Below are positions 1-64,000 of a stretch of 64,000 nt of DNA, one piece after another (the stretch's first letter is position 1; the number at the start of each line of letters is the position of its first letter). This stretch comes from an uncultured Senegalimassilia sp. GTDB taxonomy: Bacteria > Actinomycetota > Coriobacteriia > Coriobacteriales > Eggerthellaceae. The translations under genes and the position numbers were made by a program. The stretch covers positions 18,412 to 82,411 of the forward strand of contig CAKTWI010000008.1 of NCBI GenBank assembly GCA_934630815.1, written 5' to 3'. A model generated the notes under the pieces. It did no database searches and was not told the origin of the DNA. It saw only the letters and a program-made list of their open reading frames with translations.

Positions 1-933
1 GGTGTGCGGGGCATGGTCGGTGACGATGGCGTCGACGGTGCCGTCGACCACGCCGGCGATAAGGGCTTCAGCGTCGGAAGCCGTGCGCAGCGGCGGGTTG
101 ACCTTGAGCGCCGTGGAGTAATCGTCGCCGATGTTGTCCTCGGTAAGGAACAGGTGATGCGGGGTGACCTCACAGGTGACCGGCAGGCCCTCGGCCTTAG
201 CGGCACGGACCATGTCAAGGCCGCGAGCGGTGGAGATGTGCTGGATATGCAGCTTGCAGCCGGTCAGGCGGCACAGCGCGATATCGCGAGCGATCTGCAG
301 CTCCTCGCCTTCAGCCGGCCAGCCCAGAAGACCCAGGCGCGTGGAGGCGACGCCCTCGTTGACCTGACCGTCGCCAACCAGGTCCTCGTCCTGGCAGTGG
401 CTCATGACCACGCGGCCGAACTGGCTGGCGTAATCCATGACGCGGCGCATCATGCCGGCCGCCTGGATGCCGCGGCCGTCATCGGTGAACGCGACGGCGC
501 CGTGTGCGGCCATGTCGCCCATCTCGGAGAGCGTCTCGCCCTTCAGGCCCTGCGAGCAGGAGCCCGACACGTGCACGCGGCACTTGCCGGCCTGAGCGGC
601 GATGGATTTCACATACTCGACGGCGACGGCGTTGTCGACGACCGGGTTGGTGTTGGGCATGGCGCAAACCGCCGTGAAGCCGCCATGGGCTGCGGCGCGG
701 GTGCCGCTGGCGATGTCTTCCTTCTGCTCGAAACCCGGCTCGCGCAGATGCACATGCATGTCCACCAGGCCCGGGACGACGATCTTGCCAGCCAGGTCGC
801 GCTCGACGCCCTTCTCCAGGGTGAGACCCTGACCGACCTCGACGATCTTGCCGTCGCGGATGAGGATGTCGGCGGTTTCGTTCAGACCGACCTGCGGGTC
901 GATCACGTGCGCGTTCTTAAGCAGTAATGCCAT
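1..933 (-). CDS. pyrC: Dihydroorotase, partial (C-terminus beyond left edge)
   Basis: Third step of pyrimidine synthesis: cyclises N-carbamoyl-aspartate to dihydroorotate in the cytosol. Reading leftwards from an ATG at 933, the protein begins MALLLKNAHVIDPQVGLNET. It carries the metal-binding HVHLREPG motif (complement near 745-770) and reaches NPPLRT and the DHAPH metal motif just before the edge. 311 codons are present; the family is usually about 420-430 residues, so roughly a quarter is missing. A strong Shine-Dalgarno (GGGAG, 5 nt before the ATG) fixes the start, which overlaps the end of pyrB by 17 nt, so the genes are translationally coupled. The long open frame on the opposite strand is a GC-rich shadow. 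Confidence 0.95.
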   Translation of the reverse strand, partial: MALLLKNAHVIDPQVGLNETADILIRDGKIVEVGQGLTLEKGVERDLAGKIVVPGLVDMHVHLREPGFEQKEDIASGTRAAAHGGFTAVCAMPNTNPVVDNAVAVEYVKSIAAQAGKCRVHVSGSCSQGLKGETLSEMGDMAAHGAVAFTDDGRGIQAAGMMRRVMDYASQFGRVVMSHCQDEDLVGDGQVNEGVASTRLGLLGWPAEGEELQIARDIALCRLTGCKLHIQHISTARGLDMVRAAKAEGLPVTCEVTPHHLFLTEDNIGDDYSTALKVNPPLRTASDAEALIAGVVDGTVDAIVTDHAPHT

Positions 934-1861
934 CTTCGCTCCCTCCAAGCAGCAGGTACAGGGCGGCCATGCGGGTCAGGATGCCGGCATAGACCTGGTC
1001 AAGGATGACCGAACGCTCCGGGTGGTCGGCCATAAAGGAATCCAGCTCGACGCCACGGTTGATGGGGCCGGGATGGCAGACGATGCAGTCGGGGCGCATG
1101 AGCTTGTTGCGCTTCTCGCTGAGGCCGTAGAGCATGTTGTACTCGCGCAGGCTGGGGTACGGCGCGCCCTCGAGGCGCTCGCGCTGGATGCGCAGCATGT
1201 ACACGACGTCGAGCTCGGGGAGCACCTCGTCGATGTTGTGCGAGATGTGGTCGACGCCAAGCACCTCGGGACGTGCGGGCAGCAGCGTGGGCGGGGCGAT
1301 GGCGGTGACCTCGCAGCCCATGATCTTCAGAGCCGGGATGAGGCTGCCGCACACGCGGGAGTGCCCGATGTCGCCGACGACGCCGACCTTCAGGCCGTCG
1401 AGACGGCCCTTGGTCTGCCAGATGGTGTACAGGTCGAGCAGCGCCTGCGTGGGATGCTGATGCTTGCCGTCGCCTGCGTCGATGACGTGGACGCCGGACA
1501 CATCGGCGATCTTGCGCGGCACGCCGGCGTGCTTATCACGCACGACGATCATGTCGATCTTGTAGGAGCACAGCGTTTCCACCGTGTCCACCAGGCTCTC
1601 GCCCTTGACCGAGGAGGTGGAGCTGCCGCCGAAGTTCAGGCTTGCGGCGGACAGGCGCTTCTCGGCCATCTCGAAGCTCGAGCGCGTACGAGTGGACGGC
1701 TCGTTGAACATGTTGACCACGGTGAAGCCTTTGAGCGTGGGCACCTGCTTGATACGGCGCTCGTTGACCTCTTTGAACTTCACAGCCGTTTCAAGGATGG
1801 CCATGATGTCATCGGCGGAATACTCCTTGATGTCGATAAGATGCTTATGGTTGAAAGCCAT
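917..1861 (-). CDS. pyrB: Aspartate carbamoyltransferase catalytic subunit
   Basis: Joins carbamoyl phosphate and aspartate, the committed step of pyrimidine synthesis. The 314-residue length is normal. The carbamoyl-phosphate site NEPSTRTRSSFE lies near residue 55, the DAGDGKHQHPTQALLDL motif near 130, and HPGPINRG near 265. The start ATG has GGAGGTGA about 9 nt upstream. pyrR ends 3 nt before it and pyrC overlaps its end, giving the operon pyrR-pyrB-pyrC. No regulatory-subunit gene (pyrI) is next to it, as expected for bacteria with PyrR control. Confidence 0.97.
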   Translation of the reverse strand: MAFNHKHLIDIKEYSADDIMAILETAVKFKEVNERRIKQVPTLKGFTVVNMFNEPSTRTRSSFEMAEKRLSAASLNFGGSSTSSVKGESLVDTVETLCSYKIDMIVVRDKHAGVPRKIADVSGVHVIDAGDGKHQHPTQALLDLYTIWQTKGRLDGLKVGVVGDIGHSRVCGSLIPALKIMGCEVTAIAPPTLLPARPEVLGVDHISHNIDEVLPELDVVYMLRIQRERLEGAPYPSLREYNMLYGLSEKRNKLMRPDCIVCHPGPINRGVELDSFMADHPERSVILDQVYAGILTRMAALYLLLGGSEDGITA

Positions 1862-1864
1862 TCC

Positions 1865-2699
<835 letters not shown>

Positions 2700-2860
2700 C
2701 CCCGAATATCGAAAAACACAACCCTAGCGGTCGGTTTTTATGCAGCGATTGATCCGCAAGTTCATCCGAACGCTAAGGTTTCGTTCTCGGACTCAGCCGA
2801 ACACGTCCGGATAACCCGAGAACCACATTCAGAAGATGAGGGCCGAAAGAAGGTGACAAC

Positions 2861-2941
2861 GAGCAGGGGACGGAGGTGCGTTCGCCAGTCAATCACCGCG
2901 CCTTTAGCAACGCGGCGCGAACACACCTCCGTCCCCTGTTC
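2861..2941. repeat. REP-like imperfect palindrome (25-bp arms)
   Basis: Arms 2861-2885 and 2917-2941 are inverted copies with 2 mismatches in 25; the core is CAGGGGACGGAGGTG. They are separated by 31 bp. No T tract follows either arm, so it is not an obvious terminator. It lies in the gap between the pyr leader and the glycosyltransferase. GGGGACGG-type palindromes resemble REP elements moved by IS200-like (RAYT) transposases, but no transposase is nearby. Confidence 0.6.
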
Positions 2942-2995
2942 GGGTTCCGTTCACGTCCGCATTCCTCCCACGCACTTATGCGATACGCATCAACG

Positions 2996-4267
2996 CTAGC
3001 CTACCAGCGCCGCCATGCGGGCGGCCAGCGAATCCCACGACACGGCGGTGGCGTCGAACCCCGTACCCTCCAAGGGCTGCGCCGCGGCCGCTTGAAGCTG
3101 TTCGAGCAGCGCATCGGAAAGACGCTGCTCAAAGGCCGGCAGATCCTCGGGCACGGGCACGTCGACGCCCTGGATACGCGGCGGCTCCACGAACGAGACG
3201 GGGGCATCGGGGAGGCACGCGTCGAGCCAAGGCTTGACGCCGGGCAGGCTCGTGACCACCGCACGGCACCCGCTTGCAAGCGCCTCCACCGTGACGAGCG
3301 GCAGTCCCTCGAAAAACGAGGGCAGGACGAAAACGTGGCTTCGGTTATAGGAAAGCACCAGGTCGTCTTGCGAGACGCGCCCGCCGAACACCACCGGGAA
3401 ACGACAGCGGCCGGCCAGCTCGACGATGCGATCGAATTGCGCCTGGTCGCTGTAACCGCCGACCAGGCATAGCTCCACGGCTTCCGGTTCGAGGGGAAGC
3501 AGGTCTATAGCACGTATGAGGCTTTCCACGCCCTTGGCGCGGCAGATTTTGCCCACGTACAGCACGCGCAACGGGCAGGCGGCGCGCAGACCGCCACGAG
3601 GGGCGAACTCCTGGGCGTTGTAGCCGGTGCCCACGACGCGGATGCGATCGGCCGGCAGGTCGAACAGCTCGGCGATCTCAGCCTTCTGCGCCTCGTGCAG
3701 CGCCATCACCCCATCGAGCGAGTGGACGGCAGCCGTGATGCGGTCCTTCTCCAAGTCATGGTTGTGCAGCTGGCGAAGGTCAGTGGAATGGCAAACCGCC
3801 CAGATCGGGCACGGGCGCTCCTTCTGACCCGCCGCTTCCCCATTCGCGTCCGGTAACCGATTTTCACCGGCTAACTCATCGAGCACGTCGCACGCAGTCG
3901 AGCACGCCAAATACAAGTGATGGCAGATGATCGCATCGGGGCCGAAGTCGAGCATCGCCTGGCGGATACGCTGCCCGAACACGTTACGGAAAGCCTGGAC
4001 CATCTCAGGCGTCATATCGCGGTATCGCGTGGCCTCGTAAGGCATGACGTCGCTCATGCCGCACACGGGAAACGGCAGCTCGGGGGTGCGGAAGCGCACC
4101 GGAAGGAACTCGACGCCGGGGGCAAGCTGCGGAGAGTCATCTTTATCGATGCCGGCGATGACTGCCACCTGATGCCCGGAAGCGGCCATGGAGGCGACCG
4201 TTTCCGCCAGGTACACGCCGCTGCCGGTGCTATCGGGCTTTTGAGCGGAGATGCAAAGGATGCGCAT
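2996..4267 (-). CDS. Glycosyltransferase, family 4-like
   Basis: A 423-residue GT-B fold glycosyltransferase. The N-terminus MRILCISAQKPDSTGSGVYL is a Rossmann-like acceptor domain. The C-terminal half has RVLYVGKICRAKGVESLIRA (near residue 230), the sugar-nucleotide site PSFFEGLPLVTVEALASG (about 325-342) and the EGLPLVTVEAL E-x7-E pattern. Substrate cannot be read from sequence. A good ribosome site (AAAGGA, 5 nt) precedes the ATG. It lies 54 nt downstream of the selenium-associated cysteine desulfurase and reads the same way, so it may be co-transcribed with the selenium genes. A role in selenosugar or selenium-linked chemistry is speculation; a cell-envelope role is equally possible. Confidence 0.85.
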   Translation of the reverse strand: MRILCISAQKPDSTGSGVYLAETVASMAASGHQVAVIAGIDKDDSPQLAPGVEFLPVRFRTPELPFPVCGMSDVMPYEATRYRDMTPEMVQAFRNVFGQRIRQAMLDFGPDAIICHHLYLACSTACDVLDELAGENRLPDANGEAAGQKERPCPIWAVCHSTDLRQLHNHDLEKDRITAAVHSLDGVMALHEAQKAEIAELFDLPADRIRVVGTGYNAQEFAPRGGLRAACPLRVLYVGKICRAKGVESLIRAIDLLPLEPEAVELCLVGGYSDQAQFDRIVELAGRCRFPVVFGGRVSQDDLVLSYNRSHVFVLPSFFEGLPLVTVEALASGCRAVVTSLPGVKPWLDACLPDAPVSFVEPPRIQGVDVPVPEDLPAFEQRLSDALLEQLQAAAAQPLEGTGFDATAVSWDSLAARMAALVG

Positions 4268-4321
4268 GAAGGTCCTTTCGGAATCTGGAGAGCGTTAGGT
4301 TCGGGAGCGTCGCGGGAGACG

Positions 4322-5455
4322 CTACGAGCAGGCGATATCACGCAACGCGCTCAAGGCGTCGTCGCAATCCCGCTGCGAGTTCATGGCGCCGAAGCTGAAG
4401 CGCACAACGCCCTGCTGCTGCGTACCGAGCGCCGCGTGCATGAGCGGGGCGCAGTGCGCGCCCGGGCGGACGCACACGCCCCATCCCTGCGCCAGCCGAT
4501 CGGCAATCTCGCTGGAATCGGCATCGCCTACGTTGACGGCGACGATGCCGCAGCGCCGCCCGGAGCCGCCGCCCAGGACCTTCACGCCGTCAATATCGCT
4601 GACTCCTTCCAGGAAACGCGTCACCAACCCTTCGATATACGCTTGCACATCCGCCACCCCGCGCTCCGCAAGCCAGCAGCACCCCGCCGCAAGTCCCGCC
4701 AAGCCGTGTGCGTTGGCCGTTCCGGCCTCGAGCGCCTCGGGCATGAAACGCGGATGTCGCTCGTCGAAGCTGTGCACGCCCGAACCGCCTTCCACAAGCG
4801 GGGTGATATCAAGGCCCGGGCGCACGCACAGCCCGCCGGTGCCCTGCGGCCCGTACAGGCTTTTATGTCCGGTGAAGCACACGACGTCGGCGCCGATGCC
4901 CGATGCCGAGAACGCCCATGCGCCGGCCGTCTGCGCCGCGTCGAGGACGAACAGCGCGCCGGCCTTATGGGCGGAGGCGGCCATGCGCTCGATGTCGTAC
5001 ACATCGCCGGTCACGTTGGAGGCATGCGTGACCACGACCAGACTGGCGTCGACAAGCGCTCGCTCGTAGGATTCCCAGTCAAGCGAACCATCGGGCAGGA
5101 TGGCAGCGACGCGCACCTGACAGCCGCGCTCATCGCGCGCGCGGTTGAGCGGGCGAAGCACGGAGTTGTGCGAAGCGGCCGTGGTAACCGCGATGCCGCC
5201 CGCAGGCAACAGCCCTTCGATGGCGATGTTGAGAGCCATGGTAGCGTTCAAGGCGAACGAAACGCTGCCGACGCCCCAAGCGTCGAGCAGGTCGGAAACC
5301 GCCTGTCGCGCTTCGAACACCGCCATGCTCGCATCGAGCGCCGCCTGGTGCGAACCGCGCCCAGGCCCGCCGAACGACGTCATAGCGCCGCACACCGCAT
5401 CGATGACGGCCTGGGGCTTGTGCATGGTGGTAGCCGCATTGTCCAGATAGATCAT
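4322..5455 (-). CDS. Cysteine desulfurase-like aminotransferase (class V), selenium-associated type
   Basis: PLP enzyme of the NifS/CsdA fold. In this family a cysteine (or selenocysteine) gives up S or Se to an enzyme-bound persulfide/perselenide. Its 377 residues begin MIYLDNAATT. The PLP lysine lies in FTGHKSLYGPQGTGGL near residue 200 and the active-site cysteine in VRPGAHCAPLMH near 337. A short class-V subfamily of this kind is known to co-occur with selD, yedF and DUF3343 genes, and all three are within 5 kb. I infer selenium or sulfur mobilisation for SelD or for the YedF/DUF3343 carriers. The start has only a weak ribosome site. Confidence 0.85.
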   Translation of the reverse strand: MIYLDNAATTMHKPQAVIDAVCGAMTSFGGPGRGSHQAALDASMAVFEARQAVSDLLDAWGVGSVSFALNATMALNIAIEGLLPAGGIAVTTAASHNSVLRPLNRARDERGCQVRVAAILPDGSLDWESYERALVDASLVVVTHASNVTGDVYDIERMAASAHKAGALFVLDAAQTAGAWAFSASGIGADVVCFTGHKSLYGPQGTGGLCVRPGLDITPLVEGGSGVHSFDERHPRFMPEALEAGTANAHGLAGLAAGCCWLAERGVADVQAYIEGLVTRFLEGVSDIDGVKVLGGGSGRRCGIVAVNVGDADSSEIADRLAQGWGVCVRPGAHCAPLMHAALGTQQQGVVRFSFGAMNSQRDCDDALSALRDIACS

Positions 5456-5631
5456 GGTTTGTGCCCTATCGATCGAAAGAGATAACGGTTACCGGATTTC
5501 ACCGGCATCCTGAGAGCGTCCCGCAAATAGACGGAGACGACGACTGCGCCCGCGAAACGCGCAAGTCAAACCGCAAGGCGAAAGCCGCGCAGGCGATCCG
5601 CGAACAGAAACGTCGACATCGCCGCGAAACG

Positions 5632-6399
5632 CTACGCTTCGCCATCCATCTCGACGGCGATGATAGCCGCTCCCAACGCCCCTGCGAAACGTGCGTCGGG
5701 GCAAGAACCCACCGGCGCGCCCAACTCAGCCTCCAAGCGTGCGCGAACGTAATCGTTTTCGCACAAGCCGCCCGTAAGGTGATACCGCGTTGCGGGAACC
5801 TGCCCCACCAGCGTGCATACGCGCGCCACGACCGAGTCGATGACGCCACGTGCGATGTTCTCACGCGGCTCGCCCTTTCCCACCAAGGAGATGACCTCGG
5901 ATTCCGCGAACACCGTGCACATGTTGGAGATAACGGTAGGCTGTCCTGCCGCCGCCAAGCGGGCAAGCTCGGCTTGGCTTACGCCCAATCGGTCGGCCAT
6001 GATCTCCAAGAAGCGCCCGGTTCCCGCGGAGCATTTGTCGTTCATGACGAACTTGCGCACCTTGCCGCCGGCAAGGCCGATGGCCTTGGTGTCCTGCCCG
6101 CCGATATCGATGACGGTGCCGTCTTCGCCGAAGAGCGCCGCCGCGCCGCGAGCGTGGCAGGTGATCTCGGTGACCACCTTGTTGGCATACGGCACGGCCA
6201 CGCGGCCGTAGCCCGTGGCGACCACCGGCATCTCGCCCACTTCGAAGCCCTCGCAGGAAAGCGCACGGCGCACCTGCTCGGCAACTTCCACACTGGAGAA
6301 CCCGGTAGGGATGACCAGCTTGAAGGCGATAGCGCCGGAAGGGTCCGCGACGACGGCCTTCGTAGCCGTCGATCCGATATCGATGCCGATACCCGCCAT
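5632..6399 (-). CDS. Acyl-CoA dehydratase activase / double-cubane protein reductase (ASKHA ATPase)
   Basis: ATP-hydrolysing iron-sulfur activator that drives a single low-potential electron into a HgdB/DCCP-type partner. The 255 residues show the ASKHA phosphate loop GIDIGSTATKAVV at the N-terminus and VIDIGGQDTKAIGL near residue 98. Two cysteines, in MNDKCSAGTGRF and SNMCTVFAESEVISL, bind one [4Fe-4S] cluster across the dimer. The ATG (MAGIGID) has AAGGAG 8 nt upstream. The obvious partner is the DCCP/HgdB-like protein at 8659-9837. It is divergent from selD, with about 145 bp between them. Confidence 0.93.
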   Translation of the reverse strand: MAGIGIDIGSTATKAVVADPSGAIAFKLVIPTGFSSVEVAEQVRRALSCEGFEVGEMPVVATGYGRVAVPYANKVVTEITCHARGAAALFGEDGTVIDIGGQDTKAIGLAGGKVRKFVMNDKCSAGTGRFLEIMADRLGVSQAELARLAAAGQPTVISNMCTVFAESEVISLVGKGEPRENIARGVIDSVVARVCTLVGQVPATRYHLTGGLCENDYVRARLEAELGAPVGSCPDARFAGALGAAIIAVEMDGEA

Positions 6400-6544
6400 G
6401 TACGTAGCTCCTTGTCTTGGGTTTCGGGCCCATGAGGCTCCGCCGTTGTCGCGCTGAGGCTTTGATGCAAAACCATGCATACCATCTTGCGACTATACTA
6501 TACTGGCAATGATACCAACCCGACCCCATAAGAAAGGACCGCGC

Positions 6545-7636
6545 ATGAGCACGGACGACCCTGCGAACGGCGCAATGTGCGACGGTGATCGCATACGCCT
6601 GACCACGCTCACCGACAAAGGCGGTTGAGCGGCGAAATGGGGTCCGGGAGACCTCTCCGAGATTTTACGCGACATCGCGCCGGCCGTGCCCGACCCGAAC
6701 CTGCTGCTAGGCTTCGACACCGCAGACGACGCCGCGGTTTGGCAGGTGGACAAGGACAACGCCGCTGTGCTGACGCTCGATTTCTTCACCCCTGTAGTGG
6801 ACGATCCGTACGAGTTCGGCGCCGTTGCCGCGGCCAACGCCCTGTCCGACGTGTTCGCCATGGGCGGAAGGCCCGTCACCGCGCTCAACATCCTGGCCTT
6901 CCCCAGCTGCATGGGCACCGAAGTGGTGGGAGACGTGCTGCGTGGCGGCGCGGACAAGGTGCGCGAAGCCGGGGCGTTCGTGGTGGGCGGCCACTCCATC
7001 GAGGACGACGAGCCCAAGTACGGCCTTTCCGTATTTGGCCTGGTGCACCCCGAGCGCATGGTGCGAAACGGCGGGGCGCAGCCAGGAGATGCGCTGTACT
7101 ACACGAAAACGCTCGGCACGGGCATCATGAACGCCGCGCTGCGGGCGAAGCTGCGCACCGACGAGGACTTGCGCCCGGTCATCGACGGCATGATGGAGCT
7201 CAACCGCGCGGCAGCCGAGGCCATGCTGGAATGCGATGTGCACGCATGCACCGACGTCACCGGCTTCGGCCTTGCCGGGCATCTGCATGAGATGCTCGAA
7301 GCGTCGGGGTGCGCAGCGCGCCTGGACTGGGACGCTTTGCCGCTGTTCGACGGCGTGTACGAGCTTTCGTGCGATTATTGCCGCCCCGGCAAGACGTTCG
7401 GCATCATCGACTGGGCAAGCGCGTTCGTGGAACAAGGCGACATCGACGATTTCGAGTTCGACGACCGTATGGGCGTGCTATGCGACCCGCAAACCTCCGG
7501 CGGTCTGCTCGTGGCCATCCCGCCCGAGAATGCAAGCCTTTTCGAGGCGGAATGCGAGCAGCGGCAAGGGCGCAAACCCTCCCGAATCGGAACGTTTGAA
7601 GCCGGTCCGGCGGGTAAGATCTTCGTGGACTGGTAA
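6545..7636 (+). CDS. selD: Selenophosphate synthase containing selenocysteine (in-frame UGA)
   Basis: Makes selenophosphate from selenide and ATP. The frame opens at ATG 6545 (AAAGGA 6 nt upstream) and runs 27 codons to a TGA at 6626-6628, then continues in the same frame to TAA at 7634-7636. Reading TGA as Sec gives LTDKGG-Sec-AAKWGPGDL, which is the SelD catalytic motif (Sec/Cys followed by the catalytic Lys): Sec28 and Lys31. The full length of 363 residues is normal. The AIR-synthase-fold motifs GFDTADDAAVW, NALSDVFAMGG and VVGGHSIED follow. A caller that reads TGA as stop would start at 6686 and lose the active site. Selenocysteine genes are present next door. Confidence 0.95.
6626..6655 (+). 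promoter_or_regulatory. Sec UGA codon with candidate bacterial SECIS hairpin
   Basis: The UGA is at 6626-6628. Just downstream, GGGGTC (6639-6644), loop CGGGA (6645-6649) and GACCTC (6650-6655) form a 6-bp stem-loop whose G-containing loop starts 17 nt after the UGA. That is the spacing expected for a bacterial SECIS read by SelB. The stem was found by eye; folding and comparison with relatives would test it. Confidence 0.6.
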
Positions 7637-7707
7637 ACGGGAAGGCTCACGCCCCGCAGCGCCCCAGCCAAACCGACGCCGCACGTGACCGCAACAAGCC
7701 ATCCGCA

Positions 7708-7749
7708 AAACGTAAGGGGAGCCGTCAAACGACGGCTCCCCTTACGTTT
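7708..7749. terminator. Bidirectional terminator between selD and the DUF3343 operon
   Basis: A perfect 19-bp stem (7708-7726 with 7731-7749) with loop AAAC. It lies 71 nt after the selD stop and touches the stop codon of the opposing DUF3343 gene. A-rich and T-rich ends let it serve both converging transcripts. Confidence 0.85.
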
Positions 7750-8005
7750 AATACAAATCCACTTCGGTGATGGCTTCGAAGGCAAGCCCTCGCTGCCCAA
7801 GCGCTTGCTCGAGCGCTTCGCGCTGCTCGACCGGAACGCTCCAAGCAAGGCCGCACCCCGCCGAGATCTCGGAAGGCACCGGGATGACGCGCCCCGGCAG
7901 GACGCCTCCTGCCGCAGCAGCCTGCACGGCCATCGCATCGGCCGTGCTATGGAAGGTCACCACCGCATGCGGCGTTTTGCATCGCTGCATCGCACATACC
8001 GCCAA
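7748..8005 (-). CDS. DUF3343 protein, putative Se/S carrier
   Basis: A small 85-residue protein with the DUF3343 hallmarks: an N-terminal TFHSTADAMAVQAAA region, VIPVPSEISAGCGLAWSVP with the conserved cysteine near residue 51, and a C-terminal acidic tail. This family is described as a selenium/sulfur carrier-like protein found beside selD and yedF. As written it starts at TTG 8005, 2 nt after the yedF stop. An ATG five codons in (7990) is an alternative; neither has a strong ribosome site, so it is probably translated by coupling to yedF. Confidence 0.85.
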   Translation of the reverse strand: MAVCAMQRCKTPHAVVTFHSTADAMAVQAAAAGGVLPGRVIPVPSEISAGCGLAWSVPVEQREALEQALGQRGLAFEAITEVDLY

Positions 8006-8007
8006 GG

Positions 8008-8607
8008 CTAAGGACGCACGACGACGCCGGCCTCAAGCTGCTTCTGGACGATGACGTACATGTTCGTCACCTCGCCCACCGCAAGCTTGTCGGCGATGCC
8101 GAAATGGTTGAGGCAGGTTCCGCAGCTGAAGATTTCCACGCCTGCTTCGGCCAGCTTTTTCAGATCGTCGAGCACGGGGCTGCCCTCGACGGTCAGATGC
8201 ACGCCGCCGTTGTAGGCCAGGATAGCCGCCGGCAGCTCGTCTTGCTGGGTGAGCGCGAACACGAACGCCTTCATGAGCGTGGCGCCCAGCTCATCGTCGT
8301 CTGCGCCCATGAACTCGCTGGACAGCACGACCACCTTGCTGCCCGCCGGCACGAGCGGCTGGCATTCCTCGCATACCTCGGCGGCAGCTTGAGCGCCCTT
8401 CGTGAAGGTCACGGCGAACTCGGCTTCGCCGCGCTCCTCGGAGACAGTTTCGACCTTGAGCGACTTACCAAGGTTTTCCAGGTTGTGCATGGCCGTCTTG
8501 TTGTCCACCACCACCTCAAGGACGCCCTCGCCCATGCCGGCAAGGGCCTTCTTCGCGTTCACCACGGGCAACGGGCACGCCTGCCCCTTGCAATCGAGCT
8601 TCTCCAT
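8008..8607 (-). CDS. yedF: Selenium-associated sulfurtransferase-like protein YedF
   Basis: A two-part protein of 199 residues. Residues 1-70 are a TusA/SirA-like domain (LDCKGQACPLPVVNAKKAL, with the CPxP cysteine). The C-terminal half is a DsrE-like domain (VVVLSSEFMGADDDELG, then FSCGTCLNHFGI). This long YedF form is known to co-occur with SelD and is thought to carry selenium or sulfur. The start MEKLDC is set by AAAGGAG 6 nt upstream. It sits between the DCCP-like gene and DUF3343 in one apparent operon. Confidence 0.93.
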   Translation of the reverse strand: MEKLDCKGQACPLPVVNAKKALAGMGEGVLEVVVDNKTAMHNLENLGKSLKVETVSEERGEAEFAVTFTKGAQAAAEVCEECQPLVPAGSKVVVLSSEFMGADDDELGATLMKAFVFALTQQDELPAAILAYNGGVHLTVEGSPVLDDLKKLAEAGVEIFSCGTCLNHFGIADKLAVGEVTNMYVIVQKQLEAGVVVRP

Positions 8608-8658
8608 GAGCATCTCCTTTCCGCGGCGTTTTGCGCCGCACTTGCGCAAATCTTCCCG

Positions 8659-9837
8659 CTACAGCATCTCGATGAATGCGCCCAGGCGGGTTTCCACCTG
8701 GCCGGCATCGTTGGTGGAATAATCGGTTTCAAGCTTCATATAGGGCACGCCAGCCTGCTCGCAGGCGCGCTGCACGCGCACCGCCTCGATGTTGAAGGTG
8801 TGGCATGCCTGCAGCACCACTTCAACCACGCCGTCCACCTTGTATTTCTCCACCATGTCCATCATATGCTCGATGCGGCCGTCGTTGGGCGACATGACCG
8901 AGCAATTGATCTGCAGGTATCGGTCGGAGATGGCGCGCAGGATGTCGGGCGCGTCCTCGTCGACGAGCATGCCCTGCGTGCGCTCGCCCGAGCAATCGTC
9001 GATGCACACGATCACGCCGCCGGCGCGCTCGGCGGTCATGCCCACCTTCTGGATGACGCCGCCGGTGGGGCAGCCCGTGATCATGATGCGCTTTGCGCTG
9101 GCGGAAACCGGACGCTCCCCGGCCTCGTAGGCGCTGCGGCGCTTTTCCGCCAGGTCCTCGAGGGTTTGCGCATAGGAATCAACATCGAAGCTGAACGTTG
9201 CGCGCAGCAAGGTGGCCATAAGCTCCACGCCGCTCATGGCGGGAGGCTCGTTTTGCTGCAGGTTGTACAGGCCCATCATGGCGCGACGGACGCGGTTGCG
9301 TTTGCGCACCGCCTCGCGCAGCGCCTCGTCGGTGATCTCCACATCGAAGCGCTGCTCGAGCTCCTGTTTGAGCAGCTTGCATTCCTCGTACCAGATGTCG
9401 CCGGCGTAGGCGCGGTTGCGAGCCTGAGGCAGCTGCATGACATGCACCGGCTTGATGTCGGCGAGCAGCTCGTACATCTTCTTCTTGCCGTCGCACGTGG
9501 TTTCGCCCAAAATCATGTCGCTGAAGTAGGTGAAAGGGCATTTGTCGGTGAGCGCGAAGCCATACGTGCCCTTGATGAGCGGGCACAGGTTTTTCGGCAG
9601 CACCGTCTCGGCATCGGGGATGGTCTCGTTGTTCATGCCGCACAGGCCCACCGCGCCCGCGCCCGCGGCGTCCACCAGCTCAAGCGGGCTGTAGGAGCAC
9701 AGGTAGCCGCACAGTTTGCCGCCTTCCTGCTTGTAGTTCATGGCGTTGACGAAGCTGGCGCGGCGCGCCTCGTCGAAGGTGCCGTAGATGCCGGGCAGGT
9801 CGATGGGCACCGCCGGCTCGTTTGCGGGGTCGAACAT
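8659..9837 (-). CDS. Double-cubane cluster / 2-hydroxyacyl-CoA dehydratase-like protein (HgdB family)
   Basis: A 392-residue protein of the HgdB/BcrC family. Single-subunit members hold an [8Fe-9S] double cubane and perform ATP-dependent low-potential reductions with an activase partner. Cysteines fit cluster binding: [70 protein letters not shown] and QACHTFN. The [11 protein letters not shown] has AGAGG 5 nt upstream. It leads the operon DCCP-yedF-DUF3343. The activase is at 5632-6399. No CoA-transferase or second dehydratase subunit is present, so I favour a DCCP-type role over hydroxyacyl-CoA dehydration. The true substrate is unknown. Confidence 0.88.
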
Positions 9838-10001
9838 GAAAGCCTCTATTCGTTTCTCGTCTGTGATGATGCGCGCAAAAGGGCATGCGCTGATAACGCA
9901 AGCGTGCTTGCGTATGCAGAATGATGCGCGCCCGATGGCAGAAAACGGCGCGTCTTTCGACCGACTATAGCACCGCCGCCCAACCTCGCCTTCGCGCAAA
10001 A

Positions 10002-10039
10002 CGAAAACGGCACCTGCAATCCGCAAGTGCCGTTTTCGA
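10002..10039 (-). terminator. Terminator of the FNT channel gene
   Basis: AAAACGGCAC (10004-10013) pairs with GTGCCGTTTT (10027-10036) around a 13-nt loop, 34 nt after the stop of the minus-strand channel gene and followed by a T-rich run. The DCCP operon promoter must lie between here and 9838. A TATAGT hexamer on the minus strand (9964-9969) is a weak -10 candidate. Confidence 0.75.
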
Positions 10040-10072
10040 AGTCGATGTTGACGCGAATGCGCAACCGCAACG

Positions 10073-10915
10073 CTACTTCGCGTTGTTCCTAGCGTACACG
10101 AACCAGTAGGCAAGGCCGATCAGGACGCCGCCGATGATGTTGCCCACCGTCGCGGCGGACAGGTTGTACAGGATGGCAGTCACGTCAAGCGCGCCGGCGT
10201 TGGCGACCGCAGCGCCAAACCCGGCGGACTTCATGAGCAGGCCCGTGGGCAGGAAGAACATGTTCGCCACGCAGTGCTCGAAGCCGGCTGCCACGAAGAA
10301 GCTGATGGGAAGCATGATGCCGAGGACCTTGTCCACCACGGTACGCGCGGAGAAGCCGATCCACACTGCCAGGCACACCATGACGTTGCACATGATGCCC
10401 TTGGCCATGAGCACGAGCCAATCAGGGGTGACCTTGCCGACGGCCACCGACACCATGGCGTCGCCAACGGCGCCGCCGTTCATAGCGCCGACGCCGCACC
10501 AATAGATGAGCGCCACCACGATAAGCGAGCCGGCAAGGTTGCCAAGCCACACGATGACCCAGTTGCGCACCAGACCGCCAAGCTTGATCTTCTTTGAAGC
10601 CAGGCCCGTGACCATGAGCATGTTGCCGGTGAACAGCTCGGCGCCGCAGCACAGCACGAGCACCAGGCCCAAGCTGAAGCAGATGCCGCCGACCATGCGC
10701 TGAGCGGCGAACGGCACGGCCGAATCGCCCAAGAATACCAGGAAATACGTTGCGCCGAACGCGATGAACGCACCGGCGAGCATTGCCAGCACGAAGCACT
10801 TCGCGCCCGCCATGCCGGCCTTGCCCACGGCCAGCGTCTCGGCCTTCGCCTCGATCTCGGCGGGGCCGAGCGCATCAGGTCGTAGGGCTTTCACATCCGA
10901 TTGATCCATTGCCAT
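10073..10915 (-). CDS. focA: Formate/nitrite transporter family channel (FocA-like)
   Basis: Pentameric FNT-family membrane channel, 280 residues with six membrane spans. Family motifs are clear: [50 protein letters not shown] and [15 protein letters not shown] with the pore histidine. Sequence style is closest to formate channels. Because it lies between the DCCP/YedF genes and divergent selA, transport of formate (for a Sec-containing formate dehydrogenase elsewhere) or of hydrosulfide/hydroselenide are both possible. FNT proteins include HS- channels. The start MAMDQSD follows GGGAGAGG by 5 nt. Confidence 0.93.
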
Positions 10916-11092
10916 GGAAACCTCTCCCTGTTCGCGATCTTTCGTCTTTAGGAAAAACACGGTAATTCTTACATGACAACGCACATGAAACGACCTCATT
11001 GGCGCGAACGGCGTGAATTGACCCGTCTGCGATAGCATTTGCCGGGCATTTGGCGCACTCGCCGCCTTGCCCCGAGCCGTTGCGAGCTTGCC

Positions 11093-11101
11093 TGCTATAT
11101 T
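11093..11101 (+). promoter_or_regulatory. Candidate extended -10 promoter of selAB
   Basis: TGC-TATATT (extended -10 form) lies 68 nt upstream of the selA start in the divergent gap between the FNT channel and selA. No convincing -35 is visible, which is tolerated by extended -10 promoters. Assigned by eye only. Confidence 0.35.
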
Positions 11102-11168
11102 GAGGTACGGAAAACCTGCGGCACCGCGTATAAACGGTGCCGCCGCACGCTATAAGGAAAGAGGATCC

Positions 11169-12632
11169 ATGCCCGAACCACGTACCGACCTTTTACGCGC
11201 ATTGCCCCAGGTCGAAGAGCTTATGCATGCCGCCCCTATGAAGGCGCTCGAGGCCATCGTCCCCCGCTCCATGCTCATCGACCGCGCCCGTGCAGCCGTG
11301 GATGCGCATCGCCAGCTCATCTTGGCGGGAAAGGCGGACAAGGTCGACGTCGAGGCTATCTTGACCGATGCCGTCAACAGCGCGCTGGCAACGCTGCGCC
11401 CGAGCCTCAGGCGCGTCATCAACGCAACCGGCGTGGTCATCCACACCAACCTCGGCCGCAGCGTGCTTGCCGAGCCCGCCGTGCAGGCGGTTGTGGAAGC
11501 GGCGCGCGGCTATTCCACGCTTGAATACAGCATCGAGAACATGGCGCGTGGAAGCCGTCACAACCATGTGGAGCATCTGATTTGCGCGCTTACCGGCGCC
11601 GAGGCGGCCATAGCCGTGAACAACAACGCGGCGGCCGTCATGATGGTGCTCGCCGAGTTCGCCGCAGGCCACGAGGCCATCGTCAGCCGAGGCGAGCTCG
11701 TCGAAATCGGCGGCAGCTTCCGCGTACCCGACATCATGGCCCAATCAAACGCGCGCATGGTGGAGGTTGGCGCCACGAACAAGACGCATGCCTTCGACTA
11801 CGAGCGCGCCATCACGCCCGACACCGCCATGCTGCTCAAGGTGCACCCTTCCAACTACCGCATGATCGGCTTCACCGAAAGCGTCTCGAAGATCGACCTA
11901 CGGCGCATCGCCGATGCGGAGAACGCCCGCCGCGCCGCCGCCGGCGAAGCCTGCCCCGAACTGCTGGTCTACGAGGACCAGGGCTCGGGCGCCTTCATGC
12001 ACCTCGACGTGTTCGGCGAATACGCCGAGCCCACGGTGTGCGAATCGCTTGCCGAGGGGTGCGACCTGGTCAGCTTCTCGGGCGATAAGCTGCTCGGCGG
12101 CCCCCAGGCCGGCATCGTGGTGGGCCGAAAGGAATACATCGACCGCCTGAAGAAGCATCCGCTCGCCCGCGCGCTGCGCCTGGACAAGATGACGCTCGCC
12201 GCCCTTGAGGCTACGCTGCGCCTGTATCTGGACCCCGAGGACGCGCGTCGCCGCATCCCCACCCTACGCATGCTCACCGAAGACGCCGAAACGGTGCGCG
12301 AACGCGCCGAGGCGCTGATGGCGGCCCTAGCCGAGCGCGTGACGCCCGGCCAAGCGCACCTGGAGATCGTGGAGGAAACGGGCCGCGCGGGTGGAGGATC
12401 GCTTCCCATGTGCGACATCCCCACGTTCTGCGTGCGCATGCGCTTCGAGGATGGCAACGCGCAAGGCTGCGAGGAGCACCTCCAGCGAAAGCGCGACGTG
12501 CCCGTGATCGGGCGCATCAAGCGCGAATGCGTGCTCTTCGATGCACGCACCATCACCGAAGAGGATATCCCCGAGATCGCCTGCGCCGTGGCCAGCTATT
12601 TCACGGCCATCGAAGGGCGAAAGGAGTCGTAG
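11169..12632 (+). CDS. selA: L-seryl-tRNA(Sec) selenium transferase
   Basis: PLP enzyme that converts seryl-tRNA(Sec) to selenocysteyl-tRNA(Sec) using selenophosphate. The 487 residues include [15 protein letters not shown] (near 90), [20 protein letters not shown] and the PLP lysine in [14 protein letters not shown] (near 310). The ATG has AGGAAAGAGG 4 nt upstream. selB follows after 6 nt, so the two form an operon. Confidence 0.97.
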
Positions 12633-12638
12633 CGCGCC

Positions 12639-14573
12639 ATGGAAACCGAATCGAAACGAGACCTGGTGCTCGGAACCGCTGGCCACATCGACCACGGTAA
12701 ATCCACCTTGGTCCAGGCGCTCACCGGCACCGACCCGGACAGGTTGAGCGAGGAAAAGCAGCGAGGCATCACCATCGAGCTCGGCTTCGCTCAGCTTAAG
12801 CTGCCCGACGGAAGCGCCATGGGCGTGGTCGACGTCCCGGGGCACGAGCGCTTCGTGCGCCAGATGATCGCGGGTTCCACCGGCATCGACGTGGCGCTGC
12901 TGTGCATCGCCGCCGATGACGGCATCATGCCGCAAACCGAGGAGCACCTGGCGGTGCTGCAGCTTCTGGCCGTGCCCACCTGCGTGGTGGCGCTGACGAA
13001 ATGCGATCTGGTGGACGAGGAATGGGTGCTGTTTATGGAAGACGAGGTGCGCTCGCGCCTGGCTTCTACGCCGTATGCCCAGGCCACCATCGTGCCTGTT
13101 TCCGCACGAACCGGACAGGGTCTGGACGAACTGCGGAAAGCCATACAGCTTGCGGCCCGCGCCACCGCCGGCCGCGCAGAGCAGGAGGCGATGCGCCTGC
13201 CCGTGGACCGCAGCTTCACCATCAAAGGCGCGGGGACCGTTGTCACGGGAACGCTATGGAGCGGCATCGCGCATGTCGGCGACGAGGTGGAGGTGCTGCC
13301 CTCGGGCCTGCGCACGCGCATCCGCGGCATCCAGGTGCACGGGCAGGCGGTGGAGCAGGCAGCGTCAGGGCACCGCACCGCGCTGAACCTGAACGCCGTG
13401 ACCACCGACGACGTGCGGCCGGGCAGCTTCATCTGCACGCCCGATGCCGTGACGCCCACCGACCACTTCGATGCGGACATCACCTATCTGGGCATCCCCA
13501 ACCAGGACAAGCCGCTTGAAACCGGCTGCCGCGTGCACGTTGCGCATGGCACCACGGAGTGCATCGGGCGCGTGCTGCTCATGGATGACGTGAAAAGCAT
13601 CTCCCGAGGTCAAACGGCTGCAGCGCAGATTCGTACCGAATGCGATTTACCGGTTGCATACGGTGACCGATTCGTCATCCGTTCATACTCCCCCGTCCAC
13701 GTGATCGGCGGCGGCGTGGTGCTGCGCGCCCACCCGAAACGCACCACCACGGTAAGCGAGGTGGACCGAACGCTGCTCGATGCGCTACGCGCGGGAGATG
13801 GTGCGAAGGCGACGCAAACCGCCTTCAATGCGGCCGAGTTCCCCGTGACGCCCGCCGAGATCGCCCACGCAACCGGGCTTCCCCTCACGCAAACCGCTGA
13901 TGAGCTTGAAGCGCTCGCCGAACGCGGCACTGCAGAGAAGCTGTCCGGGGCCGCGGGAGCGAGCATCCGGTTCGCAGCCAAACGCATGCTGCAGAAGCTT
14001 TCGGGGGCGATCGAGAACGCATTGCTGCGCTTCCATAGCGCAAACCCCGCGGCAACCGGCATATCGAAAGACGCGTTGCGCCAAGCCTGCATGCCCCGCT
14101 GCGCGCCCGACGCCTTCGACGCGGTGCTTGCGCGCGCATGCGCGGAAGGCAAAGCCGTGGCCGATGGCGGCATGATAAGCCACCCGCAAGCCGGTGCCGG
14201 CGCCCGCAAACTCGAGGAAGACAATGCCGAAAAGCTGGCCGAGCTGCTAGCTACGGCGGGCCCGAAACCGCCTACGGTTACCGACCTGCTCAAGCAGGCC
14301 GACCTGGCGTCAAAGCAAGGCTACAAAGCGCTCGGGCTGCTGGAGAGGCAAGGCCGTGCCGTCAAGGCCAGCGAGGAGTTCTACTTCGATGCCGACGCAC
14401 TTGCCTCGCTCGAGCAGGCGGTTCGAGACGCATTGGCGAACGGCCCCGCTTCCGCGGCCGACCTCAAAGACGCCATGGGCCTGAGCCGCAAACACGCCAT
14501 CCCCGTGCTCGAGCACTTCGACGATACGGGCATCACCCGCCGCGTCGGCGACGCTCGCGAGCTGGCAAGCTAA
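12639..14573 (+). CDS. selB: Selenocysteine-specific elongation factor
   Basis: EF-Tu-like GTPase that carries Sec-tRNA to the ribosome and binds the SECIS hairpin with C-terminal winged helices. The 644 residues show G1 GHIDHGKST, switch [14 protein letters not shown] and TKCD for guanine recognition. Domains II/III follow, then about 280 residues of winged-helix repeats ending [31 protein letters not shown]. Length agrees with bacterial SelB. It lies 6 nt after selA. Confidence 0.97.
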
Positions 14574-14663
14574 TCGAAAACGCCCGATCGGGGTTGCAAC
14601 AAACCGATTCAAACGCCCACCGCCGAATGCGAATCCCGTTCAAACGCACGGTGGGCATACATG

Positions 14664-14696
14664 CGCCTCCCTTCCGCTATGCATGGAAGGGAGGCG
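14664..14696 (+). terminator. selAB terminator
   Basis: A perfect 12-bp inverted repeat (CGCCTCCCTTCC with GGAAGGGAGGCG, 9-nt loop) followed by TTGTCGCTTT, 90 nt after the selB stop. A second, weaker pair (GCCCACCG / CGGTGGGC) sits at about 14618-14656. Nothing else is seen between selB and selC. Confidence 0.7.
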
Positions 14697-14772
14697 TTGT
14701 CGCTTTCAGGGCGAACGGAAAACGAACCGTCAACCCGATAACCGGCAATGCTCCGCAGGAAACAACGACGCA

Positions 14773-14802
14773 TATAAAAAGGAGCCTCGAAAGACTCCTT
14801 TT
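14773..14802 (-). terminator. selC terminator
   Basis: On the minus strand AAAAGGAG (14777-14784 complement) pairs with CTCCTTTT around a 10-nt loop. It is followed by T and begins 10 nt after the 3' end of the selenocysteine tRNA. Confidence 0.75.
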
Positions 14803-14812
14803 GCGTCTTATA

Positions 14813-14909
14813 TGGCGGAGACGCGTGCGAATCGAACACACCCGAGACGTTCTGCGCGCCTCACAACGGCTTTGAAGGCCGCGGGGCCCACCAGGACCCA
14901 TCCATCTCC
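14813..14909 (-). tRNA. selC: Selenocysteine tRNA (anticodon UCA), CCA encoded
   Basis: A 97-nt gene. The acceptor stem GGAGATG pairs with CGTCTCC and is followed by GCCA. There is a 6-bp D stem GGGTCC/GGGCCC, anticodon stem CGGC/GCCG with loop CTTCAAA (anticodon TCA), a long variable arm GAGGCG/CGTCTC and a T arm GTGTG-TTCGATT-CGCAC. The 6-bp D stem, long extra arm and UCA anticodon are diagnostic of bacterial tRNA-Sec. The eighth acceptor pair would be G-G as I draw it. A -10 like TACAAT lies at 14927-14932. The gene converges on selAB. Confidence 0.95.
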
Positions 14910-15012
14910 ACGTGATTGCATCATTGATTGTACCCGAACCGTAACCTGATGCGGCCCCATTCGATAAACGGCGCTTTATTTCCAAAAAATGGTTGGATAG
15001 CAGTAACAAATA

Positions 15013-16545
15013 CTAGGATTCACGCAAAAACAGGACGCCGATAAGCGTGAGCACGACCATCGCGATTCCCATCATGCCCGCTGCCGCGATCACCCGTTGT
15101 TTGAGCGAAGGCCGTTCAAACCACGCGAAGAGCTTCTCTAGCGGCCGGGTGTCGACGAACAACGGGATCATCCAGTCCATGGCCAGCCACACGCATACAT
15201 ACGATACCGCGCATGCGACTGCAGGTAAACGCGCCATGTCCCCTTGCGGGTTCATGCCGGAGGCGACACATGCGTAGCCCATGAACACGCCCCAAGAAGC
15301 CACCAGGATATCCCATACCGCCCCCACGCCTAACGGCAGGCGGTGCGCGACGCCGGACCAAAACTCCCACAGCCATCGCAAGGCGGCTCTTGCGCCGTGC
15401 ACAAAAGCATCGAATCTTCCCCACTCCTTGGCGCCACCCGATACCGATGCAAACGGCAGCGTAGCCGATAAAGCCGGCTCCACTGCATAAGGCGTTGCGC
15501 AAGCGCAACCCGAATCAGCAACATGCGAGGCATTCCAAGGCCGCGAACCGCCATCCATGCCGAAACCAGGGTTGGACCCGGAATCTTGCACACAACCCGC
15601 TTCGGCAGCAAGGACTCCTCGTCGAAGGTCACCGACGCCCTGCACGCCATCCGCTCCGCAAGCCGATCCACCACTCCGGATATCACCGGCACCCTGCGCG
15701 TAATACGCTTCAGCAGCAGCGGTTTTCCGTCGATAATCAACGGGGCGCCCCACCGCGTACATGAACGCCGCGCGCATCGCCGCCACCGACCCGAAGCGGT
15801 CAGCGGGATCGAAAGCCGTCGCCTGGGCCACCACGTCGCGCATCGATTCAGGAACCCCATGCGCACGCAAGCGCTGCTGCACCGTCGAGGGAACGGGCGT
15901 CTCCTCGCATAGCAGGTAAAACAGCAGCATACCAAGCGCATAGATATCGCTGCGCACATCGGTCTGACCGTAACCGAACTGCTCAGGCGGCGCATACGCG
16001 CGCGTTCCGAAATGGCTCGTATCGCACACGGCGTCCTTGTCGAAGGTACGGGCGATGCCCAGGTCTATCACCAAGACCGTATCACCCTCCACCATGAAGT
16101 TCGATGGCTTGATGTCGCGATGGATAAGCGGCGGGTCGAAACGGTTATGCAGCTCGGCGATGGCGTCGCATATGCCGGGGAACAGCCGCTTGGCCACATC
16201 AAGGGACGGACCGGTTTCGTAGAGCTCATCGGCAAGCGTGCGTCCGGGCACGAACTCCATCACCACCGCATCCTGCTCACCCAACGAATAGCAATCAATG
16301 ATGTGCGGCAGGTGCAGAAACCGTTTACCCTGCCGCTGCGCAGCCAGCACCCGCCCGTACGCGCCACCCAGCCCCGATTCGGCTTCGAACACCTTGCGCA
16401 CGTAGGGGCCCTGCTCGGCACCGTTGGCCCCGACGAAGAACACGCGCTCCGTCCGCTCGTACCGGCCTTCCTTCAATACGGCATCCACGCGATAGCACTC
16501 ATCGCGCGCAAGGCTATCAAGATGTTGTTGGAGGGATTCGTTCAT
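15013..16545 (-). CDS. Membrane-anchored serine/threonine protein kinase
   Basis: A Hanks-type kinase of 510 residues. The N-terminal catalytic domain has the ATP lysine in YVRKVFE (near 55), catalytic LIHRDIKPSN (near 140), the metal-binding VIDLGIAR (DLG instead of DFG) and APPEQFGYGQTDVRSDIYALG. Residues of about 300-390 are a low-complexity linker. The last 110 hold several hydrophobic spans (IWD/ILVASWGVFMGYACVA, AVSYVCVWLAMDWMIPLF, MMGIAMVVLTLIGVLFL). The glycine loop is not canonical. The ATG MNESLQQH lacks a clear ribosome site. An HTH protein gene is next door, which may be a regulatory pair. Confidence 0.88.
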   Translation of the reverse strand: MNESLQQHLDSLARDECYRVDAVLKEGRYERTERVFFVGANGAEQGPYVRKVFEAESGLGGAYGRVLAAQRQGKRFLHLPHIIDCYSLGEQDAVVMEFVPGRTLADELYETGPSLDVAKRLFPGICDAIAELHNRFDPPLIHRDIKPSNFMVEGDTVLVIDLGIARTFDKDAVCDTSHFGTRAYAPPEQFGYGQTDVRSDIYALGMLLFYLLCEETPVPSTVQQRLRAHGVPESMRDVVAQATAFDPADRFGSVAAMRAAFMYAVGRPVDYRRKTAAAEAYYAQGAGDIRSGGSACGADGVQGVGDLRRGVLAAEAGCVQDSGSNPGFGMDGGSRPWNASHVADSGCACATPYAVEPALSATLPFASVSGGAKEWGRFDAFVHGARAALRWLWEFWSGVAHRLPLGVGAVWDILVASWGVFMGYACVASGMNPQGDMARLPAVACAVSYVCVWLAMDWMIPLFVDTRPLEKLFAWFERPSLKQRVIAAAGMMGIAMVVLTLIGVLFLRES

Positions 16546-16635
16546 AATTATGATGATGGTAGCAGATGCGCCGGCCCGCCAATGCCCGCATGCTGCAAAC
16601 GGGACCGGAAAGGCGGCGCTTCCCGGCACCGCCAG

Positions 16636-17046
16636 CTATTCGGTGATAGTATCCTCACGAAAGGCGTACAGCTGCTCATCGACGGCTTGCAGCGTTTCGC
16701 CATGGTTGATGCAGAAGATGATGATGGCGTCGCGGCGGTTCTTGCAATACAGCTCGTTGCAGCCGCCCGCCTGCAGCAGGCGGTTCGTCTCGCGCAGCGA
16801 CAGCTTCATGGCGAATGCCAGCTGCAGCAGTTTGTTGCGCGAGGGGTTGCGCTGACCGACGAAGATCTGATACCCGAATGTGGGGTTGATACCAGCTTGG
16901 CGCACCACCTCGGGGCGCCTCAAGCCACGCTCGTCGAGCAACTGCTGAAGATAATCGGGCAAGCTGCGACATGCAAGCTTGTGCTTGCTGGCGAATGCGG
17001 CAGGGTCAGGTGAATCGAGCAGCTCGTTGAGCAGGTCCTCGGTCAT
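16636..17046 (-). CDS. Helix-turn-helix protein paired with the kinase
   Basis: A 136-residue protein. Residues of about 35-95 look like an XRE-type HTH (LPDYLQQLLDERGLRRPEVV, GINPTFGYQIFVGQRNPSRN, KLLQLAFAMKLSLRETNRLL). The C-terminus has NELYCKNRRDAIIIFCI. It reads the same way as the kinase gene, 90 nt upstream. The start is uncertain: ATG 17046 as given, GTG 17058, or ATG 17106, which would add a very basic N-terminus (MEPRKRKPAKRRRKRR). It may be a substrate or partner of the kinase; that is inference. Confidence 0.7.
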   Translation of the reverse strand: MTEDLLNELLDSPDPAAFASKHKLACRSLPDYLQQLLDERGLRRPEVVRQAGINPTFGYQIFVGQRNPSRNKLLQLAFAMKLSLRETNRLLQAGGCNELYCKNRRDAIIIFCINHGETLQAVDEQLYAFREDTITE

Positions 17047-17176
17047 GGGTTCTTTCACTCGCCGCTTCCTTCTGCGCTTCGCCGGTTTTCGTTTCCTTGG
17101 TTCCATAGTAGCAAAGATATGCCCATCGGATACAGGCACGACCGCCCGACCCGATGAGCACGACCTTTCGCAAAAC

Positions 17177-17926
17177 TTAGACGATATCCCAAGAAACATC
17201 CGAACCGCGGCCGATGAAGGCGTTCTCGTACAGCACCTTCACCACGTCGCCTTCGAAGTACAGATTGCCCGAAACCGTGCCGCCTGCGGCAAGGGTGCCG
17301 GAATGCAACTCGTTGTCGCCATCGGTGTAGAACGCTTGCGAGCGCTGGGCACCTTGGGCATCCTCGGCCTTCCAATCGTACGGATTGAACGACGCCTGGC
17401 CGTTGCCGCTGTTCTGGTAAGTCACGCTCACCTGCGTGATCGGCTTTCCGTCATAGTTCTGAAGCCCGGTGACCACACCATCGACCGTGAGCACCAGGCC
17501 GTTCTTCAGCGTGATGGAGTTGCCAGCTGCCGCGGCCTGAGAATCATCGGCAGCGTCATCGGACGCAGGAGCGGTGGTCGCAGGCTGCTCGCTTGCCGGC
17601 TGCGGCGACACCGAGGTGCCGGAAAGCGCATCATCGATAGCTGAGCTGTACATGCTTTGCGTGGCCAGCACCACGGCGAAGGTTATGACATTCATCACCA
17701 CACCGGCGATGGACAGGCCCTTACCCGACTTCCTCCCCTTCACGCACGCGATCGTGCCGATGAGCGCGAGAACAAAGCCAATTGCGGCAAGCAAAGCCGA
17801 GAAATTGTTGATGATGGGCAGAAACGATGTCGCCAGGGCGATAATCCCCAGAACGAAGCCGGCGATTCCCAGCCCTGATTTCGACAGCTGTGGCGCCGGC
17901 GCGACTTGCACGGTGTTGGTTTCCAT
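17177..17926 (-). CDS. Membrane protein with DUF4190-like N-terminus and DUF4352-like C-terminus
   Basis: A 249-residue protein. Two close membrane spans near residues 20-65 (GIAGFVLGIIALATSFLPII, LLAAIGFVLALIGTIACV) and a third near 75-95 resemble DUF4190. A Ser/Ala/Gln-rich linker follows, then a beta-rich domain (LVLTVDGVVTGLQNY, QVSVTYQNSGNGQASFNPYDW, GTVSGNLYFEGDVVKVLYE) like DUF4352, probably outside the cell. The start METNTV is set by AAGGGAA. Function is unknown. Nearby kinase and HTH genes may be functionally linked. Confidence 0.75.
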   Translation of the reverse strand: METNTVQVAPAPQLSKSGLGIAGFVLGIIALATSFLPIINNFSALLAAIGFVLALIGTIACVKGRKSGKGLSIAGVVMNVITFAVVLATQSMYSSAIDDALSGTSVSPQPASEQPATTAPASDDAADDSQAAAAGNSITLKNGLVLTVDGVVTGLQNYDGKPITQVSVTYQNSGNGQASFNPYDWKAEDAQGAQRSQAFYTDGDNELHSGTLAAGGTVSGNLYFEGDVVKVLYENAFIGRGSDVSWDIV

Positions 17927-18389
17927 GAGCATTCCCTTTCCCTAAACGATGCACTGACGTGCTGAAACGATGTCAATGCTAAGGAAAGGTCCTTGTGATT
18001 TCATTAGCTGGCAGCTACGATTCCGAAACCTTTTCGGCGAAAAGGGAGGGCGGCCACATGCGAACGAGACCAAACCTCCTCACCGAAAAGGACTAGCTAC
18101 CGCATGCGAAAACAACGAAGCCCAACCGGTCACCATCGGTTACCGGTTGGGCTTCGGATCGGTTTCAGGACCCAAACTATCGAACTGCTCGCGATATCGA
18201 GCGCGGTGTGCACCCGCATACCCAGGCTATCACGCGGCTTTGAACCTGCAGCCCGGCCGCAACACCATGCGCAGATTGTGCATGCGTGCGCAGCTAGGCG
18301 GCATCAAGCGCGAATCACACCTGCACGCCCGGCACGCCACGCCAAGCAGCCGTCCTGCCCATGCGGTTAGCCTGCGTGTTGGTCGCAGA
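17927..18389. other. Intergenic region
   Basis: 463 bp without a convincing gene. It must hold the promoter of the DUF4190-like gene at its left end. A 14-bp perfect inverted repeat at 18117-18155 is listed separately as the likely end of the Kor operon. The stretch 18190-18389 shows no structure that I recognise. Confidence 0.6.
18117..18155 (-). terminator. Probable Kor operon terminator
   Basis: GAAGCCCAACCGGT (18117-18130) pairs perfectly with ACCGGTTGGGCTTC (18142-18155). Read on the minus strand it is followed by GTTGTTTTC. It lies about 235 nt after the gamma-subunit stop, which is distant, so the assignment is only probable. Confidence 0.55.
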
Positions 18390-18935
18390 CTAGGCCTGCA
18401 TACCCAGCTCCAGGGCGCGCAGGTTGCCTGCCAGCTTGTCCTTCTTACGCGCCGGGACCACGGCGGCCACAGCCGCGCGGATGGTTTCTTCACTGCAGAA
18501 ATGCGTTTCGGCGAACAGCTTGCCCACCAGGATGACGTTGGCCAAACCTTTCAGGCCCGCCTCCTCGGCGAGGGCCGTGGCGGGCACGGCGCACACCGTA
18601 GCCCCTGGGATATCGGGGATGCGCGGCACGAGCGTGCTGTCCACGATGACCAAGCCCCCAGGCTGCACGCTATGCTCGAACTTGTCGAGCGACGGCTGGT
18701 TCATGACCACGAGCACATCGGGGTTGAGCACGAGCGGGCTTCCGATAGGGTCGTCGGAAATGCACACGCTGCAGTTGGCGGTGCCGCCACGCATTTCGGG
18801 TCCGTAGCTGGGAAGCCAGGAAAGCTCGCGGTCCTCAAGCAGGCCGGCGTTGGCGATGATTTTGCCGGCGAACAGGATGCCCTGGCCGCCGAATCCGGCG
18901 AGGACGGCCTGCATGCAACGTTTCGGTTCGCTCAT
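18390..18935 (-). CDS. korC: 2-oxoacid:ferredoxin oxidoreductase, gamma subunit
   Basis: A 181-residue gamma subunit, with GFGGQGILFAGKIIANAGL at the N-terminus and SWLPSYGPEMRGGTANCSV near residue 40, the family signature. With alpha, beta and ferredoxin subunits it oxidises a 2-oxoacid with CoA to acyl-CoA, CO2 and reduced ferredoxin, or the reverse. Its ATG overlaps the beta stop by 4 nt (ATGA), so the two are coupled. Confidence 0.93.
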   Translation of the reverse strand: MSEPKRCMQAVLAGFGGQGILFAGKIIANAGLLEDRELSWLPSYGPEMRGGTANCSVCISDDPIGSPLVLNPDVLVVMNQPSLDKFEHSVQPGGLVIVDSTLVPRIPDIPGATVCAVPATALAEEAGLKGLANVILVGKLFAETHFCSEETIRAAVAAVVPARKKDKLAGNLRALELGMQA

Positions 18936-19795
18936 CGCGCACCCTCCTTGCCCTCGGCACGTTTCTCAGGATGGGCCACCGGGCAGTCGGCGCTGCGCGC
19001 AGCCGCGGCCTGTGCCGCATCGGCGAACCCGTCGGCCACCACATCGCGATACACGCCCAGCGGATAATATGGCAGCATGTTCTCACGCATCCACGCGAAG
19101 CTATCCTGCGGCGTAAGACCCCAGTTCGTGGGACACGTGGACACCACTTCCACGAGCGAATAGCCGATGCCGTCGATCTGGTTCTGGAACGCCTTCTTGA
19201 TGGCGCGCTTGGCCTGGCGGACATGCTTAGGCGTGTCCACGGTCACGCGTTCCAGATACGCCGGGCCGTCAAGGCTGCTCAGCAGCTCGCACACGCGAAC
19301 CGGGTAGCCGGCGGTGGAAACGTCGCGGCCATAGGGGCTGGTCTGCGTCACCTGGTTCGGCAAGCTGGTGGGCGCCATCTGCCCGCCGGTCATGCCGTAG
19401 ATGGCGTTGTTGATGAAGATAACGGTGATGTGCTCGCCGCGCGTAGCCGCATGCACGGTCTCGGCCATACCGATGGAGGCGAGGTCGCCATCGCCTTGAT
19501 AGGCGAACACCACGTTGTCCGGCAGCACGCGCTTGACGCCCGTGGCAACCGCCGGGGCGCGGCCATGCGCCGCCTCAATCATGTCGCAACCGAAGAAATC
19601 CGGCGCGGTGACGGCGCATCCCACGGGCGCGACGCCGACGGTGCGGCCTTCGATATCAAGCTCGTCGATGACCTCGGCGACCAAACGGTGCACGATGCCG
19701 TGCGGGCAACCCGGGCAGTAGTTCGTGACCACGGGCAGCAACGACTTCGGGCGCGAGAACACCACGCGGCCTTCGCCCTGTTTCTGCTCAGCCAT
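18932..19795 (-). CDS. korB: 2-oxoacid:ferredoxin oxidoreductase, beta subunit (TPP-binding)
   Basis: A 287-residue TPP subunit: NYCPGCPHGIVHRLV near residue 28 (cluster/TPP cysteines), FAYQGDGDLASIGMAETVHA (GDGD motif, near 95-115) and FINNAIYGMTGGQMAPTS. The start MAEQKQ comes 1 nt after the alpha stop, with AAGGGCGG upstream. Substrate class (2-oxoglutarate, branched-chain or aryl) is not readable from sequence. Confidence 0.93.
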   Translation of the reverse strand: MAEQKQGEGRVVFSRPKSLLPVVTNYCPGCPHGIVHRLVAEVIDELDIEGRTVGVAPVGCAVTAPDFFGCDMIEAAHGRAPAVATGVKRVLPDNVVFAYQGDGDLASIGMAETVHAATRGEHITVIFINNAIYGMTGGQMAPTSLPNQVTQTSPYGRDVSTAGYPVRVCELLSSLDGPAYLERVTVDTPKHVRQAKRAIKKAFQNQIDGIGYSLVEVVSTCPTNWGLTPQDSFAWMRENMLPYYPLGVYRDVVADGFADAAQAAAARSADCPVAHPEKRAEGKEGAR

Positions 19796-19796
19796 G

Positions 19797-20864
19797 TTAT
19801 TCACCGCCCTTCCCCGCAAGCTTGCGGATAGCACCCAGCACCTCATCGGGCGTGGGGATGATGCCGCCCGTGCGTCCGAAGAACTCCACGGGAACACGGC
19901 CGTTGACCGCCAGTCGCACATCATCGACCATCTGGCCCATGTTCATCTCAACCGACAAGAACGCCTTCGCAGTCTCCATGCAGCCCTCGATGGCGTCCAC
20001 AGGGAACGGCCAGAGCGTGATGGGGCGCAAAAGGCCTGCCTTGATGCCCTCGGCGCGGGCGCGCACGACCGCCGAATGCGCGATACGCGCGGTGGCGCCG
20101 AACGACACGAGCACGATCTCAGCGTCCTCGCACATGAACGTTTCGGCACGCTGCTCGCGTGCCTTCACCGTCTCATAGCGCTCGAAACGCTCGATATTCA
20201 GGCGCTCGAGCTCGTCTGCCGTCAGGTAAAGCGAGTCCACGATATTGTGCTTGCGCGTGCCCTTATGGCCGGTGGTGGCCCAAGGCTTCTCCGGCAGCTG
20301 CTCCACGCGCTCGGGAAGCACGACGGGCTCCATCATCTGGCCGAGCATGCCGTCGGAGAGGATCATGGCCGGCATGCGGTACTCGTCGGCCTTCTCGAAG
20401 GACAGATACGCCAGATCGGCCATCTCCTGGACGGTGGAAGGCGCGAACACGAGCACCTGGAAGTCGCCGTGGCCCATAGCGCGCGTGGCCTGCCAGTAGT
20501 CGGACTGGGAAGGCTGGATACCGCCGAGACCCGGGCCGCCACGCTGCACGTTGACGATAACGCCGGGAAGATCGGCGCCCGCCATATACGAAACGCCCTC
20601 GCCCTTAAGCGACACGCCCGGCGAAGACGACGACGTCATGACGCGAGCGCCCGCGGACGATGCGCCGTAAACCATGTTGATAGCTGCGATCTCGCTTTCC
20701 GCCTGCAGATACGTGCCGCCCTCCTTGGGCATGCGCTTGGCCATATAAGCGGCAACCTCGGTCTGCGGCGTGATGGGGTAGCCGAAGAAGAAGCGGCATC
20801 CGGCGCGGATGGCAGCCTCGGCCATAGCCTCGTTGCCCTTCATGAGCACCTTTTCCTGAGACAT
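19797..20864 (-). CDS. korA: 2-oxoacid:ferredoxin oxidoreductase, alpha subunit (VorB-like)
   Basis: A 355-residue alpha subunit: LMKGNEAMAEAAIRAGCRFF, GYPITPQTEVAAYMA (near 30) and MTSSSSPGVSLKGEGVSYMAG. It resembles VorB/KorA proteins that lack the N-terminal gamma fusion. Its start overlaps the ferredoxin stop by 1 nt (TGATG). It lies within the operon regulator-synthetase-ATPase-ferredoxin-alpha-beta-gamma. Confidence 0.93.
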   Translation of the reverse strand: MSQEKVLMKGNEAMAEAAIRAGCRFFFGYPITPQTEVAAYMAKRMPKEGGTYLQAESEIAAINMVYGASSAGARVMTSSSSPGVSLKGEGVSYMAGADLPGVIVNVQRGGPGLGGIQPSQSDYWQATRAMGHGDFQVLVFAPSTVQEMADLAYLSFEKADEYRMPAMILSDGMLGQMMEPVVLPERVEQLPEKPWATTGHKGTRKHNIVDSLYLTADELERLNIERFERYETVKAREQRAETFMCEDAEIVLVSFGATARIAHSAVVRARAEGIKAGLLRPITLWPFPVDAIEGCMETAKAFLSVEMNMGQMVDDVRLAVNGRVPVEFFGRTGGIIPTPDEVLGAIRKLAGKGGE

Positions 20865-21070
20865 CAGCGCATCACCTCGATCGCAACGTCAGGGCACATA
20901 AGCGCGCACGAGCAGCAGCCCGTGCACTTGGACGCATCGATCAGCCGGGCCGGATGATAGCCCTTCGCCGTGATGCGGGAGCGGTCAAGCTCGATGATAT
21001 GAGCCGGGCATGCATCCACGCACAACCCGCAGCCTTTGCAGAAACCGTCATCGACCGTTATCGCTGCCAT
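20864..21070 (-). CDS. korD: 2[4Fe-4S] ferredoxin subunit of the oxidoreductase (delta)
   Basis: A 68-residue ferredoxin with two cluster motifs, CKGCGLCVDACP and CTGCCSCALMCP. It passes electrons from the TPP subunit to free ferredoxin. ATG 21070 is preceded by AAAGGAAGG. The gene begins 122 nt after the ATPase gene, the largest gap inside this operon, so an internal promoter is possible. Confidence 0.93.
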   Translation of the reverse strand: MAAITVDDGFCKGCGLCVDACPAHIIELDRSRITAKGYHPARLIDASKCTGCCSCALMCPDVAIEVMR

Positions 21071-21192
21071 GAGCCTTCCTTTCTCGTCTAAGCCGGCCAA
21101 ACGACCGGCATATGGTTATCGAACACTCCCCCGAAAAAACTCCTTGAACAGAGGCACGGCCCCGCCCGAATCCACCGACGCGGACTTTGCCC

Positions 21193-21879
21193 TTACTCCC
21201 AGGGTTTTCGCACATGTACCGAAACAGGATAGCGCACACCCGGGATATCGGCATCTTCGAGCATACGACGGGGCACCGCGGAAAACGCCAGAGGCAAACC
21301 GGCCAGCGCGGCGACCTCCTGCGCGAACCCGACACCGCGGCTGAGCACTTCCCCGTCGGTGAAGTCGGCCAGGTGCGTGTTGTTCGCAACCGCCGTGGCA
21401 TGCAGATGGCTGACCGCCTCGATCTCTCGAAGCACGGAAAGCGCTTCATGCGCATCGTGCGTGAGATTGCGGCTGCGGTTCACCACATACAACAGGTCGT
21501 AATTCCCCTCGGCGACGCCGCGGGCGAACCTGCCGAGCGCCGTAGCGCCCACATCGTCGCCGCCTGCATCGATGAGCAGCAGCCTTCCCTGCTCCCCGCG
21601 CGCCCAATCGAGGGCGGCGGAAACCTGCCCGGAGATGGCCGGCGCGTCAAGCGTAGTGCCCGCATACCGCGGGGCGATCACCTGCACGCCAGCGTCCTCG
21701 AGAAGACCACGGTAGTCGCTGCTTCGAAAGTACGGATTGACGATATCTAGGTCGGCAACGCGCACATCGAGTCCAGCATACCGGGCATCAAGGGCCAGGT
21801 TGATGGCCAGATTGGTCTTTCCGACCCCATAATGTCCCGTGATAACGGTAACCGGTTTCAACCGTTTGACATCGAACAT
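21193..21879 (-). CDS. ParA/MinD-like P-loop ATPase of the Kor operon
   Basis: A 228-residue SIMIBI-type ATPase. Walker A TGHYGVGKTNLAINLA lies near residue 15, RVADLDIVNPYFRSSDYR near 40 and a Walker B-like LLLIDAGGDDVGA near 98. It is not a partition protein by context. Such ATPases accompany Kor/Vor and acyl-CoA-synthetase genes in anaerobes, and a role in complex maturation or cofactor handling is conceivable but unproven. ATG 21879 is used; a TTG two codons earlier is possible. Confidence 0.75.
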   Translation of the reverse strand: MFDVKRLKPVTVITGHYGVGKTNLAINLALDARYAGLDVRVADLDIVNPYFRSSDYRGLLEDAGVQVIAPRYAGTTLDAPAISGQVSAALDWARGEQGRLLLIDAGGDDVGATALGRFARGVAEGNYDLLYVVNRSRNLTHDAHEALSVLREIEAVSHLHATAVANNTHLADFTDGEVLSRGVGFAQEVAALAGLPLAFSAVPRRMLEDADIPGVRYPVSVHVRKPWE

Positions 21880-21891
21880 GTTCAAACAGCC

Positions 21892-23685
21892 TTACACCAA
21901 GCCCTCGGGCACCTTAGTCTTCGGCTTGCCCTCCTGGCTTTCGTCAGCCTCGCGGATGGCGGCTCGGCGGATCTTGCCGTTGACAGTCTTGGGTAGCGCG
22001 TCGACGAACTCCACGATGCGGGGATATTTGTACGGCGCCGTGCGCTGCTTGACCCATTGCTGCAGCTCGCGCACGAGCACCTCGGAACCCTCGAAACCGT
22101 CCGCCAGCACCACCGTGGCCTTGACCGCCTTGCCGCGCACGGGGTCGGGCACGCCGGTAACGGCGCATTCGCGCACGGCGTCATGCTCGAGCAGCACGCT
22201 TTCAATCTCGAAGGGGCCGATGCGATAGCCCGACGACTTGATGACGTCGTCGTTGCGGCCAACGTACCAGAGGTACCCGTCCTCGTCGACCCAGGCGGTA
22301 TCTCCGGTGTGGTACCAACCGTCGTACACGGCCGCTTCGGTTTTCTCGGGATTGCGGTAGTACTCCAACATGATGCCCGGGGCCTTCTCATGTACATCGA
22401 TGCAAATCTCGCCCGTCTCGCCAACGTCGCAGCGGCTCCCGTCGCCGCGCTGCACCTCGATGGTGAACGCCGGCGAAGGATGGCCCATGGAGCCGGGCTT
22501 GGGCACCGCATGCGTAAGGTTGGCCACGGTGAGCGGAGTCTCCGTCTGACCGAAGCCCTCGAAGATAGTCAGCCCCGTGTGTTCCTTCCAGAAGTCGAAC
22601 AGGTCGGGGTTGAGCGCCTCACCGGCGGTAGTACAGTACGTAAGCGTGCTCAAATCATGGGCATCCACGTCGGCCTGCATCATCATGCGGTACATGGTGG
22701 GCGGGCAGCACAGCGTGGTGACCCCGTAGCGAGGAATCAAATCCAAGATCTCGTCGGCATGGAAACGGTCGAAGTCGTACGTGAGCACGCAGGCTTCCAT
22801 GAGCCACTGGCCATAATACTTGCCCCACACGGCTTTGCCCCAGCCGGTGTCGGCGATGGTCAGATGCAGCCCGTCAGGCTTGACGTTGTGCCAGTGCTTC
22901 GCCGTGACCAGGTGCGCCAATGCGTAGTAGGAATCATGCAGCACCATCTTGGGGTTGCCGGAGGTGCCGGAGGAGAAATACATGAGCATGGGGTCGCCGA
23001 CATGGGTTTCCACGCGGGAGAATTCCTCGCAGGCATTGCGCACGCCGGTGTTGAAATCATGCCAGCCCTCACGCTGCGCGGGCACGGCGCACACGCCCTC
23101 GAGGCCGGAGAGCACAGCTCCCACCGGGCCGTCAGCGGCAAGCCAATTGCCATCCGCGTCCTTCTCGGTCAGGCCCCCGCCGGCGCCATTGACCAAAAAC
23201 AGGTTCTCAACCGAAGGACAGCGATCCACGACGTTGTCCACCACTTGTGCGATGGTGCCGATGGAGGTGCAGATGACAGCCTTGATGGAAGCGCCGTTCA
23301 GGCGATACTCCAAGTCGTGCTCCTTGAGCATGAACGTTGCCGGAACCATGACGGCGCCGAGTTTGGCGAGCGCGGTTGCCACGAACCAGAACTGGTAATG
23401 GCGGCGCAGGATCACCATGACCATGTCGCCCTTACCCACGCCGTGCGCAGCAAGGTAGTTCGCCGTCTTGTCAGACCAGCGTTTCATGTCGGCGAACGTG
23501 AACAGATGCTCCTCGCCTTCAGGGTTGCACCACATCATGGCGCGGCGATCGGGGTCGTTGTCCGCGATGTCGTCCACCACGTCATAGCCGAAGTTGAAGG
23601 TATCGAGGCACTTCACCTTGAAATCGGTGAGCACGCCCTGCTCGTCGTAGGTTTCCTCGCAGTAACGCAGATTGATGTTTCTCAT
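21892..23685 (-). CDS. AMP-forming acyl-CoA synthetase (medium-chain/aryl type)
   Basis: A 597-residue ANL-superfamily ligase that makes an acyl-adenylate, then the CoA thioester. The phosphate loop YFSSGTSGNPKMVLH is near residue 236, the EGFGQTETPLT motif near 385, WYHTGDTAWVDEDGYLWYVGR near 460 and the C-terminal lysine in PKTVNGKIRRA near 570. With the oxidoreductase it could activate a carboxylic acid and carboxylate it to a 2-oxoacid (for amino-acid synthesis from branched or aryl acids), or work in the oxidative direction. Six nt separate it from the ATPase. Confidence 0.9.
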   Translation of the reverse strand: MRNINLRYCEETYDEQGVLTDFKVKCLDTFNFGYDVVDDIADNDPDRRAMMWCNPEGEEHLFTFADMKRWSDKTANYLAAHGVGKGDMVMVILRRHYQFWFVATALAKLGAVMVPATFMLKEHDLEYRLNGASIKAVICTSIGTIAQVVDNVVDRCPSVENLFLVNGAGGGLTEKDADGNWLAADGPVGAVLSGLEGVCAVPAQREGWHDFNTGVRNACEEFSRVETHVGDPMLMYFSSGTSGNPKMVLHDSYYALAHLVTAKHWHNVKPDGLHLTIADTGWGKAVWGKYYGQWLMEACVLTYDFDRFHADEILDLIPRYGVTTLCCPPTMYRMMMQADVDAHDLSTLTYCTTAGEALNPDLFDFWKEHTGLTIFEGFGQTETPLTVANLTHAVPKPGSMGHPSPAFTIEVQRGDGSRCDVGETGEICIDVHEKAPGIMLEYYRNPEKTEAAVYDGWYHTGDTAWVDEDGYLWYVGRNDDVIKSSGYRIGPFEIESVLLEHDAVRECAVTGVPDPVRGKAVKATVVLADGFEGSEVLVRELQQWVKQRTAPYKYPRIVEFVDALPKTVNGKIRRAAIREADESQEGKPKTKVPEGLV

Positions 23686-23790
23686 GGTGTTGCCGAACTT
23701 CCTTGAAATTTGGTGCGCGGAACCAGACCGCGCACGATGCGGTCGATAAGAAGGTTGGTATCAGGCAAGCAACCCTAGGCGGGCGCTTGC

Positions 23791-24372
23791 CTAGATAATG
23801 TCTTCCTTCGCCTTCAAAACGACAGCCAGGAATTTGCACGGTGCGCCACCGATGGCGATCATGCCGTGCCCACGTCCGGAATCATAGAGCAGCATGTCCC
23901 CAGGGCCGAGCTCCTCGGTGTGCTCCTCGTACTGGAAGCGCATACGACCTTCCAGGATGTAATCAAGCTCCTGCCCGCTGTGATACGACAGGTGGATGGG
24001 CTTGTCCTGCAGTTCGGGGCGATAATCTGCCGTCACGAAGAACGGCTCGCACAGCTTGTTGCGATAGTGCGGAGCCTTGTGCAGGTACTCAAGGCCGCTG
24101 CGGCGCTTCACCGCCAGGCCCTCGTCGGCGCGCGTGAGCGTGTAGCCCGTCAGGTGCGGGGTTTCACCGGTAAGCAGCTCGATGGGGTCGACGCCCAGGT
24201 TCGCCGCGCACTTATACAAGAAAGTGAATGAAAGCTCCTCTGCCCCTGATTCCTGCGCCTGGTACTCGGCCAGGCTGCGGCCGGTGGCATCAGCCATCTC
24301 CTGCATGGTCAGGCCCATATCCTCGCGCAGCGCGCGGATCCTGTTCGCCACCTCTTGATAATTCGGCTCCAT
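23791..24372 (-). CDS. XRE-family regulator with cupin domain
   Basis: A 193-residue protein. The N-terminal HTH (VANRIRALREDMGLTMQEMA, then TGRSLAEYQAQESG) is followed by a cupin (PIHLSYHSGQELDYILEGRM, ELGPGDMLLYDSGRGHGM) that likely senses a small ligand. It is the first gene of the Kor operon, 105 nt before the synthetase. GGAGG precedes the start, and a TATGAT hexamer on the minus strand (24405-24410) may be the -10. It is probably a local regulator of this operon. Confidence 0.88.
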   Translation of the reverse strand: MEPNYQEVANRIRALREDMGLTMQEMADATGRSLAEYQAQESGAEELSFTFLYKCAANLGVDPIELLTGETPHLTGYTLTRADEGLAVKRRSGLEYLHKAPHYRNKLCEPFFVTADYRPELQDKPIHLSYHSGQELDYILEGRMRFQYEEHTEELGPGDMLLYDSGRGHGMIAIGGAPCKFLAVVLKAKEDII

Positions 24373-24450
24373 GAAAACCTGACCTCCTCACATGCAATTA
24401 CGTCAAAATCATAGTAAATAAATGGTACGCGCGAAATTGTTTCCAATATG

Positions 24451-24486
24451 TTTCATGCCGGCGAAGAAGCCTTCGCCGGCATGAAA
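24451..24486. terminator. Long inverted repeat after the RNA methyltransferase
   Basis: Perfect 16-bp arms (24451-24466 and 24471-24486) around AAGC, 13 nt after the methyltransferase stop. No T tract follows on either strand, so it may stop transcription only weakly or protect the mRNA 3' end. Confidence 0.55.
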
Positions 24487-24499
24487 ACGGGATCTTATA

Positions 24500-26491
24500 T
24501 TATTCCTGCGGCTTACGGACGAAGCGCACGGCGAAGTGCGCATCGGACGAGCCAGGGGCAAGGCGGGTTGCAAGGCAGTTGCGGCCGCACAGTTGGTCGA
24601 GCGTGAAGCCGGCGCCCTCCTCGCTTTCCAGGAACGCCTTCACCACGCCGGCGTTCTCCTCGCGCGTGACCGTGCACGTGGAATATGCCAGCGCACCGCC
24701 CGGGGCAACATGGCCCGCCGTAGCCTTGAGCATGCCCAGCTGGGCTTCCACGAAACCCGCCAGGTCCTCCTCGCTCGTACGCCAACGGATCTCGGGGTGA
24801 CGGCGAAGCGTGCCCATGCCCGAGCAAGGGGCGTCCACGAAGATGAATGAGAACATGCGGTCGGGCATGATGTTGTCCAGCTCCAGCGCATTGCCGGTGA
24901 AGGCCTCGGTCACCACGACGCCGTACTGCTCGGCGCGCTTCTCAAGCAGGCGCGTCTTGTAGGCGTGGTTGTCGATGGTGACGTATTCCTCGATCTGTGA
25001 CCCGTACTTGCGGCAGGCGTTGGACTGCAGCAGGATGGTCTTCGTGGCGCGGCCGGCGCCGATCTCGAGCACGCTTTCGGGCTTCTCATCAGGAAGCACG
25101 TTGGCGGCCACCATCTGCGCAGCGGCGTCGGAGACCAAGATCTTACCCTGGTCGAGCTGGCGCGCAAGCGCGGGCACCAGCAGGGCACGGCTTTCAGGCA
25201 CGCGCAAGCAACCCTGCACGTTCATGTCGCCGAGGGCCACCGGCTGCACTTCCTCTTCCGCACGCTCGAAGGCCTTGAGCACATGGTCATCGTCCACCTT
25301 GCAGGCGTTGACAGCCACATACAGCGGCGCCTGCTCGTTGGATGCGCGCATGAACTCGATGGCGGCCTGCGGGCCCATCTCCTCCATGAGCTTCTTGGCC
25401 ATCCACGTGGGGAACGCCTGGGTACGGGCAAGCGCATCCAGGTCCGTGGCCGGGTTGCCGAACGGGAAATCAATGCGCAGGCGCACGATCTTGTGCAGCA
25501 CGGCGTTTGCCACGCGCGCCGCGGGGCCCGGGCTGAACGACTTCACCATCTCCACGCCCTGGTCGACGGCCGCATGAGCCTCCTTGCCCAGGAAGATGAG
25601 CTCGTAGGTTGAGATCTGCAGCGCGTCGCGCGTCTCGCGGAAGATGTCCTCGGGCGTGTCGAGCGCTCGGTCGATGATCTCGTCGAGCGTGCCGCGGGCG
25701 CTGACCGTGCCAAGGGCGAGCAGCGTGGCGAACGCGCGGTCTTCAACGGACATGGTGGACTTGTCGATCACCTGGGCGATGACGTCCTGCGCGAACGCGT
25801 TGCGCTCGCGGACGGTGCGCACCACATCGAGCGCCGCCAAGCGGGCGGGCGTTGCGTTGGATTTACGGCGCGGACGTGCCGGCTTGGCCGAACCGCGGAA
25901 GCCGCCCTTCTCGCCACGCGGCGCGCCCTGGCCGCCCTGCTCGGGCTTACGGCGCGGGTCGCGTGCGGTGTTGCGGCCGCGGAAATCGGGCTTCGGCTCG
26001 CGCGCGGGGCGATCGCCGCCCGCATGCTGCGCGGCCTCGGGACGCTGGCCGCCCTCGGCGCCCTCGCGCTTGAAATCGGGCTTGCCGTCACGCTTGAAAT
26101 CGCGCTTCGGGCCACGATCGCCCTTATAGCCGCCACGACGGTCGTCACGGCCCCCGTTGTAGCCGCCGCGACGCTCGTCGCGCCCGCCGTTAGCGCGATA
26201 CTCGCGCTTCTCGCCGTCGCGCCCGCCGTTAGCGCGGAAATCCCGCTTCTCGCCGTCGCGGCCGCGATATCCGCCCTTGCCGCCATCGCAGCGCTGGCCG
26301 TCACGGCTACCCTGTCCGCGATATCCGCCGCGACGATCGTCACGGCCGCCGAAACCGCCTTTGCCGCCATCGCGGCGCGGGCCGCCCTGACGATTGCCGT
26401 GGCCGCCGTGCTGGCCGCCCTTTCGATAGCCGCCGTTGCCGCCTTCGCGGCGCTGACGCGGCGTGCCTTCGTTGTTATGCTGTTCAGCCAC
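24500..26491 (-). CDS. rsmB: RsmB-type 16S rRNA m5C methyltransferase with RGG-rich N-terminal extension
   Basis: Methylates a cytosine of 16S rRNA (C967 in E. coli) using SAM. Residues 211 onward are a normal RsmB: a NusB-like domain (NATPARLAALDVV..., near 212-340), SAM site SVLEIGAGRATKT, VDAPCSGMGTLRRHPE and catalytic YSTCTV near 600. Residues 1-210 are extra: Gly, Arg and Asp-rich with many RGG/RGGY boxes and a perfect-length 13-residue tandem repeat. GTG start with GGGAGG 6 nt upstream; 8-nt overlap with fmt. The extension is in frame with no stop and is GC-rich coding-like, so it is probably real. The long open frames on the other strand here are shadows. Confidence 0.9.
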   Translation of the reverse strand: MAEQHNNEGTPRQRREGGNGGYRKGGQHGGHGNRQGGPRRDGGKGGFGGRDDRRGGYRGQGSRDGQRCDGGKGGYRGRDGEKRDFRANGGRDGEKREYRANGGRDERRGGYNGGRDDRRGGYKGDRGPKRDFKRDGKPDFKREGAEGGQRPEAAQHAGGDRPAREPKPDFRGRNTARDPRRKPEQGGQGAPRGEKGGFRGSAKPARPRRKSNATPARLAALDVVRTVRERNAFAQDVIAQVIDKSTMSVEDRAFATLLALGTVSARGTLDEIIDRALDTPEDIFRETRDALQISTYELIFLGKEAHAAVDQGVEMVKSFSPGPAARVANAVLHKIVRLRIDFPFGNPATDLDALARTQAFPTWMAKKLMEEMGPQAAIEFMRASNEQAPLYVAVNACKVDDDHVLKAFERAEEEVQPVALGDMNVQGCLRVPESRALLVPALARQLDQGKILVSDAAAQMVAANVLPDEKPESVLEIGAGRATKTILLQSNACRKYGSQIEEYVTIDNHAYKTRLLEKRAEQYGVVVTEAFTGNALELDNIMPDRMFSFIFVDAPCSGMGTLRRHPEIRWRTSEEDLAGFVEAQLGMLKATAGHVAPGGALAYSTCTVTREENAGVVKAFLESEEGAGFTLDQLCGRNCLATRLAPGSSDAHFAVRFVRKPQE
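26177..26254. repeat. 2 x 39-bp tandem repeat coding 13-residue RG units
   Basis: Residues 80-92 (GEKRDFRANGGRD) and 93-105 (GEKREYRANGGRD) of the methyltransferase extension are adjacent near-identical copies. This is a sign of recent in-frame duplication in a low-complexity region. Confidence 0.8.
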
Positions 26492-27440
26492 GCGGGCCCT
26501 CCCAAGTCTTGGTGTCTTCCTTGATTCCCTGAATGCCCGCGGCGAAGGCCTTGGCCGCCATGGCCGCCTTGCCGGCAGGTTTCACTTCCAAAAGCTCGAT
26601 GACGCCATCCGCGGCGCCCAAGTACAAACGCTTTGCAGCGAAGCGCACGCTGCCGGGGCCCATGCCCGCGCTTCCCGCATCCGCCTGGTCGGCTGCTGCC
26701 GGTCGCGCGGCGAGCACGGTGACGTCCTTGCCCGCTACGGTCGCATGCGCCGGATGGGCAGCGCTTGATGCGCGCACCTTGCGGCACGCCTGCTCAACCG
26801 TGTCGGCCGGGCTGAGCGAAAGCTCATCCTTGCCGATCTTCTCGGCGTAGGTGACGTGCTCGGCGTCCTGGCGCGTCCAGCGGATGCATCCGGCCTCCAG
26901 CTGGGAAAGCGCCGTGAGCAGCGCGTGCGCGCCCAGATCGGCAAGCAGGTCGGTGAGCAACGCGACATCCTTGTCGCCCACTTCAAGCGATCGGCACACG
27001 CAGTAATCGCCCGTGTCGAGCCCCTCCTCCATGCGCATGATGCACACGCCGGCCTCCTCGTCGCCCGACAGGATGGCGCGCTCGATGGGAGCGGCGCCGC
27101 GCCAGCGCGGCAGCAGCGAGGCGTGCACGTTCAAGCAACCATGCTTGGGGATGGACAGCACCTCGGCGGGCAGCAGCATGCCATAAGCGGCAACGCAGAT
27201 GACATCGGGCTCAAGCGCCACGAGCGCCTTCTGCTCATCGGCGTCGCGCAGCGTCTTCGGCGTGAACACGGGGATGCCGCGCTCGCATGCCTCGACCTTC
27301 ACCGGGCTGGGCACCAGCTGCTTGCCGCGGCCGCGCACGGCGTCGGGGCGCGTGTAGACGGCCACCACGTCGTGCTGCGAGGCAAGTTCGGAAAGCACCG
27401 ATGCGGCGAAGTCGGGCGTGCCCATGAATACGATGCGCAT
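26484..27440 (-). CDS. fmt: Methionyl-tRNA formyltransferase
   Basis: Formylates initiator Met-tRNA with 10-formyl-THF. The 318 residues start MRIVFMGTPDFAASVL. The SLLPRWRGAAPIERAIL motif (near 110) has the catalytic Asn-His-Asp set in NVHASLLP and GVCIMRMEEGLDTGDY, and a C-terminal OB-like domain binds tRNA. AGGGG precedes the start. It sits in the conserved order def-fmt-rsmB, 5 nt after def. Confidence 0.96.
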   Translation of the reverse strand: MRIVFMGTPDFAASVLSELASQHDVVAVYTRPDAVRGRGKQLVPSPVKVEACERGIPVFTPKTLRDADEQKALVALEPDVICVAAYGMLLPAEVLSIPKHGCLNVHASLLPRWRGAAPIERAILSGDEEAGVCIMRMEEGLDTGDYCVCRSLEVGDKDVALLTDLLADLGAHALLTALSQLEAGCIRWTRQDAEHVTYAEKIGKDELSLSPADTVEQACRKVRASSAAHPAHATVAGKDVTVLAARPAAADQADAGSAGMGPGSVRFAAKRLYLGAADGVIELLEVKPAGKAAMAAKAFAAGIQGIKEDTKTWEGPRG

Positions 27441-27445
27441 GTCCC

Positions 27446-27979
27446 CTATGCCTCCACCGAAATCTCGCCGGGGCGCGCTCCGGCTGCCAGGGCGCGCTCG
27501 TAATCCTCAAGGGCCTTCAGACGGGCCATGGGCTCGGCGCGCTCGAACATGGTGACGCCGTCAAGGTGGTCGGTCTCATGCTGCAGGCAGCGGCCAAGCA
27601 ACCCGTCGCCCTCGATCTCCCAAAGCTGGCCGTCAAGATCGTAGTAACGGCAGCGGGCGAACGGCGGGCGCGCGATGGGCACGGAGATGCCGGGGATGGA
27701 AAGGCAGCCCTCGTCCTCCGCGACCGGGTCGCCCTCGCGGGCGACGATGACGGGGTTGAGCATGACGATGGGCTCGCGGACGCCGTCCTCTTGGTCGCAG
27801 TCGATGACCACGAGGCGCTTGAGCACGCCCACCTGGGGCGCGGCAAGGCCGCAGCCGGCGTTCTTGTACATAACGTGGGCCATCTGCTTGGCCAGACGCT
27901 TCAAGCTCTTGTCATTGAAATCGCAGGGCTCGCACACCGTGTTGAGCAGCGGGTCGGGCGATTGCACGATTGAAAGCAT
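27446..27979 (-). CDS. def: Peptide deformylase
   Basis: Removes the formyl group from new proteins. The 177 residues carry all three motifs: GCGLAAPQVG (near 48), EGCLSIPG (metal Cys, near 95) and QHETDHLDG (HExxH, near 140). The start MLSIVQSP is chosen because AAAAGGAA lies 6 nt upstream; an ATG two codons earlier is too close to that site. First gene of def-fmt-rsmB. Confidence 0.96.
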   Translation of the reverse strand: MLSIVQSPDPLLNTVCEPCDFNDKSLKRLAKQMAHVMYKNAGCGLAAPQVGVLKRLVVIDCDQEDGVREPIVMLNPVIVAREGDPVAEDEGCLSIPGISVPIARPPFARCRYYDLDGQLWEIEGDGLLGRCLQHETDHLDGVTMFERAEPMARLKALEDYERALAAGARPGEISVEA

Positions 27980-28196
27980 ATGCATTTCCTTTTGCGGGTA
28001 GGTATGGTTGGCGGCGGGTGCGCAAAACGCCCGCCTTTCTAATCTGATTATTGTGACATGCACGCGCACCTAACGCCCTTGCGGGCGCAAAGTTCCACAA
28101 AACCCCTGCTCGGCATGAATGGAAACGAAGGTCTGCCAAAGGCGGCCGACAAGATGGTCGCACCATGCGAGCGCAATGCCGAGGAGCGCGACAGCG

Positions 28197-30074
28197 TTAT
28201 CTGCCAGAAGCCGCGCTTTCGGCGTGGGCCCTTTTGCGGGCGGTCAGCTCGCGCTGCATGGCGGCCACGGTCTCGAACATAAGCTCGTAGTCCTCGGGCG
28301 ACATGGACGCGGGGGCCGACATCTGCGCGCGCATGGCCGCAACGGCCTCCTCCGCATCGCCGATGGAAAGCTCCTCGACCAAAAACGCCGCCAGGTCCTC
28401 GGGCACCGCCGATTCGGGAACGCCCCTTGTCAGGAAGCCGGCCGCACGAGGCTCGGCCATGCTCGCCGCGCCCACGATGGCGGCCGGCGCCGCCCCGGGA
28501 TCTTCGGCCAAGGTATCGAGCATGCTGGCGGATACGGCTGCGCACGCCGGATCGTGCCACTGCACCGAGGCAAGGGCGTCGACGTGGACCAGGGCCAGAT
28601 CGGTACGGGCGGCGCACAGCGCCAGCAGCTGACGTTCGAACCTGCGCCGGTTCATCTCGGACTGGGGTAGGCGGCGACGCGCCGGGGCCGCAGGGGCTCC
28701 GTGATCGACACGACCGCCGGAAGCAGGCGCTTCCGCATCGAAAACGCGCGGAGGTTTAAGGGCCGCCAACTGCTCCAACACATCCTTCTCGTCCGCGCGG
28801 GCCCGGCTGGCGATCTGCCGTGCGTAGTCTTTCGCGAGCAGCGAATCCTTAATGGGCGCAAGCACGCTCAACGCATCGGCGACGGCGCCGGAGCGGCCTT
28901 CTGCACGTGAGAGGTCCCAGTTCCCCAGCCTTCGGTCGATACCGTATTCCAGCAAGGGCTTCGCCTGGTCGATCAAGGCCTGCAGCTCCTGGCCGCCGTG
29001 GGCATCGATGAACTCGGCAGGGTCGAGGTTGTCGGGCAACGTCACGGCGAACAGGTCGATGCGCGCGGCGCCGGCCTCGGGCGTCATGGAGGAGTCGATG
29101 AACTGCAAGGCTCGATCGGCGGCGCGCTGACCTGCGGCGTCGCCATCGAACAGATACACGATGCGGTTGCGGGCATGACGCGACAGCACGCGGATGTGCG
29201 TGCGCGTGAGCGCCGTTCCCAAGGTGGCGACCGCATTGCGGATGCCTGCCTCGTGCATGGCGATGACGTCGGTGTAGCCCTCCGATACCACGGCCACGCC
29301 CGTGGACGCCATGGCCGCCTTCGCCTTGTCGAGCGCATACAGCATGCGCCCCTTGTGGAACAGGGGCGTTTCCTGGCTGTTCAGGTACTTCGGCTCGCCC
29401 TTGCCGATCACGCGCCCGCCGAAGGCGATGCACTGCCCCTGCTCATCTTTGATGGGGAACATCACACGGTTGAAGAATCGGTCGCGCACCCGCCCGTCGG
29501 AGCCGACGACGGCCACGTTGGCCTGGATCATCTCGTTTGATTGAAAGCCCTTCGACGCCAGATGGCGCACGAGGGCGCCTTGGCCGGGCGCGAAGCCGAG
29601 CATCCAGGTTTTCGGGATATCGCCGCCCAGCCCGCGCTGCGAAAGGTAGGCGCGCGCGGCGCCGGCCTGCGGGCTTTTGCTGCGCATGAGCTGCATATGG
29701 AAGAACTCCGCAGACTCCGCGCACACGGCACGCAGCCGCGCTTTTGCGCCCTGCCCCATGCCGGGCCCTCGTTTGGCCTGATCGTCGGCAATGTCGATAT
29801 GGGCTCGCTCGGCCAAGTAGCGCACCGCCTCGGGAAACGACAGGTCCTGGGACTTCATGACGAAGGCGAACACATCGCCGCCTTCCCCGCAGCCGAAGCA
29901 ATGCCATAGCTGCAGGGCCGGGTCGATCTTGCAGGACGGGGTTTTCTCGTTATGAAACGGGCAGCACAGCCAGAAATCGCGGCCGCGCCGCTTTACCGGG
30001 CCCGTCTCGCCCATGATGGCCACCAAATCGCTGGCCTCGCGAACCTTTTGGATATCCTCATCGCTGATCGCCAT
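28197..30074 (-). CDS. dnaG: DNA primase
   Basis: Makes RNA primers at the replication fork. The 625 residues carry the CHC2 zinc finger CCPFHNEKTPSCKIDP...HCFGCGEGGDVF (residues 37-65), a DnaG core FGGRVIGKGEPKYLNS (near 215), Toprim VVSEGYTDVIAMHEAGI and YLFDGDAAGQ (near 258-310), and a C-terminal helicase-binding region. The 217-nt gap to def shows only a small CGCCC/GGGCG hairpin near 28079. It diverges from the dGTPase gene. Confidence 0.96.
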   Translation of the reverse strand: MAISDEDIQKVREASDLVAIMGETGPVKRRGRDFWLCCPFHNEKTPSCKIDPALQLWHCFGCGEGGDVFAFVMKSQDLSFPEAVRYLAERAHIDIADDQAKRGPGMGQGAKARLRAVCAESAEFFHMQLMRSKSPQAGAARAYLSQRGLGGDIPKTWMLGFAPGQGALVRHLASKGFQSNEMIQANVAVVGSDGRVRDRFFNRVMFPIKDEQGQCIAFGGRVIGKGEPKYLNSQETPLFHKGRMLYALDKAKAAMASTGVAVVSEGYTDVIAMHEAGIRNAVATLGTALTRTHIRVLSRHARNRIVYLFDGDAAGQRAADRALQFIDSSMTPEAGAARIDLFAVTLPDNLDPAEFIDAHGGQELQALIDQAKPLLEYGIDRRLGNWDLSRAEGRSGAVADALSVLAPIKDSLLAKDYARQIASRARADEKDVLEQLAALKPPRVFDAEAPASGGRVDHGAPAAPARRRLPQSEMNRRRFERQLLALCAARTDLALVHVDALASVQWHDPACAAVSASMLDTLAEDPGAAPAAIVGAASMAEPRAAGFLTRGVPESAVPEDLAAFLVEELSIGDAEEAVAAMRAQMSAPASMSPEDYELMFETVAAMQRELTARKRAHAESAASGR

Positions 30075-30138
30075 GGATGTGAATGAACCCCCACCTGATG
30101 TCCGTATGCCTGATAACGGCCGCGCGAAGGCGTGCCGT

Positions 30139-30156
30139 TTTACTGTTTACAGTAAA
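30139..30156. promoter_or_regulatory. Palindrome in the dnaG / dGTPase divergent gap
   Basis: TTTACTGT-TT-ACAGTAAA is a perfect 8-bp inverted repeat with a 2-bp centre, in an otherwise AT-rich patch 64 nt from the dnaG start. It has the form of a dimeric repressor operator. A plausible -10 (TACAAT, 30202-30207) for the dGTPase gene lies 46 nt away. Confidence 0.5.
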
Positions 30157-30244
30157 GTATACCGCATAGAACCTATGTTCCCGTATCAGCGGCACCTGCG
30201 ATACAATATGCCCGTAACATCTCGACATGCGGAAAGGAAGCGCC

Positions 30245-31489
30245 GTGAGCGAGCCCGCATACCTGCAACTCGAACCCGATGTGGAACAAGCCATAGCCGA
30301 GAACCTGCGCTGCGGGCGCATGCATCCGCAAAGCTTTCCCGATGATCGCGTGCTCCGTCGCGAGGATAACCCTCACGACGAGGCAACGCTGGCGCGCCCG
30401 GCGTTCTCGCGCGACATCGACAAGATTATGAACATCCCCGCATATAACCGCTATGCAGGCAAAACGCAGGTGTTCAGCCTGGTGGAGAACGACGATATCT
30501 GCCGTCGCGGGCTGCATGTGCAGCTGGTGGGGCGCATCGCGCGAAACATCGGAAGGCTGCTGGGATTGAACTGCCAGCTCATCGAAGCCATCGCGCTCGG
30601 CCACGACCTGGGGCACACGCCGTTCGGCCACGCCGGGGAGAAGTTCCTGTCGAAGTGCCTGCAAAGCCGCACGGGCCGCTGCTTTCACCACAACGTGCAT
30701 TCCGTGCGAGTGATGGACCGACTCTACCCCCGTAACATCAGCCTGCAGGTGCTCGACGGTGCGCTGTGCCACAACGGCGAGTTCGCCCAGCAGGTGCTTC
30801 GCCAAGGCGACACGGAATCGTTTGCGCAGCTCGATGCGCTGGTTTACGAATGCGCGCTCGACGAGTCCGCTATCAAGCGCCTGCGTCCCTCAACGCTGGA
30901 AGGCTGCGTGGTCCGCTTGGCCGACATGATCGCCTACCTGGGAAAAGATCGCGACGATGCTATGGCTATGGGCGTGCTGCCGTCCCTTGACGGTTTCGAA
31001 ACCGAGATCATCGGGCGCGACAACGCGCGCATCATCAACAACATCACCGTCGACGTGGTCAACCACAGCCTCGGGCAGGATGATATCCGCATGAGCCGCC
31101 AGGTTTTCGAGGACATCAAGCGCGCAAAACGGCAGAACTACGAGCGCATCTACGATTGCGAAGGCTGGCGCGCCGGAAGCGGCAACGCCGTCGGCGAGAT
31201 GTTCGAGGACATGTACGACAGGCTTTTGACCGACCTGCAAGCCGGTGACGAACGGTCACCGGTTGTATCGCATCACGCTAATCAGCTGGCAACAAGGTCG
31301 CGCAGCATCACCGTGGAAGATTATCTTGCGCAGACAGACCGCGATCAGGTAGTGGTGGACTACATGGCGTCCATGACCGACCGGTACTTCATGGAGCTGT
31401 ACCGTTATCTGTTCCCCAACAGCGAAAAGCACATCTTGGCACGAGGCTATTGCGCCGACCTGCCACCTATCGAAAGGAATGACCAGTGA
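30245..31489 (+). CDS. HD-domain dGTP triphosphohydrolase-like protein
   Basis: A 414-residue HD hydrolase of the dGTPase type, which cleaves dNTPs to nucleoside and triphosphate. It shows RDIDKIMNIPAYNRYAGKTQV (near 57-78), RRGLHVQLVGRIARNIGRLLG and the HD motif GHDLGHTPFGHAGE (near 120). GTG 30245 is chosen because AAAGGA lies 6 nt before it. The phosphodiesterase gene overlaps its end by 4 nt. It probably controls dNTP pools; substrate preference is unknown. Confidence 0.88.
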   Translation: MSEPAYLQLEPDVEQAIAENLRCGRMHPQSFPDDRVLRREDNPHDEATLARPAFSRDIDKIMNIPAYNRYAGKTQVFSLVENDDICRRGLHVQLVGRIARNIGRLLGLNCQLIEAIALGHDLGHTPFGHAGEKFLSKCLQSRTGRCFHHNVHSVRVMDRLYPRNISLQVLDGALCHNGEFAQQVLRQGDTESFAQLDALVYECALDESAIKRLRPSTLEGCVVRLADMIAYLGKDRDDAMAMGVLPSLDGFETEIIGRDNARIINNITVDVVNHSLGQDDIRMSRQVFEDIKRAKRQNYERIYDCEGWRAGSGNAVGEMFEDMYDRLLTDLQAGDERSPVVSHHANQLATRSRSITVEDYLAQTDRDQVVVDYMASMTDRYFMELYRYLFPNSEKHILARGYCADLPPIERNDQ

Positions 31490-32034
31490 AGTTCGTCATT
31501 GCATCCGACCTGCATGGCGCGGCGCCCGCCGTCCGCACTTTGATGGAGCGCATCGACCAGGAAACGCCCGACCGCGTGCTCCTGCTCGGCGACCTGCTCT
31601 ATCACGGCCCGCGAAACGACCTGCCCGAGGGATATGCGCCCAAAGAAGTGCTTGCCGCCCTCAACGGCATTGCCGAGCGCATCACCGCCGTGCGCGGCAA
31701 TTGCGATGCGGAAGTCGACCAGATGGTGCTCGATTTCCCCTGCTTGAGCGATTTCTCCCAGGTGTGGGCAGATGGGCATCTGCTGCATCTGAGCCACGGC
31801 CATCTAGCCGGTAACTCGCCTGATCAGCCGCCCTCGCTACCGCAAGGAAGCGCATTGCTGACGGGCCACACGCACATCAAGCGCCTTGAGCTCATCGACG
31901 GCATGATGTTCGTGAACCCGGGAAGCACCTCCATCCCCAAGGACGGCTGCGCAAGCTATGCCGTCTACGAAAACGGCATGTTCGCCCTGAAGACGCTTAA
32001 TGGCGAAACCTTGCAGGAAACAGGCTGGGAATAG
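31486..32034 (+). CDS. YfcE-type metallophosphoesterase
   Basis: A 182-residue calcineurin-like phosphodiesterase. All metal motifs are present: SDLHG (near 9), LLGDLLYHG, GNCD (near 69), HGH and GHTH (near 125). The ATGA overlap with the HD hydrolase shows coupling. The in vivo substrate of this family is unsettled. Confidence 0.9.
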   Translation: MKFVIASDLHGAAPAVRTLMERIDQETPDRVLLLGDLLYHGPRNDLPEGYAPKEVLAALNGIAERITAVRGNCDAEVDQMVLDFPCLSDFSQVWADGHLLHLSHGHLAGNSPDQPPSLPQGSALLTGHTHIKRLELIDGMMFVNPGSTSIPKDGCASYAVYENGMFALKTLNGETLQETGWE

Positions 32035-32054
32035 CGCGAAACCACCGGGCATAA

Positions 32055-32094
32055 GAAGGGGCCGCAGCTCGCAGCTGCGGCCCCTTCGTTCTTT
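32055..32094 (+). terminator. Terminator after the phosphodiesterase gene
   Basis: A perfect 15-bp stem (32055-32069 with 32073-32087) with a 3-nt loop, followed by GTTCTTT, 20 nt after the stop. It may also serve the opposing ABC gene. Confidence 0.85.
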
Positions 32095-32115
32095 ATATGA
32101 TTCGCAAACGCTCGA

Positions 32116-35100
32116 CTACGACAATCTTCCGCGCTCGACGGTGTAGGAGGCATCGCAGATAGCCGCCGTGGAAGCGCGATGGCTTACCAGCACCACCGTC
32201 TTGCCCTGTCGAGCATCGAGCAAGGCCCGCAAAACCGCCGCCTCGTTGAGGCTGTCCAAATTGCTCGTGGGTTCGTCGAGCAGCACGAACGGGGCATCGT
32301 GCAAGAACATGCGCGCAAGCCCGATGCGCTGGCGCTCGCCTCCCGACAAGGTGTCGCCCAACTCGCCGACCGACGTATCCAGGCCTTGCGGCAGACGCTC
32401 GATTAAGCCAGTCAACGCCGCCTTCCTGCAGGCCTCAGCAAGCTCCTCGGGCGTAGCATCGGGTTTGGCAAACGTGATGTTATCCCCCACCGTGCCGGAG
32501 AACAGGTGCGTCTCCTGCGTCATATAGCCTTCAATGGCGCGCAGGCTTTCCGTGTTCACACCTCGGATATCCTGCCCGGATACGCGTATGCAACCGTCGC
32601 TTGGATCCCAGAACCGCATGAACAGCTTGCAAAGCGTCGATTTTCCCGAACCGCTCTTTCCCGCCAAATGCACGATCGAACCAGGCGTCACCTCAAGGGA
32701 TACGTCCTTGAGCACCGAACTTGCGCCATACGAGAAGTCGACATGTTCGGCGGCCGCACCCGAGAACACACCTACCGTGCAGCCGTCCGCCACATCCCGG
32801 GTTTGCGGCTGCTCGTCAAGCAGGTCAAGTACGCGTGCTCCGCTGGCCAACGTCTGCTGCAAGCCGCTGCCCAGGTTCGCAACGGCGATCACCGGGCCGA
32901 AAGACGACATCAGCGCGGCCACGCACACGAACGCCTGCCCGGAATCGATGACGCCATGCGCGCACAGCGCGCAGGCTAGCGCGACCATGGCCACGTCAAG
33001 CCCCAACACCAGACCGTTCGTTGCCGCCATGCTGCGAGCTGCACGGCCCTTCAGGCGATCCTCGACCTTCGACAGCAAGTCCATACGGCCATCACACTGC
33101 TCGGCGCGCGCATGTTCTTGGCCGAACTGCAGCGTTTCGCGAAGGCCGCGCAAGCTATCGAGCACGAACGAGTTCATAGCGCCAAGGGCATTGCGCAGCT
33201 CCCTGCCGCCATCCCCCGCCGCACGTGATGCGACCCACGGCGCCACAGCTCCAACCAGGACGTATGCGACGAACGCGCCGATGGCGAGCTGCCAGCTGAC
33301 GCTGCCGATGAAGGCGATCATAACGCCGCAGACCAGCACGGCGATGAGCACCGGGGAGAGGGTGTGCGCATAGAAGACCTCGAGCAGCTCGACGTCCGAG
33401 GTCACGAGCGACACCAGGTCGCCTTTGCTTCGACCCTCGAGCTTCGCCGGGGCAAGCGTTCGCAGCTTGCCGAACACGCAATCGCGGACAAGCGCCAAGA
33501 TCTTGAACGCCAGATAGTGATTGCACATCTGCTCGCCATAATGCAAAGGACCGCGCAAAAGGCCGCAAGCGGCGACCAGGGCGATACCCGCGCCCACGCC
33601 GATCGCCGGCCCGAATCCCGCGATGCCCGTAAGCACCAAAGCGGCGCCCACCGTAAGGAAGATGGCGCACAAAAAGCCGACGACGCCTAAAATCACCGCG
33701 GCGATCATAACCGGCACAAGCGGCTTGACGAGCTTCACCATACGGCACATGATCGAGATGTTCGACCTACGGCGCGTCTGAGGCTCGCCGACAACCGCGG
33801 CAGTTCCATCGACGCCGGCACCTTGCGCCTCGTCGGCTTCGCCAACGTCAGCGGTATGTTGCTCTGCCCGCGACGCAAAAGCCTCAAGCTCCATCTGCCG
33901 GCCCCATAGCTTCGCGTACGCCCCATCGGCGGCGCAAAGCTGCTCGTGCGAGCCGCTCTCAGCCACGCGACCGTTTGCCAGCACGAAGATGCGGTCGGCT
34001 TTGGAAACCGATGCCAAGCGATGCGAGATCATGATGACGGTGCGGCTTTTCGCCAGCTCATGGATAACGCCGACGATAGCCTGCTCGCTGTCCGCGTCCA
34101 CATTCGAGGTGGCCTCATCGAAGATGTAGACGGGAGTATCGTGCAAAAGCGCCCGGGCGAGCGCCAAACGCTGGCGCTGCCCGCCGGAGAAGTTGCCGCC
34201 CTGCTCGGACACGGGGGTATCAAGCCCGCCCGATGCACGAACGAACCCGTCGATGCGGCAGCGCCTCAAAACGTCCCAAAGCTCGTCGTCGGTCGCCTTG
34301 GGGCGCGCCATCAGCAGGTTCGAACGCACCGTTCCAGAGAACAGGTAGCTGGAGAACGGGACGACGGTGACCGTTTGGGCCATGCTTTCGCGGGAAACCT
34401 GGCCAAGCGGCACGCCGCCGATCTCGACATCGCCCTCAAAACCCAGATTACGCCCGCACAGGATGCCGGCCAACGTGGATTTGCCTGAACCGCTCTCGCC
34501 CACAATGCCGGTGAAGCTACCGGCAGGGGCGGCGAAATCAACATGCTCGAGCACCGCACGCTGCCCGTCATAGGAGTACGAGACATCGCGCACGACGATG
34601 CCAGCGTGCTCAGGGTCGACGCTGCGCGTCCCCTGCTCGGACTCGGGCGCATCTAGGATGGCGAACATCTTCTCGGCAACCGCCATGCCGTTCATAGCGG
34701 TATGGAAAAACGAACCAAGCGCACGCATAGGGATGAAGAACTCCGCCGACAGGAACACCACGCAAAACGCCGCATAGAACGGGATCTGGCCGTTTGCGAA
34801 TTGCACCATAGCAGCAATGATACCCACGGCCGCGCCGCCGAACGCGAACACGTCCATCACGGTGATGGAGTTGAGCTGCATGGTGAGCAGGCGCATCGTC
34901 GCCCGTCGGAAACTCTCGGCCTGCTCGTTCATCTGGCGATGGCACGCCTCATCGACCTGATAGATCTTCAAGGTGGTCAAACCTTGCAGGTTCTCGAGAA
35001 ACGCGCCGCCAAGATCGGTATAGGCGCCCCAATACCTGCCCATGACACGCTTGGCGATCTTCTGCACCGCCACGATGGAAATCGGGATGAGCGGCACGCA

Positions 35101-35592
35101 AACCAACAAGGCGATGGCGGCAGGCAAACACAGCGGCGCTAAGAACGCGAACACGGTAAGCGGAGCCAGCACGGCGTAGAGCAACTGTGGCAGATACTGG
35201 CCGAAGTAGCTTTCCAGCTGCTCGCAGCCCTCAACGCTGACTTGCACCGCCTCGCTTGTGGCAATGCGCTCGGAATAGCCGGGGCCCATGCGCACCAGCT
35301 TGTCGTATACCTGACGGCGAACCGAGCGTTTTGCGGCCATGGCGGCCGCCACCCCCATGCGCTGCGCGAAGGTCAAGCAAGCCATGCGCACCGCGATAAC
35401 GGCAACGCCTGCGCACAGAAGCATCGCAACCCAGCCATCCACGGCAACGCCGTCGACAAGACGCTGCAGGAACAGCCCGATGAGGAGCATGAGCACGATA
35501 TTCGCCACGAGCGCCACCCATTGCGCCGCCGCGTTGCGCACGATATACCGCATAGCCTGCGGCACCATCGATATCAACCGTTTATTGAACAC
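32116..35592 (-). CDS. cydDC: Fused two-module ABC exporter, CydD-CydC-like
   Basis: A single 1158-residue polypeptide with two complete ABC half-transporters. Module 1: membrane domain of about 15-300, then Walker A GIVGESGSGKST, signature FSGGQRQRLALA and Walker B VYIFDEATSNVD. Module 2: membrane domain of about 625-900, then AGKSGSGKST, LSGGERQRIGLA and FVLLDEPTSNLD. CydD and CydC are normally two proteins exporting cysteine/glutathione for cytochrome bd assembly; fused forms occur in actinobacteria. Substrate is inferred. No cydAB is in the window. GTG 35592 follows AAAGGAAG by 9 nt. Confidence 0.85.
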   Translation of the reverse strand: MFNKRLISMVPQAMRYIVRNAAAQWVALVANIVLMLLIGLFLQRLVDGVAVDGWVAMLLCAGVAVIAVRMACLTFAQRMGVAAAMAAKRSVRRQVYDKLVRMGPGYSERIATSEAVQVSVEGCEQLESYFGQYLPQLLYAVLAPLTVFAFLAPLCLPAAIALLVCVPLIPISIVAVQKIAKRVMGRYWGAYTDLGGAFLENLQGLTTLKIYQVDEACHRQMNEQAESFRRATMRLLTMQLNSITVMDVFAFGGAAVGIIAAMVQFANGQIPFYAAFCVVFLSAEFFIPMRALGSFFHTAMNGMAVAEKMFAILDAPESEQGTRSVDPEHAGIVVRDVSYSYDGQRAVLEHVDFAAPAGSFTGIVGESGSGKSTLAGILCGRNLGFEGDVEIGGVPLGQVSRESMAQTVTVVPFSSYLFSGTVRSNLLMARPKATDDELWDVLRRCRIDGFVRASGGLDTPVSEQGGNFSGGQRQRLALARALLHDTPVYIFDEATSNVDADSEQAIVGVIHELAKSRTVIMISHRLASVSKADRIFVLANGRVAESGSHEQLCAADGAYAKLWGRQMELEAFASRAEQHTADVGEADEAQGAGVDGTAAVVGEPQTRRRSNISIMCRMVKLVKPLVPVMIAAVILGVVGFLCAIFLTVGAALVLTGIAGFGPAIGVGAGIALVAACGLLRGPLHYGEQMCNHYLAFKILALVRDCVFGKLRTLAPAKLEGRSKGDLVSLVTSDVELLEVFYAHTLSPVLIAVLVCGVMIAFIGSVSWQLAIGAFVAYVLVGAVAPWVASRAAGDGGRELRNALGAMNSFVLDSLRGLRETLQFGQEHARAEQCDGRMDLLSKVEDRLKGRAARSMAATNGLVLGLDVAMVALACALCAHGVIDSGQAFVCVAALMSSFGPVIAVANLGSGLQQTLASGARVLDLLDEQPQTRDVADGCTVGVFSGAAAEHVDFSYGASSVLKDVSLEVTPGSIVHLAGKSGSGKSTLCKLFMRFWDPSDGCIRVSGQDIRGVNTESLRAIEGYMTQETHLFSGTVGDNITFAKPDATPEELAEACRKAALTGLIERLPQGLDTSVGELGDTLSGGERQRIGLARMFLHDAPFVLLDEPTSNLDSLNEAAVLRALLDARQGKTVVLVSHRASTAAICDASYTVERGRLS

Positions 35593-35748
35593 GGAAAATG
35601 GCTTCCTTTCGATTCCAAATACTGCACAGTGCCGACTGCGGTACATCAACCTCGATGCAAACAGTCGAATGGTACCATTGGGAAACTTTGATAACCAGAG
35701 CAAACTATCGAATATCGATTATTGTTACACAAGACTAATCTATGCCGT

Positions 35749-35773
35749 GAAAAAGCCCGGCGTATGCCGGGCT
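35749..35773 (-). terminator. coaX terminator
   Basis: AGCCCGGC, loop, GCCGGGCT (35754-35773), then TTTTT read on the minus strand, 66 nt after the coaX stop. Confidence 0.9.
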
Positions 35774-35839
35774 AACCTATTCGATATACCATTGCGATCA
35801 AAAATCCGCTTGCGGAGCAAGCGCGCCCAGGTAGACCTT

Positions 35840-36640
35840 CTACCGAGCCTTCCTGTTCTTCTCGTGCAACAAGATCAACCCTTTGAGCGTGAGCTGATCG
35901 TCGGCAACCTCGATGCGTCGGGAAAGCCCGACCATGGCCTGGGCGTCATCGCCGGTGGCCACAACACGCGTTTCGTAGCCAAGTTCGTCCCATACCGCTT
36001 GAATCAAGCCGTCGATGCGGGCGACTTCCCCGATCACGATACCTGCCTGCATAGCATCGCGTGTGGATTTGCCGATCACGCTACGCGGCGCATGCAGCCC
36101 GATCACGGGAAGCTGGGCCGCAGCATCGGCCACCGCACGGGCAGCCAAACGCAGACCCGGAGCGATAAGCCCGCCCTGCACGACGCCCGCATCATCGATG
36201 ACCTCAAGCGTAGTTGCGGTCCCGAAGTCGACGACGATAAGCGGGAATCCGTAGAGCTGCTTTGAGGCAACGCAATCTGCCACACGATCCGCGCCGAAAT
36301 CGGCAGGGCTGTTCAGATGCAGCTTCAAACCGGATTTCAAACCCGGCCCCACCACCAAAGGGCGCACGCCGCAAAGCGTATACAAGGCTTCAACCCAAGC
36401 ATCGGTAAGCCCGGGAACCACGGAGGCCACGATGGCGTCGCGAACCTGCCCATCGCAGCCGCGAACCTGCAAAAACGACGTCACGCACATGAGCGCTTCG
36501 TCTGCGGTCAAGCGATCGGGGGTGGTCACGCTCCAGGTGAAAACCAAATCCCCTTCGCAAGACAACCCAAGGTTAGTGACGGAATTCCCTACATCGACGG
36601 CAAGCACGAAACCCGATCCGCATCGGCCCGAGCGCGCCAT
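35840..36640 (-). CDS. coaX: Type III pantothenate kinase
   Basis: Phosphorylates pantothenate, the first step of CoA synthesis. The 266 residues show VLAVDVGNSVTNLGL (phosphate loop, near 12), FGADRVADCVASKQLYG (near 115), IVVDFGTATTLEVI and GGLIAPGLRLAARAV. Its ATG overlaps the brnQ stop by 1 nt (TAATG), so it is probably co-transcribed with brnQ. Confidence 0.95.
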   Translation of the reverse strand: MARSGRCGSGFVLAVDVGNSVTNLGLSCEGDLVFTWSVTTPDRLTADEALMCVTSFLQVRGCDGQVRDAIVASVVPGLTDAWVEALYTLCGVRPLVVGPGLKSGLKLHLNSPADFGADRVADCVASKQLYGFPLIVVDFGTATTLEVIDDAGVVQGGLIAPGLRLAARAVADAAAQLPVIGLHAPRSVIGKSTRDAMQAGIVIGEVARIDGLIQAVWDELGYETRVVATGDDAQAMVGLSRRIEVADDQLTLKGLILLHEKNRKAR

Positions 36641-37920
36641 TACGCAACCGCCTTCCTCGCCTTGAACACCTTGAACGCGACCGCGCCGAGGAAGCCGCCG
36701 ACAATAGCGAACGGCAGCCAGCTAAAGCCCAGGTCAGTGAAGGGAAGCTGTTTGATGGCGGGCAGCACACCATAGGTGTCGTCAAGTGTGGCGAGCAAAC
36801 TGATGACGAACGCCCCGAGGGCGGCGCCCTTGATCGGCCACGTGGTGCCCATCCGCTTTTCGAACAGCACCATGACCACGCACACCATGAACGGCGGGCA
36901 GACGACGGACAAGATCGGGGCGGCAAACGCTACGATGGCGTTCAAACCCAAGTTGCAGATGGCGAAGGACACCAACACAGTGACGATGACACCGGTGCGA
37001 TACGAAATCTTGCCGTGCGTGGTGCGCTCGAAATACGATGCCGATGCGCCGGTAAGGCCGATGGCGGTGGTCAGGCACGCAAGCCCCACGATGATGCCGA
37101 GAATGACCACGCCGGTGTTGCCGAGCAGGTGCTTGGTGATCTCCACGATAAGCGTGGAGCGATCCATGCCGGCGCCGAAAGCAAGCGCGCTCGAAGCGCC
37201 CAGGTAAGTCAACCCGCCGTAGATCACAGCCAGAAGGACACCGGCAACCACGGAAGCACCGGCGATGACCTTGAGCTGATCCTCGCGACGCGTATAGCCG
37301 GCGGTACGCGCGGCGTTCTCCATGACGATGGCGAAGCCAACGCAGGCAAGCACGTCCATAGCCTGGTAACCGGCCAAGATGCCATCCTGCGCAGCATGGT
37401 TGGAAAGCGGGGCCCCGATCTCGCCGAGCGGATGCACAATGCCGACCGCGATGATAACGAACACGCAGATGACCAACAGCGGGGTGAGCACCTTGCCGAT
37501 GATGTTGACCAAACGCGTTTGGCGAATGGACAGCGCAAGCACCACCGCGAAGAACAATGCGGAGAACACCAACATGTTCACGGAATCGCCGAACAACGGC
37601 ACGATGGACATCTCGTAGGTGGTGGCTGCCGTACGGGGCTCCGCGATGATCATGCCCGTGCAAAGGATAACGGCGGTGTTGAGCACCAGACCGGGCACTC
37701 GACCCAACGACCCTTCGACCGCCACATTCGCGCCGCCGGCAGCGTTGAGCGCGAAGATGCCCAAACAGGAAAGCGCCACATCGATCAAGATGAAGCACAG
37801 AAAGCCGATCACCCAATCAGTTCCGCTTTCCATGCCCAGAAACGGCGGGAAGATCAGGTTTCCAGCACCGAAGAACATGGCGAACAGCGCCAATCCGGTA
37901 ACCAAAGTGTTTTTCTTCAA
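36640..37920 (-). CDS. brnQ: Branched-chain amino acid transporter (LIVCS family)
   Basis: A sodium- or proton-coupled importer of Leu/Ile/Val, 426 residues and about 12 membrane spans. The family motif ALFAMFFGAGNLIFPPFLG is at the N-terminus and FAIVMENAARTAGYT near 200. The start is TTG 37920, because AAAGGAG lies 5 nt before it; a GTG eight codons earlier would place that site inside the gene. Confidence 0.92.
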   Translation of the reverse strand: MKKNTLVTGLALFAMFFGAGNLIFPPFLGMESGTDWVIGFLCFILIDVALSCLGIFALNAAGGANVAVEGSLGRVPGLVLNTAVILCTGMIIAEPRTAATTYEMSIVPLFGDSVNMLVFSALFFAVVLALSIRQTRLVNIIGKVLTPLLVICVFVIIAVGIVHPLGEIGAPLSNHAAQDGILAGYQAMDVLACVGFAIVMENAARTAGYTRREDQLKVIAGASVVAGVLLAVIYGGLTYLGASSALAFGAGMDRSTLIVEITKHLLGNTGVVILGIIVGLACLTTAIGLTGASASYFERTTHGKISYRTGVIVTVLVSFAICNLGLNAIVAFAAPILSVVCPPFMVCVVMVLFEKRMGTTWPIKGAALGAFVISLLATLDDTYGVLPAIKQLPFTDLGFSWLPFAIVGGFLGAVAFKVFKARKAVA

Positions 37921-38020
37921 GAATGCTCCTTTATGGATTTTCACTCGAATTCATTATTATGACGCAATCCGTTCGAAAAAAGAAGCAGGTAACTCGCTGC
38001 AATACCGAATCGTTGCCGCA

Positions 38021-38048
38021 AAAAAAGACCTGCAGGAGCAGGTCTTTT
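38021..38048 (-). terminator. Terminator of the GT2 gene
   Basis: AAAAGACCTGC, AGGA loop, GCAGGTCTTTT (38023-38048), then a T run on the minus strand, 12 nt after the glycosyltransferase stop. Confidence 0.92.
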
Positions 38049-38059
38049 CCACTTGATGC

Positions 38060-39097
38060 CTAGTTGAACTTGAAAATCCTCTGAGCCACATGGTACCCGG
38101 TGATGCCGATCTTGCGCCCCAAGTTCGTGGGCAGATTCGTGCCCATATTCAACACGCTGTGCCTCACACGGCGGTACACATCGGAGTTGTTCTCCTTCAG
38201 ATAACGCCAAATCGCATCGCGCTCATCCTCGGCGTCGACGGTGTTGATCATACGCAGGAAGATGCTGCAGATACACATCATCATGGACAGGTAATTCTCC
38301 ATGTAGCGCTCCAGACGCTTCTCGGGCACATCACCGGGAAGCTGCACGGCATCGATCATGATGCGCGTGACGCGCAGCTGCTGATCGATGCGGCTCATCA
38401 TGACCGATTCGTTAACGCTTTGGTCGTCGCGGCCGATGAAGTAGCGGTACATGTCGACGTCAAGGTAATAGATGGTCTTGACGTGCGGCAGCGGCACGTA
38501 CACGAAGATGTTATCAACATAGAAGGTGTGCTTGGGCAGCTGAAGGCCCATGCCGCGCAGCAGCTCGGTGCGGTAGATGACCGAGTGCATAAGCAGGTAT
38601 TGGCTGGGGTTGAAATGCCCCACCTCGGACCAGCCGAATTCGCGCCCCTCAGGGAACACGTTACGGTAATGCATGATGGTGCGCGTGCTCTCGTGTACCT
38701 TCTCGTACACGTAATTGGCGATAACCAGATCGGTCGGGGCGCTGCGCCCGACTTGGCTGCGCACATATGCCATGACGTCTTCCATAGCACGGCGATCAAG
38801 CCAATCATCGGAATCGACCACCTTGAAGTACAAGCCCGAGGCGTTCGCCAAACCGGTGTTCACCGCTTGCCCATGGCCGCCGTTCTCCTGGTGGACGGCC
38901 TTGATGATGCCCGGATGGAGCTCCTCCCAGCGATCGGCCTTTTCCGCGGTATCGTCTTTGACCGACCCATCGTCGACGATGATGATCTCGATATCATCGC
39001 AGCCCTTATCGCCCCCGCATGCAAGGATGGACTCGATGCACTTATCCATATATGCCGCGGAGTTATAGCACGGGATGGCGAAGGTGATGCTTTTCAT
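38060..39097 (-). CDS. Glycosyltransferase family 2
   Basis: A 345-residue GT-A enzyme. The N-terminus MKSITFAIPCYNSAAYMDKC is followed by IEIIIVDDGSVKDDT (near 40), QENGGHGQAVNTGLANASG and the metal-binding FKVVDSDDWL (DxD-like, near 97). The C-terminal part is less conserved and has a hydrophobic stretch near 280. It probably adds sugars to cell-surface polymers. AAAGGA precedes the ATG. It is a single-gene unit with its own terminator. Confidence 0.88.
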   Translation of the reverse strand: MKSITFAIPCYNSAAYMDKCIESILACGGDKGCDDIEIIIVDDGSVKDDTAEKADRWEELHPGIIKAVHQENGGHGQAVNTGLANASGLYFKVVDSDDWLDRRAMEDVMAYVRSQVGRSAPTDLVIANYVYEKVHESTRTIMHYRNVFPEGREFGWSEVGHFNPSQYLLMHSVIYRTELLRGMGLQLPKHTFYVDNIFVYVPLPHVKTIYYLDVDMYRYFIGRDDQSVNESVMMSRIDQQLRVTRIMIDAVQLPGDVPEKRLERYMENYLSMMMCICSIFLRMINTVDAEDERDAIWRYLKENNSDVYRRVRHSVLNMGTNLPTNLGRKIGITGYHVAQRIFKFN

Positions 39098-39307
39098 GCC
39101 TGTCCTTTCCTGGAAACAACGGCGCGGATGCGGTTGGAATACGCCGCCGTTCATATGGTTCGCCCGCCATTTTACCGGTAGCAGGCCGCGCAGCCGCCCT
39201 ATGATGGGACAATATGGATAAAATCCAAGTGAACAGCTCGGGCGCAGCCGAAACCATGCGCAAGCGGCAAGACCGCGCCCGACACATCGCAAAGAAAGGG
39301 TACGAAC

Positions 39308-40315
39308 ATGAGCTCGTTTTTGGACACTATGCTTGAGCGCGCCAAAGCCGACAAGCAGACCATCGTGCTACCCGAGGGCGACGACCCGCGCACGCTCGAA
39401 GCAGCCGAGACCATTCTCGCTCAAGGCGTCGCAAACCTGATCATCCTGGGCAACGTTGCCGCCATCAAGGAATCCGGCCGCGCGCTCGACGGTGCCACGC
39501 TGATTGACCCGCAGGACTCCGATCTGCACGACGAGTTCGCGAACACCCTGTATGAGCTGCGCAAGCACAAGGGCATGACCCTCGACCAAGCCGCCGAGAA
39601 GGTGCGCGACGTGCTGTTCTTCGGCGTGCTCATGGTGAAGACCGGCCGCGCCGACGGCATGGTCTCCGGCGCATGCCACTCCACCGGCGACGTGCTGCGC
39701 CCTAGCCTGCAGATCCTCAAAACCGCCCCGGGCGTTAAGCTGGTCAGCAGCTTCTTCATCATGGTGGTGCCCAACTGCGAGTACGGCCAGAACGGCACGT
39801 TCCTGTTCAGCGACTGCGGCCTGGAGATCCAGCCCACCGCCGAAAAGCTCGCGCACATCGCCGTGAACTCCGCGCAGTCTTGGAAAACCCTTATCGGCAC
39901 CGAGCCCGTGGTGGCCATGCTCTCCCACTCCACCTACGGCTCCGCCAAAAACGACGACGCGAACAAGGTGGTCGAAGCTGCCGCCATCGCCCGTGAGATG
40001 GCACCTGAACTGGCGCTCGACGGCGAGCTGCAGGCCGATGCAGCCATGGTGCCCTCCGTGGGCGCATCGAAGGCCCCCAACAGCAAGGTTGCCGGCAAGG
40101 CGAACTGCCTGATCTTCCCCGACCTTGACGCGGGCAACATCGGTTACAAGCTGGTGCAGCGTCTGGCGCACGCCGAGGCCTTCGGCCCGGTCACCCAGGG
40201 CATCGCTGCCCCGGTCAACGACCTGTCCCGCGGCTGCAGCGCACATGACATCGTGGGCGTCATCGCCATCACGTGCGTGCAGGCCCAGGCGAAGAAGGTC
40301 GCCGACGCCCAATAG
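39308..40315 (+). CDS. pta: Phosphate acetyltransferase
   Basis: Interconverts acetyl-CoA and acetyl phosphate. The 335 residues match the short catalytic form: QTIVLPEGDDPRTLEAAE (near 17), DGMVSGACHSTGDVLRPSLQ (near 117), AMLSHSTYGSAKN and the C-terminal LVQRLAHAEAFGPVTQGIAAPVNDLSRG. AAAGGG lies 8 nt upstream. With ackA it forms the acetate/ATP pathway, but the two genes converge here instead of forming an operon. Confidence 0.96.
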   Translation: MSSFLDTMLERAKADKQTIVLPEGDDPRTLEAAETILAQGVANLIILGNVAAIKESGRALDGATLIDPQDSDLHDEFANTLYELRKHKGMTLDQAAEKVRDVLFFGVLMVKTGRADGMVSGACHSTGDVLRPSLQILKTAPGVKLVSSFFIMVVPNCEYGQNGTFLFSDCGLEIQPTAEKLAHIAVNSAQSWKTLIGTEPVVAMLSHSTYGSAKNDDANKVVEAAAIAREMAPELALDGELQADAAMVPSVGASKAPNSKVAGKANCLIFPDLDAGNIGYKLVQRLAHAEAFGPVTQGIAAPVNDLSRGCSAHDIVGVIAITCVQAQAKKVADAQ

Positions 40316-40371
40316 CCCAAGCCGGCGCGAAACCGCTCAAGCAATCGGAACCTAACACCCGAAACCGAAAC

Positions 40372-40419
40372 GCCCTGCTTCCCGAACCGATCACGATGTT
40401 CAGGACGCAGGGCTTTCTT
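40372..40419 (+). terminator. pta terminator
   Basis: GCCCTGC (40372-40378) pairs with GCAGGGC (40407-40413), with inner pairing GAAC/GTTC, then TTTCTT. It lies 57 nt after the pta stop. Confidence 0.7.
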
Positions 40420-40717
40420 GTTGAATGCGCTGAGACAATCAAGAACCCCGCATACTCCGAGGCCGCGAACCTAGCCAATCTCGCAAACCTTATTGGCACC
40501 AATGCTGTCAGTAAGGTTTGAATCCGTCTTCGAAGCCGAGAGCGCCTCCATGAACCCAAGCAAGCCTGTCAATATTTCAAGGCGGCTCGCGACAGCAGCG
40601 CTCACGATGTGCAGCCCATGCCCGCAAACCAGCGAATAGTCTGCTAGCCGTCATCTCGAATCGAGCCGCCACATCAACGCGCGACACCCGGCCATACTTG
40701 ACATAGCAAGCCAAAAG

Positions 40718-40741
40718 AAAAGCCCTCTTTCGAGGGCTTTT
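40718..40741. terminator. ackA terminator
   Basis: AAAAGCCCTC, TTTC loop, GAGGGCTTTT; a symmetrical A/T-flanked stem, about 50 nt after the ackA stop on the minus strand. Confidence 0.88.
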
Positions 40742-40791
40742 CGGCATTGCAGGTAACGCAGCGCTTTGCTGCTATGGGACAACCGGAAGTC

Positions 40792-42006
40792 TTACGGCTG
40801 GATACCGACCATCTGGTCGTGCACGATCTCATAGGTATCGCGTGCGATCATGTACTCCTCGTTGGTCGGGATGATGATGATCTGCACCGCGGAATCATCG
40901 GTAGAGATGATGCGCTCGAAACCGCGATGACGGTTCTTCTCCTCATCGAGCACGATGCCCAAAGGCTGCAGGCCGGAGAAGATCATGCGACGCATCTTGT
41001 CGCAATTCTCGCCGACGCCGGCGGTGAGCACGATGGCGTCCACGCCGCCCATGACGGCGATGTACTGGCCGATGTACTTCTTCACCGAGTTGGAGAACAT
41101 GTCGTAGGCCAGCATGGCGCGCTCGTTACCCTCTTCCGAGGCCGTGCGAACGCTGCGCAGGTCGTTGGACACGCCGGAAATGCCCAGCAAGCCCGACTGC
41201 TTGTTCATGAGGTTGTTCATTTCCTCGGCAGTCAGGTTCTCGTGATCCATGATGAACGGCACGATGGCCGGGTCGATGGCGCCGCAGCGAGTGCCCATCA
41301 TCAGGCCGTCGAGCGGCGTAAGACCCATGGAGGTGTCCACGGCCACGCCGTGGTCGATAGCGGACGCCGAGCAACCGTTGCCCAGATGCAACGTGATGAG
41401 CTTCAGGTCCTCAAGGGGCTCATCGAGCACCACGGCGGCACGCTCGGAAATATAGCGATGCGAGGTACCGTGAGCACCGTACTTGCGGATAGCGTACTTC
41501 TCGTACAGCTCGTAGGGCAGCGGATACATGTACGCCTTCGGAGGCAACGTGGTAAAAAACGAGGTATCGAACACGGCCACCATGGGGATGCCCGGCATGT
41601 GCTTCATGCAAGCATGGATGCCCATGAGCGCCGCGCCATTGTGCAAAGGCGCCAGCTCGGCAAGCTCGTCGATCTTCGCGATGACCTCATCGTCGATGAG
41701 AACGGAACGATCGAAGTACTTGCCGCCCTGCACGATGCGGTGACCGACGGCGTCGATCTCGGACAGCGAAGCGATAGCGGCACCCTCGCCCGAGACCAGG
41801 GATTCAAGCACGAGCGCCATAGCGTCGTCGTGGTCCGCCATCTTCGCGTCGATGACCACTTCGTTATCGTCAAGACCGTGCTTGTGGAACGCCTCGGCCG
41901 AACCGACACGCTCGCAAATGCCCTTGGCCATGAGCGTATGCGTTTCAACATTGATAAGCTGGTACTTCAGCGAAGATGAACCCGCATTGATAACCAAAAC
42001 GTTCAA
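40792..42006 (-). CDS. ackA: Acetate kinase
   Basis: Makes ATP and acetate from acetyl phosphate. The 404 residues begin MNVLVINAGSSSLKYQL and have the family signatures VAVFDTSFFTTLPPKAYMYPLP (near 168), YGAHGTSHRYISERAA, HLGNGCSASAIDHGVAVDTS (near 208) and LTAGVGENCDKMRRM (near 325). It completes the pathway begun by pta at the other side of the intergenic region. Confidence 0.97.
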   Translation of the reverse strand: MNVLVINAGSSSLKYQLINVETHTLMAKGICERVGSAEAFHKHGLDDNEVVIDAKMADHDDAMALVLESLVSGEGAAIASLSEIDAVGHRIVQGGKYFDRSVLIDDEVIAKIDELAELAPLHNGAALMGIHACMKHMPGIPMVAVFDTSFFTTLPPKAYMYPLPYELYEKYAIRKYGAHGTSHRYISERAAVVLDEPLEDLKLITLHLGNGCSASAIDHGVAVDTSMGLTPLDGLMMGTRCGAIDPAIVPFIMDHENLTAEEMNNLMNKQSGLLGISGVSNDLRSVRTASEEGNERAMLAYDMFSNSVKKYIGQYIAVMGGVDAIVLTAGVGENCDKMRRMIFSGLQPLGIVLDEEKNRHRGFERIISTDDSAVQIIIIPTNEEYMIARDTYEIVHDQMVGIQP

Positions 42007-42112
42007 CGGCCTGCCTCCTTACACAAAAGATTTCGAGTCCTCATTGTAGTGGCAAAACACGCAGCACGTTGCCGCAAGCGGCCCCCGCGCTGCACTCTGT
42101 CGGCAAGCGGCG

Positions 42113-42367
42113 CTACGAAAGCGTGGTGTCGCGCTGCTCGTCCGACACCTCCGGCTCAAGCTGGCCCATGAGCACGTCGACCTTCTGCTGCGCCGTGGCT
42201 AGGCGGCCCTGCAGGGCGCGCAGCAGCGCGACCCCGCGCTCATAGCTGGCAAGGCTGTCCTCCAGCTCGAGCGTGTTAGACTCCAGAACGCCGACGATGC
42301 CGTCCAGCTCGGCCATGGCCTCGCGAAAGGTCAGGTCCTCGACCGGTTTCAAACTTTCATTGCCCAT
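42113..42367 (-). CDS. xseB: Exodeoxyribonuclease VII small subunit
   Basis: An 84-residue helical subunit: LTFREAMAELDGIVGVLESN and LEDSLASYERGVALLRALQGRL are the family core. AAGGA precedes the ATG. It begins 1 nt after the xseA stop and reads the same way. Confidence 0.95.
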   Translation of the reverse strand: MGNESLKPVEDLTFREAMAELDGIVGVLESNTLELEDSLASYERGVALLRALQGRLATAQQKVDVLMGQLEPEVSDEQRDTTLS

Positions 42368-42368
42368 T

Positions 42369-44060
42369 TCATGATTCCTTCCCTATAGGGCCGTCTTCAT
42401 CAGCGCGCCGGACCCCCGACACGCTGCACTCGATCACGCCATCCGATACCGTCACATCAAGCGCCTGCCCTATTTGGGCTTGCTCGACCGACTTCACAAC
42501 ACCGCCGTCGCCGACGCGGGCAATCGAGTAGCCTCTGCCGAGAACTGCCAACGGCGAGAGCGCGTCAAGCTGCGCGGCCGAAAGGCCTGCTTGCCGGCGA
42601 AACGGCTCCAGCATCTGGCAGCCCGCCGCGCGCAAACGCCGCTGTTCGTGATCGAGCGCAACGTGTTGCCGCTCGCATGCCTGCGACATCGCCCGCATCA
42701 GCCGCTCGCGAGCGCGTTGCGTTTGCGCAGTCGGCACGTCGACGACCTGCGAAAGCGCATGCGTCAAGCGCTCGCGTTGCCGCTGAACGGCGGCCGCATC
42801 GAGGGTCAAGGCGTTGGGAAGCGCCGAGCCCAAACGCTCGCGCAAGCGATCGACCTGCGCACGGTCGCGATCCAGGCTAGAGGGCAGCGCCCTTGCCAGC
42901 CTGTCGGCGTACAAGTCGACACCCTGCGCCGAAGCCGCCAGCAAAGCGTTAGGGTCGCAAAAGACCGGGCGGCTGGCAATGCGTCCAACTTGCGCGGCAC
43001 CGCCCTCAAGAGCACGCTGGACGCAGGCATCCAAGCTGCCTCGACGTGCGCGGAACAGCGCATCAAGGTTCTCGCGAGCAGGACTCACCGCCTCGGCGGC
43101 GGCCGTAGGCGTTGAGGCGCGCACGTCGGCGACCATATCGGCGATGGACGTATCGGGTTCGTGCCCGATACCCGTGACAACCGGAACGGGGCATTTGACG
43201 ATTATACGAGCCAAGAACTCGTCGTTGAACGGCATAAGGTCCTCATATGATCCGCCGCCGCGCACCACCAACACCACCTCGGCGCCAGCATGGACCACGG
43301 CGCGCATGCCCTCGACGATGCCGGCCGGGGCCTGCGAACCCTCCACCGCCACGCCGGAGAACAGCACCCGCGCCACAGGGAAACGGCGACGCAACGTGCG
43401 CAGCACATCGTGCACCGCATCGCCGCGCGGGCTTGTGACCAAGCCGATGGTAAGCGGATATGCAGGCAAGGGCAGCTTTCGCGCGGGGTCTGCAAGGCCC
43501 TCGGCGGAAAGCTTCCGTGCTAGGTTTGCCACCTGCAATCGCAGCTGCCCCTCGCCCACCGGCGCCAACGAGAACACGTCGAAGTTCATGCGACCCTTAG
43601 CCGCATACAGCGTGAACCTACCCGTCAGCTCCACCAGCTGGCCAACCGCCACCTGCACGCCGGCGGCGCGGAAGCGGTTGTTCCACATCATGCACGGAAG
43701 ACTTGCAGACTTGTCCTTGACCGTGAAGTACACGGCCTTGTACCCGGGCTTGTTCGACAGCTCGGAAATCTCACCGACCAGGCGCACCGTCACGCCTTCG
43801 AGCGCCCCTTTCGCCAGCTGCATGGCAGCGGATACCGATAAGGCGCGCGAAGCGGATCCCTGCGTTGCCGCTCCCCCGTTACGCGAAGCCGCGTTCGCAC
43901 CCGCCGCCTTATGCGCTCCGTACGCGGCAGCGCAAGCGCGAGCCGCCTCCTCGGCGTTTCGCGCCGGGCCCGAGGAAGCCCCCGAGTTAGCAAAAACGCC
44001 GCGGGGTCCTCCCGCGGCGCCGTTATATGATCGATCGTAGGCCACGTTGCTACTCGTCAC
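42369..44060 (-). CDS. xseA: Exodeoxyribonuclease VII large subunit, with uncertain Ala-rich N-terminal extension
   Basis: Degrades single-stranded DNA with XseB. The homologous part starts at LSVSAAMQLAKGALEGVTVRLVGE (OB fold, near residue 74). The catalytic core follows (IGLVTSPRGDAVHDVL, VVRGGGSYEDLMPFNDE, GIGHEPDTSIADMVAD) and then a long coiled coil. Upstream the frame stays open for 73 more codons of Ala/Gly-rich coding-like sequence to GTG 44060, overlapping the peptidase stop by 11 nt; no ribosome site is visible there. A terminator-like hairpin lies inside this extension. ATG 43823 (MQLAKGAL) is the safe minimal start. Confidence 0.9.
   Translation of the reverse strand: MTSSNVAYDRSYNGAAGGPRGVFANSGASSGPARNAEEAARACAAAYGAHKAAGANAASRNGGAATQGSASRALSVSAAMQLAKGALEGVTVRLVGEISELSNKPGYKAVYFTVKDKSASLPCMMWNNRFRAAGVQVAVGQLVELTGRFTLYAAKGRMNFDVFSLAPVGEGQLRLQVANLARKLSAEGLADPARKLPLPAYPLTIGLVTSPRGDAVHDVLRTLRRRFPVARVLFSGVAVEGSQAPAGIVEGMRAVVHAGAEVVLVVRGGGSYEDLMPFNDEFLARIIVKCPVPVVTGIGHEPDTSIADMVADVRASTPTAAAEAVSPARENLDALFRARRGSLDACVQRALEGGAAQVGRIASRPVFCDPNALLAASAQGVDLYADRLARALPSSLDRDRAQVDRLRERLGSALPNALTLDAAAVQRQRERLTHALSQVVDVPTAQTQRARERLMRAMSQACERQHVALDHEQRRLRAAGCQMLEPFRRQAGLSAAQLDALSPLAVLGRGYSIARVGDGGVVKSVEQAQIGQALDVTVSDGVIECSVSGVRRADEDGPIGKES
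43992..44019 (-). terminator. Terminator-like hairpin inside the 5' end of the xseA frame
   Basis: On the minus strand CGCCGCGGG, AGGA loop, CCCGCGGCG, then GTTTTTG. It is a textbook intrinsic terminator located 31 nt after the metallopeptidase stop and 41-68 nt into the longest xseA frame. It either ends the peptidase transcript, with xseA starting later, or acts as an attenuator that translating ribosomes would melt. Confidence 0.75.
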
Positions 44061-44712
44061 GGGACTGCAGCAGCCACAGCAGTTGCAGGATGGACGTCAA
44101 AGCGGCGGCAACGTAGGTGAGCGCGCAGGCGCGCAGCACGGAATACGCCCCGCCCTGCTCGGCCTGCGAGATGCCCTGGGTTTTGAGATACGCAAGGCCG
44201 CGACGCGACGCATCGAACTCAACGGGCAACGTGACCAGCTGGAACAGCACCACCACGGCGTACATGATGATGGCGAGCGTGGTAAGGCCGGAAAGCTGCA
44301 TGAAGATGCCGAACATCAGCAGGAATACCCACGCATTGGATGCGAAGTTCACCGCCGGCACGAGCGCGCCGCGGATCTTCATGGGGGCATACCCCTGCGC
44401 AAACTGGATGGCGTGGCCGGCCTCGTGGCACGCCGTGGCGATGGCCGTGATGGAGGTTCCGCCGAACGCATCAGGGTCCAAGGTGATGGAGTTGCTGCGT
44501 GGGTCAAAATGGTCCTGCTGCGGGCCGCCGCGATAAACCTGCACGCCGTGGACGCCGTTTGCGGCGAGCATCATCTCGGCCATCTGCGCTCCGGTGACGT
44601 GCGTGGACGCGGGGACGTGCAGGTATTTGTTGATCTGGCGGTTCACGTACCACGACGCGCCCATGCCGATGACCATGGTGACGACGATCAGGCTCAAATA
44701 GCTCATGCTCAT
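44050..44712 (-). CDS. Membrane zinc metallopeptidase (YugP-like)
   Basis: A 220-residue membrane protease. An N-terminal span (YLSLIVVTMVIGMGASWYV) is followed by the zinc motif TACHEAGHAIQFAQGY (HExxH, near 118) and two or three further spans, with EFDASRRGLAYL after them. The family is annotated as a neutral zinc metallopeptidase of unknown target. The start MSMSYLSL is used; AGGAG lies 13 nt upstream, which is long. A minus-strand TATACT near 44808 may be its -10. Confidence 0.88.
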   Translation of the reverse strand: MSMSYLSLIVVTMVIGMGASWYVNRQINKYLHVPASTHVTGAQMAEMMLAANGVHGVQVYRGGPQQDHFDPRSNSITLDPDAFGGTSITAIATACHEAGHAIQFAQGYAPMKIRGALVPAVNFASNAWVFLLMFGIFMQLSGLTTLAIIMYAVVVLFQLVTLPVEFDASRRGLAYLKTQGISQAEQGGAYSVLRACALTYVAAALTSILQLLWLLQSRDE

Positions 44713-44932
44713 ATGGGTGATGCAACTCCTATCGAAAGCGTACGGCGCATGCCCTGCGCCCCGGGGCGCGGCCGCAAGGCGGCGCGCTTGGTTCAACGAA
44801 CCAAAAGTATACCGAAGCGAAACCCCTTGCCCGCAGCTTCACGAATGTTCCCGCGAAACGTTCGCAATCCGTTACCGGGAACGCATCGCAATCGCCGCGT
44901 TCAAGTTGCCGCGCAACGCGGCGACACGCTAG

Positions 44933-46087
44933 TTACTCTTCGCCATCCAGGCGCGTGACGCGCAGATCGTGGCCGTCCAAGGACAGCACGAGCTTGCCCT
45001 CGAGCAGCTCGATGAGCTCCTCGCCCACGAGCGCCCGGCGCCATCCGCGCAGAAGGTCGATGCCCTGACGATATCCACGGGCCATGCGCACCAGGTCATC
45101 GTGGCTTGCCAGCGTAGGGAACGCCACGCCGTTCTCCTTGGCGCGCAACCGCACAAGCGCGCTCATAAGGTCGAGCGGTGCATCCACATTAGGCTCGTTG
45201 CGCCCGCTACGATCGAGTTCGGGCCAGCATTGCGGACCGGATTCCAGCGCCTTCTTCATAAGGCTGGCGACCGTTCGGGCATCGCGGGTATTAAGCTTCT
45301 CGCGCATGCCGCGCACCATGAACAGCTCGTCGATGGTGCGGGCCTCGCGCTTGCACGCCTCCACGATCTGCTCATCGGTGATGACCCACTTACGCGGCAC
45401 GTTGCGCTTCTGAGCCGTGACCTCACGCCATGCGGCAACCTCGCGCGCCGCCGCCAGCTGCTTGCGCGAAAGCTGGCCGACGCGCTTGAGCCTGCGGTAG
45501 CGCTCGCGCTCATCGGATTCGAAGCGCGCAGGGTCGCACATCTCGGCGAACTCGGGGTCAAGCCAATGCAAGCGCCCCTGCTGCTCCAATTCTTGCTTCA
45601 TATGCTCATACATGCGGGGAAGATAAATAACGTCGTCGGCAGCATAGCGCAGCTGAGATTCCGACAAGGGACGGCGCGACCAGTCGGTGAAGGAATCGAC
45701 CTTCTTGAGCGCCACGCCGCACTCGGCGCCGACCAAGGCCCCGTAGCCGATCTGCTGCGTGTGCCCCAAAAGCGCCGCCGCAACCTGCGTGTCGAACAGC
45801 GGCTGCGGAAGCACGCCCACCTCATGCCACAAGATCTCAAGGTCCTGCCCGCCGGAGTGCAGCACCTTCATGACGCCGGCATCCTCGAGCAGCGGGGCCA
45901 GCACATGCAGGTCCTCGATGCAAAACGGGTCGACCACCGCCACCTCGTCATCGGTGGCGAACTGGATCAAGCACAGGCGCGCATAATAGGTCTTCTCGCG
46001 TAAAAACTCGGTGTCGATGGCAAGGACGCTTGAGCGGCGTGCTCGCTCGACGAACGCCTCCAGTGCTTCTTGATCTTCGATATACAC
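44933..46087 (-). CDS. rnd: Ribonuclease D
   Basis: A 3'-5' exoribonuclease that trims tRNA and other small RNA ends. The 384 residues carry the DEDD motifs: LAIDTEFLREKTYYARLCLI, HSGGQDLEIL (near 78) and YAADDVIYLPRMYEHM (near 148), followed by an HRDC domain (SRKQLAAAREVAAWRE...). GTG 46087 (YIEDQEAL) is chosen because AGGA lies 8 nt before it; ATG 46108 upstream has no ribosome site. It diverges from the lipid kinase gene. Confidence 0.93.
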   Translation of the reverse strand: MYIEDQEALEAFVERARRSSVLAIDTEFLREKTYYARLCLIQFATDDEVAVVDPFCIEDLHVLAPLLEDAGVMKVLHSGGQDLEILWHEVGVLPQPLFDTQVAAALLGHTQQIGYGALVGAECGVALKKVDSFTDWSRRPLSESQLRYAADDVIYLPRMYEHMKQELEQQGRLHWLDPEFAEMCDPARFESDERERYRRLKRVGQLSRKQLAAAREVAAWREVTAQKRNVPRKWVITDEQIVEACKREARTIDELFMVRGMREKLNTRDARTVASLMKKALESGPQCWPELDRSGRNEPNVDAPLDLMSALVRLRAKENGVAFPTLASHDDLVRMARGYRQGIDLLRGWRRALVGEELIELLEGKLVLSLDGHDLRVTRLDGEE

Positions 46088-46155
46088 CCGGTAATTCCTC
46101 ACGTTCATATCGTTGTGCTTTATGATGTAAGAATACCGCAATGGAAGGGAAAACC

Positions 46156-47064
46156 GTGAAACTGCTTGTCATCAACAACCTGGCATCGGGATACGGCGAA
46201 GGAGCCATCTACGATTTTATGCGCAGCTTCGCCGCCGACGGCGATGAGATCTGCATGCGCTGCACCAACGGCACCACGCCGGTGGGCTCGCTGCTCGACG
46301 ACGCGAAGGCCTTCGATGCCGTGATCGCGGCCGGCGGCGACGGCACCGTGGCCACGGTATGCTACCTGCTTGCCAACACCGGCATACCCGTGTTGCCCTT
46401 CCCGGCGGGCACAGCAAACCTGCTGGCCCTCAACCTTGCAAGCCCACTCGAGCCCCACGCGCTGGCGAAAATGGTGCGCGCCGGGCAAACCCTTGATTTC
46501 GACATGGGCGAGATCTGCGTCGACGGGCATCGCTTCGGGTTCTCCATCATGGCCGGAGCGGGCTACGACGCCGTCATCATGCGCGGGGCGCAACGCGGCA
46601 AGCGGCTGCTCGGCCCCATGGCATACCTGCAATCGGCGGTGGCAAACGCCATGCCGCAACAGTCGAAGTTCACGCTCACCTTGGACGGCCGTCAGGTGCA
46701 AAGCGAGGGCCTCGGAGTGTTGCTGGTGAACTTCAGCAAAATCCAGTTCGATATCACGGTCACGCACGACAACAAGCCGCGCGACGGCGAGTTCGATGTG
46801 GTGGTGCTGAAAGCGAAGACCGCGTTCGACCTGATACCGGCTGCCATCGCAGGCCTTTTGGATCGAGACGGCGAATTCCCCGACCGCACGGATGCGCTCG
46901 AGCTCTTCCGCGCCAAAGAGGTCACGATCGAAGCCGACCCGGCCATGGAGGTCCAATACGACGGCGAGGCCACCGGCCTTTCCACGCCGTTCTCCGCGCG
47001 GATCCTGCCCAGGGCCACGCGCCTGTTCATCTCCGACGAAGGCTACTCGCAGTTCGCACGCTGA
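46156..47064 (+). CDS. Diacylglycerol kinase-like lipid kinase
   Basis: A 302-residue DagK/YegS-family kinase. AAGGGDGTVATVCYLLA (the GGDGT nucleotide loop, near 62), PFPAGTANLLALNL (near 85) and IMAGAGYDAVIM are diagnostic. It probably recycles diacylglycerol to phosphatidic acid. GTG 46156 with AAGGG 6 nt upstream is preferred over ATG 46141, which has no ribosome site. Confidence 0.92.
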   Translation: MKLLVINNLASGYGEGAIYDFMRSFAADGDEICMRCTNGTTPVGSLLDDAKAFDAVIAAGGDGTVATVCYLLANTGIPVLPFPAGTANLLALNLASPLEPHALAKMVRAGQTLDFDMGEICVDGHRFGFSIMAGAGYDAVIMRGAQRGKRLLGPMAYLQSAVANAMPQQSKFTLTLDGRQVQSEGLGVLLVNFSKIQFDITVTHDNKPRDGEFDVVVLKAKTAFDLIPAAIAGLLDRDGEFPDRTDALELFRAKEVTIEADPAMEVQYDGEATGLSTPFSARILPRATRLFISDEGYSQFAR

Positions 47065-47074
47065 CACGATGGCC

Positions 47075-47121
47075 AAACGAAGCGGCTCCACAAGCTCAAG
47101 GCCTGCGGGGCCGCTTCGTTT
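47075..47121. terminator. Terminator after the lipid kinase gene
   Basis: AAACGAAGCGGC (47075-47086) pairs with GCCGCTTCGTTT (47110-47121), starting 11 nt after the stop. The rest of the gap up to 47261 holds a 14-bp direct repeat, GCCGTCCGAACCCG, at 47129-47142 and 47233-47246. Confidence 0.7.
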
Positions 47122-47261
47122 CAAGTTCGCCGTCCGAACCCGTTGCGCGAATCCTTTACCGGCAAGCACGCCGTCTGCCTCGGGAGACGACCGACGGCTG
47201 CCGTTCAGGCCCGTGTCGGCGCAGGCAGGTTAGCCGTCCGAACCCGCACCGCGCAGGCACG

Positions 47262-48086
47262 CTAGCTATTTGCCTGCTCGCTCTTGAGCTGCTCCTTCTT
47301 GCGCTCTTCCTTCCACTTCGCCAGATTCGAGCTATAACGCATTTGGATAAGCTCCAGCACCACCGCGAACACCATGGCGCAGTACACCATGAGCTTTTCC
47401 ATGTGCATGTCGAGCACCTCGATACCGGAGTTGATGCCCAGCGAGTCGAAGAACAGCAGCAAGCCGATGACGGTGATGAACACCAGCGCCAAGATCTTCA
47501 TCTCCGTATGCTTGTTGATGAAGTCGGCGATGGCATCGATAAACACCATCATGATGACGATGGCGAAGATGACCGCCATGATCATAATGATCAGATGCTC
47601 GGCCAAGCCCACCGCGGTGATGACTGAGTCGATGGAAAACACCAGGTCCATGACCATGATGGTGACGATAGCCTGACCAAGGCCGATGCGATGCAGCTCC
47701 TTATGCTCCTCAGAATGCTCGGCCTTCTCCTCGGTCAAGGCCAGCACGTCGCGAAGCTCGTCAATGCCCTTATAGATCAGGTATGCGCCGCCCGCCAGCA
47801 ACACCAGGTCGCGAACGTTGAACGCATGCTGGAAAAAGCCCAGGTCTAAAGTGAACAACGGCTTGGTCATGTGCACCAGATAGCTGGCGAAGCACAAGAA
47901 GATGCAGCGCGATATCATGGCGCCCAACAAGCCGAGCTTACGGCCTATGTGCTGATGCTCGGGCGCCAGGCGGTTGGTGGTGATGGAGATGAACACGATG
48001 TTGTCCACGCCCAACACCACCTCCAAAAACATCAGCGTCAACAAGCTGATCCAAGCTTCGGGCGTGGCGAAGATGGAAAGATCCAT
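47262..48086 (-). CDS. TerC-family integral membrane protein
   Basis: A 274-residue protein with about seven spans and the TerC signatures VVLGVDNIVFISITTNRL (near 25) and VFSIDSVITAVGL (near 145), both with membrane aspartates. TerC proteins are increasingly linked to manganese export or metal loading. That fits the yybP-ykoY riboswitch in the leader. AAAGGAG lies 6 nt before the ATG. The charged tail EERKKEQLKSEQ ends the protein. Confidence 0.93.
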   Translation of the reverse strand: MDLSIFATPEAWISLLTLMFLEVVLGVDNIVFISITTNRLAPEHQHIGRKLGLLGAMISRCIFLCFASYLVHMTKPLFTLDLGFFQHAFNVRDLVLLAGGAYLIYKGIDELRDVLALTEEKAEHSEEHKELHRIGLGQAIVTIMVMDLVFSIDSVITAVGLAEHLIIMIMAVIFAIVIMMVFIDAIADFINKHTEMKILALVFITVIGLLLFFDSLGINSGIEVLDMHMEKLMVYCAMVFAVVLELIQMRYSSNLAKWKEERKKEQLKSEQANS

Positions 48087-48176
48087 ACGTTGCTCCTTTA
48101 CGTCGTTTCGTCCGAACCAAAGCGCGCCGTTTCGCACGGTGCGCGGTTTACCCCGTCTCCTCGGATGAGCAGCGCA

Positions 48177-48226
48177 ACAAAAAAGACTCATGGCGCAACG
48201 TTTAAAAACGTCGCGCCATGAGTCTT
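48177..48226 (-). terminator. Riboswitch expression-platform terminator
   Basis: AAGACTCATGGCGC pairs with GCGCCATGAGTCTT (48183-48196 with 48213-48226), then TTTTTTG on the minus strand. Its 5' arm includes the CATGG that closes the aptamer P1 helix, so the two structures exclude each other. Confidence 0.9.
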
Positions 48227-48312
48227 GCAATTTCAGGTACGCCAGACCGTTGCCGGCCACGATGTTGAACGCACCGCAGGTATGTCCTGCCAGCTACTCC
48301 CCCATGGGCATT
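48213..48312 (-). promoter_or_regulatory. yybP-ykoY (manganese) riboswitch aptamer
   Basis: Read on the minus strand: CCATG, then the conserved GGGGAGTAGC (near 48293-48302). A stem follows, then GTTCAACATCGTGGCCGG (48253-48270) and GCAAGAC before the 3' P1 strand CATGG. These are the invariant elements of the yybP-ykoY family, which binds Mn2+. Ligand binding would stabilise P1 and block the terminator, switching the TerC gene on. Confidence 0.88.
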
Positions 48313-48345
48313 CCGTAGGCTACCATGAGCGCCCCCTCAGGGCAA

Positions 48346-48354
48346 TGCTATACT
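48346..48354 (+). promoter_or_regulatory. Candidate extended -10 promoter of the 48399 gene
   Basis: TGC-TATACT lies 44 nt upstream of the ATG. It is back to back with the start of the riboswitch transcript on the other strand. Confidence 0.4.
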
Positions 48355-48398
48355 TACCCACGCACACAAACCGACTAAAAACCGACAGGCAGGTACCC

Positions 48399-49166
48399 AT
48401 GTCGTTATTCCATCGCCATACCGATTACTCCATCGAGCAGGGCAATATACGCTATATGGACGGCTCAAGCCTGCTGCGCCCCATGGACATGCCGCGCAGC
48501 CAGCAGATCGTCATGGTGGTTTTCGTCGTCATCGCCGTGATCATCGGCGTTCGCTTGGCCGCCGGGGCCATCACCGCGGTGAATGATTCGAACGCCCAAA
48601 GCCAAGCAAGCGTCGAGGAGAATCTCTCGCGCTCGGTCAGCTACAACCTCCCCGTCCTCACGCAAATGGCGGGTATGGACGACCAGGCCATTCTGGATTC
48701 GCTCGCAGCAGCCGGCTACACCGTGTACAACCAAACCGCGGAAGGCACCGCCGGCCTTGACCTGGTCAAGTTACCCGAGGACGTCACCGTTGCCGATGCC
48801 GCGGCCATGTACGCGAAGGGCGTCGGCAGCCTTTCGGCATCCCAAGCGGCTCTGCTGCTCAACGGCAGCTGGACGCTTACCGTCGACCGCTCCGACACCT
48901 TGTCCATGGCGGTGAAGTATGCCGACTTCTCGTCGAGCACGCTTGAAGCCGCTATCCAGGCAGCCGTCGCCGCCGAAGGATTCGAAGCTTCTAGCGCGTC
49001 CATGGACACCGACGAAGTGGGCAACACCTTCCAAACCGGCACCGTCGATATCGATGATGTCACCTATACCTGGCGCGTGTCCGCGGCCCCGCTGTCGGAC
49101 AAATACGACATCAAGGGCCTGCCGAGCACCGCGGCATACGTGGGCATCCGCCTGACGGCCATGTAG
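48399..49166 (+). CDS. Membrane-anchored protein of unknown function
   Basis: A 255-residue protein with a short cytoplasmic N-terminus, one strong span near residues 36-60 (IVMVVFVVIAVIIGVRLAAG) and a soluble domain outside. That domain is Ala/Ser/Thr/Asp-rich with alternating helices and strands and no cysteine. I do not recognise a family. AGG lies 5 nt before the ATG. It shares direction with the YgbA-like gene 11 nt downstream. Confidence 0.75.
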   Translation: MSLFHRHTDYSIEQGNIRYMDGSSLLRPMDMPRSQQIVMVVFVVIAVIIGVRLAAGAITAVNDSNAQSQASVEENLSRSVSYNLPVLTQMAGMDDQAILDSLAAAGYTVYNQTAEGTAGLDLVKLPEDVTVADAAAMYAKGVGSLSASQAALLLNGSWTLTVDRSDTLSMAVKYADFSSSTLEAAIQAAVAAEGFEASSASMDTDEVGNTFQTGTVDIDDVTYTWRVSAAPLSDKYDIKGLPSTAAYVGIRLTAM

Positions 49167-49177
49167 AACGAGCTCCT

Positions 49178-49525
49178 ATGCAGCAAGAAGCCCCGAAAAT
49201 CGCGAAGCGCCGTGATCGCGAGGAGAAGACCATCTCGCAGATGGTGGCGCTGTACTGCGCTGGCAACCATGAGCCTGCCAGCAGGACCGAAACCGCCGTA
49301 TGCGGCGAAGCCGTGTGCCCGCAATGCGCCAAGCTTGACGAATACGCGGCGTTGCGCACGCGCCGATGCCGCAAGATGCACGTGAAAACCAGCTGCGACG
49401 CCTGCGAGAACCACTGCTACAAGCCGGAAATGCGCGAACGCATCCGCCAAGTGATGCGCTACAGCGGCCCCCGAATGATGATGAAGCACCCCATTGCCGC
49501 CATCAGGCATTTGCTAGGAAAATGA
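49178..49525 (+). CDS. YgbA-like protein (nitrous oxide-stimulated promoter family)
   Basis: A 115-residue cysteine-rich protein. REEKTISQMVALYCAGNH, VCPQCAKLDEYAALRTRRC, TSCDACENHCYKPEMRERIR and MRYSGPRMMMKHPIAAIRHLL match the YgbA_NO family closely, including its six or more cysteines. Homologues are induced by nitrosative stress in enterobacteria; the molecular role is not settled. A metal- or cluster-binding role is plausible from the cysteines. Confidence 0.88.
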   Translation: MQQEAPKIAKRRDREEKTISQMVALYCAGNHEPASRTETAVCGEAVCPQCAKLDEYAALRTRRCRKMHVKTSCDACENHCYKPEMRERIRQVMRYSGPRMMMKHPIAAIRHLLGK

Positions 49526-49529
49526 AACC

Positions 49530-49559
49530 GAAACGGCCATGCGATCGCATGGCCGTTTC
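49530..49559. terminator. Bidirectional terminator
   Basis: GAAACGGCCATGC, GATC, GCATGGCCGTTTC: a perfect 13-bp stem between the converging YgbA-like and xer genes. Confidence 0.85.
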
Positions 49560-49583
49560 CCTTATGCCCACAAACCGTAGCAC

Positions 49584-50555
49584 CTATCCCCTGGGATGCG
49601 CCCTATGGTGCTCGACGCCCAATCGCTCGGGAGTGGTATGCGTGTAAATCTGCGTAGTGGACAGGCTGGCGTGCCCGAGCATTTCCTGAACGCTGCGCAA
49701 ATCGGCGCCGCCGCTCAGCACATCGGTAGCGAAGGTATGGCGCAGGTCGTGCGGCGTGATGGTGGACGGAAGCCCCGCAGCGGCAAGCGCCTGCTTGAAC
49801 ATCTTGCGCATCGCATCGGTGCCCATTTGGTTGCCGCGCGTCGAAACGAAGAAGTACGGGCATTCCTTATCCTTGACAAGCACGGGCCGCGCAAACAGCA
49901 GGTACGTGCGCATGCTCGAAAGGGCAAGGTCGTGCAAGGGCACGATGCGCTCCTTAGACCCCTTGCCGAGCACACGGCATTGGCCCTGATCGAAATCAAC
50001 CGCGGAAAGCAATAGCCCCGAAGCCTCCGATACGCGCGCACCGCACGCATACAAGAACTCGAGCAGCGCCTGATTGCGCATCTCGGAAGGCGTGCGCTCA
50101 TCGCGTCCTTGGGAATCAAGCCGTTTGCCGTATACGCCTAGCAGCGCGACAACGTCTTGCGGGCGAAGATGATGCGGCAGGCGCTGCGGCTGCTTGGGGC
50201 CCGAAAGCGCGCTGGCGGGATCCTCGCACACGATCCCGTTGACGTTGAGCCACTGAAAGAAGGTTCGCACGGCGGACAGCCTGCGATTCACCGTGGCACG
50301 CGAGTACTGCGCCTGTTCAAGCTGGCTTAAGTAGCGACGAAGTTGCCTGTGGCTGGGATGCAGGCCATCGACGCGGGTACGCTTTGCCCACCCGGCGTAA
50401 TCGAGCAAGTCGATCCGATACGCGCGCAACGTGTTCTCGGATGGATTGCGCTCAGTACGCCACGAGCCGATGAACCGCTCGATGGCTGCGAACACTTGCG
50501 CGTCCTCATCCTTGGGCGCCTTGACGTCGCAAGCGGCTTCAGCCTTAGGCGCCAT
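49584..50555 (-). CDS. xerD: Tyrosine recombinase XerC/XerD type
   Basis: A site-specific recombinase that probably resolves chromosome dimers. The 323 residues have the catalytic set: Arg in YACGARVSEASGL (near 183), Lys in GKGSKERIVPL, His-x-x-Arg in TPHDLRHTFATDVL (near 270), His in MLGHASLSTTQIYTH and Tyr at its end. It lies in the conserved chromosomal block with trmFO and dprA, overlapping trmFO by 11 nt. So it is the housekeeping recombinase, not a phage integrase. Confidence 0.93.
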   Translation of the reverse strand: MAPKAEAACDVKAPKDEDAQVFAAIERFIGSWRTERNPSENTLRAYRIDLLDYAGWAKRTRVDGLHPSHRQLRRYLSQLEQAQYSRATVNRRLSAVRTFFQWLNVNGIVCEDPASALSGPKQPQRLPHHLRPQDVVALLGVYGKRLDSQGRDERTPSEMRNQALLEFLYACGARVSEASGLLLSAVDFDQGQCRVLGKGSKERIVPLHDLALSSMRTYLLFARPVLVKDKECPYFFVSTRGNQMGTDAMRKMFKQALAAAGLPSTITPHDLRHTFATDVLSGGADLRSVQEMLGHASLSTTQIYTHTTPERLGVEHHRAHPRG

Positions 50556-51933
50556 GCCCGGCAGCTTCCCCCGCGCAGCTCAAAAGCCCGCATGCGCGCA
50601 GCTCGTCGCAATAACGCTCAAGGGCCCGAGCCCCGCGCTCGGCATAGGCGGCATAGCGCTGCCCCTTGTTGCGGATTCGCTGCTCAAGCGGCTCCATAAT
50701 GCCGAAGTTCACGTGCATGGGCTGATAATCGACGGTGTCGGGACCGGTAGCGTATGCCAGCAATGCGCCGAACGCCGTTTCTGCCGGCAGCTGCGGAGCC
50801 TCCACGCCGCCGAGCAACGCGGCGACATGCAACGCCGCATGAAGCCCGGAGCGGATCGCCTCGCAATAGCCCTCGGTGCCCGCCAGCTGACCCGCCACGA
50901 ACACCGGCACATCAACGCCGTCGGTGCTGCGAAGCCTAAGCTCGGGCGTCAACAGCTTCGGGGCATTGATGAACGTGTTGCGATGCATGACGCCATAACG
51001 CGCGAACTCCGCCTGCTCCAAGCCTGGAATCATACGGAACACGCGCTTTTGCTCGGGGAACGTCAAATTGGTTTGGAAACCCACCAGGTTATAGCTTTCC
51101 CCATGCGTATCCTCGGCGCGCAGCTGCAACGCCGCCCACGGGCGCCTGCCCGTGGCGGGATCGGTCAGGCCGACAGGCTTGAGCGTGCCGAAGCGGGGCG
51201 CATCGACGCCCTTGCGGGCGATCTCCTCGATCGGCTGGCAAGCCTGGAACAGGTCGCGCGTCTCGAATTCGCGGCGAATCACGCGATCGGCGCCAACCAG
51301 CTGTTCGATGAACGCCTCGTATTCCTCGCGCGAGAACGGCGCGTTCAGGTAGTCGCCCACCTGCCCACCCGCATCCTCGTAACGGCTTTGGCGGAACAGC
51401 TTGCCCATGTCCAGCGAATCGGCCATGACGATAGGTGCCGCCGCATCGTAGAACGCCATATGGTCCGACCCTGTGATCTGGGACAGCGATTCCGCCAAAG
51501 CATCGGAAGTCAACGGACCGGACGCTAGGATGATGGCATCGGCGCCCTCGCAGGCCTGCTGCACCGAGCGCACCTCCGCATGCTCCAGGGAAATGCGCGG
51601 GTTCTCCTGGATGCGCTGCGTGATCTGACGAGCGAACGCCTCGCGATCGACCGCAAGGGCGCCGCCTGCAGCCACGGCGTTGTCAAGAGCGGCGGCGTGC
51701 ACCTGCGAGCCGAGCGCGGCAAGCTCGGCTTTCAGCATGCCCGCCGCGCTTTCCGGCTTCATGCTCTTCAAGCTGTTCGAGCAGACCAGCTCGGCGCACA
51801 GACCGGTTTTATGCACGGGCGTGCCCTTTTCGGGGCGCATTTCCACAAGGCGGACCCAGAACCCTCGGTCCGCTAGCTGCAAGGCCGCCTCGCTTCCTGC
51901 AAGACCGGCCCCGATGATTGAGATTCGTTTCAT
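50545..51933 (-). CDS. trmFO: Methylenetetrahydrofolate-tRNA (uracil-5-)-methyltransferase
   Basis: FAD and folate-dependent enzyme that forms m5U54 in the tRNA T loop. The 462 residues begin with the FAD fold MKRISIIGAGLAGSEAALQL. They include MRPEKGTPVHKTGLCAELVCSNSLKS (near 32), ASGPLTSDALAESL and the FAGQLAGTEGY motif near 355 (here FVAGQLAGTEGYCEA). ATG 51933 is preferred; an ATG nine bases upstream is possible. Confidence 0.96.
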   Translation of the reverse strand: MKRISIIGAGLAGSEAALQLADRGFWVRLVEMRPEKGTPVHKTGLCAELVCSNSLKSMKPESAAGMLKAELAALGSQVHAAALDNAVAAGGALAVDREAFARQITQRIQENPRISLEHAEVRSVQQACEGADAIILASGPLTSDALAESLSQITGSDHMAFYDAAAPIVMADSLDMGKLFRQSRYEDAGGQVGDYLNAPFSREEYEAFIEQLVGADRVIRREFETRDLFQACQPIEEIARKGVDAPRFGTLKPVGLTDPATGRRPWAALQLRAEDTHGESYNLVGFQTNLTFPEQKRVFRMIPGLEQAEFARYGVMHRNTFINAPKLLTPELRLRSTDGVDVPVFVAGQLAGTEGYCEAIRSGLHAALHVAALLGGVEAPQLPAETAFGALLAYATGPDTVDYQPMHVNFGIMEPLEQRIRNKGQRYAAYAERGARALERYCDELRACGLLSCAGEAAGHGA

Positions 51934-51962
51934 AGTTTCCATAGGCCATAGCATACCAGACG

Positions 51963-52940
51963 CTAGGCGCGAGGCCCCCAACGCCCATCAGGATAACGCG
52001 CGAACGAACCTGCTTGCTCGCCTACCGCCAACCGCTCCATCAGCCAGGCGCGCGCATCCCGCTGGCCGCAGTGCTCGTTCGCCAGTTCGAAGAGCTGCTC
52101 CATACCTAACGGCTCCGCCTGCAGCGCAGCTGTAATCGGGTCCGCAGCCGCGCGGCTTGCGCCGCGGGCGCCCCTCGAGCCAGCCGACCCTGCTTCACTT
52201 CCTTTCCCGCTCAGCTCATCAGCATCTTGCATTTTCAAGCAGCCGAACACGCTGAACAGCACATCGGAAAACGATTCATCGTCGACTATGGGAAACGCCC
52301 CCTGCACGAGCAAACGATTCGCCCCCTTCGATGAAGCCGAGTTGATGGCGCCGGGCACCACCAGCACGTCACGACCCGCCGCAAGCGCTTCGTCAGCGGT
52401 GGAGAAGGTCCCTGAAGGCAAACCGGCCTCCACGATTAGCGTCGCCCGCGCCAAACCCGCGATAAGCCGGTTTCGCGTGCGGAACTGCTGGGGCAAGGCC
52501 GGCGCGTCCCAAGCGTGTTCGGATACCACCGCCCCGCCGGAAAGCGCTATCCGCTCGAACAGGCCCGCATGCTCTCGGGGGTACGGAACGTCGCAGCCGC
52601 CGCCCAAAAAAGCCACCGTGGGCGCGCCTTCGGAAAGCGCCGCCTCGTGCGCGGCGGCGTCGCAACCCCGTGCGCCGCCGGATATCACCGCGACACCCCG
52701 CTGCGCCGCAAGCCCCGCGAAGCGCTTCGCCGCGCCGATGCCGTAAGGCGTGGCCTTACGCGCGCCCACCACAGCAAGCCCTTCCGCAAGCGCCTCAGGG
52801 TCGCCCAGTATGTACAGCCGCTTCGGCGGTCGCGGGATGACGCGCAAAGCATCGGGGAACCTTGGATCGTCGGGCAACAGCACTGTCCTCATCCCCGCCA
52901 ACCGCATACCCAGCCCATCAGATCTACTTGCCGTCATCAT
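51963..52940 (-). CDS. dprA: DNA processing protein DprA
   Basis: Loads RecA on incoming single-stranded DNA. The 325 residues carry a Rossmann-like core VVGARKATPYGIGAAKRFA (near 63), VISGGARGCDAAAHEAAL, PYPREHAGLFERI and PQQFRTRNRLIAGLARATLIVEAG, and then a winged-helix-like tail after a Ser/Gly-rich linker. Its ATG overlaps the comM stop (ATGA), with AAGGGG upstream. The N-terminal SAM-like domain of longer DprA forms seems to be absent or short. Confidence 0.94.
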   Translation of the reverse strand: MMTASRSDGLGMRLAGMRTVLLPDDPRFPDALRVIPRPPKRLYILGDPEALAEGLAVVGARKATPYGIGAAKRFAGLAAQRGVAVISGGARGCDAAAHEAALSEGAPTVAFLGGGCDVPYPREHAGLFERIALSGGAVVSEHAWDAPALPQQFRTRNRLIAGLARATLIVEAGLPSGTFSTADEALAAGRDVLVVPGAINSASSKGANRLLVQGAFPIVDDESFSDVLFSVFGCLKMQDADELSGKGSEAGSAGSRGARGASRAAADPITAALQAEPLGMEQLFELANEHCGQRDARAWLMERLAVGEQAGSFARYPDGRWGPRA

Positions 52941-54427
52941 GCGTCCCCTTCGCGCAACCGGAATCCCACCGCTTCGCATAAGTGGTCTCGACCCACCTGA
53001 GGCACCTGCTCCATATCGGCGATGGTTCTCGCCAGCGCCAACGTGCGCATGATGGCGCGGCCGCTCATCGATCCGGATGCGGCCAGCTTCTCCAAAAAAT
53101 CGCGATCGACTTCGCTCATCGCGCACGACTCGACCAACACCTCGGCTTGACGCGCGCGCTCATCAAAACCCGTGGTGCTGCGGCGCCACGATGCGTATTC
53201 TCGAGCCGCAAGCACACCTTCGCGAAGCTTCGCCGACGAGGTCCCATGCCCCGTGGACAGCACCTGGCCCGGCGGGATGCGCGCGACATCGATATGCACG
53301 TCGATGCGGTCCATGAGCGGCCCGCCCACACGTCCCTGATATTGATGCACCTGACGCTGCGAGCAGGTACACGTGCGCTCGGAGTCGCCGAAAAAGCCGC
53401 AGGGACACGGGTTGGCAGCCGCCACCAGCATGAAGCGCGCAGGAAAGCGGACGCTCCCATCGGCTCGCGTGACCACCACTTCGCCGGCCTCCATGGGCTG
53501 CCGAATGCCCTGCAACACCGAAGGAGCGAACTCGGGCAGCTCGTCCAAAAACAACACCCCGTTATGTGCCAGCGAGATGGCACCCGGTCTCGGAGGCGAT
53601 CCCCCGCCCACCAAACCTGCCAGAGTCGCGCAATGATGAGGCGCATGAAACGGCCTGATGCCCGCCAGCAGCGGCGCGGCATCCCGACCGGCAACGGAAT
53701 GGATGACCGCCGCCTCAAGCGCCTCCGAGCGCGACAAAGGGGCCAAGATCGAGGGCAGGCGCGACGCCAGCATGGTCTTACCGGAGCCCGGAGGACCCAT
53801 CATCAGCAGACCATGGCCGCCGGCCGCCGCTATCTGAAATGCGCGCTTGGCCATGTCATGACCCGCGATGTCGCGAAAATCAAGTTCTTGGGGCTTTTCG
53901 GGCGTCAACGCGCCCCCAAGTTCGGCGAACTCACCACGGCGAAGCTGCCCAAGCGATTCAATGACGCGCCGCCTTATGCCCTCTATGCGCCCCGCGCCGT
54001 CCTCAGCCGCGCTGACAAGCGCAAGATTCTGCCGCTGGGCGCACAAGGCATAAGCAAGCAAGCCGGCAATCGGCCGCACCGTCCCTTCCAACGAGAGCTC
54101 CCCAGCAAACAGCACGCCATCGAGCACAGCAGGGTTCACTTGGCCCGTTGCGCACAGCAAGCCGACGGCTATGGGAAGGTCGAATCCGGAACCGGTTTTA
54201 CGCAGCGCGCTCGGTGCAAGGTTCACCACCACTTTGCTGCTCGGCATGCTGAAACCGCAGGCTCGCAAAGCAGCTCGCACGCGCTCCCTCGATTCCTGCA
54301 CCGAAGCATCAGCCATTCCCACAACCGAAAAGCCCGGCATGCCATTGCTCACGCACACTTCGACCTCAACGGGAACCGCCTGCACGCCGCGCAACGTTGC
54401 GGCGTGCACCACGCACGACGCGCTCAT
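52937..54427 (-). CDS. comM: YifB/ComM family Mg chelatase-like AAA+ ATPase
   Basis: A hexameric helicase-like ATPase that promotes branch migration during transformation. The 496 residues have an N-terminal Lon-like fold (VEVCVSNGMPGFSVVGMADASVQE), Walker A MMGPPGSGKTMLASRLP (near 210) and Walker B GVLFLDELPEF (near 290). A cysteine cluster CPCGFFGDSERTCTCS (near 345) and QGRVGGPLMDRIDVHIDV follow. It overlaps yraN by 4 nt. Confidence 0.95.
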   Translation of the reverse strand: MSASCVVHAATLRGVQAVPVEVEVCVSNGMPGFSVVGMADASVQESRERVRAALRACGFSMPSSKVVVNLAPSALRKTGSGFDLPIAVGLLCATGQVNPAVLDGVLFAGELSLEGTVRPIAGLLAYALCAQRQNLALVSAAEDGAGRIEGIRRRVIESLGQLRRGEFAELGGALTPEKPQELDFRDIAGHDMAKRAFQIAAAGGHGLLMMGPPGSGKTMLASRLPSILAPLSRSEALEAAVIHSVAGRDAAPLLAGIRPFHAPHHCATLAGLVGGGSPPRPGAISLAHNGVLFLDELPEFAPSVLQGIRQPMEAGEVVVTRADGSVRFPARFMLVAAANPCPCGFFGDSERTCTCSQRQVHQYQGRVGGPLMDRIDVHIDVARIPPGQVLSTGHGTSSAKLREGVLAAREYASWRRSTTGFDERARQAEVLVESCAMSEVDRDFLEKLAASGSMSGRAIMRTLALARTIADMEQVPQVGRDHLCEAVGFRLREGDA

Positions 54428-54882
54428 AGCGCCTCGGCCCCGAAGGCGTTGATGTAATGACGGATGGTGGCGTGCGCGTTGTCCGTGACGACCAGCGACA
54501 TGACATCAAAGCGCACCTGCAGATCTTGCACATCGTATCTGCTTGCGAACAGCTCAGCGATCTTGAGATACTTGCCGCGTTTTTTGCTGTCGACGGCTTC
54601 GCTCGGAAAGCCCTTCTCAGTACTCGATCGCGTCTTCACCTCGGCAAACACCAAGATGTCATCATCACGTGCGATGATATCCGCCTCGCCAGCCTGGCAC
54701 GTCCAGTTACGCGCGATGATCTCGTAACCGCGCGACACCAGGTAACGCGCCGCGACATCCTCCCCTAAACGGCCCAGGCGCTTGTTATGCAAATTGGGTT
54801 GGTTGGCAGCTCCCTCGGCGTCTTTGGAAGCCTGGTTTGCGCTTTGTTCGTCCTGTTGATCGTCATGGCGTGATTCGGCCAT
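54424..54882 (-). CDS. yraN: UPF0102 family protein YraN
   Basis: A 152-residue protein. A polar N-terminal tail of about 35 residues is followed by an endonuclease-like fold: LGRLGEDVAARYLVSRGYEII, CQAGEADIIARDDDILVFAEVKTR (the D...ExK motif, near 80-95). The biochemical role is unknown; the family fold resembles Holliday-junction nucleases. Its place in rnhB-yraN-comM-dprA is conserved in many bacteria. Confidence 0.92.
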   Translation of the reverse strand: MAESRHDDQQDEQSANQASKDAEGAANQPNLHNKRLGRLGEDVAARYLVSRGYEIIARNWTCQAGEADIIARDDDILVFAEVKTRSSTEKGFPSEAVDSKKRGKYLKIAELFASRYDVQDLQVRFDVMSLVVTDNAHATIRHYINAFGAEAL

Positions 54883-55131
54883 AGCGTGCTCCTTTCCTCG
54901 CTACGACCCACCATAACGACGCCATCTTGCGCAACCCTTGTGCGAACCTTGCAGATAACGCCACGCAAGCTTGCAGAGCCGCCTCGAATCACGCCAAAAC
55001 AGGCTACAGGCACGTAAAGGCCCCACCTTCGCATAAGGCCTGCAGATAGAGCAAAGCATGCCAACCATTAAGAACAACGATCACCGCAGCCCGACCACAC
55101 ACGCAATTCCTAGACACTGCGCAGACACCGA

Positions 55132-55911
55132 TCAGAACAAGCTTTCCTGTGTGAATGCATGGCAAAAGGAAGCCCGGTGAATCGGACAAAGCCCATGGTC
55201 CTTGATAGCCTGGATATGCGCGGCGCTGGCATATCCTTTGTTAGACGAGAAATCATACTCGGGATACTGCCGGGCATACTCGCACATAAGCGCATCGCGC
55301 TCAACCTTCGCCACAATGGAAGCCGCGGCGATGGAAGCGCATTTCCCGTCGCCTTTCACCACGTTCACCTCTCGCGAGTCCATATGCAACGGATTGCCAT
55401 CGAGCAGCACCGTGTCGGGTTTCACGCCAGCTGCCTCCACTTCCGCAAGGGCAGCCCGAAACGCATGCAACAAGGAAGCCGTCATCCCATTGGCATCGAT
55501 GTCCTCGGGTGAAACGTATTTGACCGTCCAGGCAAGCGCAATCTCCTTGATGCGACGAGCAATAACCTCGCGCGATTCCGGTTTCACCTGCTTGGAATCA
55601 TTAAGCCCTGGGATATGCGGCAGATTCGGCAGCACCACTGCGCCAACCGCCAACGGACCCGCCAACGGACCTCGTCCAACCTCATCGAGGCCGACCACCA
55701 AGCCCCCATGGGCGATATCGCCTTGGAAGGCATACATTCCCTCCAGGCGCGCAGCTTCCTGAGCCTCGGCGGCAAGACGTTTTCGAGCCGACTCGACCGC
55801 CGTACGCACGCCCTTGCGCGTATCCGCTACCAACGACCGCTCAAGAACGGCGAACTCGGCAGCATCGGCAGCTTGCAGCTTCGTTTTGATTTCTGCAACC
55901 GTTGGACCCAT
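55132..55911 (-). CDS. rnhB: Ribonuclease HII
   Basis: Removes ribonucleotides from DNA. The 259 residues carry VVGLDEVGRGPLAGPLAVGAV (catalytic Asp-Glu, near 73) and LLDGNPLH, VVKGDGKCASIAAASIVAKVERD (near 190). A 65-residue N-terminal helix-rich extension precedes the core, as in some Gram-positive forms. GAGAGGA lies 4 nt before the ATG. Nothing recognisable lies in the 249 bp between it and yraN. Confidence 0.95.
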   Translation of the reverse strand: MGPTVAEIKTKLQAADAAEFAVLERSLVADTRKGVRTAVESARKRLAAEAQEAARLEGMYAFQGDIAHGGLVVGLDEVGRGPLAGPLAVGAVVLPNLPHIPGLNDSKQVKPESREVIARRIKEIALAWTVKYVSPEDIDANGMTASLLHAFRAALAEVEAAGVKPDTVLLDGNPLHMDSREVNVVKGDGKCASIAAASIVAKVERDALMCEYARQYPEYDFSSNKGYASAAHIQAIKDHGLCPIHRASFCHAFTQESLF

Positions 55912-56243
55912 GGTTTCCTCTCCTGTATGGCGTGCAGTAACGTATGGCCGCCAGTACCCCTGGTCTGGAAGCAGCCTATCTCGAAATCACGTCCGGAATC
56001 GCACGATTCACATTCAGCGCAAGCCACACGAAAAGGCCGGCCCTGCCGCACTCGGCGTTAGGATTTGCGCGATTTGCATTCAGCTCAAGAACAGCTCCGT
56101 GGACGATAGCCTCTCGAAGCTATCTGACTTCGCTCGAACCAGCACAGCCGCTACACAAAAATGAACGATACTCTCTTGGACCTTTTTCGTCCCAGCCGAT
56201 AGAGCCAAATCCAAGCGCAAGTAAATTTAGACGTGTTACGAAT
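55912..56243. other. Intergenic region upstream of rnhB
   Basis: About 330 bp with no convincing gene. An imperfect 29-bp direct repeat (55995-56023 and 56061-56089, 6 mismatches) shares the core CATTCAGC. The rnhB promoter should lie near the left end. Confidence 0.5.
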
Positions 56244-56281
56244 CAAAAAGAACCCCTCCTCCATTCGGATGAGGGGTTCTT
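56244..56281 (-). terminator. rplS terminator
   Basis: AAGAACCCCTC pairs with GAGGGGTTCTT (56249-56281), followed on the minus strand by TTTTTG, 26 nt after the L19 stop. Confidence 0.92.
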
Positions 56282-56306
56282 GAAGTCGCAAATGCCGAAT
56301 GTCGGC

Positions 56307-56654
56307 TTAGCGGAAGGACTTCTCCTTGATCTTGGCGGCCTTGCCCACCTTGTCGCGGAGGTAGTACAGCTTGGCGCGACGGACATCGCCCTTACGGGTG
56401 ACCTCGATCTTGTCGATCTTCGGGGAGTGCACCGGGAAGGTACGCTCAACGCCGATGGAGAAGCTGATCTTGCGGACGGTGAACGTCTCGCGAACACCAT
56501 GGCCGTGACGACGGATCACGTCGCCCTGGAACACCTGGATACGCTCACGGTTACCCTCGGTGATGCGGTAGTGAACCTTGACGTTGTCGCCAACGTGGAA
56601 TTCGGGGAGATCGGACTTGATCTGCTGCTGCTCGATTGCGCGAATGATATCCAT
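56307..56654 (-). CDS. rplS: 50S ribosomal protein L19
   Basis: A 115-residue ribosomal protein at the 30S-50S interface: [49 protein letters not shown] and [20 protein letters not shown] are highly conserved. AGAAGGA precedes the ATG, and its own strong promoter and terminator make it a single-gene unit. Confidence 0.98.
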
Positions 56655-56713
56655 TGCCTGTTCCTTCTTATATGTTCAGTAAAACCTTTACTTGTCACAA
56701 GACACGATTGGAC

Positions 56714-56742
56714 AGTATACCGCCATTGCCCTTATCGTGCAA
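56714..56742 (-). promoter_or_regulatory. rplS promoter
   Basis: TTGCAC (56737-56742), a 17-nt spacer and TATACT (56714-56719) on the minus strand; a near-consensus housekeeping promoter about 60 nt before the L19 start. Confidence 0.8.
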
Positions 56743-56777
56743 GTTTTTTGGTCCGCTAGCTGCGAATTCCTTCACAA

Positions 56778-59453
56778 CTACCCGAGTTCGGCTAGCTGAG
56801 CCTCTACGCGGGCCAGCTGATCCTCGATCTCGGCAAGCTTGGCGCGGTCCTTCTCCACGATCTCAGGGGCAGCCTTTGCCAAAAAGCCCGGATTGGACAG
56901 CTTCTTGGAGAACTTGGCGGCATCGCCGGCCAGCTTCTTCTGCTCCTTAGCAAGACGGGTGCGCTCAGCATCGAAATCGACCATGCCGGTGAGCACGCTG
57001 TACACCTCGGCGCCCTCGACCACCACAGCCGCGCTCTCGGCCGGCTTAGGCGCGCCAGCTGCAACCGTGAACTCGGACACACGGGCCATGACGGAGATTT
57101 GCGAAGAAAGCTCCTCGAGCACGGATACGTTCTCGGGCTGAGCATTCACCACAACCGCAAGCTCCTGCTTGGGGCTGATGCCGTAGCGGGCACGCGTGGA
57201 GCGCACGGCGCCCACGACGCCGCACAGCATGCCGACAGCACGCTCGGCGTCGGGATCGACCCAGGACGCAAGCGTCTCAGGCTCGGGCCACGCCGCGACC
57301 ATAAGCGCCGGCTTCTCGCCTTCGGCCTTGGGGAGGTGCTCCCAGATGGCCTCGGTCACGAACGGCATGGCCGGGTGCAGCAAGCGAAGCGCATTGTCCA
57401 GCACGAACACCAGGTTGCGCTGCGTCTGCAGGCGTTCCTCGCCCTCAGCGCGCAGGCTTGCCTTGGAAAACTCGATGTACCAGTCGCAGAACTCGTTCCA
57501 GAAGAAGTTGTGCAGCTCGCGCGCAACCTCGCCGAACTGGTATGCGGAAATTCCCTCCGTGACAACCTTGGACAGGCGGGCCAGGCGGCTGAAGATCCAC
57601 GCATCCGCCTGAGTGCGCGCCACGGGCTCGCCAGGAGTGAAGCCCTCCAGGTTACCGAGCACGAAGCGGCTGGCGTTCCAGATCTTCGTGACGAACGAAC
57701 GCGCCTGCTCGGTACGCGGACTGTCGATGAGCTCGCGGGTCTTCTTGTCGATGTTGGCATCGAAGCGGACGTCCTGGTTGTTGGTGACCAGCGTGAGCAG
57801 GTTGAAGCGCATGGCGTCGGCGCCGTACTTCTCGATAAGGTCCATGGGGTTGACGCCGTTGCCCTTGGACTTGGACATACGGGTGCCGTCCTTGGCCAAG
57901 ATGGTGGCGTAAATGACCACGTCATGGAACGGGATCTCATCCAGGAAGTACGTAGATGCCATGATCATGCGCGCAACCCACAGCGCGATGATATCGCGCG
58001 CGGTGAACAACGCAGCCGTGGGATGATGTCCCTTCAACAGCTCGGTGTTGTCGGGCCAACCCTGCGTGGCGAAGGTCCAAAGCTGGCTGGAGAACCAGGT
58101 GTCCAGAACGTCCTCGTCCTGACGCACGTGATGGCCGCCGCACTTCGGGCACACATCGACATCCTCCATGAGCGCATCTTCCCAACCGCAATCCTCGCAG
58201 TAGAACACGGGGATGCGATGGCCCCACCACAGCTGGCGGGAGATGCACCAGTCCTTAAGGTTCTCCATCCAGGTGAGGTAGGACTGCGTCCAGCGCTCGG
58301 GATGGAACTTGATGTTGCCGGAGGTGACGGCCTCGGTGGCCGGCCCCTTCAGCTTATCGACGGCAACGAACCACTGCTCGGACAGCCACGGCTCCAATGC
58401 AGAGTCGCAACGGTAGCAATGCATGACCGAGTGATGATGGTCCTCGACGTGATCGAGCAGGCCGTGCTCCTCGAACCACGCCACCACGGCCTCGCGGCAC
58501 TCCTCGCGGCTCATGCCGGTGAACTGGCCGTAGCCCTCCACGACGTGCGCCGTCTCGTCGAAGATGTTGATCTTCTCCAAGCCGTGGCGCTCGCCCATGG
58601 CGAAGTCGTTGGGGTCATGGGCGGGAGTGACCTTCACGAAACCGGAACCGAAACCCGCGTCGACGTAGAAATCGGAGAAGATCGGGATCTCGCGATCCAT
58701 GATGGGCAGCATGACCTTCGCGCCCACGAACTTATCCTTGTCGTGGTCTTTCGGGGATACGGCAACGCCCGTGTCGCCCAGCATGGTTTCGGGACGGGTG
58801 GTTGCGACCACGATGTAATCCTGGCCGTCGATAGGCTCGACCAACGGGTAGCGCAGATGCCACAGATGGCCGTCTTCCTCTTTGTACTCGGCCTCGTCAT
58901 CGGCGATGGCCGTGGTGCAATGCGGGCACCAGTTCACGATGCGCTTGCCGCGATAGATCAGGTCGTCGTGATACCAATCGCAGAACACCTTGCGCACGCC
59001 CTTGGCGTAATCGTCATCCATGGTGAAGTGCGGATCGGAGAAATCAACGGAGCAGCCCATGCGCTTGACCTGCTCGACGATGAACCCGCCGTACTCGTTG
59101 GTCCAGTCCCAGCACGCATCGATGAACTTCTCGCGGCCGATCTCGCGACGCGAGATGCCCTCGGCCGCAAGCTTCTTGTCCACCTTGGTCTGCGTGGCGA
59201 TGCCAGCGTGGTCCGTTCCCAGGATCCAGCGCGTGGAACGCCCGCGCATGCGGTTGAAGCGCACAAAGGTATCCTGGATGGTGTCATCCATGGCATGGCC
59301 CATATGCAGCTTGCCCGTGACGTTCGGCGGCGGGATGGTCACCGTGCAATCACCGACGCCGGCACTGCGACGGTAATAGTCGCCCTCAAGCCACTTGTCC
59401 AGCATGCGCTGCTCAACGGCGGCGGTATCGTAGGTTTTCGGCATTTCTTCCAT
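56778..59453 (-). CDS. valS: Valyl-tRNA synthetase
   Basis: Charges tRNA-Val. The 891 residues show the class I HIGH motif in PPPNVTGKLHMGHAMDD (near 41-57), an editing domain (TTRPETMLGDTGVAV, near 218), zinc-type cysteines (CEDCGWEDALMEDVDVCPKCGG), KMSKS as RMSKSKGNGVNP (near 535) and a C-terminal coiled coil. Its ATG is 1 nt from the clpX stop, so it is co-transcribed. Confidence 0.97.
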   Translation of the reverse strand: MEEMPKTYDTAAVEQRMLDKWLEGDYYRRSAGVGDCTVTIPPPNVTGKLHMGHAMDDTIQDTFVRFNRMRGRSTRWILGTDHAGIATQTKVDKKLAAEGISRREIGREKFIDACWDWTNEYGGFIVEQVKRMGCSVDFSDPHFTMDDDYAKGVRKVFCDWYHDDLIYRGKRIVNWCPHCTTAIADDEAEYKEEDGHLWHLRYPLVEPIDGQDYIVVATTRPETMLGDTGVAVSPKDHDKDKFVGAKVMLPIMDREIPIFSDFYVDAGFGSGFVKVTPAHDPNDFAMGERHGLEKINIFDETAHVVEGYGQFTGMSREECREAVVAWFEEHGLLDHVEDHHHSVMHCYRCDSALEPWLSEQWFVAVDKLKGPATEAVTSGNIKFHPERWTQSYLTWMENLKDWCISRQLWWGHRIPVFYCEDCGWEDALMEDVDVCPKCGGHHVRQDEDVLDTWFSSQLWTFATQGWPDNTELLKGHHPTAALFTARDIIALWVARMIMASTYFLDEIPFHDVVIYATILAKDGTRMSKSKGNGVNPMDLIEKYGADAMRFNLLTLVTNNQDVRFDANIDKKTRELIDSPRTEQARSFVTKIWNASRFVLGNLEGFTPGEPVARTQADAWIFSRLARLSKVVTEGISAYQFGEVARELHNFFWNEFCDWYIEFSKASLRAEGEERLQTQRNLVFVLDNALRLLHPAMPFVTEAIWEHLPKAEGEKPALMVAAWPEPETLASWVDPDAERAVGMLCGVVGAVRSTRARYGISPKQELAVVVNAQPENVSVLEELSSQISVMARVSEFTVAAGAPKPAESAAVVVEGAEVYSVLTGMVDFDAERTRLAKEQKKLAGDAAKFSKKLSNPGFLAKAAPEIVEKDRAKLAEIEDQLARVEAQLAELG

Positions 59454-59454
59454 G

Positions 59455-60807
59455 TTAGACGCTCATCTCCGGTTGCTCGGGAATAGAGGCGATCACCGGG
59501 GAGGTCTCCCCCGTGATATCGGTGGCGCGAACCACCACCGTCGAAGCACCTTCGTGCTCCGGCAGGTCATACATAACGTTTTGCAGCACGCGCTCGCAGA
59601 TGCTGCGCAGACCGCGCGCGCCCGTGCCGTGCTCCAAAGCCTCGCGCGCGATGGCGCGAAGGGACTCGTCGGTAAACGTCAGCTCGGATTCCTCGAATTC
59701 GAACATGCGCTTGTACTGCTTGACCAACGCGTTCTTCGGCTCGGTCAGGATGCGCACCAGATCATCCTCGGAAAGCTCGGACAAGCTGGTGACGACCGGG
59801 ATGCGGCCGACGAATTCGGGGATCATGCCGAACTTGTTCAGGTCCTCAGGCAGAACCTGCGCCAGCAGCGCGGCATCGGCGTGCTTTTTCGACTCGGGCA
59901 TATCGGCATTGAAGCCCAAGCCCGACTTGCCGACGCGCTCGGCGATGATGTCCGCCAAGCCCACGAACGCACCGCCCAGGATGAACAGGATGTTGGTGGT
60001 GTCGATATGGATAAGCTCCTGCTGAGGATGCTTACGGCCGCCCTGCGGCGGCACGGACGCCTCGGTACCCTCCACGATCTTGAGCAGCGCCTGCTGAACG
60101 CCTTCGCCGGACACATCCCGCGTGATGGAAAGGTTCTCGGCCTTACGTGCCACCTTGTCAATCTCGTCGATGTAGATGATGCCGATCTCGGCTCGCTCGA
60201 TATTGAAATCAGCAGCCGTGATGAGCTTGAGCAGGATGTTCTCGACGTCCTCGCCGACATAACCGGCCTCAGTGAGCGTGGTCGCATCCGCGATGGCGAA
60301 CGGAACCTGCAGCGTACGGGCGAGCGTTTGGGCAAGCAGCGTTTTGCCGGAGCCCGTAGGCCCCAACAACATGATGTTCGATTTCGCGAGCTCGACATCG
60401 CCTTCCTTGGCCTGCTCGCCAAGGCTGATGCGCTTGTAATGGTTATACACCGCAACGGACAAAGCCCGTTTCGCAGCCTCCTGCCCCACTACATGCTCGG
60501 ACAATTCGGCATACAGCTCATGAGGCGTAGGGAGCTGCGAGAGCACGAGCTCGGGGCTAGGCGCCGCGGCTTGCTCCATATGAGCCTCTACAACCCTGTC
60601 GTTACCGGCTTCGCCCATGACAGGCACCTGCAAACCCAGGTCGCGCATCATGGCGTCAGCGCATACGGAGATGCACTCATCGCAGATATAGATGCCGTTC
60701 GGGCCCGAGATCATGGCCGCAACCTGATGCGGATGCTTACCGCAGAATGCGCACACGATGTCCTTGGGGTCCTTGCCCGCGTATTGATCGTCGTGTCTAT
60801 CGTTCAT
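59455..60807 (-). CDS. clpX: ClpX ATPase subunit
   Basis: The unfoldase of ClpXP protease. The 450 residues have the N-terminal zinc domain [20 protein letters not shown]...CDECISVC, Walker [19 protein letters not shown] (near 130), Walker [21 protein letters not shown] and the [19 protein letters not shown] pore region. It follows clpP after 14 nt. Confidence 0.97.
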
Positions 60808-60821
60808 CGAGATTATCGTTC

Positions 60822-61442
60822 CTATTCAGATTTGGCCATTGCCGCACGGGACGTGACGATACGGTCGACAAGGCCGTACTCGAGAGCCTGCTCGGCGGTC
60901 ATGTAATTGTCGCGTTCGGTGTCGCGCTGGATAGTATCCAGAGACTGACCGGTGTTATCAGCCAGGATCTTGTTCAAGCGCTGGCGGGTTTTCAGCATGA
61001 AGTCCGCCACGATGGCGATCTCGGTCTGCTGACCCTGAGCCCCACCGGAAGGCTGATGGATGAGCACCATGGAATTGGGCAGGCACAGACGCTTGCCCTT
61101 CGCGCCGTTGGACAGCAACACGGCCGCCATGGAAGCGCATTCGCCCAAGCAGATGGTGGAAACGTCGCACTTGATGAAGTTCATAGTATCAAGGATGCCC
61201 AGACCAGCGGTCACGCTGCCGCCCGGGGAGTTGATGTAGAGGCTGATGTCCTTTTCGGGATCAGCCGACTCCAGATGAAGCAGCTGCGCGACAACGGAGT
61301 TGGCCACCTGGTCGTCGATCTGCTCGCCCAAGAAGATGATGCGCTCGTTGAGCAGGCGGGAATAGATATCGTAGCTGCGCTCGCCACGCGGCGACTGCTC
61401 CACAACGTAGGGAATCAGAGCAGAATGTGGGTTGAAACTCAT
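60822..61442 (-). CDS. clpP: ClpP protease subunit
   Basis: The serine protease barrel of ClpXP. The 206 residues have the triad Ser104 ([11 protein letters not shown]), His129 ([10 protein letters not shown]) and Asp178 (TERDNYM). The start MSFNPHS follows GAGG by 5 nt. The gene order tig-clpP-clpX is conserved across bacteria. Confidence 0.97.
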
Positions 61443-61554
61443 GTAAGCCTCGCTTCTCTTGAAAAGCCGCCGCAGCGGCCAAAAGGTTTGATAGCTATAG
61501 TGCGGCAACATGGCCGCGCGCGCAAGCGCTATGACGCATTCATGGAGTAACCAC

Positions 61555-61603
61555 AGCCCGCCCAGGCGTGCGCACGATCACGCGCGCACCTCCTGGGCGG
61601 GCT
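61555..61603 (-). terminator. Hairpin between tig and clpP
   Basis: AGCCCGCCCAGG pairs with CCTGGGCGGGCT around an inner GTGCGC/GCGCAC stem, 21 nt after the tig stop. There is no T tract, so it may terminate partially or shield the tig mRNA end. Confidence 0.55.
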
Positions 61604-61624
61604 GAAAATGGCTGACAGCTTGTG

Positions 61625-63007
61625 CTATTCGGCGTCGTCGGCCTTGGCAGCCTTCTTAGCGGTCTTCTTGGCCGGCTTCTCGTCGGCGGCCTTCGGCTGA
61701 ACCTCGGTAACAACCGCCTTGTCCATCAGGTCCATGACGGCCTTCGTGCGCAGCACGCCCTCGCGCACCATGTGCAGCTGGCCGTTCTTGCGCCAATCCT
61801 CTTCCAGGGCAGCCGGATCCTCGACGCCGGACTTCACGAACTCCATGGTGACGTCGGCGTCGGAGACCTGCATGTCGAAATGACGTGCCCAGGCATCCAG
61901 AGCCAGGTCCTGCTTGACGTTGTCAGCGGCCTGCAGCTTGATGTCGTCCTTGAAGTTCTCGGCCTTCAGGCCCATCTGCTGCAGATAGGCGTCGAAGGAC
62001 ATGCCGGAAGCCTGCAGCTGCTGGAACAGCTCCTGCAGCAGGTTAGCCTCGGCAGCCTCGGCCATGGCAGCGGGAACCTCGACATCCATGCGCTCGATGA
62101 GCTTGTTCAGGCAAGCGCGCTCCTTCAGGCCCGGCAGCATGGACTTCTTCTGAGCGGTCAGGCTCTCGGCCAGACGGGTGCGCAGGTCCTCGACGCTCTC
62201 GAAGCCCAGGGTCTCCTTGACCCACTCATCGGTGACCTCGGGGAGGATCTTCTTGCGGACGGCCTTGACCTCGACGTCGAAGTGAATTTTCTCGGTCTTG
62301 TCCTTGAGGGCGCGCAGCAGAACGGGCGGGTTGGCCGGCATGTCCAGGTCGAACTCTGCGGTCTGGCCCTTCTTCAGGCCCACCAGCTTCTCCTCGAACT
62401 CCTCGGGCAGAAGGCCGGCACCCATGGTGTAGGGGCGCTCCTCGGTGGACAGGCTCTCGATGGCCTCGCCCTTGTCGTCGGTGGACTTCATGGCGATAGT
62501 CAGCTCGGAGTCGACCTTGACCTTGGTGTTGGCCGGGGCATCCTTGAACGTGAAGTAATGCTCGCGGAAGTGCTCGATCTGATCTTCGATCTCCTCATCG
62601 GTGGCCTCTTCGCCGGGAAGCTCGATCTCGACGGGCTCGTAGCTGTCCAGCTCGACCTCGGGCTTGCACTCGATGGTAAAGGTGTAGGAATACTCCTTGC
62701 CGTCCTCGACCAGGCCGGGCTCCTCAGCGAACTCAGGCTTGCTGATCGGGAACAGGCCCTTTTCGTCGATGGCGATGGGGGAAAGCCCGTTCACCACTTC
62801 GTCGGCGACGGAAGCGCGGACGGCATCCTTGCCCAGAGCGTTATCGATAATGGGACGCGGGGCCTTGCCCTTGCGGAACCCGGGGAAGTTGTACTTGTTA
62901 GCGAATTCCTTATACGTATTCTTGATACGGGCGTCGACGTCCTTGGCATCGAGGGTGATGGTCACCTTCGCGCGGTTGCCCTCAAGAGCCTCAACTTTAG
63001 TTTCCAC
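61625..63007 (-). CDS. tig: Trigger factor
   Basis: A ribosome-bound chaperone and prolyl isomerase. The 460 residues show the ribosome-binding signature FPGFRKGKAPRPII (near 42), a PPIase domain and a helical C-terminal chaperone domain, ending in a Lys/Ala-rich tail. GTG 63007 is chosen because GGAGG lies 8 nt before it and the protein then begins ETKVEALEGNRAKV, as in relatives; an ATG five codons earlier contains that GGAGG in its own codons. Confidence 0.95.
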   Translation of the reverse strand: METKVEALEGNRAKVTITLDAKDVDARIKNTYKEFANKYNFPGFRKGKAPRPIIDNALGKDAVRASVADEVVNGLSPIAIDEKGLFPISKPEFAEEPGLVEDGKEYSYTFTIECKPEVELDSYEPVEIELPGEEATDEEIEDQIEHFREHYFTFKDAPANTKVKVDSELTIAMKSTDDKGEAIESLSTEERPYTMGAGLLPEEFEEKLVGLKKGQTAEFDLDMPANPPVLLRALKDKTEKIHFDVEVKAVRKKILPEVTDEWVKETLGFESVEDLRTRLAESLTAQKKSMLPGLKERACLNKLIERMDVEVPAAMAEAAEANLLQELFQQLQASGMSFDAYLQQMGLKAENFKDDIKLQAADNVKQDLALDAWARHFDMQVSDADVTMEFVKSGVEDPAALEEDWRKNGQLHMVREGVLRTKAVMDLMDKAVVTEVQPKAADEKPAKKTAKKAAKADDAE

Positions 63008-63260
63008 GTAGCTATCCTCCATCGTTACTTGCTCATAGGTGCTATAGCGCACCGACCTGTTATTATGGCACATTCCACCCGCTCGATAAAGCTAAGGTCC
63101 CGCGTTCACGAACGAACCACGGAAACGCAAGCATCGGCCGCGCAATGGGACGCGTGAAAACCACCGCGCCGCTTGCCACATTTGCCTACCAAAACGAACC
63201 TGTTCAGGGTATCATAACTATATCTGAAAACGCACACTCAACGCACCAGAGGAAATCATC

Positions 63261-63623
63261 ATGGCTTCCATCGAATTGAACATCCTGCAAGAGCGGGAAC
63301 TTGGCCGCTTGCTTGATTACGAACGCGCAACCTGCACCGTCGACGGCGAGCTGGTGTATCGCTGCGCATTCCCGTTGCGTCCCGACGATGATCTGCAGCG
63401 CGAGCTGATCGAACGAGGCGCGCTCGCCAAGCGCCCGGACGATCGCCGAGGCACTGTGGTAGCCATCACCACCGACGGCTACTCCTACTTCCCCGCCAAG
63501 CGCAAGGAGCAGGAAGAGCGCAACCGAGATAAGCATCATGACACCCGGCTTGTGGGTCTTTCGGCTTGCTTCGCTGCTGCATGCGTGATCATCGGTTTTT
63601 TGTTGGGCAGGTTTGTGGGATAA
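63261..63623 (+). CDS. Small protein with C-terminal membrane anchor, unknown function
   Basis: A 120-residue protein. A soluble N-terminal part (ELNILQERELGRLLDYERAT, VVAITTDGYSYFPAKRKEQEERN) is followed by one C-terminal span near 97-119 (LVGLSACFAAACVIIGFLLGRF). GAGGAA lies 6 nt before the ATG and a terminator follows, so it is probably a real gene. I do not recognise a family. Confidence 0.75.
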   Translation: MASIELNILQERELGRLLDYERATCTVDGELVYRCAFPLRPDDDLQRELIERGALAKRPDDRRGTVVAITTDGYSYFPAKRKEQEERNRDKHHDTRLVGLSACFAAACVIIGFLLGRFVG

Positions 63624-63652
63624 CTCGCAATCCCCTCTTCCGTAAACGATTA

Positions 63653-63677
63653 AGGGCGCTTAGGCGCCCTTTTTCAT
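63653..63677 (+). terminator. Terminator of the small membrane-protein gene
   Basis: AAGGGCGC, TTAG, GCGCCCTT, then TTTC; 29 nt after the stop. Confidence 0.9.
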
Positions 63678-63924
63678 TGCCCGCACCTATAACCCCGCAT
63701 AACACAATCGAGCGTCATTGGCAGCGCCACACAAGGCGTGCCCCTTGTTGGTGCATGCTTGTCGCAACCGTTTCCGCCCTTGGAGGTTTTCGGTATCGGT
63801 CAACGGCATCCAGTGACCATCCCAACCCAAAACTCTCCTAAGCGAACCCCGAACGCCAACCGCCACACGCAGGGCGCGCCCAAATGCCGGACCGGACATC
63901 AAATGCAAGAAAGGGGCGCGACAT
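63678..63924. other. Intergenic region before the IS-like end
   Basis: About 250 bp, somewhat AT-richer than the genes. I see no gene, tRNA or clear regulatory site. Confidence 0.5.
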
Positions 63925-64000
63925 TGAACTGCCTCCCATTTCTTGGACTGGAAGTAAAGTCCGAGAATGGGAGGTTTTTTATGGCGGGGAGGCACGCTGC
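63925..64000 (+). mobile_element. Left end of an IS3-family-like insertion sequence (partial)
   Basis: TGAACTGCCTCCCATTTCTT at 63925 has the TG start and style of IS3/IS150-group terminal repeats. It forms a long imperfect hairpin CCTCCCATT...AATGGGAGG ending at about 63974. TTTTTT and an ATG at 63981 (AGGTTTTTT before it) follow directly, where orfA of such elements begins: M-A-G-R-H-A before the window ends. The transposase itself is not visible. Confidence 0.5.

Follow-up and report, generated by a model that had tools for sequence, protein, structure and literature searches.

Genes for a double-cubane-cluster protein (DCCP) and its ATP-dependent activase were found in selenium loci of many unrelated bacteria, including E. 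coli, and this suggests that the pair prepares selenium for use. It is highly probable that the pair works in selenium metabolism. The more definite proposal, that the pair is dedicated to selenium utilisation in bacteria and acts upstream of SelD, with the reduction of selenium to selenide as its most likely reaction, is put forward at slightly under even chances.

The starting point was a 5.5 kb locus (4322–9837) in a 64 kb stretch of DNA from an uncultured Senegalimassilia sp.; the whole stretch is called the window below. All six genes that the sequence-only reading had named in the locus were located at the expected places by profile matches; the start codons are the analyst's choice. A class V, aminotransferase-type desulfurase, EF2568-like and related to the selenocysteine lyase SclA, is encoded on the minus strand (4322..5455; PF00266, 235.9 bits). 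It scored 338.1 bits against TIGR01977, just under the cut-off of 377, and 270.1 bits against NF040779 (SclA), where the cut-off of 525 was not reached. The activase, a member of the BadF/HgdC family, lies on the same strand (5632..6399; TIGR00241, 220.1 bits, cut-off 125.4) and was read from the start MAGIGIDIGS; it matches the reductase chain 7yyl_E of a solved DCCP system (149.3 bits, rank 4 of 5) and is likely the electron donor of DCCP. Selenophosphate synthetase, SelD (363 residues), is encoded on the plus strand (6545..7636; TIGR00476, 338.6 bits without the N-terminus, cut-off 125). The remaining three genes are on the minus strand: the putative Se/S carrier DUF3343 (7748..7990; PF11823, 66.9 bits, cut-off 25), the TusA-like and DsrE-like carrier YedF (8008..8613, with the open reading frame extending to 8649; TIGR03527, 205.1 bits, cut-off 110), and DCCP, a double-cubane-cluster anaerobic reductase of the YjiM-like short type (8659..9837; NF040772, 492.6 bits, cut-off 350). 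YedF contains the domains PF01206 and PF02635 and the motifs CPLP and CGTC. P39, C46 and G47 of DUF3343 are invariant across 27 sequences, the CG motif being C46-G47; its predicted structure had a pLDDT of 83.8, and a fold search with this model returned unspecific matches. The Pfam name of PF11823, Se_S_carrier, is itself a putative one.

The proposal that DCCP heads the yedF–DUF3343 operon agrees with the arrangement of these three genes, which follow one another on the same strand and are less than about 50 nt apart, but a focA-like formate/nitrite transporter gene on the same strand (10073..11038, minus; PF01226, 223.3 bits; TIGR04060, 219.7 bits, cut-off 290.1) ends 235 bp upstream of DCCP. 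Where selD and DUF3343 converge, a 19-bp hairpin with an AAAC loop (7707..7748) was read from the sequence between them and is a probable two-way terminator; it is absent from the output of the terminator scan, and the promoter and terminator scans gave about as many matches as shuffled sequences. The selenium island extends past 9837, through the FocA-like gene to SelA (11067..12632, plus; TIGR00474, 557.8 bits), SelB (12639..14573, plus; TIGR00475, 356.3 bits) and tRNA-Sec (14813..14909, minus; ARAGORN; RF01852, 68.9 bits).

SelD carries an in-frame TGA (6626–6628), which places U28 in the active-site motif GGUAAKWG (GGU), and the window SelD is therefore considered a selenoprotein. The mechanical open reading frame of selD begins downstream of this TGA. 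A single internal TGA is also present in 68 of the 88 SelD genes above cut-off. A SECIS-type hairpin (GGGGUC-CGGGA-GACCUC) can be drawn at 6639–6655; the predicted fold differs from it and is no better than those of shuffled sequences. When TGA was read through in 91 loci, an internal UGA was found in 7 of 16 SelD matches and in none of the DUF3343 (39 domains), YedF-like (30) or DCCP (102) matches, and selenocysteine in the carriers or in DCCP was accordingly rejected. A UGA confined to the last three residues, in three activase matches and one desulfurase match, was taken as the normal stop.

It is extremely improbable that the pair serves as an ordinary 2-hydroxyacyl-CoA dehydratase or stands beside the selenium genes by chance. 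A family resemblance speaks for a dehydratase, as the window DCCP gives weak matches to the HadC and BzdN profiles; its HadC score (81.1 bits) is far below the HadC cut-off of 700, whereas its NF040772 score is far above the cut-off of that profile. The absence of a second dehydratase subunit, part of the sequence-only reading, was borne out by a six-frame profile search of the 64-kb window (E 0.001), which a very distant subunit could escape and which returned a single DCCP-type gene; the activase profile likewise gave one gene. A Pfam scan of 20 window proteins showed no CoA-transferase, and none was spotted by eye in the lists of open reading frames, again as had been read. Eight cysteines are invariant in the DCCP alignment A1. 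Five of these eight (C47, C85, C282, C312 and C345) fall opposite cysteines in a BzdN alignment and a sixth, C115, misses one by a single column, whereas the HadC alignment has no cysteine at C47 and C282. BzdN holds an [8Fe-9S] cluster according to the accessible part of its published description, and the six shared cysteines of DCCP are candidate cluster ligands. With one DCCP-type gene in the window and a profile and cysteine pattern of the DCCP type, an ordinary dehydratase was rejected; the conservation of the neighbourhood across phyla speaks against it as well, and against chance. In a tree, the window DCCP (short type B) groups with YjiM and with clostridial second copies.

Adjacency of these genes was found to be conserved well beyond the source strain. 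Of the 21 clostridial genomes that contain DCCP, 15 have DUF3343 no more than 1 kb away from it; if each genome is assumed to show this by chance with a probability of 0.2%, the calculated chance probability of the count is about 2e-36. Directly downstream of DCCP and on the same strand, DUF3343 was present in 21 of 80 loci. The DCCP–activase pair repeatedly adjoins SelD, DUF3343, YedF, the desulfurase and a selenium LysR regulator, and one locus (L089) contains the unbroken run DCCP-DCCP-activase-SelD-YedF-DUF3343-desulfurase. Against a general link, 39 of the 80 loci lacked any Se/S gene up to 5 kb from DCCP, partly owing to short contigs; among loci with full flanks the count was 12 of 36.

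These neighbourhoods bear on two other roles within selenium metabolism. DCCP might reductively cleave the C–Se bonds of organoselenium compounds (methylselenol, selenomethionine or selenocystine) and so free selenide. This is unlikely: the accessible part of a preprint (PMC10418091) places DCCP and its reductase in methyl-selenium-linked clusters of corrinoid methyltransferases, and 10 of 80 loci have a desulfurase of the window type no further than 5 kb from DCCP, but the genes that recur near DCCP encode Se/S carriers and SelD, no methyltransferase was recognised by eye in the 13 unassigned neighbour clusters (each in at least 3 of 80 loci), and none is annotated near the E. coli genes described below. 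Alternatively, the pair could supply low-potential electrons for the maturation or activation of selenoenzymes or cofactors (formate dehydrogenase, selenium-dependent molybdenum hydroxylase, corrinoid enzymes) and have no part in making selenide. A formate-dehydrogenase-like gene, identified by reading, adjoins SelD-DCCP-activase in L088, an XdhA-like protein follows the same three genes in L085, and the focA-like gene adjoins DCCP in the window; such client enzymes, however, vary among loci, whereas SelD, YedF and DUF3343 recur, and the E. coli triad stands alone, so that this role is also improbable.

A step upstream of SelD is preferred to both. SelA is absent from 3 of the 21 clostridial DCCP genomes, and in two of these (loci L084 and L085) the gene order is YqeC-YqeB-YedF-SelD-DCCP-activase. 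A role confined to selenocysteine (Sec) was rejected on these grounds as a full explanation. Three possibilities had been raised at first, namely reduction of a carrier adduct, provision of selenide for SelD and activation of a selenium cofactor; among these, the presence of DCCP in such operons of SelA-lacking genomes favours a reaction that precedes SelD and would serve both Sec and the selenium cofactor.

The sequence-only reading had proposed counting co-occurrence over genomes, and the counts gave an association of DCCP with SelD beyond chance in Clostridia and Coriobacteriia. The sets comprised 166 Clostridia, 109 Coriobacteriia and 168 genomes of the phylum of genome G148. In Clostridia, SelD was present in all 21 genomes with DCCP and in 22 of 145 without it (43 of 166 overall; p 5e-15, kinship ignored). 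In Coriobacteriia, the corresponding counts were 43 of 45 and 45 of 64 (p 0.001, kinship likewise ignored). In the third set no enrichment was seen, with SelD in 61 of 64 DCCP genomes and in 158 of 168 overall (p 0.74, kinship ignored); because SelD is nearly universal there, this set is uninformative as a test. SelD was also found in 47 of the 50 genomes checked behind the 80 DCCP loci. Among 14 named controls, the DCCP, DUF3343 and SelD profiles (SelD at 1e-30) each matched only E. coli and M. jannaschii. SelD without DCCP was observed in 22 of 43 Clostridia and 45 of 88 Coriobacteriia; as half of the SelD genomes lack DCCP, selenium can be used without it. The nearest genome compared (G001) has a broken DCCP gene but still has YedF and SelD.

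The same counts were used in weighing a role in sulfur metabolism, in which the pair would reductively strip sulfur from carriers or edit selenium versus sulfur, making selenium delivery specific, or would take part in general sulfur-carrier chemistry. Sixteen of the 80 loci carry YedF/TusA/DsrE-like genes at most 5 kb from DCCP, some of them (L006, L009, L010 and L013) with no other selenium gene; DUF3343 is common in SelD-less Clostridia (80 of 123, counted from lists); a few genomes have DCCP without SelD (3 of the G148 phylum, 2 of 45 Coriobacteriia and 3 of 50 behind the loci), which also counts against the selenium role; and a related protein is a desulfidase according to the accessible part of the source. 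Against this, DCCP was found above cut-off in none of the 123 SelD-less Clostridia, one of which (G195) has a DCCP-like match below it (269.9 of 350 bits). A sulfur role is accordingly given a low probability.

Several known systems were compared with the window. The DCCP and reductase of Carboxydothermus hydrogenoformans (structures 6eno and 7yyl) belong to the same family and likewise pair with an activase; the window DCCP matches that DCCP with 279.9 bits. With about 425 aa, the latter is of the long type A, in contrast to the short type B of the window, and its nearest relatives among the sequences compared have no DUF3343 neighbour. E. coli contains the same triad in the order yjiM-yjiL-ytiA (DCCP-activase-DUF3343), with DCCP 47% and activase 44% identical to the window proteins and YtiA as the DUF3343 protein. 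In 5323 of 5426 E. coli genomes a match covers at least 80% of this three-gene stretch, and no sel gene is annotated in the 16 kb surrounding it. The literature search gave no paper pairing ytiA with selenium, and among the matches listed for yjiM and yjiL none concerned selenium in its title or abstract opening. The SelD-dependent molybdenum hydroxylase operons are joined to DCCP–activase by L084 and L085, where the pair accompanies YqeC-YqeB-YedF-SelD; the window differs from them in having Sec machinery and no YqeB or YqeC among the proteins scanned.

A selenium link of DCCP and activase had already been remarked upon, as far as the accessible parts of two publications show. For Slackia heliotrinireducens (Lin et al. 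2015, PMC5322559), the STRING partners in Table 1 include YedF, DUF3343, SelA and SelD together with an activase and subunits of 2-hydroxyglutaryl-CoA dehydratase; in the accessible text "dehydratase" appears twice, both times in that table, as a listing with no role proposed. In the 2023 preprint PMC10418091, DCCP is provisionally linked to selenium: DCCP and its reductase are marked as putative selenium-metabolism genes in type I mlp gene clusters. Its accessible part is centred on corrinoid methyltransferases and contains no test of DCCP–SelD co-occurrence. A 2025 paper, in its accessible part, describes DCCPs as proteins of unknown biological function.

The earlier assignment of the activase–DCCP pair to selenium metabolism, and not to ordinary dehydration, is thus well supported by neighbourhoods and co-occurrence, and the particular chemistry is what we infer. 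The activase would hydrolyse ATP and inject low-potential electrons into the [8Fe-9S] cluster of DCCP, which would in turn reduce zero-valent or carrier-bound selenium to selenide. DUF3343 or YedF may hold the carrier-bound selenium as a perselenide or selenosulfide, after its delivery by the desulfurase or by scavenging, and from the selenide SelD would make the selenophosphate that supplies Sec, selenouridine and the selenium cofactor. In favour of such a reaction, the Se(0)/HSe- potential is near -0.55 V (computed for pH 7 and 1 uM) and below that of NADH or glutathione. Thiols and thioredoxin can reduce selenite and perselenides without ATP, which counts against an ATP-driven reduction of selenium. 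This particular reaction, ATP-driven reduction of selenium to selenide by DCCP, is held tentatively, at chances somewhat further below even than those of the dedicated role upstream of SelD. The fullest version is doubtful: DCCP and activase would form a nitrogenase-like, ATP-driven selenium reductase that overcomes the very low Se(0)/HSe- potential and supplies SelD with selenide made from elemental or carrier-bound selenium, with the chalcogen at the double-cubane bridging position during turnover and DUF3343 as the docking carrier, and would provide the low-potential step still missing from anaerobic selenium assimilation, in E. coli represented by YjiM-YjiL-YtiA.

How selenide is made or kept for SelD without toxicity is an old gap, and this gap and that in the function of DCCPs may be one and the same. 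If the proposal is true, an orphan class of nitrogenase-like enzymes would gain a job, anaerobic selenium assimilation would gain an ATP cost, and E. coli K-12 would become a simple genetic system in which to test it.

The six genes that the sequence-only reading had placed at 4322-9837 were all found there as it described them: a class V desulfurase gene (4322-5455, minus strand), the gene of an ATP-dependent activase of the acyl-CoA-dehydratase type (5632-6399, minus), selD (plus, start at 6545), and the genes of DUF3343 (7748-7990, minus), YedF (8008-8613, minus) and the double-cubane-cluster protein DCCP (8659-9837, minus). The size given to the locus did not stand, since the island runs on through tRNA-Sec. 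The gene of a FocA-like formate transporter (10073-11038) adjoins that of DCCP, and selA (11067-12632), selB (12639-14573) and the tRNA-Sec gene (14813-14909) lie next to it; the locus is therefore regarded as a whole selenium island. Among selenoproteins, formate dehydrogenase is a common one. Between selD and DCCP-yedF-DUF3343, whose ends converge, lies a perfect hairpin (7707-7748; 19-bp stem, 4-base loop), which was not among the output of the terminator scan of the window. The window also holds a gene pair of the 2-oxoacid:ferredoxin oxidoreductase type (18932-20864) and a gene of the AMP-binding acyl-CoA ligase type (21892-23685), together a possible source of low-potential electrons.

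The window DCCP scored 492.6 bits with the DCCP profile NF040772 (cut-off 350) and 81.1 bits with the model of the two-subunit dehydratase HadC (cut-off 700). Searches of all six frames with our own profiles gave one DCCP-type gene and one activase gene in the window. Eight cysteines (47, 66, 85, 100, 115, 282, 312 and 345, numbered as in the window protein) were invariant in alignment A1, built from seven DCCPs. In the alignment with the [8Fe-9S] protein BzdN, five of the eight coincide with cysteines and Cys115 is displaced by a single column; HadC has no cysteine aligned at positions 47 and 282. These six cysteines are the putative cluster ligands of DCCP. The activase matched solved activators, including the DCCP reductase 7yyl_E. 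The desulfurase is EF2568-like and scored 338.1 bits with TIGR01977, just below the cut-off of 377, and 270.1 bits with the selenocysteine lyase model SclA, well below the cut-off of 525; it was therefore not named a selenocysteine lyase.

SelD of the window is itself a selenoprotein. Its true start is at 6545, and the in-frame TGA at 6626-6628 is read through within the motif GGU-AAKWG; the mechanical ORF list places the start at 6686. ORF callers that halt at TGA drop 47 N-terminal SelD residues (6545-6686). A single internal TGA was present in 68 of the 88 SelD genes of the same class that exceeded the cut-off. A SECIS-like hairpin could be drawn by hand, and folding gave it no support.

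Co-occurrence tests were computed with genomes treated as independent of kinship. Among 109 Coriobacteriia genomes, DCCP (counted above its own cut-off) was found in 45, SelD in 88 (one assignment, G044, being based on a partial match) and both in 43 (Fisher p 0.001); the two DCCP genomes without SelD (G098 and G108) are each 86% complete. Full-length YedF, by our own criterion a match spanning position 1 to at least 185, was present in 34 Coriobacteriia genomes, each of which carried SelD. DCCP accompanied it in 22 of these, less than 10 kb away in 20 and less than 3 kb away in 15.

Clostridia were represented by 166 genomes drawn from this class, with DCCP above the cut-off in 21 and SelD in 43. 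All 21 DCCP genomes carried SelD (p 5e-15, a statistic that ignores kinship), and DCCP exceeded its cut-off in none of the 123 SelD-less genomes; matches below the cut-off were obtained in G318 (325 bits, SelD present) and G195 (269.9 bits, without SelD). DUF3343 was located less than 1 kb from DCCP in 15 of the 21 genomes, with a spacing of 13-75 bp in 13 of those 15, and the distance between SelD and DCCP was 283 bp in G219 and 438 bp in G305, two further Clostridia. DUF3343 by itself is not selenium-specific, being present in 41/43 SelD genomes and in 80/123 SelD-less genomes; because it is frequent in SelD-less Clostridia and DCCP does not exceed its cut-off there, DCCP marks selenium use better than DUF3343 does. 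In the phylum of G148, SelD is near-universal (158/168), so the co-occurrence test is powerless there (SelD in 61 of 64 DCCP genomes, p 0.74; DCCP without SelD in G419, G423 and G424). SelD lay less than 10 kb from DCCP in at least 10 of these 64 genomes, at about 390 bp in three, with SelD positions listed for 58 of the 64. Of the 14 named genomes used as controls, E. coli and M. jannaschii alone gave matches to DCCP, to DUF3343 and to SelD (at 1e-30), each of the three matching in both. At the looser default, SelD matched all 14 through related enzymes and exceeded the cut-off in two; no control genome reached the cut-off of the full-length YedF model, and SelA was found in E. coli alone.

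Gene neighbourhoods were collected by scanning species genomes with A1, the first row of which is the solved DCCP; the best 80 of 580 confirmed loci were used, and neighbours were called within 5 kb on either side with profiles built in the analysis. In these best 80 of 580 loci, DCCP was accompanied within 5 kb by activase (53), DUF3343 (24), a YedF/TusA/DsrE-like protein (16), desulfurase (10) and SelD (8). Some selenium or sulfur gene was nearby in 41 of the 80; for the 36 loci whose 5-kb flanks are complete, the figure is 24. The density of DUF3343 was 4.3 per 100 kb at 0-5 kb from DCCP versus 0.5 at 5-10 kb, and the gene directly followed that of DCCP on the same strand in 21/80 loci. Of 50 genomes examined behind the 80 loci, 47 carried SelD. 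Among the unassigned neighbours a LysR regulator was the commonest (11 of the best 80 loci; opposite strand in 9 of its 11 copies); its copy in locus L023 belongs to the selenium-metabolism LysR family NF040786 (280.3 bits, cut-off 250), as does the LysR protein of L088 (325.2 bits, cut-off 250). The YedE-type neighbour in L019 belongs to TIGR04112 (474.7 bits, cut-off 200), a family of putative selenium transporters.

Two further features of these neighbourhoods were recorded. A rhodanese-like protein near DCCP (L074:11469-12578), whose cluster occurs in 6 of the best 80 of 580 loci, has weak similarity (50.2 bits, cut-off 200) to ExtH, a selenite/tellurite protein. A cysteine tail (RDRYC or similar) directly precedes the stop in 7 of 30 DUF3343 proteins (L064, L057, L083, L068, L074, L077 and L025) and is perhaps a second carrier cysteine.

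A tree of 92 DCCP sequences divided into a long type (about 425 aa, including Carboxydothermus) and a short type (about 385 aa), with DUF3343 neighbours on both sides. The window DCCP sits on a long branch in a group that also contains YjiM of E. coli and second copies from Clostridia (support 100/95). Some loci hold both types, such as L089, which reads DCCP-DCCP-activase-SelD-YedF-DUF3343-desulfurase on a single strand throughout. Long and short DCCPs lie a few kb apart in L021, L027, L036, L060, L062, L064, L065, L066 and L089, possibly forming a heterodimer or serving two substrates; L024 carries a tandem of two long DCCPs. In E. coli K-12, yjiM encodes a DCCP (47% identity to that of the window), yjiL an activase (44% identity) and the overlapping ytiA a DUF3343 protein of 85 residues (48.9 bits, cut-off 25). 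Sequence matches covering at least 80% of the yjiM-yjiL-ytiA stretch were obtained in 5323 of the 5426 genomes of E. coli. A study of the regulator ygfI (PMC9068703) tabulates negative values for yjiM and yjiL, as it does for the hyc genes and for ynfE, a pattern that would agree with anaerobic growth on formate.

A STRING-partner table in Lin et al. 2015 (PMC5322559) includes the Slackia heliotrinireducens activase and 2-hydroxyglutaryl-CoA dehydratase subunits, without comment in the table. DCCP was "provisionally" tied to selenium metabolism, marked as putative, in a 2023 preprint (PMC10418091), and a 2025 paper (PMC11971306) describes DCCPs as proteins of unknown biological function. The latter also reports the reduction of acetylene, hydrazine and azide by DCCP, with unclear physiological meaning, and a desulfidase relative that carries a [4Fe-5S] cluster and gives chalcogen chemistry a precedent among such proteins. 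None of the papers listed by our literature searches states the co-occurrence of DCCP with SelD or describes the triad of E. coli; more may be said in Haft and Gwadz 2023 and in the original paper on DCCP.

Of the 21 clostridial genomes with DCCP, three (G219, G261 and G305) lack SelA. In G219 and G305 the operon order is YqeC-YqeB-YedF-SelD-DCCP-activase-MocA-like; the MocA-like proteins score below the cut-off of the MocA family, and G305 encodes an XdhA-like protein further along. By their family names, YqeC and YqeB serve the selenium cofactor found in molybdenum hydroxylases, not Sec. A step common to the Sec and selenium-cofactor uses, as that of DCCP would be, has to lie at or before selenophosphate. 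The calculated potential of Se(0)/HSe- at pH 7 comes to about -0.72 V for 1 M and about -0.55 V for 1 μM, and ordinary thiols and NADH fall short of it. Because DCCP is partnered by presumed carriers of selenium or sulfur and by a selenide-requiring enzyme, and because this potential lies beyond thiols and NADH, DCCP is proposed to be selenide-forming. Electron flow, substrate and carrier role are inferred as follows: the activase would hydrolyse ATP and inject electrons into the double cubane of DCCP, which would pass them to zero-valent or carrier-bound selenium, and DUF3343 would dock onto DCCP, a contact suggested by their tight pairing in Clostridia and by the CG motif that is invariant in DUF3343.

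Against this proposal, about half of the selenium users in Coriobacteriia and Clostridia are without DCCP, a few DCCP genomes (in Coriobacteriia, the phylum of G148 and the locus genomes) are apparently without SelD, and selenite is reducible by thiols in cells. In G001, the nearest relative among the genomes compared, YedF and SelD are present beside a DCCP broken into two pieces, with about 200 central residues gone. The remnant lies at G001:C1:151965-152461 (L001 and L002), its pieces in different frames. DCCP goes with selenium genes in gene content, neighbourhood and co-occurrence. The data do not fix its reaction, which is most likely, as proposed here, the reduction of zero-valent or carrier-bound selenium to selenide; they do fix its pathway, which is that of selenium.
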